Source: Chitinophagales bacterium (lineage in GTDB: Bacteria; Bacteroidota; Bacteroidia; Chitinophagales; JADIYW01). From it: DNA of 36,598 nucleotides. Location: assembly GCA_020848255.1 (NCBI GenBank), contig JADLAJ010000005.1:1-36598 (forward strand), given 5' to 3'. The first letter of the stretch is position 1; each line of letters starts with the position of its first letter. Below, piece by piece: positions 1-36,598 of this stretch. A program made the translations under genes and the position numbers. The notes beneath the pieces were generated by a model that was not told the DNA's origin, did no database searches, and saw only the letters and a list, made by a program, of their open reading frames with translations.

Positions 1-2874
1 ACCTGTAGATGCCGTGTTTATTACCGATGGATTCCATGTACCGTTTATACCATTGTTAGAGCTTGTCGGTAAACCTGGTGCCGTTGCGTTCTGACACAAA
101 GCTGCTATCGATGTAAATGTCGGAGTTATGGAATTTGTAATAGTAACAGTAGTGGTGGTGGTAGTTGCGGGGCAACCGCCGGAAGCAGGAATATTATATG
201 TAACCGTATATGTATTCAATGTGCTAGTACTTGGCGTTATTGCTCCAGTTGTAGGACTGATAGATAAACCTGCCGGACTTGCAGCGTACGTACCTCCGGT
301 TACCCCTACTCTTGTAATATTTTGTGCGGTAGAAATATTATTACAGAACGTACTTTGTGCATAAGAAATAGTAGTACCTCCTCCTGAATTTACCACCTGT
401 ATATTTATTGATTTATTAATTAAACTTCCGCAGGTGAATACTGTGTATGTAACTGAATGCGTTCCGACTCCGGCGACTGAAGGATTAAATGTATTTCCAA
501 TCATACCATTCCCTGAAAAAGTTCCACCCACAGGGCTACCTGTTAGTGTTATTGCAGGCGATGAAGTACAATATGGACCACCTGCTCCTGAAATGGTAGG
601 TGCGCCACCAGCACCCAGTACATTCACCTGAAATGTGTTTGCACAACCGGCTCCTGAGTATGTAATTGTGTGCAGACCAACGCCTGCGGTTGACGGGCTA
701 AATTCTGGATCGAATAACCAAGCACCAAAAATACAAGCTCCGCCAATAGTAATTCCCGGGCCGGAAAAAACGCCACATCTTGGTGTTGCGTCTAAAGTTA
801 CATTGGGATCGCTTACACAATAAATGGGCTGTAAAGTTGTTGTAGGTAAAGTTCCATTTGAAACACTTATATTTCTTGTACCGGTAAATGTGCCGCAAGG
901 GTTTGTAACAGAATAAGTAATGATGTGTGTACCCACACCAGCTATTGCCGGATAAAAAATATTACCTACCATTCCATTTCCGGAAAATGTTCCACCGGGC
1001 GGACTTGCAGCTAATACCAGTGGATTAGCACTTAAACAAAAATTATTTCCGTTTAAAATGATGCTTGCATTGGCCGGAGGATTGGTTGTTAATGTAATGT
1101 CATCCTGTGCTTTACACCCATTGGGTGTTGTTATTACAACCCTGTAAACCGTAAAACCTGTTGGACTTACAGTCAAAGTATTAGATGCACCTGTTTGAAC
1201 TTGCGTACCATTTGAAAAGATATTCGGATTTCTGTAAAACGTATATGTTGCACCGGCGGTAGTAGTTGCGGTTAATGTGATGGGCACTCCGCAATATAAT
1301 AAATCCGGACCTAAACTAACAGATGCTGCTTCTACAGTTATTGTTTTACTCAATGTAGCTGCACAACTTCCGTTAATAATATTTACAGAGACCGGGGTTG
1401 TTGAAGTAACTGAAAAAACAGCAGTAGATCCTGTCTGACCATTTGACCAAATATAAGATGTTCCACCTGTAGCTGTTAAGGTTTGGCTAGATGGTGAATA
1501 ATTAAAACTTCCAAATAGACCTGAAGTTTTACAAACAATGGCAGGTGTACTTAATGTTCCCGCTGGAGGGGTTGCGTTTATAACTACATTAAAATTTGCA
1601 TTCATCACATTTCCACACAAGTCATCAATGTTATTTGCGGCTATATTATAGCTTCCGGCTGTAAGTGCCGGAGAAATAGTAATATCAATTTCTTTTGTTC
1701 TGTTTCCACCAACACAATTTGTATTTACAATTGTAAATGTATGTCCGGCTAAGACGAAATCCGCATTTTGTACAGATGAACATTTTACCCACTCGGAAAA
1801 CCTGACTTTAAAATTACTGGCGTTAGGACAGTTTGTTGAATATACATTTGCAATCGTTGGCTGAATAAGATCCTGAACACCAACAGACCCCGGCTCCAGT
1901 TTAAAATTAAATGAAAATCCGTCATTGGAACCGCTGTAAAAATTTACACAAATTGCATATTGTCTTCCCACCGTTACATTTACTCTATTATTAAAACGGT
2001 TACAATCCGCTGCTTTACTTTGGTTGGAACAATCATTGGAAGTGCAGGATCCTACATTTTCATTACACCTGCCACTATTTAAACCTGTAGCACCTGTAGT
2101 GGAAGAATAATTACAGGCAAGTTCATTTCTATTGGCACATCCGTTTGTAACATCCCATACTACAAAATCATAATCCGCCGAACTGCTAGGATTGATGGTA
2201 AAATCAATTGGTCCGCTTGTTTGCGGAGTAAACGAATACCATACAGATCCTCCGTCTCCTGTGCCACTATAACATGAACCGTTATCATCAGATGGGTCTG
2301 CCCCTAAATCTGTGTATTGTCCGGCTAAAGCAACAACCGTATTATTTAGGCATAATGGTATTGCAAAAGGGCAATCTGCTTCCGGTTGAGATAGCACATC
2401 ATCTCCGGCACCTGACGGAATAACAGGTAATAGTCTGTCCAGATGCGCAATCCAGCCTCTGTGATTTTTTTCTGAATCTGTTGGTGAAGGTATATATTCA
2501 ACGGTAAGAACAGCTCCTTTTATGTTTTTATATTTTTCTAGATTTTGAAAAGATTTTACTAAACTGTCACTTACTATTTCAGCCCCTTTGTATATATTAA
2601 CTTTTGCTCCTTTCGGTAAATCTAAATCGGTAAAATACAAACTAATTATATACCCTTCATCAGCACGTAAAATCGTTTTAGAGTAACTATTTGTTATATT
2701 TCCATTTTCACCGCCATTGTCAAAAAAGCGTGTATTCTCTACCTGATAAATACAATTGTTACATGCGTCATAGGAAGTTTTGTATTTATCAGAAATCTTA
2801 TTTTCTGCAAAACTTATACACGAAAAAAGGAATATAAAAAAGAATACACCTGAAAATGTAGATAATTTTATCAT
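1..2874 (-). CDS. Large secreted multi-domain surface protein (CUB-like N-terminus, PPC-like region, Ig-like repeats), C-terminus truncated by window edge
   Basis: Not in the ORF track (runs off the window). Reverse complement from 2874 reads MIKLSTFSGVFFFIFLFSCISFAENKISDKYKTSYDACNNCIYQVENTRFFDNGGENGNITNSYSKTILRADEG..., open for 958 codons to base 1. Has a signal peptide, then repeats such as GGTFSGNGMVGNIFYPAIAGVGTHIITYSV and GGTFSGNGMIGNTFNPSVAGVGTHSVTYTV, and C-terminal SNNGINGTWNPSVINTASTGTYTFTPTAGQC-type repeats typical of Bacteroidota surface/T9SS cargo proteins. Confidence 0.9.
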   Translation of the reverse strand, partial: MIKLSTFSGVFFFIFLFSCISFAENKISDKYKTSYDACNNCIYQVENTRFFDNGGENGNITNSYSKTILRADEGYIISLYFTDLDLPKGAKVNIYKGAEIVSDSLVKSFQNLEKYKNIKGAVLTVEYIPSPTDSEKNHRGWIAHLDRLLPVIPSGAGDDVLSQPEADCPFAIPLCLNNTVVALAGQYTDLGADPSDDNGSCYSGTGDGGSVWYSFTPQTSGPIDFTINPSSSADYDFVVWDVTNGCANRNELACNYSSTTGATGLNSGRCNENVGSCTSNDCSNQSKAADCNRFNNRVNVTVGRQYAICVNFYSGSNDGFSFNFKLEPGSVGVQDLIQPTIANVYSTNCPNASNFKVRFSEWVKCSSVQNADFVLAGHTFTIVNTNCVGGNRTKEIDITISPALTAGSYNIAANNIDDLCGNVMNANFNVVINATPPAGTLSTPAIVCKTSGLFGSFNYSPSSQTLTATGGTSYIWSNGQTGSTAVFSVTSTTPVSVNIINGSCAATLSKTITVEAASVSLGPDLLYCGVPITLTATTTAGATYTFYRNPNIFSNGTQVQTGASNTLTVSPTGFTVYRVVITTPNGCKAQDDITLTTNPPANASIILNGNNFCLSANPLVLAASPPGGTFSGNGMVGNIFYPAIAGVGTHIITYSVTNPCGTFTGTRNISVSNGTLPTTTLQPIYCVSDPNVTLDATPRCGVFSGPGITIGGACIFGAWLFDPEFSPSTAGVGLHTITYSGAGCANTFQVNVLGAGGAPTISGAGGPYCTSSPAITLTGSPVGGTFSGNGMIGNTFNPSVAGVGTHSVTYTVFTCGSLINKSINIQVVNSGGGTTISYAQSTFCNNISTAQNITRVGVTGGTYAASPAGLSISPTTGAITPSTSTLNTYTVTYNIPASGGCPATTTTTTVTITNSITPTFTSIAALCQNATAPGLPTSSNNGINGTWNPSVINTASTG

Positions 2875-2996
2875 AATTATTTTTTTGTTAGCCTACTAAA
2901 CTTACAAAAAAGAGAAGAAGATACCAAAAAACAAGTAGATTATTTTTAACATTTTTTAGCTAAAATCCTGTAAATATGTTAATATCCTGAACTAAA

Positions 2997-4661
2997 CTAT
3001 ATTTTAAATTTATTTCTGACCTTAATAGCTATATCATATCCTGCATCTGCATGGCGGAAAATTCCCATGGCCGGATCATTAAATAAAACTCTTCGTAAAC
3101 ATTCATCTGCCCGGTCGGTACCATCCGCTAACACTACCATTCCGGCATGTTGTGAGTAACCCATACCGACGCCACCACCATGATGAAAACTAACCCAGGT
3201 AGCACCGCCGGAAGCATTGCTCAGCAAATTCAGCAATGCCCAATCGCTTACTGCATCACTTCCATCTAACATACTTTCTGTTTCTCTGTTGGGCGATGCA
3301 ACACTGCCACAATCCAGATGGTCGCGGCCAATAACTATGGGTGCTTTTAAAATTCCTTTGCGCACCATATCGTTAAATTTCAATCCGGCTTTTTCTCTGT
3401 CACCTAAACCTAACCAGCAAATACGAGCGGGCAATCCCTGAAAGGAGATGCGTTCTCTTGCATGATTCAGCCAGTTAATCATCGCGGTATTTTCCGGAAA
3501 TAATTCTTTCAAGGCTTTATCGGTTTCATAAATATCCTGAGGATCGCCGCTGAGTGCCACCCAACGAAATGGTCCTTTCCCTTCGCAAAATAAAGGTCGA
3601 ATATATAATGGTGTAAAGCCATGAAAATCGAATGCATTTTCAACACCACCTTCTTTTGCAAATGCACGAATATTATTTCCATAATCAAATGTAATGGCAC
3701 CTTTTTGCTGATGCGTCAGCATCAATCTTACATGGCGTGCCATGCTTGCAATTGCCTTTTCAGTGTATAAAGCCGGATTTGATTTTCGCAAGGCCAGTGC
3801 TTCATCAAAACTAATATCGTGAGGCACATAACCATTCAAAGGATCGTGTGAAGATGTTTGGTCGGATAAAATATCCGGAATGATATTATCGTCTAACAAA
3901 CGTTGCAACAAATCACCTGCATCCATCACCACACCTATCGAAATCGCTTCGCCTTTTGCTTTCGCCTCCAATGCTTTGTCGCGCGCTTCTTCATAGGTTT
4001 CAAACATAAAATCAATATATCTGGTGTCCAACCTTTTCTGAATACTTGCCTTATTGATATCTGCACCTAAGTAAGTTGCACCAGCCATTACTGCTGCCAG
4101 CGGTTGTGCGCCGCCCATTCCACCGATACCGGAACTCACCAAAAGTCTTCCTTTCAGGTTGCCATTGAAATGTTGTCTTCCACATTCTACAAAGGTTTCA
4201 TAAGTGCCTTGTACTATGCCTTGCGAGCCGATATAAATCCAGGAGCCGGCCGTCATTTGTCCGTACATCATTAAACCTTTTTCACGCAGTTCATAGAAGT
4301 GTTCCCAGGTAGCCCATTTCGGAACAAGATTGGAATTAGCTATCAACACTCTTGGTGCTTGCGGATGTGTGCGTACTACGCCCACCGGTTTTCCGCTTTG
4401 TACTAAGAGCGAATGGTCTTCATCCAGTGTTAATAATATTTCTATAATTTTTTGCAGTGCCGGAATATTGCGCGCTGCTTGTCCAATGCCGCCATATACG
4501 ACTAGTTCTGCAGGATTTTCAGCTACTTCTGCGTCCAAATTATTGAGCAACATACGAAGTGGTGCTTCCGTTTGCCATGATTTTGCGTTGAGTGTATTGC
4601 CGCGCGGTGCTTTGTAAGAAGGATGTGCGGCGTATTGTGAGAGGAAATTTTGGAGTTGCAT
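2997..4661 (-). CDS. hutU: Urocanate hydratase
   Basis: 554 aa; HutU-like throughout ([75 protein letters not shown]); next to hutH. Confidence 0.97.
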
Positions 4662-4715
4662 TTAGAACACGGATTTTGATGATTGTTATGATTGTTTATC
4701 AGTAATATAATTTAT

Positions 4716-5132
4716 TTAATTTTTTGAAATTGTAAATAAGCATTTATCTAACCATTCGTCAACAAAAGGAAGATACTCAACTCTCTCTTTATCTTTCATT
4801 TTATGACCAAATTGTGATTTTGATTTAATTCTCACAAGGCCAATCAATAATTCTACGATAGCATCAGTTATAATTTCACTTGTTTTATCCTTAACTGGAT
4901 ATGTAAAATAAACTAATCTATCTTGATAGAAATATTCAAACACTTCTGAATATCTTTCACCATGAACAATAACAAACTCACGAATTGGCTCGAAATACTT
5001 TTTGGGCAAAACTGACATAATTATTTCTATTTGCTTACGAGAAAGTGCATATTGATATTGATAATTCTGTACAACTATTTTCATTACTAGTGAATATAAA
5101 AAAACAAAATCATTATAACTCAAATTCTTCAA
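4716..5132 (-). CDS. Hypothetical protein between hutH and hutU; start may be the internal Met at 5084
   Basis: 138 aa ORF. The annotated start overlaps the hutH 3' end by 20 bp; the downstream ATG (MKIVVQNYQYQ, start 5084) removes the overlap. No family recognised. Confidence 0.65.
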   Translation of the reverse strand: MKNLSYNDFVFLYSLVMKIVVQNYQYQYALSRKQIEIIMSVLPKKYFEPIREFVIVHGERYSEVFEYFYQDRLVYFTYPVKDKTSEIITDAIVELLIGLVRIKSKSQFGHKMKDKERVEYLPFVDEWLDKCLFTISKN

Positions 5133-6657
5133 AACCTTTATTCAATGCTTGTTTTTCTTCTACATAATTCATAAAAGAAAAATCGGAAATTATTTTTTTG
5201 ATTTGGTTGATGTCATCTGCAAAAATGCGGTCTTCATTAGCGAATGAAACTGTCTGGCGAACAAAATCATGTGCGGTTTCCAGTAATGCTGAACTTTTTA
5301 AAGGTCGGCGGAATTCTATCGCCTGGCAGGCACTCATTAATTCTATCGCTAAAATATATTCTAAGTTATCTAAAATCTGATATAATTTTCTGCCGCTAAT
5401 GCTACCCATTGATACATGATCTTCCTGGCCTAATGAGGTGGGAATACTGTCTGCACTTGCCGGAAAACACAAGGTTTTATTTTCAGTAACCAATGCAGCT
5501 GTAGTGTATTGCGGAATCATAAAACCGGAATTCAAACCCACTTCATTCATTAACAGCATCGGCAGTCCAAATTTTCCTTCCAATAATAAATAGCATCTTC
5601 TGTCGGAAATATTTCCAAGTTCAGAAGCAGCGAAACAGCAGTAATCCAGTGGCAAAGCCAAGGGTTGTCCGTGGAAATTTCCGCCACTAATCGTATCTTC
5701 TGCGTTGAAAATAATCGGATTATCTGTTACTGCATTCAGTTCAATTTCTGTTAATTGTTTTAAATGCTGCCACGCATTGCGCGATGCACCATGCACTTGT
5801 GGCATACATCGCAAACTATACGGATCTTGCACGCGGTCGCAATCTTCGTGACTGTTCATAATTTCGGAATGTTGTAGCAGTAAACGTAAACGTTGTGCTA
5901 CTAATTGATTCCCTTTAAACGGACGCAACTTGTGTAACCGTTCATCGAATGGTGCTTTGGTTCCCTGTAAAGCTTCCAGACTCATGGCACCAATAATATC
6001 TGATACTTCCAGACAATTATGCATACGCTGAACATCCGCAATGGCATACGATAAGATAAACTGCGTTCCGTTAATTAAAGCAAGTCCTTCTTTAGGACCG
6101 AGTGTAATTGATTGCAAATTTTCTGCCTGAAACAATTCACTTGTCTTAATGATATTACCTTTATAGAAAACTTCTCCTAAACCAATCAGCGGCAAACATA
6201 AATGCGCCAAAGGTGCCAAATCTCCGGAGGCGCCAACACTTCCTTTTTCAGGTACTACAGGAATTACGTCATTATCAATGTGCCATAAAATTCTTTCTAA
6301 GGTAGACAGCTGTACTCCCGAAAATCCCTGCGCCAATGCCTGCAATTTTGTAATCAACATCAGTTTGGAAATCTGTTTGGGTATCGGATTTCCGACGCCC
6401 ACACTATGTGATTGCAGGATTTTGTATTGCAGCGTTCTTGTATCTTCTTCTGATATCTTTTTATTCGATAAAATACCAAAACCGGTATTGATGCCATAAA
6501 CCGTATCGTTATTGGCAACTATCTCATTTACATATTGCTGCGACTGATTAATTTTTTGTTTGGCTGTATCATCAATAATTCCAATCAGTTTGCCAGTCGA
6601 CAAATCAATGGCTTTAGCAACTGTGAGTGTATCGATTCCGTATTTGAAAAATGACAT
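5113..6657 (-). CDS. hutH: Histidine ammonia-lyase
   Basis: 514 aa; MIO-forming motif GSVGASGDLAPLAH; YGINTGFG; QDPYSLRCMPQVHGASR. Confidence 0.97.
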   Translation of the reverse strand: MSFFKYGIDTLTVAKAIDLSTGKLIGIIDDTAKQKINQSQQYVNEIVANNDTVYGINTGFGILSNKKISEEDTRTLQYKILQSHSVGVGNPIPKQISKLMLITKLQALAQGFSGVQLSTLERILWHIDNDVIPVVPEKGSVGASGDLAPLAHLCLPLIGLGEVFYKGNIIKTSELFQAENLQSITLGPKEGLALINGTQFILSYAIADVQRMHNCLEVSDIIGAMSLEALQGTKAPFDERLHKLRPFKGNQLVAQRLRLLLQHSEIMNSHEDCDRVQDPYSLRCMPQVHGASRNAWQHLKQLTEIELNAVTDNPIIFNAEDTISGGNFHGQPLALPLDYCCFAASELGNISDRRCYLLLEGKFGLPMLLMNEVGLNSGFMIPQYTTAALVTENKTLCFPASADSIPTSLGQEDHVSMGSISGRKLYQILDNLEYILAIELMSACQAIEFRRPLKSSALLETAHDFVRQTVSFANEDRIFADDINQIKKIISDFSFMNYVEEKQALNKGFEEFEL

Positions 6658-6664
6658 TTTGATG

Positions 6665-6692
6665 AACGATTTACGATTAACAATGTACGATT
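6665..6692. repeat. Degenerate 7-bp tandem array upstream of hutH
   Basis: AACGATT TACGATT AACAATG TACGATT. Confidence 0.85.
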
Positions 6693-6793
6693 ATTTTTAA
6701 ACCACATAGATACATAGAAATAATTTTTAAAAGCATTATCAGACAGTACAATTCTATTCATTTGTGTTATTAAAACACAGAAAGGCTGCGCTT

Positions 6794-8146
6794 TTATTTT
6801 TCATTATCTATCAAAACTAATTTCAAAACCATCTTCGTTTTTTCTGTAACTTTAAACCTGTCATCAATTCGATGGCTAACTAACCAGATTAATTTTTCAC
6901 CGGAAAACAATACAGGTGTATTTTCTTTTTCTAACAAAGAAAATTTTTCGTCTTTAAAATATTTGGAGAGTTTTTTCTTGCCCACTTTTCCGGGTGTTTT
7001 AGGTTTACTCATGCCAAACGGATAAAAATAATCACCTTCTTTGTAATAGCGCATCAGCAAAGGAAATTCCAGTTTATCCACATCAAAATACGCATAGCGA
7101 TTGGATGGTTTGATATTTAACTCCTGAATGGGAACTAATGAACATTGGATTTTGCAATTATTAAAAATGATTTGCTTGGGAATATTGTCAAACGAAAGAT
7201 AATTTTCCCGTTCAATATTTTTGGGCACGACAAATAAGCTCTTTCTGTCGGTCACACCTCTATGCGTTTCTGAAAAGAATTGCTTTCCCGGTTCATTAAC
7301 ATCTAAAATACTTTTTACCACATCCGAATTAAAACCAAACTTTTTCAGCAAATGAAACAAGATGGTTTTTCCGGATTTATGTGCATTAATGAATCCCATT
7401 TTAATTTCAGTAATTCCATCTTTCTCTGAGTAACATTTCTTTTTTACCGATAACAGCTGTGCGTCCACTAATCCTTCATAATCATTCATTCTGTTGATAA
7501 ATACAGTAGCAGTTTCGTGCAAGGCCGGATTAATTTTTTCCAGCTGTGGTACCACCTGATGACGGATTAAATTACGCTGATAATCGTCTGTCGCATTGGA
7601 ACTATCTTCTCTGTATTGAATATTGTTTTCCTTTGCATAAAGGAGGATTTCCTGTTTGGAAATTTCCAGTAAAGGGCGAATAATGTAACCGTTTTTCGGC
7701 TGCATACCGGTTAGCCCTTTAATACCGGTGCCTTTGGTCATATTTAATAAAACAGTTTCGAGCTGGTCGTCTAAATGATGAGCGACAGCAATACTATGGT
7801 AGTGGTTTTCTTTACGGATTTGCTCGAACCAGTTATAGCGCAACTCACGGGCTGCCATTTGCGTGGAAACATCTTTATTTTGCTTATACCCTTTGGTATC
7901 AAATTTTATGGTGTAAAAAGGAATGTTGTGTTTCATTGCAAAATCATGCAGGAACTTTTCATCCGCATCACTTTCTTTTCCGCGCAACTGGAAATTACAA
8001 TGTGCCAGGGAAATGTTATAATTTAATTTCAGCAACACATCTACCAGCACCATAGAATCCACCCCGCCACTACAGGCAACAAGTATGGAAGTACCTGAAT
8101 TGGCAAGGTTATGATGCTGGATATATTGTTGAACGCGCCTAATCAC
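6794..8146 (-). CDS. tilS: tRNA(Ile)-lysidine synthetase
   Basis: 450 aa; PP-loop motif SGGVDSMVLVDVLL, HHLDDQLETVLLNMTKGTGIKGLTGM, YREDSSNATDDYQRNLIRHQVVP. Confidence 0.95.
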   Translation of the reverse strand: MIRRVQQYIQHHNLANSGTSILVACSGGVDSMVLVDVLLKLNYNISLAHCNFQLRGKESDADEKFLHDFAMKHNIPFYTIKFDTKGYKQNKDVSTQMAARELRYNWFEQIRKENHYHSIAVAHHLDDQLETVLLNMTKGTGIKGLTGMQPKNGYIIRPLLEISKQEILLYAKENNIQYREDSSNATDDYQRNLIRHQVVPQLEKINPALHETATVFINRMNDYEGLVDAQLLSVKKKCYSEKDGITEIKMGFINAHKSGKTILFHLLKKFGFNSDVVKSILDVNEPGKQFFSETHRGVTDRKSLFVVPKNIERENYLSFDNIPKQIIFNNCKIQCSLVPIQELNIKPSNRYAYFDVDKLEFPLLMRYYKEGDYFYPFGMSKPKTPGKVGKKKLSKYFKDEKFSLLEKENTPVLFSGEKLIWLVSHRIDDRFKVTEKTKMVLKLVLIDNEK

Positions 8147-8182
8147 ACATCAAAAATACAATAATAAATTGTAAATGAAATT

Positions 8183-8638
8183 CTATTGTGGTGGTCTGCC
8201 TGCAACGCCTGGTGCCTGATAAGTCGAATCATACTTTTGTCTGAGTATATCATCATACTGATCTGCATAGGTACCAATACGGCGCAATTGTGCCATTATT
8301 TCATCTTCGTCCAAACCTTTTGCTTCACGGATTGTTTTTAACCATACAAAATTATTGTAAGTTGTAAATGCTACATTATATAACAAATCGTTTATGGCTA
8401 ATAATTCTTCATACAAACCTGCTTTATTACTTACATTGGCAATACTCATCACAGGACTCATTACCTGAAAATAAGAACTATTTTCTCTTGGAATAAACAG
8501 TACATCAATCCATACGGAAGCAGAACCTTGTTTCATGGTGTATTGTCCGGGTTTATCGCCTTTGCAAAGCGCCGGATCAACGCCAATTTTCCTGATGGCA
8601 TTTTCTACTAATAGATACGTGTTTTCTAATTCTGACAT
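8183..8638 (-). CDS. YbjN-domain / type III secretion chaperone-like protein
   Basis: 151 aa; VWIDVLFIPRENSSYFQVMSPVMSI...LYEELLAINDLLYNVAFTTYNNFVWLKTIREAKGLDEDEI resembles YbjN-type proteins. Confidence 0.6.
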   Translation of the reverse strand: MSELENTYLLVENAIRKIGVDPALCKGDKPGQYTMKQGSASVWIDVLFIPRENSSYFQVMSPVMSIANVSNKAGLYEELLAINDLLYNVAFTTYNNFVWLKTIREAKGLDEDEIMAQLRRIGTYADQYDDILRQKYDSTYQAPGVAGRPPQ

Positions 8639-8707
8639 AATTTTGGTTTTAGAAATAAATTTAAGAAAAGAATTTTGATAATTAAAAAGAAAACCTAACG
8701 AATCTTT

Positions 8708-9265
8708 TTATCTAAAACTGTCATTTTCCCAGTTCAACGGGTTATTTTCAATATAATTAAAAATATCCTTAAATGATTTTTCATTCCTGACAATATGATC
8801 ATGGTAATTATTTTGCCAGATTTTTTCGTTTGGTGTATTTCGTAAATCGTTTATCTGTTTGGTTGTTATAGATTTAAAAATTGCGATAAATGATGAAATT
8901 GATTTTGGCATTCGACGTTGATACGCACTGCTGTGCGTATTGGTATTATTTGTAATATTTTTATTGGTGTCAGTATACACATCTACATTTTCAACATTTA
9001 TAATTTCAATCAAAAAATGAATATGATTTGGCATAATCACACAATTATGAAAAATCATATTTTTGCGAATTTCTATCGACTTATGTATTTCATTTTCTAA
9101 GATAATTCCATTTTCATTTAATAATAAAATACCATTATTTATTTCCCCAAATAAATACATTCTTTCTTGTGTACAAATTGTAATAAAATAAATAGATGGT
9201 TTTGAATAATCCCAATGTCTTAAACGATGTGATTCTGATCGATATTTATTTAGATATTTTGACAT
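8708..9265 (-). mobile_element. REP-associated tyrosine transposase (RAYT), IS200-like Y1 family
   Basis: 185 aa; YFITICTQERMYLFGEI, HUH motif IMPNHIHFLIEI, FKSITTKQIN, IWQNNYHDHIVRNEKSFKDIFNYIENNPLNW. Confidence 0.92.
8920..8941. repeat. Copy of the REP-like palindrome inside the RAYT coding sequence
   Basis: gatacgcactgctgtgcgtatt; the first 21 nt are identical to 9355-9375. Confidence 0.95.
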
Positions 9266-9282
9266 TCTATATCTGTGTTATT

Positions 9283-9376
9283 AAATGATACACACTTTTA
9301 AATGATACGCACTTTTAAATGATACGCACTTTTAAATGATACGCACTTTTAAATGATACGCACTGCTGTGCGTATC
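9283..9376. repeat. 17-bp tandem array (gatacgcacttttaaat) ending in palindrome GATACGCAC-TGCT-GTGCGTATC
   Basis: gatac[g/a]cac begins at 9287, 9304, 9321, 9338 and 9355 (exact 17-bp spacing; first unit has one mismatch). The last unit runs into a perfect 9-bp-stem palindrome, 9355-9376. Confidence 0.97.
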
Positions 9377-9380
9377 TACA

Positions 9381-9704
9381 TTACATTTCAATCTCTAAAT
9401 TCATTTTCGCATTCTTCAATTCACTCAGCGTATGTGTGTCATTCAACTGTTGCGCAATTATTATCCCGTTTTCATAAATATTTAATGCTTTTTTAACCTC
9501 GTCTAATTGTTCATAAACTTTGGCCAAATGGTAGTACGCTCCAACATACTTTTCATCCACAACTAACAGTTTTTCAAATAGTTGCACTGAATTCTCCAAG
9601 CCACCAACTTTTTCATATTCTTTCGCCAATGCAAATAAGGCAAACGTGTCGTTCGGGTTATCAACAATTAACGATTTCAAACGTTCTATTCTAATTGTAT
9701 GCAT
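9381..9704 (-). CDS. Small TPR-repeat protein
   Basis: 107 aa; NDTFALFALAKEYEKVGGLENSVQLFEKLLVVDEKYVGAYYHLAKVYEQLDEVKKALNIYENGI fits consecutive TPR motifs. Confidence 0.85.
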   Translation of the reverse strand: MHTIRIERLKSLIVDNPNDTFALFALAKEYEKVGGLENSVQLFEKLLVVDEKYVGAYYHLAKVYEQLDEVKKALNIYENGIIIAQQLNDTHTLSELKNAKMNLEIEM

Positions 9705-9766
9705 GCATTGAATTCATTAAAATGAAGTAAATTAGCGTCTCAAATTTTTAAACTAAAAACAAAGTT

Positions 9767-10510
9767 ATGAAATTTCTAGTATGTATAAGTTTAGTTCCTG
9801 ACACTACTACTAAGATTTCGTTTGTGGACAACGATACGAAGTTCAACAACGATAAAGTACAGTGGATTTTGAACCCTTACGACGAGTGGTACGCTTTAGT
9901 CCGCGCGTTGGAATTAAAAGAAGCAAATGGCGGCAACGTTACGGTAGTAAACGTTGGTCCGGCTGAAAACGATCAGGTTATCCGTAAAGCACTGGCTATC
10001 GGTGCAGATGATGCCATTCGTATCGATGTAACGGGTGAAGCTGATTCTTACGCTATTGCAGCTGAAATTGCGGCAGTGGCAAAATCCGGCGGATATGATA
10101 TGATTCTTTTAGGTAAAGAAACCATCAGCTACAATGGTTCTAACTTAGGCGGTATGCTGGCGGAATTGTTAGACTTGCCATTTGTGTCTTACGCGTCTAA
10201 GTTAGATATGGCAGGCAATACGGCCTCTATCGAAAGAGAAATTGAAGGCGGAAAAGAAGTATTGTCTGTAGATGTACCGTTTGTTATCTCTTGTGCTAAA
10301 GGAATGGCGGAAGCGCGCATCCCGAATATGAAAGGTATCATGAGTGCAAAAACGAAACCATTAAACGTAGTAGCTCCGCAAGGCGTTGGCTCTTTAACTT
10401 CTGTAGTGAAGTATGAGTTGCCTCCTGCAAAAGGTGCCTGCAAAATGATTTCTGCAGATCATCCTGAAGAATTAATCCGATTATTACACGAAGAAGCAAA
10501 ACAAATATAA
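9767..10510 (+). CDS. etfB: Electron transfer flavoprotein subunit beta
   Basis: 247 aa; KFLVCISLVPDTTTKI, LNPYDEWYALVRALELKE, DMILLGKETISYNGSNLGGMLAELL; followed by etfA. Confidence 0.95.
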   Translation: MKFLVCISLVPDTTTKISFVDNDTKFNNDKVQWILNPYDEWYALVRALELKEANGGNVTVVNVGPAENDQVIRKALAIGADDAIRIDVTGEADSYAIAAEIAAVAKSGGYDMILLGKETISYNGSNLGGMLAELLDLPFVSYASKLDMAGNTASIEREIEGGKEVLSVDVPFVISCAKGMAEARIPNMKGIMSAKTKPLNVVAPQGVGSLTSVVKYELPPAKGACKMISADHPEELIRLLHEEAKQI

Positions 10511-10512
10511 TT

Positions 10513-11481
10513 ATGGCAATCTTATTCTTAGTAGAAATAGCAGACGGCAAAGTAAAGAAAGCAAGTTTCGAAGCTGCTTCTTATGCCGCTAAATATGCAA
10601 GTCAGGCTGGTAAAGAAGCGGTTGGTCTTGCATTAGGTTCAATAGATGATGCATCTTTAAGTGCCTTAGGTATTTATGGTGCTAAAAAAATAATCCACGC
10701 AAGCAATGCAGGATTTGATAATTTTGACGCCAGTGCCTACGCAAAAGCAATTGCTGAAGTAGCAACACAAATCAGTGCAGATACAATTATCATTTCTCAA
10801 ACCTTAACAGGTAAAGCAGTAGCGCCGGTGGTTTCTGCCCGTTTAAAAGCAGGTATCGTTTCCGGTGCGGTAGGTTTACCGGACGCTGACTTCGTAGTGA
10901 AAAAAGCAGCGTTCTCCGGAAAAGCTTTTGCTTACGTAAAAGTAGAAACAGCGGTAAAAGTGGTAGCAGTAGTTCCAAACTCTTTTGGTGCCACAAAAGG
11001 CGAAGGCTCTGCAAGTGTAGAAGCTTCTGCCATTGCTCCTGCGGCAAGCCGTGTGACCGTGAAAGAAGTAAGCCGTCAGACAGGTGATGTAGCGCCACTT
11101 CCGGAAGCGGAATTGGTGGTATCTGCAGGCCGTGGAATGAAAGGACCTGAAAACTGGGGCATTGTAGAAGACTTAGCCACTGCATTAGGCGCAACTACAG
11201 CATGTTCCCGTCCGGTAGCAGATGTACACTGGAGACCTCACCACGAGCACGTGGGACAAACCGGTGTTGCTATTCGTCCGAACTTATACATTGCTATCGG
11301 TATTTCAGGTGCTATCCAGCATTTAGCCGGTGTGAACCAGTCAAAATGTATCGTGGTGATCAACAAGGATCCGGAAGCACCTTTCTTCAAAGCCGCTGAT
11401 TACGGTATTGTTGGCGATTTATTTGAAATCGTACCGAAATTGACTGCAGCAGTAAAAGCGTTGAAAGCAAGTCAGCACTAA
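10513..11481 (+). CDS. etfA: Electron transfer flavoprotein subunit alpha
   Basis: 322 aa; VSAGRGMKGPENWGIVEDLATALGATTACSRPVADVHWRPHHEHVGQTGVAIRPNLYIAIGISGAIQHLAGVNQSKCIVVINKDPEAPFF. Confidence 0.96.
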   Translation: MAILFLVEIADGKVKKASFEAASYAAKYASQAGKEAVGLALGSIDDASLSALGIYGAKKIIHASNAGFDNFDASAYAKAIAEVATQISADTIIISQTLTGKAVAPVVSARLKAGIVSGAVGLPDADFVVKKAAFSGKAFAYVKVETAVKVVAVVPNSFGATKGEGSASVEASAIAPAASRVTVKEVSRQTGDVAPLPEAELVVSAGRGMKGPENWGIVEDLATALGATTACSRPVADVHWRPHHEHVGQTGVAIRPNLYIAIGISGAIQHLAGVNQSKCIVVINKDPEAPFFKAADYGIVGDLFEIVPKLTAAVKALKASQH

Positions 11482-11484
11482 TTT

Positions 11485-11519
11485 GATTTAGGATTTCAGA
11501 TTTACGATTTGAGATTTAC
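11485..11519. repeat. Degenerate 7-bp tandem array, five GATTTNN units
   Basis: GATTTAG GATTTCA GATTTAC GATTTGA GATTTAC. Confidence 0.9.
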
Positions 11520-11525
11520 ATATAC

Positions 11526-11559
11526 AAAGCCATCCGCCAATTGTCGGATGGCTTTTTTT
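11526..11559 (+). terminator. Rho-independent terminator downstream of etfBA
   Basis: aaagccatccgccaattgtcggatggcttttttt: GC-rich stem followed by T-run. Confidence 0.88.
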
Positions 11560-11628
11560 ATTTAACGAAAATCAACTATAACACAATAAATTAAATATTT
11601 TTGTGTTATAATATAAAATAAACACTGT

Positions 11629-12288
11629 ATGAAAAAAATTCTTTTACTTAACTTATTCGTTGCAACAACATTTGTCATCTTTGCCAGCGACAGTATTCCA
11701 AACGGCAAAAAAGTGAACAGCATGGTTTTAAAGTTCTCTATGGGAGTGAATATAAGTTATCCCAACAAAGATTACAATGCCGTTAATCTTGGAATTAATC
11801 CCGGTGTAAATTTTATGCTGGAAAATAAGAAAGGAAACTACCACAATGTTGGATTTGGATTTAATACGGCTGCAAATGTATATAAACAATCAAATGTTAA
11901 AAATTCTCTCGGTGCCTTATCTTATAATATTGAATATGCCTACCGTCAGGTTTTTATTAAAAAGAAAGATATTCCGGTTAAACCATTTCTGGATTTTGGG
12001 ACTAGTCTTCTCATGAGTTTCGATAAAACCAGGTCTGGTGAAATTATCAGCAGTAATATAGCATTTTCTCAGAGTTTCAGTACCGCATTAGGATTTCAGT
12101 ATATAAAAAATAAATTCTTCCTGGATGTAGCCCTGCCATTGGATTTATTTGCTTATTCTGTATATGTAACTAACTATAAAAACCGGGATTTTCCGGAGTA
12201 TAATAATAAAATCAAAAATTCTGGTTATGATTACATTTCCTGGCGAAGAAGGTTTGGGGTAAAAGTTGGTATTGGAGTTCGGTTTTAA
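11629..12288 (+). CDS. Predicted outer-membrane beta-barrel protein
   Basis: 219 aa; signal peptide MKKILLLNLFVATTFVIFA, alternating beta-strand pattern, terminal aromatic VGIGVRF. Confidence 0.65.
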   Translation: MKKILLLNLFVATTFVIFASDSIPNGKKVNSMVLKFSMGVNISYPNKDYNAVNLGINPGVNFMLENKKGNYHNVGFGFNTAANVYKQSNVKNSLGALSYNIEYAYRQVFIKKKDIPVKPFLDFGTSLLMSFDKTRSGEIISSNIAFSQSFSTALGFQYIKNKFFLDVALPLDLFAYSVYVTNYKNRDFPEYNNKIKNSGYDYISWRRRFGVKVGIGVRF

Positions 12289-12352
12289 ATTTATTACCAA
12301 TAACAATTCCAAAGCAATAACTATGATTGATTAGAGCAAATGTCTCAACTAC

Positions 12353-12381
12353 AAAGTCATCGAAATTTCGGTGGCTTTTTT
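12353..12381 (+). terminator. Probable Rho-independent terminator
   Basis: aagtcatcgaaatttcggtggctttttt: stem (with G-U pairs) plus T-run after the 11629 ORF. Confidence 0.6.
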
Positions 12382-12448
12382 AGTTACACCCCCACTTGTT
12401 GAAAACACCTTAATTGTAATTTGCTTCTATTTTATTTATCTTTGTATT

Positions 12449-13057
12449 GTGAAAAAAGTTGAATTAGAAATCATCAATATTACGCAAGGTTTTACGCAAC
12501 ATCATTCGTATGCAGTAGTATTGGGTGAGGTGAAAGGAAAACGTCGCTTGCCTATTGTTATCGGGGCTGCAGAGGCGCAGGCCATCGCCGTTGCCATCGA
12601 AAATATGCCACCGGCACGTCCACTCACCCACGATTTATTCAAAACGATGATGGATACCTTCAACATCTTTTTGAGCGAAGTGGTCATTACCAATCTTATG
12701 GATGGTGTTTTCTACTCCAAACTGATCTGCATTTTTAACGGCGAAGAACACGAAATCGACTCCAGAACCTCAGATGCCATCGCGCTGGCGATTCGTTTTA
12801 GCTGTCCTATCTATATTTATGGTAATATTCTGGAAACATCCGGCATTGTGCTGATGGAAGAGCCGGAAAGCGAAGAAAGCGAGCTTCCGGAAGAATTCTC
12901 CACGGTCTCCTCCACTGCAAAACCGGAAAAAGAAAAAACAGACTACTCTATTTATACGCAAAAAGAACTGGAAAAGCTGATTAACGATGCCCTGGTCAAT
13001 GAAGATTACGAAAAAGCGGCGGCAATCAGAGATGAATTGAATAAACGCGAGAAATAA
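12449..13057 (+). CDS. Bifunctional nuclease family (DUF151) protein with C-terminal UVR-like domain
   Basis: The track starts it at 12371, inside the preceding terminator; GTG at 12449 gives VKKVELEIINITQG... Core: PIVIGAAEAQAIAVAIENMPPARPLTHDLFKTMMDTF...SRTSDAIALAIRFSCPIY; C-term YTQKELEKLINDALVNEDYEKAAAIRDELNKRE. Confidence 0.88.
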   Translation: MKKVELEIINITQGFTQHHSYAVVLGEVKGKRRLPIVIGAAEAQAIAVAIENMPPARPLTHDLFKTMMDTFNIFLSEVVITNLMDGVFYSKLICIFNGEEHEIDSRTSDAIALAIRFSCPIYIYGNILETSGIVLMEEPESEESELPEEFSTVSSTAKPEKEKTDYSIYTQKELEKLINDALVNEDYEKAAAIRDELNKREK

Positions 13058-13064
13058 AAAAAAA

Positions 13065-13097
13065 GATGGCTGCTTAAAGTGCAGCCATTCTTGTTTT
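13065..13097 (+). terminator. Rho-independent terminator
   Basis: gatggctgcttaaagtgcagccattcttgtttt: ATGGCTGC/GCAGCCAT stem followed by a T-rich tract. Confidence 0.75.
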
Positions 13098-13201
13098 AGT
13101 AGGGTAGTTTATGTTTCTTATTAATTTAAAGTTAAGCCAAGTTTAACTAATCCGCCTTGATTTAAATCAAGAAAATTTAAAAAATCAAAAAATAGTTCAA
13201 A

Positions 13202-13870
13202 ATGAACCTAAATGCATTCAAAACTGCCCGATTTTTTGGAATTGCCTTGCTGGCTTGTGCCATCGTTTTGCTCTTCATTAATCCTAAACCGGAAAACAAT
13301 TTACCGGCAGGTTTTTACACACCCATTATTGCTTTTGAGTTTATCCAAACGCCACAGGAAGTACAACACTTTTTTGATGTAAAAGATGTGCCATCATATG
13401 AACAAGGCTTATTAACAGGCAATGCCATTGATTACCTGTTTATGTGTTTATACAGCGGTTTGTTGTTGTTCATCGCATTGGGTATCTATCGCATATCAAA
13501 TGCAAAAACAATGTTTTTAGCGATGTTGTTTTGCCTTTCCATGCTCGTATTTGACGGACTGGAAAATTTGCAGCTCTATTACATCCTACAAAACTACAAA
13601 ACTGGTGATATCATCGAAAACTTAGGTTTATTGAATATTTTCACCTGGCTGAAATGGAGTTCCATCGCTTCCGCTTTTTTATTGTTTTCTCCTTTCTTTT
13701 TCAAAGGAAAAATTTTCCATAAAATCATCGGCATTTTTTGTGTTAGCTGTTTTGGCTTATGTATTGCTGCGTTCTTACAACATGGTGTACTGAACGAAAT
13801 ATTTGCTACCAGCGTAGTGTTGGTATTTTTACTGCTGGTCGTATTTGTATTTACCTTTAAAGAAAAATAA
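13202..13870 (+). CDS. Hypothetical multi-pass membrane protein
   Basis: 222 aa with about six hydrophobic segments; family not recognised with confidence. Confidence 0.7.
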   Translation: MNLNAFKTARFFGIALLACAIVLLFINPKPENNLPAGFYTPIIAFEFIQTPQEVQHFFDVKDVPSYEQGLLTGNAIDYLFMCLYSGLLLFIALGIYRISNAKTMFLAMLFCLSMLVFDGLENLQLYYILQNYKTGDIIENLGLLNIFTWLKWSSIASAFLLFSPFFFKGKIFHKIIGIFCVSCFGLCIAAFLQHGVLNEIFATSVVLVFLLLVVFVFTFKEK

Positions 13871-13883
13871 TTGCAAAATTGAA

Positions 13884-13922
13884 CAGATTGCTTCACTACA
13901 CTACGTTTCGTTCGCAATGACG
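13884..13922 (-). repeat. GTCAT-type interspersed hairpin, copy 1
   Basis: Minus strand: CGTCATTGCGAACGAAACGTAGTGTAGTGAAGCAATCTG. Confidence 0.85.
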
Positions 13923-13932
13923 TAAAAACAAT

Positions 13933-16326
13933 CTACAACTCCAGTACTAATCCAACCGTTGGCAATACATTAGAACCATTGTTTTTCAAGTACTGCAACT
14001 GATATCTCTGTTGTTCCACCGGTGCATCCGGATTGAGAATAACAGGATTACTGTTCACATCTCTTACCACATCTAAATTAGCAGGTGATATATCTTTGGC
14101 GTTGTACACATTCGTTACATCCAGGTATAAATTGATGTTGATTTTTTTGAGGAACCATTTTTTATCTACGCGCAGATTCATGCCGTGCAATACTTTAGTT
14201 CGTAAAGAATTCAGCATGGAGTAATCTTTCAAAGGCACACCGCCATTGGCATCGTATACTTTTTTGTAAGCAAAGTTGGTAGTATCATCCGGTGTATATG
14301 GCAAACCGCCCTGTACACTGAACTTTACCCCTATTTCCCAGTTGCGTTTAAACTTATAGCCTACCGTTAAGTTGGCTACGTGACGGCTGTCCCAGCTGCT
14401 GGAATTGTAGTTGCCGTTGATATCCGTAAACATGCTTCTGAACCAGGTATAAGATAAAATACCATATACTCCTTTCCATAATTTCTGCTGCACGGAGAAT
14501 TCCACACCATAAGATTTTCCTTTGCTGGTAGCAGCTGCAGGCTCATCGCCTATCCAGCCAAAATCACCGCCTAAATTAGCCAGTGAAATGCCTTTGTTCA
14601 GCAGCATAGGATAGTTGTAATATTTTTTGTAAAAACCTTCCAATGAGAACTTCGTATTGGAAGAATTGATGGTAGAGGAGAAACCACCTACTGTCTGGAA
14701 ATTACGGATGTAATCCAGTCTGTCTTTGTTGACTAAAGTTCCTGAATTGTCTGCGTAGCCTAAAGTAGTATAAGGAGGCAACTGATAATACAAGCCTGTA
14801 TTGAAATTGATGCTTAAATAATTGGTAATGGCGTACGACGCAGAAAACCGCGGTGAAAACTGTCGGAACAGATTCGCCATTTTTTTATTGTAGTTGTTTC
14901 CATCAGCACGAACGCCCAGGGATAAGCTCAGACGCTCGTCAAAGAAAGCTTTGCTGGCCTGTGCAAAGAAACCGTATTTCTGCAATTTCAGTTTAGACGC
15001 ATATTGGATATCAATTACCGTATCTCCCAGCGTCAGTTTGTTCGTTGTCTTTGTCGTGTATCGTGCATATTCATAATTCACACCGTAAGAAACCTTATAT
15101 TCTTTTACTCGAAACACATGTTCGAAACGCAATTTATTTTCTGCTTCATTGGATTTCAAATCATACAGACGCGGTTGTGCATTATCATTATTATAGTTTT
15201 TATAAATACTGTTGCTGAAATAACTTCTGCTCAGTGTAATCAGCATAAAACTGCTCTTCATGAAATAGCGGTAGCGTGCGCCCACCGTATAATTCCACTG
15301 ATCCTGATACGGAATATTACGCAGTAAATATTTCTGTGCATCCGTTTCGTTCTGTTTCAGATTCAGTCGCAATTTATCATAAGCTCCCACGCCGATAAAT
15401 GTTAAGTCGTGTTTATTGTTGAATTTATGCACGATTTTATACTGTACATCCGAATAAGTAGGCAAAAAAGGTAATTTAAACGCTTTGAATAAAAACTGCA
15501 GATAGGAATATCTTGCGTTCAGTAAGAAGGTTGTCTTTTTCTTTTTGGTTAGCGGTCCTTCCAGTGTTAAACCCGCTTCGCTGGCTCCCAGTGTAAACGT
15601 AAAACCTACTCTGTCTTTTCTGCCTTCTCGTTGTGTGAGCTGCAACACCGAACTTAATGCATTTCCACGGTTGGCCGGAAAAGCACCCGTATAAAAATCT
15701 GCATTACTGATAAAATCCACATTCAGCAAACCGTTGCTGCCACCACTGGCGCCTTGTGTGGCAAAGTGATTGATGGTTGGTATTTCAATATCATCGAGGT
15801 AAAAACGGTTTTCATTGGGTGAACCACCGCGAACGAGTAAATCGTTTCTGAAACCGAATCCGGAAGATACCCCCGGCAGGTTTTTGATGGAACGGGAAAT
15901 ATCTCGGTTACCGCCGGGGTTACGTTGAATTTCATTGACACCAATAGAAGTTAGTGAAATAGGTGATTCAATTTTTCGCTCAAAGGGATTTGCCTTAATA
16001 ACAACGGAGTCCAGCGATTGCGCAGATTGCTTCATGGAGAAATCCAGACGAACCGCTTTTGCATTGCTCACCTGCACCTCAAATCTCGTCTGGGTTTCAT
16101 ATCCCAGATAAGAAACTTCAATATTATAAAGGCCTGCGGTGAGTCCTTCGATTTTATAATTTCCATCAATATCAGTAGTTGCCCCAATCGTGGTAGTTTT
16201 GATAATTACGTTGGCTCCGATAATAGGTTCGTTATTAATTTCGTCAAAAACACGACCTTCAATAACACCTGTTTGTGCAAAAACGATAACAGGGAAAAGC
16301 AATAAAAGTAAAACAATTTTCTTCAT
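13933..16326 (-). CDS. TonB-dependent receptor with carboxypeptidase-like regulatory N-terminal domain
   Basis: Track ORF extends to 16344, but MKKIVLLLLLFPVIVFAQ at 16326 is the likely signal peptide start. GVIEGRVFDEINNEPIIGANVIIKTT..., plug region SIGVNEIQRNPGGNRDISRSIKNLPGVSSGFGFRNDLLVRGGSPNENRFYLDDIEI, C-terminal barrel. Confidence 0.93.
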   Translation of the reverse strand: MKKIVLLLLLFPVIVFAQTGVIEGRVFDEINNEPIIGANVIIKTTTIGATTDIDGNYKIEGLTAGLYNIEVSYLGYETQTRFEVQVSNAKAVRLDFSMKQSAQSLDSVVIKANPFERKIESPISLTSIGVNEIQRNPGGNRDISRSIKNLPGVSSGFGFRNDLLVRGGSPNENRFYLDDIEIPTINHFATQGASGGSNGLLNVDFISNADFYTGAFPANRGNALSSVLQLTQREGRKDRVGFTFTLGASEAGLTLEGPLTKKKKTTFLLNARYSYLQFLFKAFKLPFLPTYSDVQYKIVHKFNNKHDLTFIGVGAYDKLRLNLKQNETDAQKYLLRNIPYQDQWNYTVGARYRYFMKSSFMLITLSRSYFSNSIYKNYNNDNAQPRLYDLKSNEAENKLRFEHVFRVKEYKVSYGVNYEYARYTTKTTNKLTLGDTVIDIQYASKLKLQKYGFFAQASKAFFDERLSLSLGVRADGNNYNKKMANLFRQFSPRFSASYAITNYLSINFNTGLYYQLPPYTTLGYADNSGTLVNKDRLDYIRNFQTVGGFSSTINSSNTKFSLEGFYKKYYNYPMLLNKGISLANLGGDFGWIGDEPAAATSKGKSYGVEFSVQQKLWKGVYGILSYTWFRSMFTDINGNYNSSSWDSRHVANLTVGYKFKRNWEIGVKFSVQGGLPYTPDDTTNFAYKKVYDANGGVPLKDYSMLNSLRTKVLHGMNLRVDKKWFLKKININLYLDVTNVYNAKDISPANLDVVRDVNSNPVILNPDAPVEQQRYQLQYLKNNGSNVLPTVGLVLEL

Positions 16327-16394
16327 AAAATTAGTGTTGAACATTAAACCACAGTCATGATATTTTGTTCAAACAAAATTTATTTATAACAAAA

Positions 16395-18356
16395 TTAATC
16401 TTCTCTGTGAATTTCGATATGCGTTTTTTGAGCAATACGGATTGGCACATTCTCCACTCTGCAGTTGGTTTTTTCTAAACCGAAATCTTCTTCTGCCGGT
16501 AAACTTATCGATTTAATTAAGTTATACGACTTAATTAAAAACTGTTCAAGCGGATTTAATTTATTGTCAATAGAAACTTTAGAATTTAAAATCACGTATT
16601 TAAAGTCTGCCGGATAACCATGTTTACGCAAAGACGGATAGTGACTCAATAAATCAATTTCACTGCGTTTCTCCATGTCTTCCACTATTTTGGTAAACAT
16701 GACATGCACCTTGTGTTCTACTTTAAAACCGAATTTCAGACGAATGAAAAAGCATTTTTTAGGAATAATGGTTTCCACGTAATATGATGCTCCGTAAGGT
16801 TCACTGGTAATATCGACATGGACAAACCAGTAAGTATCTGCCCGTTTGGGTTTCTTTCTGAAGATGGAATAAATAATATTAGAGTCGATGTGTTTTTTAT
16901 CATTCGCATTACACATAAACACCAGATTCGTCGCTTCTTTCGGAATCGTTAAATCATTTTGTAAATCCACAATATCATCAAGGTAATCTTTTATCTCTAC
17001 GAACTCTATATGTTTATTGCGTAATTTTTTTCCTTCTTTAAACAAATACATCAATCCGAAAATAACAGCCGCAATTAATATTGCAAACCAGCCGCCATGT
17101 GAGAACTTACTTAGATTGGCTGTAAGGAAGGTAAATTCAATCCACATGAAAAAAGCAAAGAAACCCCAAATAAGATATTTTGGTTGTCTTTTAACGTACA
17201 TAAAATAAGTCAGCAAACTGGTTGTCATAATCATATTTAATGAAATCGCCAAACCGTAAGCCGCTTCCATTTTGCTGGATTCTTTAAAAATCAATACCAC
17301 CGTTAAGCATCCGAAGAATAAAAGCCAGTTGATAAACGGAATGTAAATTTGTCCCTGAACAATGGTTGGATAAATAATTTTCTGATTTGGCCAGAGTTTC
17401 AGTTTCATCGCCTCATTCACCAATGTAAAACAACCGCTGATTAATGCCTGTGATGCAATGATAGTTGCTAAGGTTGCAATACCGATACCAACCTTCAAAA
17501 ACCAGTCGGGCATCACCGCATAGAAAGGTGAAATTTTGTCAAAATCCATTCCTTTGTTATTGATAATAAATGCCGCCTGTCCGAAATAACTTAATAACAA
17601 TGCTATTTTAACAAATGTCCAGCTGACACGGATATTTTGTTTTCCGCAGTGGCCTAAATCAGAATATAAAGCCTCTCCTCCTGTACTGCATAAGAATACG
17701 GCACCTAAGAACCATATTCCACCCGGATAATGTATCACCAGATTTATCGCATACATCGGATTCAAAGCTTTAAATACCTGAGGGTATTTGAGTATTTGTG
17801 TAAAGCCTAAAACGCCAATCATGGTAAACCAGACAAGCATTATAGGTCCAAATGCGTTTCCAATTTTATTAGTACCAAATTGTTGTGCCATAAAAATACC
17901 AATCAGAATGGCAATCACTATCGGTACTGTTTGTATGTTGGGGTATAAGATATTCAAGCCTTCAATAGCTGATGATATAGAAATTGGTGGAGTAATAAAT
18001 CCGTCTGCCATCAGTGATGCGCAACCAATCAGCGCCGGAATAATCGTCCACTTAGCTTTATACCGACGAACAATGGCATACAAGGCGAAAATCCCGCCTT
18101 CCCCTTTATTATCCGCGTTCAGCGCAAGAATTACATACTTAATGGTAACAATAATGGTTAAGGTCCAGAACACACAGGAAACACCGCCTAAAATCAGATC
18201 ATCCGTAATGGCATGATTTCCGCCCGTCGCCATATTCATAATCGCCTTCAATACGTATATTGGAGAAGTACCGATATCACCAAAAATAATTCCTAAGGTA
18301 ATAAGAACGCCTGCGGCGGAAAGTTTGTGTAAACCGTGATCTTGTTTATCAGCCAT
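16395..18356 (-). CDS. kup: KUP-family potassium uptake protein
   Basis: 653 aa; GITLGIIFGDIGTSPIYVLKA-like N-terminus, NKGEGGIFALYA, ADGFITPPISISSAIEGL, FLCSTGGEALYSDLGHCGKQNIRVSW. Confidence 0.95.
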   Translation of the reverse strand: MADKQDHGLHKLSAAGVLITLGIIFGDIGTSPIYVLKAIMNMATGGNHAITDDLILGGVSCVFWTLTIIVTIKYVILALNADNKGEGGIFALYAIVRRYKAKWTIIPALIGCASLMADGFITPPISISSAIEGLNILYPNIQTVPIVIAILIGIFMAQQFGTNKIGNAFGPIMLVWFTMIGVLGFTQILKYPQVFKALNPMYAINLVIHYPGGIWFLGAVFLCSTGGEALYSDLGHCGKQNIRVSWTFVKIALLLSYFGQAAFIINNKGMDFDKISPFYAVMPDWFLKVGIGIATLATIIASQALISGCFTLVNEAMKLKLWPNQKIIYPTIVQGQIYIPFINWLLFFGCLTVVLIFKESSKMEAAYGLAISLNMIMTTSLLTYFMYVKRQPKYLIWGFFAFFMWIEFTFLTANLSKFSHGGWFAILIAAVIFGLMYLFKEGKKLRNKHIEFVEIKDYLDDIVDLQNDLTIPKEATNLVFMCNANDKKHIDSNIIYSIFRKKPKRADTYWFVHVDITSEPYGASYYVETIIPKKCFFIRLKFGFKVEHKVHVMFTKIVEDMEKRSEIDLLSHYPSLRKHGYPADFKYVILNSKVSIDNKLNPLEQFLIKSYNLIKSISLPAEEDFGLEKTNCRVENVPIRIAQKTHIEIHRED

Positions 18357-18476
18357 TATTTTACTTTTACTGCTTGCAATTTAAATACGACAAAAGTGTT
18401 CCGAAAAAATCGGAAGCAAATTTAAATGAAATTGTGTTTGTTTATCATTAAATTAACGGATAAAAGTTAACAATAA

Positions 18477-18755
18477 ATGACTATTGGAAAGCTCCTTTGT
18501 GTATATCTCCTGCTCATTAACCTACTGACATTCATTGTATTTGGCCTTGATAAAGCCAAAGCTTCCACACATTCGTGGCGAATACCCGAAAAAACACTCT
18601 TACTGCTTTCCTTTACCGGCGGGTTTCCGAGTGGCTGGATAGCTATGTTATTATTCCGGCATAAAATAAAAGACTTCTCCTTTTTACCCTATATGATTTT
18701 GCTAACGCTAAGTTGGTTAATCGGAATTATTGTATTTTTAAGGCTAAATTCCTAA
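18477..18755 (+). CDS. DUF1294 family membrane protein
   Basis: 92 aa; FGLDKAKASTHSWRIPEKTLLLLSFTGGFPSGWIAMLLFRHKIKDFSF matches the DUF1294 pattern. Confidence 0.88.
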   Translation: MTIGKLLCVYLLLINLLTFIVFGLDKAKASTHSWRIPEKTLLLLSFTGGFPSGWIAMLLFRHKIKDFSFLPYMILLTLSWLIGIIVFLRLNS

Positions 18756-18766
18756 GGGACTAATTT

Positions 18767-19972
18767 TTGAGTATGAGTGAGAATAAAATAAAATGCCCGA
18801 ACTGCGGAACACAGATTGATATTGATGAAGTTTTAAATCATCAGGCGGAAGAACGTATTAATGAAAAAATGCGCCTGAAGGAAAATGAATTACTGGCGAA
18901 AGAAAAAGAATTTGAAGAGAAAAGAATCCGCGCGCAGGAAGAATATAAATTAAGACTGGAAGCAGACCGCCAAAGAATAGCAAAAGAAGAAACGGAAAAA
19001 GCCAATCAAAAAGCAAAAGAAGAATTTGAATTAAGCATCAAAAAGCTGGAAGAAGAAAATGCCGCTCGTAAGGAAGAAAACCAGGCGTTAAAAAATCAGC
19101 GTTTAGAATTATTAAAGAAAGAAGAAGCACTGGAAGAAGACCGGAAGAATTTCGAACTTAAATTACAGGAACAGAAGAAGTCGCTGAAAGAAGAATTGGA
19201 AATAAAAATAAAACAGGAAAAAGATTCCGAGATAGAACTCCTCAGAAAGGAATTTAAATTAAGGGAAGAACAGCAGACTAAGCTGATTGACGAAATGAAG
19301 CGTAAAGCCGAACAAGGCTCTATGCAATTACAGGGAGAAAGCATGGAGCTTGCACTGGAAGGATTGTTGAAAGAAGCCTTTCCTTTTGACCTGATTGAAG
19401 AAGTGGGCAAAGGTGTGCGCGGTGCGGATTGCATACAAACCGTGCGCAACAATTTCGGGCAGCCGTGTGGGAAAATTATTTACGAAAGCAAACGCACACA
19501 GGCTTTTTCCAATGAATGGATAGAAAAATTAAAAACAGATATGCGCGCGCAGAATGCGGATATTGCTATCATTGTTACGCAAACTATGCCGAAAGACATG
19601 GAACAGTTCGGAGAGAAAAACGGCATCTGGATTTGTACCTATAACGAAGTGCGGGCACTGGCGCATGTATTGCGCAGCTCCATATTAAAAGTGTTTGCTG
19701 TTTCCAAATCGCAGGAAAATAAAGGCGATAAAATGCATTTACTGTATGACTACCTTACGAGCAATGAATTCGGAGAACAGTGGAAAGCGGTGCGCGAAGG
19801 CTTCTTAGCGATGCGTCATTCTATTGATACAGAACGTTCACAAATGGAAAAACTCTGGAAGGCACGTGAAAAACAATTAGATAAAATTTTGTTGAATGCC
19901 TCGCATATTTCCGGTTCTGTAGAAGGCATTGCCGGCACGGAGAATATAGATATAAAGTTGATTGAAGAATAA
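18767..19972 (+). CDS. DUF2130 family protein with zinc-ribbon-like N-terminus and long coiled coil
   Basis: KCPNCGTQIDIDEVL, long E/K-rich coiled coil, GESMELALEGLLKEAFPFDLIEEVGKGVRGADCIQTVRNNFGQPCGKIIYESKRTQAFSNEWIEKLK. Confidence 0.88.
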   Translation: MSMSENKIKCPNCGTQIDIDEVLNHQAEERINEKMRLKENELLAKEKEFEEKRIRAQEEYKLRLEADRQRIAKEETEKANQKAKEEFELSIKKLEEENAARKEENQALKNQRLELLKKEEALEEDRKNFELKLQEQKKSLKEELEIKIKQEKDSEIELLRKEFKLREEQQTKLIDEMKRKAEQGSMQLQGESMELALEGLLKEAFPFDLIEEVGKGVRGADCIQTVRNNFGQPCGKIIYESKRTQAFSNEWIEKLKTDMRAQNADIAIIVTQTMPKDMEQFGEKNGIWICTYNEVRALAHVLRSSILKVFAVSKSQENKGDKMHLLYDYLTSNEFGEQWKAVREGFLAMRHSIDTERSQMEKLWKAREKQLDKILLNASHISGSVEGIAGTENIDIKLIEE

Positions 19973-19973
19973 A

Positions 19974-20004
19974 AAAAGGCCTGATAAAATTTATCAGGCC
20001 TTTA
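19974..20004. terminator. Bidirectional Rho-independent terminator between convergent genes
   Basis: aaaaggcctgataaaatttatcaggccttta; near-perfect palindrome with A-run and T-rich flanks. Confidence 0.88.
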
Positions 20005-20023
20005 TATTTAAAAATGCATTTGC

Positions 20024-20734
20024 CTATTTTCTTCTGCCAAACAAACGCAGCAATAATAAAAATAAATTTATAAAGTCGAGGTATAAGGTAAGTGCGCCCA
20101 TTATGGCACCTTTCCTTGACGTTTCACCATCGACACCCGCCATATTCATATTCTTAATTTTCTGCGTGTCGTATGCTGTTAATCCTACAAAAATTAAAAT
20201 TCCTGCATACGTAGTCACCCAGTACAGAATTTCATTTTTCATAAACAGGTTTACCACAGATGCTATCACCAGACCAACCAGTGCCATCATTAATAAATTA
20301 CCCCAGGTTGTCAGGTCTTTTTTAGTAAAATATCCATAAGCGCTCATAGTACCAAATGTGATGGCTGTCACAAAAAAGGTAAGTGAAATAGAACCCTGCG
20401 TATATACCAAAAATATAACGGACAAGGTTAATCCGTTTATGACAGAATACAACACAAAAATAAATGTAGCGGTGGCGGCACTCATTTTATTAATCATAGA
20501 AGTTAGTCCGATTACCAGTAAGACTTCACCAATCAGTAACCCCATGAACATATAAGGTATACCGAAAATGAACTGCAATATTGCCGGCGATGTTGCTGTC
20601 AGATAAGCGACAATACCTGTAATCACCAACGCAACAGACATCCATCCGTATACTTTGGTGATAAATTCCTGTTGTTGCACCAGCGCATTCTCTAATGAAA
20701 ACTGGTTGCGTACATCCTGATCTAATGGTTCCAT
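20024..20734 (-). CDS. Bax inhibitor-1/YccA family membrane protein
   Basis: 236 aa; FITKVYGWMSVALVITGIVAYLTA, GTMSAYGYFTKKDLTTWGNLLMMALVGLVIA, TAYDTQKIKNMN, GALTLYLDFINLFLLLLRLFGRRK. Confidence 0.94.
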   Translation of the reverse strand: MEPLDQDVRNQFSLENALVQQQEFITKVYGWMSVALVITGIVAYLTATSPAILQFIFGIPYMFMGLLIGEVLLVIGLTSMINKMSAATATFIFVLYSVINGLTLSVIFLVYTQGSISLTFFVTAITFGTMSAYGYFTKKDLTTWGNLLMMALVGLVIASVVNLFMKNEILYWVTTYAGILIFVGLTAYDTQKIKNMNMAGVDGETSRKGAIMGALTLYLDFINLFLLLLRLFGRRK

Positions 20735-20802
20735 TGTATTTATTTTTTATTAAATGTAAATATAATAAGAATACGATGCAAGTGTATTTATTCACATCCG
20801 TT

Positions 20803-21057
20803 TCAGAATTTAAAATGCACAAATAGCCTTCCGAAGTTTTTGCTGTCTTTTTCTATGCGGTGGTATTGTTGTTTGATATGTTTTTGTTCTAAAAAGCGTA
20901 ACACTGATTTTTTCAGCTGACCGCTTCCTTTTCCCGGAATGATTTCTACCAGTTTTGTTCCTGTAGAAACGGCTTCATCAATAGCATTATTCAACGCAGC
21001 ATCTATTTTAGCCCCGTTATCAAAACAATCGTGTAAGTCAACTACTATTTTTGCCAT
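20803..21057 (-). CDS. Smr/MutS2 C-terminal-domain-like small protein
   Basis: 84 aa; IVVDLHDCFDNG...VEIIPGKGSGQLKKSVLRFLEQK resembles the Smr DLHG...IIHGKGSGxLK pattern. Confidence 0.8.
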   Translation of the reverse strand: MAKIVVDLHDCFDNGAKIDAALNNAIDEAVSTGTKLVEIIPGKGSGQLKKSVLRFLEQKHIKQQYHRIEKDSKNFGRLFVHFKF

Positions 21058-21073
21058 ATCATTTTTCTATTTA

Positions 21074-21103
21074 AAAGAAAAGCCATCACAGAAGTGATGG
21101 CTT
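21074..21103 (-). terminator. Rho-independent terminator downstream of fumC
   Basis: Minus strand AAGCCATCACTTCTGTGATGGCTTTTCTTTT. Confidence 0.85.
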
Positions 21104-21131
21104 AATCCTATAAATTTACAAAAAACTATTC

Positions 21132-22532
21132 TTATTTCAACCCGCCAATCATGTCTTCCGGTTTTACCCATTCGTCAAATTGTTTAGCGGTTACGTAGCC
21201 TAATTTAATGGCGGTTTCTTTCAGTGTTGCACCATTTTTATGAGCTGTCTGTGCAATTTCCGCCGCTTTATAATATCCGATTTTCGTATTCAAGGCCGTC
21301 ACCAGCATCAGTGAATTTTCGAGATTTTTTTTAATATTACCTAATAAGGGTTCAATACCTGTAGCACATTTATCGTTGAACGACACGCACACATCACCGA
21401 TTAATCTTGCACTGTGCAGGAAGTTATAAATCATCACCGGCTTGAACACGTTCAACTCGAAATGTCCGTTGCTGCCGCCAATGTTTATGGCTACATCATT
21501 ACCCAACACCTGTGCAGCTACCATCGTCATTGCCTCACATTGCGTAGGGTTCACTTTTCCCGGCATGATGGAAGAACCCGGTTCATTATCCGGAATGTGA
21601 ATTTCACCAATACCACATCGCGGGCCTGATGATAACATACGAATATCGTTTCCGATTTTCATTAAAGAAACGGCTACTGTTTTCAAAGCTCCGTGCGCTT
21701 CCACAATCGCATCGTGTGCCGCCAGGGATTCAAATTTATTTTCTGCTGTAACAAATGGTAAGCCGGTTAAGTTAGCAATTTCTTTTGCCACGTTTTTTGC
21801 ATATCCTTTCGGAGTATTGATACCGGTACCTACAGCAGTGCCGCCCAGTGCCAGTTCACTCAAATGTGCGAGAGAATTATCGATAGCTCTTAAACCGTGA
21901 TCTAACTGAGAAACATACCCGGAAAATTCCTGCCCTAAGGTTAAAGGCGTTGCGTCCATGAAATGTGTACGGCCAATCTTTACAATTTTAGAAAACTCTT
22001 TAGATTTTTTCGCCAGTGTATTTCTTAATTTTTTGATTCCCGGAATGGTTTTTTCAATCAGGATAGCATACGCCGCAATGTGCATCGCAGTTGGAAATGT
22101 ATCATTGGATGATTGTGATTTATTTACATCATCATTCGGATTGATGAGTTTTTTTTCGTCGGTTAATTTTCCTCCTAACAAAACATGACCGCGATAAGCG
22201 ATCACTTCATTGCAATTCATGTTGGATTGCGTGCCCGAACCTGTTTGCCAAACTACCAATGGAAACTGATCATCCAGCTTGCCTGCTAAAATTTCATCAC
22301 ATACTTTTCCAATAATATCAGATTTAGATTTCTCTAAAACTTTTGCTTTATAATTGGTAATAGCTGCTGCTTTTTTCAGATAGGCGAATGCACGGATAAT
22401 TTCTTTCGGCATCTTGTTGATGTCCTGCGCAATCTGAAAGTTTTCAATTGAACGTTGTGTTTGTGCGCCGTAATAGGCATCAATCGGCACGTTCACTTTT
22501 CCCATGGTGTCTTTTTCTATTCTGTATTGCAT
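21132..22532 (-). CDS. fumC: Class II fumarate hydratase
   Basis: 466 aa; [51 protein letters not shown], signature [20 protein letters not shown]. Confidence 0.97.
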
Positions 22533-22538
22533 AAAAAA

Positions 22539-22569
22539 GTATTAAGTGTTAAGTAGTAAGTATTAAGTA
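22539..22569. repeat. Degenerate 7-bp tandem array upstream of fumC
   Basis: gta TTAAGTG TTAAGTA GTAAGTA TTAAGTA. Confidence 0.9.
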
Positions 22570-22664
22570 TTTTTGTTTTATAATCTATCTCAAAATCAGC
22601 AATAATTACACAGATATATCGTGATAGTGTTCAACACGCTCCTTTTCTCCATCTCACAAAAAAC

Positions 22665-22699
22665 ACTCACGACTTAGTCCTTACTACTGACACCTGATT
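22665..22699. repeat. Degenerate 7-bp tandem array downstream of the enoyl-CoA hydratase gene
   Basis: ACTCACG ACTTAGT CCTTACT ACTGACA CCTGATT; (A/C)CTNANN heptads. Confidence 0.7.
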
Positions 22700-22700
22700 T

Positions 22701-23483
22701 CTATTTCCCTTTAAATTCCGGTTTGCGTTTTTCTAAAAAGGCGCTTACACCTTCTTTTACATCTTCCGTATGAAATAAAGAAGCAAAAGCATTTACTTCA
22801 AAATCAAATCCGTCCACACCATCTTTGTAATAAGCATTAGTACATTCAATTACTTTGGCAACGGCTACCGGCCCTTTGGTGGCAATTTTATTAATAATGG
22901 TTTTTGCTTTTTCTAAAGCTGTCGTTTTATCCGCTTCTATATAATTAAGCAAGCCGAGATTCAAAGCGGTTTGTGCGTCAATCATGTCGGCAGTTAAATG
23001 CAATTCCAGTGCTTTTGATTTTCCGATATATTGAATCAAGCGTTGTGTACCGCCATATCCTGCAATAATTCCCAGATTAACTTCGGGTTGTCCGAACTTC
23101 GCATTAGCCGTTGCAACGCGCATATGGCAAGCCATGGATAATTCGCAGCCGCCGCCTAAAGCAAAACCATTCACCACTGCAATAACAGGAATCTGCATAT
23201 GTTCTATCAAAAAGAAAATATCATGTCCGCGCTGTGCGAGTGCTTTTGCCTGCTGCATATCCAACGCCTGGAATTCTGAAATATCGGCACCGGCTACAAA
23301 TGCTTTTTCTCCGGCACCTGTAACAATAATTCCTTTCAGTCCGGCAGTTTTCTTTGCTTCTATAAATGCAGCCTGAATTTCGAGAATCGTTTCGCCATTC
23401 AGTGCATTCAGTTTATCCGCACGATTAATAGTAAGGAGGAGAATATTATCTGTAATTTCCCACAATAAGTTTTTGAATTCCAT
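22701..23483 (-). CDS. Enoyl-CoA hydratase/isomerase family protein
   Basis: 260 aa; LNALNGETILEIQ, GAGEKAFVAGADISEFQ, VNGFALGGGCELSMACHMRVA, FGQPEVNLGIIAGYGGTQRL. Confidence 0.95.
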   Translation of the reverse strand: MEFKNLLWEITDNILLLTINRADKLNALNGETILEIQAAFIEAKKTAGLKGIIVTGAGEKAFVAGADISEFQALDMQQAKALAQRGHDIFFLIEHMQIPVIAVVNGFALGGGCELSMACHMRVATANAKFGQPEVNLGIIAGYGGTQRLIQYIGKSKALELHLTADMIDAQTALNLGLLNYIEADKTTALEKAKTIINKIATKGPVAVAKVIECTNAYYKDGVDGFDFEVNAFASLFHTEDVKEGVSAFLEKRKPEFKGK

Positions 23484-23492
23484 ATTAAATTT

Positions 23493-24869
23493 TTATCTGA
23501 ATATTAGACCTAGAATAAAATCAGGTAATACACCCACCACAATCAGAATTACTGAGATTAAGATCAGCACCAGTTTTGTAAATAGTGGAACTTCTATTGC
23601 TGCACTTTCTTCTGATGTTCCTGAGAACATAGCGATAATCAATTTAAAGTAATAGTACACACCGATTAAAGAAGCCAGAATAGCAATGATTGCAATCAGT
23701 ATATATCCTTTTTCTATTACGTTTAACAGAATGAAATATTTAGCAAAAAAACCTGCCAAAGGCGGAATACCTGCCATTGACAACAAGGCAATAATCATGG
23801 TACCGGCTAAAACAGGACTACGTTTTACCAGTCCGTTGAATGCCGAAATATCTTCATCGTCTTTTTGTTTTGACACAAGCATCAATACCCAGAAAGAAGC
23901 GATACTCGCCAGCGAATAAGCCAGCAGATAATACCAGATTACATAAGGTGTCGATGCACTTAAAACACAAATACCTAATATGATAAATCCTGCATGACCG
24001 ATACTGGAATATGCCAGTAAACGCTTTACATTGGATTGTGATGCTGCAATAATATTTCCGACAGCAATTGTTAATACTGCCATCAGCAGCAGAACAAAAT
24101 TATAATGCGTATAAAAAGATAAAACCACACTGAACAACCTGTAGAAACCTGCAATTGCTCCGATTTTTACAATCGTAGACATGTATGCAGTGATGACGGT
24201 TGGCGCACCTGTGTATACATCCGGTGCCCAGAAGTGAAATGGCACAGCTGACATCTTAAATGCCATCGCAAACAAGATTAATAAAAAACCAACTATTAAT
24301 AATTGCTGACTGATGCCATAAGGAGACATCGCGGAAGATGCTATTTGAACCACATTAAAACTGCCCAATGCACCGTACACAAAGGTGATTCCCAACAACA
24401 GGAAACCGCTGGCGAATGCTCCCAGTAAAAAATATTTAAAAGCTGCTTCGTTAGAATACAAATTTCTTTTATCGCTTCCGGCAAGCACATACACGGGTAT
24501 AGATAAAATTTCCACGCCTAAAAACAACATTACTAAATGCGTGTAGGATGTCAATATAAACACACCTACCAATGAAAATAATACCAATGAAAAATGATCG
24601 GATAAATTCGTTTCGTCTTTAAAGTAATTTTTTGCCATGGTAAACCATAGAATTGCGATGAAAGAAAACAGTATGGTGAATGCTAATGGAATTTTATCCA
24701 GCACCATCATTCCGTAAATAGCTTCATTGTGGCCAAAATCACTTACACAAAAACCGATATTCAGAAACAATCCGATAATTACCAGCGGATATATTAATTT
24801 GCGAACGTTTAATATTTCTGCTATTAACGACAAAATGCCTAAACCTGATAATAATAATAATTCTTTCAT
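23493..24869 (-). CDS. nuoN: NADH-quinone oxidoreductase subunit N
   Basis: 458 aa antiporter-like membrane subunit; FKMSAVPFHFWAPDVYTGAPTVITAYMSTIVKIGA, LLAYSSIGHAGFIILG; operon position. Confidence 0.95.
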   Translation of the reverse strand: MKELLLLSGLGILSLIAEILNVRKLIYPLVIIGLFLNIGFCVSDFGHNEAIYGMMVLDKIPLAFTILFSFIAILWFTMAKNYFKDETNLSDHFSLVLFSLVGVFILTSYTHLVMLFLGVEILSIPVYVLAGSDKRNLYSNEAAFKYFLLGAFASGFLLLGITFVYGALGSFNVVQIASSAMSPYGISQQLLIVGFLLILFAMAFKMSAVPFHFWAPDVYTGAPTVITAYMSTIVKIGAIAGFYRLFSVVLSFYTHYNFVLLLMAVLTIAVGNIIAASQSNVKRLLAYSSIGHAGFIILGICVLSASTPYVIWYYLLAYSLASIASFWVLMLVSKQKDDEDISAFNGLVKRSPVLAGTMIIALLSMAGIPPLAGFFAKYFILLNVIEKGYILIAIIAILASLIGVYYYFKLIIAMFSGTSEESAAIEVPLFTKLVLILISVILIVVGVLPDFILGLIFR

Positions 24870-24915
24870 ATCTTCTTTTCAAATTGACACCTCCGAGGTA
24901 TCATTACTTATTATT

Positions 24916-26391
24916 TTAACGCTTCACCAACACTGTAGCGTTTTGTACGTGTTCTATTAATTGTTTCACCGGTTCTTCCGAAACGTGCAATATGATATTC
25001 GGGAATAATCCGAAGAAAATAACCAATACCGCTAAACCTCCCAGCACTATTTTTTCATTTGTTGTAATCTCTCCGAATGTTTCCGTTAATGCATTTACCT
25101 CCCCGTGCATCATACTCTGATAGGCACGCAGCATATATAATGCTCCCAGTATCACCGTTAAGCCTGCAAATACAGCCATTATTGTGTTGTATTGAAATAC
25201 GCCGTGAATCAGTAAGAATTCACCGACAAAACCATTCGTTAAAGGCATTGCCACACTTCCTAATAATGCAATCAGGAATAAAACACTGAACACACGTGAT
25301 ACATTTCGGATACCTCCTAATTTCTGCATCGTATCTGTTTTCATTCTGTTCAGGATGATATCACATACAAAGAATAAAGCCACCACGTTAATACCGTGTG
25401 ACAACATCTGATATAAAGAGCCTTGAATACCCTGCAAATTAAAGGCAAAGATTCCGGCGGCAATTAAACCCACGTGACCTAAAGAAGAATAAGCAAGCAT
25501 GCGTTTGAAATCCTGCTGAGTCAATGCCATCAAAGAACCATATACCACACTTATAACACTTAGTATGATTACATATTTGGAAGCTAATTGCCATCCCAGC
25601 GGAACAATTGGAATTAACCATACGATTAATGCAAATGCTCCCATTTTCAGCATGATACCGGACAATAACATCGTTCCCTGCGTTGGTGCGTTTACGTAAG
25701 TATCCGGCTGCCAAGTGTGCAAAGGAAAGATTGGAATTTTAATTGCAAACGCCAGATAGAATGCAATAAATACAAACATCTGTTGTTTTGCGGATAGTAA
25801 GGCTCCTGCTTTGTAAAAGTCGTAGATATTGAAGTTTCTTGACGGATTATGTATCCAGATAAAGATAATGGCAAGCAGCATAAATAAACTTCCAAACAGC
25901 GTATAAATAAAAAACTTGAATGTGATTTTTTGTCTGCCCTCTCCACCCCAGATTAAAGAAATCAGGTAAATCGGAATTAAAGCCAGTTCCCAGAAAATAT
26001 AAAACAACAAGGCATCTTTTGCTAAGAAAACTCCCAGCAACGCACTTTGCATAGCTAATATCAAACTAAAATAAGCTTTCGGATTTTTTATATCCCGGCC
26101 TGCCGTGCTTTGTATAATAAATGGAACCAATAAAACGGTGAGCAACACCAGAATGATATCAATACCATCTATCTTAATGTAAAAATCCGCATTCAGCGCT
26201 TTAATCCATTCGGTATGATAAACAAAACAGCTGCATGCGGGATTCAGATTAAACTGATAAAATGCATACAGACCAACCCCTAAAGTTGCTAATGAGCCAA
26301 GCAACGCAATATTTTTTGCTTGTTTGTCATTAAAGATTAATGTCAACAAAACAAAAACAACAGGCAATATGAGCAACAGAAATACTAACAT
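24916..26391 (-). CDS. nuoM: NADH-quinone oxidoreductase subunit M
   Basis: 491 aa; FYIFWELALIPIYLISLIWGG, IPIFPLHTWQPDTYVNAPTQGTMLLSGIMLKMGAFAL, RMLAYSSLGHVGL. Confidence 0.95.
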   Translation of the reverse strand: MLVFLLLILPVVFVLLTLIFNDKQAKNIALLGSLATLGVGLYAFYQFNLNPACSCFVYHTEWIKALNADFYIKIDGIDIILVLLTVLLVPFIIQSTAGRDIKNPKAYFSLILAMQSALLGVFLAKDALLFYIFWELALIPIYLISLIWGGEGRQKITFKFFIYTLFGSLFMLLAIIFIWIHNPSRNFNIYDFYKAGALLSAKQQMFVFIAFYLAFAIKIPIFPLHTWQPDTYVNAPTQGTMLLSGIMLKMGAFALIVWLIPIVPLGWQLASKYVIILSVISVVYGSLMALTQQDFKRMLAYSSLGHVGLIAAGIFAFNLQGIQGSLYQMLSHGINVVALFFVCDIILNRMKTDTMQKLGGIRNVSRVFSVLFLIALLGSVAMPLTNGFVGEFLLIHGVFQYNTIMAVFAGLTVILGALYMLRAYQSMMHGEVNALTETFGEITTNEKIVLGGLAVLVIFFGLFPNIILHVSEEPVKQLIEHVQNATVLVKR

Positions 26392-26414
26392 GGATAAATT
26401 CTAATTTCTAAATC

Positions 26415-26654
26415 TTACACTATAAATAAACAAACAATTTTCTCTATCAAGGTCTGGTATGAAAATGAAACGACATGATTAAATCCGTTCACTAAAATAT
26501 CAGACAACTGATTATCAATTTTACCGGCAAATGCAAGTAAAGCAATTTGTGTTGCCCCGATAAACAAGGCTATACGCTGTACTGATCTTGCATTCAAGAC
26601 GTTCAGGGCAGGGATTAACACTACCAGCATCGTCAATAAAAAGATTACCATCAT
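26415..26654 (-). CDS. Small membrane protein of unknown function between nuoL and nuoM
   Basis: 79 aa, hydrophobic N-terminus MMVIFLLTMLVVLIPALNVLN; 3 nt after the nuoL stop and 23 nt before the nuoM start. Confidence 0.7.
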   Translation of the reverse strand: MMVIFLLTMLVVLIPALNVLNARSVQRIALFIGATQIALLAFAGKIDNQLSDILVNGFNHVVSFSYQTLIEKIVCLFIV

Positions 26655-26657
26655 AGC

Positions 26658-28559
26658 TTATATTTTTACAAACATTAATATTATCAATACTATAATACTT
26701 ACCACCATTGCACCTACATAAAAGCCTAACCCACCGGTTTGTGTAAGACGCAGCAACTGACTCCAGTTGACTACAGAAGCACCAATACCATTCACCATCG
26801 CGTCAATTCCGGAGCGTTCTATATAATGATACAACAATCCTGAAATTCTGTTAAGCGGTTTCACAATAATTGCTTCATAAATTTCGTCGATATAATACTT
26901 GTAGTAAATAACTTCTTTCCATAAAGGCATTGCCTCATCATCACTTTTCGGAACAGATTTATTCGATAAGAAAATGGTTCGTGCCAACACAATCATCACC
27001 AGAATCAGAATAATGGTGATTGCCATTAAAATCAACTCTGTGTTCAATGTCATTTCCGTGGCTTTCATTTTTACAGAAGTAGCTAAGAAAGCATCTAACC
27101 AGTGGTGAATACCCAATGTGTGCCCTAACTCATGAGGGAATCCTATGAAACCGCCTAACACTGACAATACTGCTAATATCATCAAGGGAACGGTCATGCT
27201 TTTCGGAGATTCGTGCACATGATTTTTTTGAATATCGTTTCCTCTGAACTCTCCGAAGAAAGTCAGGAATAACAAACGGAACATATAAAATGCTGTCATT
27301 AAAGAAACCGCTACTGCCAGTACAAACAATACTTTATTATGTACAAAGATTTCTGCCAGCATCTGGTCTTTAGAGAAGAAACCTGCAAACGGTGGAATTC
27401 CTGAAATGGCAATCGTTGCAATAAAGAACGTGATATAGGTCACCGGCATTTTACTTTTCAGTCCACCCATGTTTCGGATATCCTGATCGCCGCTCATGCC
27501 GTGAATAACACTGCCTGCGCCAAGGAACAATAAGGCTTTGAAGAAAGCATGTGTAACCACGTGGAATACACCTGCAGAAAAAGCACCTACCCCCAATGCA
27601 CAAAAGATTAAACCCAATTGTGAAACGGTAGAATAAGCCAATACTTTTTTAATATCATTTTGGAACAGCGCAATCGATGCTGCTAACAATGCTGTAGAAA
27701 TTCCAATAATAGAAATCAGATGCATCGTGAACTCTGACATAGAAAATAACACGCCGCATCTTGCTACCATATAAATACCGGCTGTTACCATAGTTGCTGC
27801 GTGAATCAAGGCTGACACTGGTGTCGGCCCCGCCATAGCATCGGGCAACCAGGTATACAATGGAATCTGTGCGGATTTACCCATAGCACCGATAAATAAT
27901 AACAAGGTTATCCAGGTAATTAATTTACCATCTACTACTATAGTGCCTATTTGTGTAAAAACCTCATTATAGTTTATGCTTCCGAAAACGCCGAACGTTA
28001 AGATAATTCCGAGTAAAAACCCTAAGTCACCGATACGGTTCATGATGAATGCTTTGTTCGCCGCATTTGAATAATTGATATTTCTAAACCAGAATCCAAT
28101 TAACAAATAAGAACACAAACCAACACCTTCCCATCCCACAAACATCAGTAAGAAATTATCCCCTAATACCAGCAACAACATGAAAAAGACGAACAGATTC
28201 AGATAAGAAAAATATCTGTTGTAATCTTTTTCGTCGTGCATGTAGCCGGTGGAGTATACGTGAATTAAAAATCCGACTCCGGTTATAACCAACGTGAATA
28301 TGATCGATAAGGAATCTACTAAGAATGAAAACTCTGCATTGAAATTACCCACGTGGAACCAGGACAACAAAGAAACAGTAACTGCGTGATTATTGGAAAG
28401 CTGTGCACCAAAAATTAGCAGGGCAACGACGAAAGATGCCAGAATACTTCCGGGTGCTAAGAACGTAGTAATACTCTTTGATAAGTTTTTACCAAATAAT
28501 GCAATGATGATGAAACTCACCAGCGGAAATAAAGGAATAAGGTATACTAGTTGTTCCAC
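26658..28559 (-). CDS. nuoL: NADH-quinone oxidoreductase subunit L
   Basis: 633 aa; FVGWEGVGLCSYLLIGFWF, AQIPLYTWLPDAMAGPTPVSALIHAATMVTAGIYMVAR, YSTVSQLGLIFCALG. Confidence 0.96.
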   Translation of the reverse strand: MEQLVYLIPLFPLVSFIIIALFGKNLSKSITTFLAPGSILASFVVALLIFGAQLSNNHAVTVSLLSWFHVGNFNAEFSFLVDSLSIIFTLVITGVGFLIHVYSTGYMHDEKDYNRYFSYLNLFVFFMLLLVLGDNFLLMFVGWEGVGLCSYLLIGFWFRNINYSNAANKAFIMNRIGDLGFLLGIILTFGVFGSINYNEVFTQIGTIVVDGKLITWITLLLFIGAMGKSAQIPLYTWLPDAMAGPTPVSALIHAATMVTAGIYMVARCGVLFSMSEFTMHLISIIGISTALLAASIALFQNDIKKVLAYSTVSQLGLIFCALGVGAFSAGVFHVVTHAFFKALLFLGAGSVIHGMSGDQDIRNMGGLKSKMPVTYITFFIATIAISGIPPFAGFFSKDQMLAEIFVHNKVLFVLAVAVSLMTAFYMFRLLFLTFFGEFRGNDIQKNHVHESPKSMTVPLMILAVLSVLGGFIGFPHELGHTLGIHHWLDAFLATSVKMKATEMTLNTELILMAITIILILVMIVLARTIFLSNKSVPKSDDEAMPLWKEVIYYKYYIDEIYEAIIVKPLNRISGLLYHYIERSGIDAMVNGIGASVVNWSQLLRLTQTGGLGFYVGAMVVSIIVLIILMFVKI

Positions 28560-28567
28560 TGTTTATT

Positions 28568-29452
28568 TTAATTTTTAATTTCTAACAATTTAAAAAACTC
28601 ATCCAGTTTCGGCATGATGATAATTTCTGTGCGTCTGTTAATCGATTTATTTGCTTTCGTATCATTCGGTACTTTTGCATTGTATTCAGAACGGCCGCCT
28701 GCAATAATTCTCGATGGGTCCACACCATAATTTTTCTGTAAAACACGCGCTATAGATGTTGCTCTTTTCACACTTAAGTCCCAGTTATCGATTAAACAAC
28801 TGGTAGCAATCGGCACGTTATCCGTATTTCCTTCAATCAGCACATCAAATGTTTTATAATCGTTGATTACTTTAGCAATTTTTTCAAGAACAGAATTTGC
28901 ACGAGTGGAAATTTCCGAACTGCCTGATTTATATAACATGTTATCTGATAAGGAAATCAACACTACACCTTTATCTACTTTTACGTTTACATCCGTATCG
29001 TTTACATCTGTCAGTGAACGTTTCAGATTCAGCACCAGCACCAGGTTTAAGGAATCCTTAGAACGTATCTGTGAATTCAGCAAACTGATATCTCTGCTTT
29101 GTTTATCTATGGTTTCCAATGATTGTCGGATACTTGCCGCACCTTCTTTACTGATAACGGATAAATTCGTTAACTGATCCAGCAATTTCACATTAGATGT
29201 TTTTTGAAAATCCACTTCCTTTGTTAGCTCCTCAATTTTTGCTTTTGCTTTTTCCAGTTCTGCAGAAAGTGCATCGAAGTTACTTGATTTTGTTGCAAAT
29301 CTTTTTTCGCATTCTGCCAAATCAGAAGTCGTCTGGCGCAAGGCCATTTCTATTTTATCTTTTTCGGTTTGTGTTGCCTGAAATTTCTTCTTGGTTACGC
29401 AAGAAGACAAGGCAAGTAACACCGCTATATATAATCCAATTTTTTTCATCAT
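28568..29452 (-). CDS. OmpA-family lipoprotein with coiled-coil, located inside the nuo operon
   Basis: 294 aa; lipoprotein signal MMKKIGLYIAVLLALSSC, coiled coil, OmpA/MotB C-terminal domain (VLIEGNTDNVPI...DLSVKRATSIARVLQKNYGVDPSRIIAGGRSEY...NRRTEIIIMP). Confidence 0.93.
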   Translation of the reverse strand: MMKKIGLYIAVLLALSSCVTKKKFQATQTEKDKIEMALRQTTSDLAECEKRFATKSSNFDALSAELEKAKAKIEELTKEVDFQKTSNVKLLDQLTNLSVISKEGAASIRQSLETIDKQSRDISLLNSQIRSKDSLNLVLVLNLKRSLTDVNDTDVNVKVDKGVVLISLSDNMLYKSGSSEISTRANSVLEKIAKVINDYKTFDVLIEGNTDNVPIATSCLIDNWDLSVKRATSIARVLQKNYGVDPSRIIAGGRSEYNAKVPNDTKANKSINRRTEIIIMPKLDEFFKLLEIKN

Positions 29453-29465
29453 TTCTGATTTATGG

Positions 29466-29786
29466 TTACCATTTTAATCTGTTCAGGGTATCAATATCCG
29501 TGGACTTGGTATTCCTGAATATCATCATTAATATAGCAAGACCAACGGCTACTTCTGCCGCGGCTACCACCATTACAAAAAATACAAATACTTGTCCGCT
29601 GGTATCACCAAAATATCTGGAGAAAGCCACCATCAGTAAATTTACCGCATTCAGCATCAATTCCACACACATAAAAATGATGATGGCATTTCTTCTGAAT
29701 AAAACACCTAACACACCTATGCAAAACAAGGCTACACTTAAATAAATGTACCATTGAATCGGAATGCCTATTATTACATCTTTCAT
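29466..29786 (-). CDS. nuoK: NADH-quinone oxidoreductase subunit K
   Basis: 106 aa; [53 protein letters not shown]. Confidence 0.95.
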
Positions 29787-29796
29787 ACTCTTCCTG

Positions 29797-30300
29797 TTAA
29801 TGTATTTCTTTTTTACTTAAAAATACCGCACCCACCATTGCTGCTAAAAACAATACAGATGAAACTTCAAACGGCAGCATATACTCTTTGAACAATACTT
29901 TTCCCAAACTATCCACTAACCCGATATTGCTGTTTCGTGCTGCCGGCAGCATTTGCACTTCCGCACCTTTCAATAAAGCCACTAAACACATCATCAGTAC
30001 ACCTGCAGAAATTACAGCAGCAACTTTTGGAATGTTCTTTTTATGCGGTTCGATTTCTTTATTCAAATTCAACATCATGATGACATATAAAAACAATACC
30101 ATGATGGCACCTGCATACACTATAATATGTGTCACTGCCAGAAACTGTGCGTTCAGCAATAAATAATGTCCCGCAATAGCAAAGAAGGTAACGATTAAAA
30201 ACAATACGGAATGCACCGGATTTTTATCCAATATAACCATTAGCGCGCTTAAAACAGCGACAAATGATAAGAAGAAAAATAAATATTGTGATAAAAGCAT
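29797..30300 (-). CDS. nuoJ: NADH-quinone oxidoreductase subunit J
   Basis: 167 aa; [53 protein letters not shown]. Confidence 0.95.
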
Positions 30301-30314
30301 TTTGTGATTACTGT

Positions 30315-30926
30315 TTAATGATGTTTATTCTCTTTTAATAACTTTTGTTTGTCCGCCCACGTTTGATTGTGTGCTTTTGTTTTGTCCTTTTTAAACTCCA
30401 ACACTTCTTTTGTTTGTCTTCCGGATAAATCGATACGATGATTAATATCTTCTACCAGTTTATCTTTACCATAAACAAATTCGTCACGTTTCAAATCTGT
30501 CGGTACAATTCTGTCTGTGAGAAAAATGGCTTCTTTCGGACAAGCCTCTTCACATAATCCGCAGAAAATACAACGCAACATATTGATTTCATATACCGCA
30601 GCGTATTTCTCCTCTCTGTATAAAGTTTCTTCACCTTTTTTACGTTCCGCCGCTTCCATCGTGATTGCCTCTGCCGGACAAGCTACTGCACATAAGCCAC
30701 AAGCCGTGCAGCGCTCGGCACCTTGTTCATCGCGCTTTAATACATGCTGCCCGCGATACGTTTCGGATATTTCCCGTTTCACTTCAGGATATCGGACGGT
30801 AGCACCTTTCTTAAAAAAGTGTTTCATCGTTATCACCATACCATTCGTGATGGCTGGCAAATAGAGTTTCTCTGCAAGAGACATCTCTTTCTTTACGACT
30901 ACTTTTTTTCTGTTGGTTAATTGCAT
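30315..30926 (-). CDS. nuoI: NADH-quinone oxidoreductase subunit I
   Basis: 203 aa; two [4Fe-4S] motifs CTACGLCAVACPAEAI and CIFCGLCEEACPKEAI. Confidence 0.95.
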   Translation of the reverse strand: MQLTNRKKVVVKKEMSLAEKLYLPAITNGMVITMKHFFKKGATVRYPEVKREISETYRGQHVLKRDEQGAERCTACGLCAVACPAEAITMEAAERKKGEETLYREEKYAAVYEINMLRCIFCGLCEEACPKEAIFLTDRIVPTDLKRDEFVYGKDKLVEDINHRIDLSGRQTKEVLEFKKDKTKAHNQTWADKQKLLKENKHH

Positions 30927-30928
30927 AG

Positions 30929-30949
30929 TTTACAATTGACAATTATACT
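30929..30949. repeat. Short degenerate 7-bp tandem array between nuoH and nuoI
   Basis: TTTACAA TTGACAA TTATACT. Confidence 0.55.
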
Positions 30950-31974
30950 TTTCCCAATGCATACATCAATACACCTGTTGCCAGGATATTGAAGATGGCT
31001 AAAGGAATTAAAATTTTCCAGCCTAAATTCATTAACTGGTCATATCTGAATCTTGGAATCGTCCATCTCACCCACATAAAGAAGAAGATAAAGAAAATAA
31101 CTTTTCCAAAGAAAAATGCTGTTTGTGCTATTACCAGCCAGTTGCCGTCTAACGGAATATGCGACTGGAACGGTAAATTAAATCCGCCAAAATATAAAGT
31201 GGATATTACAGCGGAGGAAATGAAAATATTAATGTATTCCGCGAACAAATAGAAACCCAGTTTCATGGAAGAATATTCCGTATGGTATCCGCCTACTAAT
31301 TCTGTTTCACATTCCGGCAAGTCAAACGGTGCGCGGTTTGTTTCTGCAAATGCACAGATTAAAAAGATTAGAAAGCCGAGTGGCTGATAAACGATATTCC
31401 ACCATCCACCGGTGCCTTGCTGCGCTACCATTTCGCCTAAACTCAAAGTTCCTGTTTTCATTACCAGGGCAACAATGGCTAATCCCATGGCTATTTCATA
31501 GCTAATCATTTGAGAAGAAGCACGCAATGCACCCAATAATGAATATTTATTGTTCGATGCCCAGCCGCCAATCATAATACCATACACGCCGAAAGATACT
31601 ACACCAAAAACATATAAGATACCGATATTGATATCTGTAATCTGCAATGGATAAAAATGATCTCCAATAGCTAATTTGCCGCCCCAGGGAACCACTACAC
31701 CAGCCATTAAAGCTGTCAGCATGGCTAAACTTGGTCCGAGAATAAATAAAAATTTATTAGAAACCGTTGGTATAATTTCTTCTTTCATGAACATCTTCAA
31801 ACCATCTGCCAGTGGTTGAAAAATACCGAAAGGACCAGCTCTGTCCGGTCCGATTCTATCCTGCATAAACGCAGCTACTTTTCTTTCACCATACGTTGCA
31901 TATGCCGCCACGCCTAATGAAATTAAGAATACTATCAGTACTAAAATGGATTTATATATAATGAATGTCAGCAT
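30943..31974 (-). CDS. nuoH: NADH-quinone oxidoreductase subunit H
   Basis: 343 aa; YGERKVAAFMQDRIGPDRAGPFGIFQPLADGLKMFMKEE, ETNRAPFDLPECETELVGGYHTEYSSMKLGFYLFAEY. Confidence 0.96.
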   Translation of the reverse strand: MLTFIIYKSILVLIVFLISLGVAAYATYGERKVAAFMQDRIGPDRAGPFGIFQPLADGLKMFMKEEIIPTVSNKFLFILGPSLAMLTALMAGVVVPWGGKLAIGDHFYPLQITDINIGILYVFGVVSFGVYGIMIGGWASNNKYSLLGALRASSQMISYEIAMGLAIVALVMKTGTLSLGEMVAQQGTGGWWNIVYQPLGFLIFLICAFAETNRAPFDLPECETELVGGYHTEYSSMKLGFYLFAEYINIFISSAVISTLYFGGFNLPFQSHIPLDGNWLVIAQTAFFFGKVIFFIFFFMWVRWTIPRFRYDQLMNLGWKILIPLAIFNILATGVLMYALGKV

Positions 31975-33005
31975 TACTTATCAATATTATTTGGATTCAA
32001 AGCACCTTCGCCTAAATCTATTTTGGTTCCGTCTAATTTTTTAATTTGCTTATGTATCCCTAACTGCAATTTCCTTAATTCATTATGGTTCTGAGAAATC
32101 ACAGAATGGTGACTGATTTTACTAGGTCCTTCTATCGTCCAGTCGCTTGTTTTTTTATGGTCGAAGCGGCAGCTGTTACAGATGAATTCCTCCACTTCTC
32201 CCCAACGGTCTTTACGAGCCGTAACACGCAACACATCATCTCCTTTCATCCATAAACGAGTTTTGCCGGAACACTTTTCATTATTACAATCTCTATGTGC
32301 ATCCACCGGATTAGTAAACCACACACGGCTTTTGAAACGGAAGGTTCTGTCTGTTAAGGCACCTACCGGACATACATCAATTACGTTTCCGGAGAAATCG
32401 TTATCAATGGCATTTTGTATATAGGTGGAAATTTCCGCATGGTCGCCGCGATTGATAACACCGTGCACACGACCATCTGTAATCTGCTCACACGTCTTCA
32501 CACATCTGTAGCATAGAATGCAGCGGTTCATGTGTAATTTTATCTTATCACCAATATCGATTGGTTCAAATTCTCTTCGTTGAAATTCGTAGCGGGTACC
32601 TTCTTTTCCGTTTTCATAACCTAAATCCTGCAAATGACACTCGCCAGCCTGATCACACACGGGACAATCCAGCGGATGGTTGATAAGTAAAAACTCTACT
32701 ACTCCTGCTCTTGCTTCCAGTAATTCAGGCGAAGTGGTATTGCGTACCACCATACCGTCCATCACATTTGTTCTGCAGCTTGGTACCGGCTTTGGCATCG
32801 GACGCGGATCTTTCTCCGAACCTTTTTCTACCGTAACAATGCATGTTCTGCAATAACCACCGGTGGTTTTCAGTTTGGAATAATAGCACATCGTCGGAGG
32901 TGCAATATTTGTACCATGCTGCTCATCAATCATTCTTGCCGCTGCCAGAATACTGGTGCCGTCAGGAACGTCAATCGTTATATCGTCTATGGTTACCTTT
33001 GCCAT
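31974..33005 (-). CDS. nuoG: Short NuoG-like Fe-S subunit (lacks molybdopterin domain)
   Basis: 343 aa; [2Fe-2S] N-terminus, CPVCDQAGECHLQDLGYENG, CILCYRCVKTCEQITDGRVHGVI; ends shortly after the Fe-S domains. Confidence 0.9.
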   Translation of the reverse strand: MAKVTIDDITIDVPDGTSILAAARMIDEQHGTNIAPPTMCYYSKLKTTGGYCRTCIVTVEKGSEKDPRPMPKPVPSCRTNVMDGMVVRNTTSPELLEARAGVVEFLLINHPLDCPVCDQAGECHLQDLGYENGKEGTRYEFQRREFEPIDIGDKIKLHMNRCILCYRCVKTCEQITDGRVHGVINRGDHAEISTYIQNAIDNDFSGNVIDVCPVGALTDRTFRFKSRVWFTNPVDAHRDCNNEKCSGKTRLWMKGDDVLRVTARKDRWGEVEEFICNSCRFDHKKTSDWTIEGPSKISHHSVISQNHNELRKLQLGIHKQIKKLDGTKIDLGEGALNPNNIDK

Positions 33006-34348
33006 TATGCTTCTACTAAGTTATTTAATCTGAAATAGTGTTTTACATCATGAATGGATTGCGGATTTTTCACATACTCTTCAAACTCATGTCTGAAATG
33101 ACGGATGGCCGCGGCTACCGGCCAGGCAGCTGCTTCACCCAGCGGACAAATCGTTTTTCCTTCAATCTTCGACTGCACATCCCACAATAAATCAATATCA
33201 CTCATGGTTGCTTTACCATCAATAAATTTCTTAAGAATTTTTTCCATCCAGCCTGTTCCTTCACGGCACGGCGAGCATTGTCCGCAACTCTCATGATGGT
33301 AGAAACGTGCAAACGTGAATAGATTTTTCACAATGGATGTATCTTCATCCATAGCGATAAATCCTCCGGAACCCAACATGGTACCGGTTGCAAAACCACC
33401 GTCACTTAAGGACTCGTAGCTCATTAAACGCGGTTCACCCTTAGCTGTTGTCAGGATTAACTCCGTTGGCAAAATCGGAACAGAAGAACCACCGGCAACC
33501 ACTGCTTTCAGTTTTTTTCCGTTGCGGATACCACCGCAATATTCATCGCTGTAAATAAATTCCTCTACCGGAACACCTAATTCAATTTCGTAAACACCCG
33601 GTTTATTGATATGACCGGAGGCAGAAATCAATTTTGTACCGGTTGATTTTCCGATACCGATTTTAGCATATTCATCTCCGCCAAAGTTGACAATCGGCAC
33701 TACTGCTGCAATGGTTTCCACATTATTTACTACTGTTGGTCGTCCCCATAAACCAGCTACTGCCGGGAATGGCGGTTTCAGTCTAGGATTGCCTCTTTTA
33801 CCTTCGAGAGATTCCAGCAATGCTGTTTCTTCACCGCAGATATAAGCTCCTCCGCCCGGTTGTACATATAAATCCAGATCATAACCTGAACCTAAAATAT
33901 TTTTACCTAACAAACCTGCTGCGTACGCTTCTTTGATAGCATTTTGCAAAATCTTGATGATGTAGAAATACTCACCACGCACATATATATAAGAAGTGTT
34001 TGCTCCAAGTGCAAAACTCGAAACAATCATTCCTTCTATCAATAAATGAGGAATGCGTTCCATTAAATACCTGTCTTTGAATGTACCCGGTTCTGATTCA
34101 TCCGCATTACACACCAAATGACGCGGAACACCTTCGGGTTTTGCGAGAAAACTCCATTTCATACCGGTAGGGAAACCTGCACCACCACGACCACGCAAGC
34201 CTGATTTTTTTACTTCCTCCACGATATCATCCGGCTTCATGGTTTTCAGCGCTTTCTCCAATGACTTATAGCCATTGTTTTGACGATAAACTTCCAATGT
34301 GTTGATACCCGGTATATGGTCGTATGTAAGTAATAATTTCTTGCTCAT
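33005..34348 (-). CDS. nuoF: NADH-quinone oxidoreductase subunit F
   Basis: 447 aa; [78 protein letters not shown]. Confidence 0.97.
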
Positions 34349-34349
34349 C

Positions 34350-34871
34350 TTATACGTATCTGCTTCGTTTGTTTTCTTTTCTTAAGTCGTCTAAAATCGT
34401 ATCGATTTTTTCAAATGTCAGATTTTCATAGTATTTATCTCCAATCTGGAACATGGGTGCTGTACCGCATGAACCCAGACATTCTACTGTTTTAATCTGA
34501 AACATACCATCCGGAGAAATCTGTCCCGTTTCTGCCTGTATGGTTCTTTCCAGATATCGGACGATATCCTCTGAACCATTCATCCAGCAAGAACTTGTCT
34601 GACAAACCTCTATCAAATATTTTCCGGTAGGTTTTAAATTGAACATCGAGTAGAAAGATGCTACCTCATATACTTCTATGGGTTGTATATTTAAAATAGA
34701 TGCCACATAATCCATCACCGGAGCACTTAACCAACCATCAAATTCTGCTTGAGCCAAATGTAATAAAGGCAGTAAAGCGGATTTGCTTTTATCTGCCGGA
34801 TATTGGTGTAGAATTTCCTGCACTTGTTGTTGTGCGGAATCACTAAATTTTATTTCTGTCGTCGTAGTCAT
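34350..34871 (-). CDS. nuoE: NADH-quinone oxidoreductase subunit E
   Basis: Track ORF starts at 34910, inside a hairpin; ATG at 34871 (MTTTTEIKFSDSAQQQVQEIL) is more plausible. VCQTSSCWMNGSEDIVRYLE, CLGSCGTAPMFQIGDKYYENL. Confidence 0.93.
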   Translation of the reverse strand: MTTTTEIKFSDSAQQQVQEILHQYPADKSKSALLPLLHLAQAEFDGWLSAPVMDYVASILNIQPIEVYEVASFYSMFNLKPTGKYLIEVCQTSSCWMNGSEDIVRYLERTIQAETGQISPDGMFQIKTVECLGSCGTAPMFQIGDKYYENLTFEKIDTILDDLRKENKRSRYV

Positions 34872-34896
34872 TAATTCAATATCTTCTAGTTCAAAA

Positions 34897-34923
34897 AGAT
34901 CCTGAAACAAGTTCAGGATGACA
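34897..34923 (-). repeat. GTCAT-type interspersed hairpin, copy 2 (nuoD-nuoE gap)
   Basis: Minus strand TGTCATCCTGAACTTGTTTCAGGATCT; 8-bp stem ATCCTGAA/TTCAGGAT, followed by TTTT. Confidence 0.9.
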
Positions 34924-34932
34924 TTCGTTTAC

Positions 34933-36126
34933 CTATGCATCTAATTCTCCTGCAATTACGTTCATACTACTCATAGTTAAAATTGCGTCACTCAACATAC
35001 CGCCTCGTATCATTTCCGGATACGCCTGATAATAGATAAAGCATGGTCTGCGGAAATGCAAACGGAATGGCTGTCTGCCGCCATCGCTCACCAAATAAAA
35101 ACCTAACTCACCGTTTCCGCCTTCCACACTGTGATACACTTCCCCTTTCGGTACCGCGGTTTCACCCATTACAATTTTGAAATGATAAATCAGGGCTTCC
35201 ATTTTATTGTATACATCCTGTTTTTCCGGTAAATAAAACTCCGGCAAGTCTGCATGATAGGCACCATCCGGTATATTTTTCACTGCCTGTTCAATAATGC
35301 GTAAACTCTGCCACATTTCTTCCATGCGCACCATATATCTGTCGTAGGTATCTCCATTGGTACCTACAGGAATATCAAATTCAAAATCTTCGTAAGAAGA
35401 ATACGGATTGGCAACACGAACATCATAATCAACACCTGCCGCACGCAAGTTAGGGCCTGTGAAACCATAATCTAATGCCATATCTACCGTAATACCACCC
35501 ACATTGATGGTTCTGTCCATGAAGATTCTGTTTCTGTCCACCAGCTTTTGAAACTCTCTTAATCCGGTTGGAAAATTCTTTAAGAAATGGTCTAATTTCT
35601 CCCAGGCTTTCGGAGAGAAATCTCTTTCCATACCGCCTATTCTACCAATGTTAGTCGTTAAACGTGCACCGCATATTTCTTCAAAAATTTCGTAAATCCA
35701 TTCTCTGTACTGAAACAAGTGTAAGAAACCTGTCATCGCACCGGTATCCACCGCAATAACGGTATCACATACTATATGGTCGGCAATACGGGATAATTCC
35801 ATAATGATAACACGCATGTATTGTGCGCGTTTGGGAATCTCTGCTCCGATTAATTTTTCTACTGTCATGTGCCATCCCATATTATTAATAGGAGACGAAC
35901 AATAATTCAAACGGTCTGTAATGGGTGTAATCTGATTGTAAGGGCGGTGTTCAGCTAATTTTTCAAATGCACGGTGAATATATCCAATCGTAGAAACCGA
36001 ATCCACAATCATCTCTCCGTCCATCGTCAGGATATTTTGAAAAATACCATGCGTTGCCGGGTGCGTTGGCCCTAAATTTAAGGTCGAATACTGCTTTTCG
36101 TCGTATGTGGAACTTGTGCTTGTCAT
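34933..36126 (-). CDS. nuoD: NADH-quinone oxidoreductase subunit D
   Basis: 397 aa; LNLGPTHPATHG, DRLNYCSSPINNMGWHMTVEKL, GEVYHSVEGGNGELGFYLVSDGGRQPFRLHFRRPCF. Confidence 0.97.
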   Translation of the reverse strand: MTSTSSTYDEKQYSTLNLGPTHPATHGIFQNILTMDGEMIVDSVSTIGYIHRAFEKLAEHRPYNQITPITDRLNYCSSPINNMGWHMTVEKLIGAEIPKRAQYMRVIIMELSRIADHIVCDTVIAVDTGAMTGFLHLFQYREWIYEIFEEICGARLTTNIGRIGGMERDFSPKAWEKLDHFLKNFPTGLREFQKLVDRNRIFMDRTINVGGITVDMALDYGFTGPNLRAAGVDYDVRVANPYSSYEDFEFDIPVGTNGDTYDRYMVRMEEMWQSLRIIEQAVKNIPDGAYHADLPEFYLPEKQDVYNKMEALIYHFKIVMGETAVPKGEVYHSVEGGNGELGFYLVSDGGRQPFRLHFRRPCFIYYQAYPEMIRGGMLSDAILTMSSMNVIAGELDA

Positions 36127-36158
36127 TATAATGCTCTCAATCTTATTTTTTTATTCAA

Positions 36159-36186
36159 CAGATTCCTCACTGCGTTCGGAATGACG
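36159..36186 (-). repeat. GTCAT-type interspersed hairpin, copy 3 (nuoC-nuoD gap)
   Basis: Minus strand CGTCATTCCGAACGCAGTGAGGAATCTG. Confidence 0.85.
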
Positions 36187-36191
36187 TTTAT

Positions 36192-36598
36192 TTACCGGCC
36201 AAACATTTTATCATTTTTATCATCCCTTTGCATATCTTCTAAAGGATATTCTTTACGCATCGGGAAATAATTCATTTCATCCATATTCAGGATACGTTTC
36301 AGGTTAGGATGTCCCACGAAATTAAATCCGAAGAAATCGAATTCCTGACGTTCCATCCAGCCGGCCGTTTTCCATACATCCGTAACGGTTGGCATATCCA
36401 GTTTTTCTCGGGACATAAACGTTTTAATACGGATGCGCCAGTTTTTAGGCATGTTGTGCAACTGATACATCAACCCAAACTCAGTTTCAGCAGGATTTTC
36501 CGGATGATGTAATCCGCACATCGTCGTTAAAAAATGGAAATTTAATTCAGCGTCTTCTTTAAGAAATTTCAATGCATCTTTTACCACTTCTTTCTTTA
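36192..36598 (-). CDS. nuoC: NADH-quinone oxidoreductase subunit C, N-terminus truncated by window edge
   Basis: Frame stays open past the track start to the window end; EFDFFGFNFVGHPNLKRILNMDEMNYFPMRKEYPLED. Confidence 0.93.
   Translation of the reverse strand, partial: KKEVVKDALKFLKEDAELNFHFLTTMCGLHHPENPAETEFGLMYQLHNMPKNWRIRIKTFMSREKLDMPTVTDVWKTAGWMERQEFDFFGFNFVGHPNLKRILNMDEMNYFPMRKEYPLEDMQRDDKNDKMFGR

Follow-up and report, generated by a model that had tools for sequence, protein, structure and literature searches.

The question of why one half of a hairpin should be repeated in tandem directly upstream of a RAYT gene is raised by a 36,598-nucleotide stretch of DNA from a Chitinophagales bacterium (the window), in which the gap between a TPR gene and a RAYT gene is occupied by such an array (Table 1). 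On the plus strand, exact copies of the half-site GATACGCAC begin at 9304, 9321, 9338 and 9355, with 17-bp spacing. An initial annotation had listed five half-sites at this spacing. The positions and four exact copies agree with that description, but the half-site at 9287 has decayed to GATACaCAC, with one mismatch to GATACGCAC. The same annotation correctly described only the last half-site as completed into a 22-nt palindrome (GATACGCAC-TGCT-GTGCGTATC at 9355-9376) and correctly placed the array in the interval from the TPR stop (9381) to the RAYT start (9265). Tandem Repeats Finder reports a period of 17, 4.9 copies and 98% matches, with a score of 161 that exceeds every other repeat in the window by a wide margin. 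The source genome is a 3.13-Mb draft assembly of 381 contigs, to which the array copy number given here refers.

Table 1. Features of the TPR-RAYT locus in window coordinates.
Feature	Coordinates	Strand	Remarks
YbjN / TY-chaperone-like gene	8183-8638	-	
RAYT gene	8708-9265	-	185 aa, with NHIH, WQ and YIENNP; fits TnpAREP subclass 2.4 / Bertels group 4
Second REP copy, inside RAYT frame (linker)	8920-8941	+	Perfect over 8921-8940 (20 nt)
Gap from TPR stop to RAYT start	9266-9380	-	115 bp; occupied by REP and half-REP array
Tandem array of REP 3' half	9281-9364	-	Period 17, about 5 copies
Full REP hairpin	9355-9376	-	9-bp stem, 4-nt loop
GTAG foot of REP	9377-9380	-	Plus-strand CTAC; directly behind TPR stop codon region
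TPR gene	9381-9704	-	3' end is the site of RAYT and REP addition relative to relatives

The arrangement is easier to follow on the minus strand. Here the gap opens with TGTAG after the TPR stop, proceeds through GATACGCAC-AGCA-GTGCGTATC, and ends in repeated copies of GTGCGTATC with an AT-rich tail. The repeat unit on this strand is the 17-bp sequence AGTGCGTATCATTTAAA, and its final copy carries one mismatch. GTAG at 9380-9377 lies directly 5' of the hairpin at 9376-9355 and near the RAYT gene, as is expected of a REP foot, for which the pattern is GT[AG]G. The array therefore consists of one REP whose GTAG foot and 5' arm are present once and whose 3' arm is present about five times. Neither the foot (CTAC at 9377-9380) nor the copy of the palindrome inside the RAYT gene (8921-8940) had been recorded in the initial annotation.

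The identification of the downstream gene as a RAYT is borne out by several features of its protein (P0001). It carries the motifs NHIH, WQNN and YIENNP and matches Pfam Y1_Tnp above its cut-off, and a profile built from its relatives matches the solved TnpArep structure (PDB 4er8, 3.2e-8). Its score against NCBIfam REP_Tyr_transpos is 67 bits, below the 80-bit cut-off. The main text of PMC6006769 describes TnpAREP subclass 2.4 by the motifs NH[IFV]H, WQ and YIxNNP, and reports that intragenic REPs occur in no other subclass and leave the reading frame intact. All three motifs are present in P0001, and in the alignment the variable insert between the HuH and tyrosine motifs holds an in-frame REP at 8920-8941. 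By its motifs, insert and in-frame REP, the protein fits subclass 2.4, which is Bertels group 4. Three more RAYT-family genes that score above the NCBIfam cut-off reside on short contigs of the same assembly (L003, L004 and L005 on C302, C375 and C373), and L005 is preceded by two further strong palindromes (415-442 and 472-497). These genes may represent another subclass or contamination (2.65%).

Within the RAYT gene, the REP carries its GTTG foot on the plus strand (8917-8920) and is translated in frame, between the HuH and tyrosine motifs, as TNTHSSAYQ. Matches to ATACGCACNNNNGTGCGTAT with up to three mismatches occur twice in the window versus 0.08 expected, and no shuffled sequence contains two. 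A search of the 3.13-Mb draft genome for TACGCAC-N2-12-GTGCGTA finds no third place beyond the gap copy and the in-gene copy, and a genome-wide search for the tandem half-site pattern finds none outside the array at 9281-9364. The genome search proposed in the initial annotation recovers two copies, one of them intragenic, and not the high-copy, mostly intergenic population that is typical of REPs. The palindrome accordingly counts as a REP by its structure and its link to a RAYT, not by its copy number. Together, the GTAG-footed gap copy and the GTTG-footed in-gene copy form an inverted pair about 415 bp apart that brackets the 5' part of the RAYT gene. BIMEs and REPINs consist of full REPs that alternate in orientation, as pairs or clusters; the locus has two full REPs with opposite foot orientation at this distance, and the array itself comprises halves only.

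Related genomes place this locus in context. A congener (G002) carries an orthologous RAYT (58% identity) that follows the same TPR gene, and the order TPR-REP-RAYT is as in the window. A comparison of array length among relatives had been suggested, and in this congener it yields one REP in the TPR-RAYT gap and no tandem array. The congener also carries three REPs in its RAYT linker (...DTHSSAYPNNTPADDMHIVDMHSSAYPNDDTHVGAY...) and 15 hairpins of the palindrome genome-wide. The GTAG foot, the in-gene copy and these 15 dispersed copies in a genome with an orthologue all point to the palindrome being the REP of the adjacent RAYT. Relatives that lack a RAYT here have a YbjN-like gene (G005 and G006) or tilS (G001, G007 and G008, the last from another genus) immediately after the TPR gene, with neighbor gene names taken from translations. 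This pattern argues that the RAYT and its REP are an addition at the 3' end of the TPR gene, and that the array itself is lineage-specific.

The array is not unique to this locus. Named GTDB genomes (80 loci) and Bacteroidota genomes were surveyed to give 314 distinct RAYT genes, and arrays were defined as tandem repeats with a period of 9-60 and one edge within a footed REP. A footed REP hairpin is located within 300 bp of 240 of the 314 genes, and 199 of the 314 contain an in-gene REP. The survey yields 55 half-REP arrays in 44 loci. Their periods span 11-57 bp, which rejects a period fixed by the enzyme, and the REP sequences are unrelated between loci. Written on the GTAG strand, the window array is GTAGATACGCACAGC followed by five copies of AGTGCGTATCATTTAAA. 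Flavobacterium caseinilyticum has GTAGAGACGCACTG followed by four copies of CAGTGCGTCTCTACC, which encode SASLP repeats in frame; a Nitrospirae genome has GTAGGGGCGATTC followed by five copies of GCGAATCGCCCCTACAAT; and a Nostoc array has GTAGGGGCGAACG followed by three copies of GTTGTTCGCCC. In the window RAYT's own family, a 27-bp unit is present seven times at one locus (L022) and is read in frame as LHSPENANE repeats. Half copies are also found beside dispersed REPs distant from RAYT genes. These arrays have the architecture in common and not the sequence, and half-REP arrays look like a recurring, apparently undescribed way for hairpins to grow and not a one-off.

Some loci in the survey are of interest for other reasons. 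A RAYT with an intragenic REP (L012 / L098) directly follows an open frame whose translation resembles, by eye, the C-terminal region of a type II CRISPR Cas9. At another locus (L013, G032:C2:2300423-2302056), three RAYT genes resembling subclass 2.4 stand in tandem, and those that were read hold differing REP families. Nostoc sp. S4 carries an array of GGGCGAAT half-sites with mostly 15-bp spacing (L398-L416, G1023:C103:14032-14369), and no full palindrome of GGGCGAAT was found in its genome.

The edges of the arrays are not randomly placed. The inner edge falls within 3 nt of the hairpin center (the apex) in 34 of 55 arrays, whereas 20 would be expected if edges were uniform along the REP and 8.6 +/- 2.5 are obtained when REPs are moved locally by 8-60 nt (maximum 16 in 500 runs). 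The other edge lies just outside the stem, at a median of 6 nt, and the junctions share no more than about 1 nt of homology. In each of the 30 in-gene arrays the period is a multiple of 3, so the linker is evidently translated and its frame kept. Outside genes the proportion is 19 of 25; this class includes arrays that overlap gene ends or neighboring genes, and no contrast is claimed. TnpAREP cleaves at the dinucleotide C|T (PMC8266576), which is found at 2 of 45 array ends, with 2 more on the other strand and no preference. RAYT cutting at the C|T of array ends is therefore rejected as a general rule. In four cases (L353, L354, L340 and L103) the array ends in an arm and a second foot, and the tail that lies between copies is absent from the flank. 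Simple tandem duplication fails to explain these four, and insertion, or the loss of one arm from a full-REP dimer, fits better.

Edges at the apex and base, variable periods and the lack of a cut-site signature implicate the hairpin itself. We consider it probable that the array began as a hairpin-provoked duplication within the REP of the RAYT itself, in which the 3' half was copied, and then grew by ordinary slippage, and that the extra halves need no function. The hairpin would form on a single-stranded (lagging-strand) template, and polymerase would copy one arm as far as the apex. The template hairpin would then re-form and displace the nascent arm. Synthesis restarting at the hairpin base would copy one half and a few bases again, such that the foot-less 3' half of the REP and its short AT-rich tail are duplicated in tandem, eventually to five copies. 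We infer displacement and restart at the hairpin for the first step, which does not resemble classical slippage because junction homology is only about 1 nt; later copies could be added by ordinary slippage between direct repeats. Extra halves inside genes would persist only where the frame is kept, and arrays that end in an arm and foot with a foreign tail would need another step, either insertion or arm loss. Counting against this reading, apex-edged arrays occur in the same loci at 7 of 292 foot-less palindromes versus 25 of 456 GTAG-footed ones (p = 0.04), so that specificity for REPs is weak. A RAYT bound at the GTAG foot could keep hold of the 5' half and so influence the choice of the half that is repeated. 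The polarity described below hints at such protection of the 5' half, and a role for RAYT in making the array is possible.

A more active part for the transposase is conceivable but rather unlikely. RAYT bound to the GTAG foot and hairpin would direct duplication of the foot-less half, whether by cutting and strand transfer or as a polar roadblock to polymerase. TnpAREP binds and cleaves REPs on the GTAG strand only (PMC8266576), and at loci with a one-sided GTAG foot the repeated half is the one opposite GTAG in 16 and the one on the same side in 2 (p = 0.0013). The arrays also cluster at RAYT loci, which are the loci that the search covered. However, the polarity falls to 20 versus 9 (p = 0.06) when all foot types are included, and G002 is mixed in this respect at its dispersed REPs, so a strict polarity rule is rejected and a trend is retained. 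The scarcity of C|T at array ends also speaks against this reading, as do arrays at palindromes that have no foot. The more specific proposal that RAYT on the GTAG foot steers strand-specific copying of the foot-less half, with arrays recording RAYT activity and in-frame arrays building peptide repeats in the linker, is unlikely.

Half-REP arrays might instead be remnants of tandem full REPs whose later copies have lost the foot and 5' arm. Tandem full-REP arrays exist (L020, L065, L118 and L157), and the four arrays that end in an arm and foot, with the tail missing from the flank, fit such an origin. It is nevertheless improbable, because the same precise deletion would be needed in each later copy. 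The copies in the window are identical, the congener has one REP at this spot, not several, and arrays containing a whole REP are rarer than in the shifted-REP null (16 versus 36).

A function for the array itself is very improbable. Its half-sites could regulate the RAYT gene, either as alternative partners for the 5' arm in a leader hairpin or as protein-binding sites. The array does occupy the RAYT leader, downstream of the TPR gene, the gap strand folds better than shuffled sequences (z of -3.5 as DNA and -2.7 as RNA), and a comparable 32-bp array precedes the RAYT at another locus (L060). Most arrays in the survey are located elsewhere, though, with many in genes, the congener lacks one, and neither unit length nor unit sequence is conserved. 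A recognition or landing array for RAYT, another option raised initially, does not stand as the main reading: the footed hairpin recognized by TnpAREP cannot be built from half-sites, and the nearest congener has a single REP with no tandem array. Of the three options originally offered, the evidence most favors slipped or RAYT-associated amplification. The last alternative, a chance microsatellite unrelated to the transposase, had been tied to a lack of other palindrome copies and of cleavage or binding by the RAYT. It might draw on there being just two palindrome copies in the source genome, but it is scarcely credible given that the sole other copy sits in the transposase gene, that the palindrome has a GTAG foot and a REP family in the congener, and that 44 loci carry arrays.

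The half-REP array can be compared with several known systems. Replication slippage and template switching provoked by hairpins likewise place a duplication edge at the hairpin and show very short junction homology. Such slippage typically gives deletions or palindrome corrections, and no case in which a single hairpin arm is duplicated in tandem turned up in the literature searched. As with BIMEs and REPINs in E. coli and Pseudomonas, REPs cluster near the RAYT, and the two in the window are opposite in foot orientation. Unlike BIMEs, in which full REPs alternate with spacers, the unit here is half a REP with no hairpin of its own. Tandemly reiterated REPs of the GTAG families (PMC3733652) are similar in that REP sequence and flanking DNA are joined head to tail, but those reiterations involve whole REPs or dimers and not half of one REP. 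The closest match is TnpAREP subclass 2.4 itself as presented in the main text of PMC6006769, which shares NHIH/WQ/YIENNP, the HuH-Tyr insert, flanking GTAG-footed REPs, in-frame REPs and occurrence in Bacteroidetes. GTAG-footed and intragenic REPs of this subclass are already known from that text, which mentions 'short repeats' in the linker and does not describe half-REP arrays, the apex edge or arrays outside genes. Neither half-REP tandem arrays nor the apex edge turned up in the literature searched, as judged on main texts. Against a background of known REPs, a known RAYT subclass 2.4 and known intragenic REPs, the half-REP array with its apex edge is apparently new.

How REPs spread and change in cells is poorly understood, though RAYTs cut REP DNA in vitro. 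Half-REP arrays, with their edge at the apex and the foot-less half favored, offer a countable footprint of the fate of REP hairpins and a handle on the involvement of RAYT. They also show how a non-coding hairpin turns, by simple means, into a growing peptide repeat within its own transposase. If copying is indeed steered by RAYT, half-REP arrays would report RAYT activity in cells.
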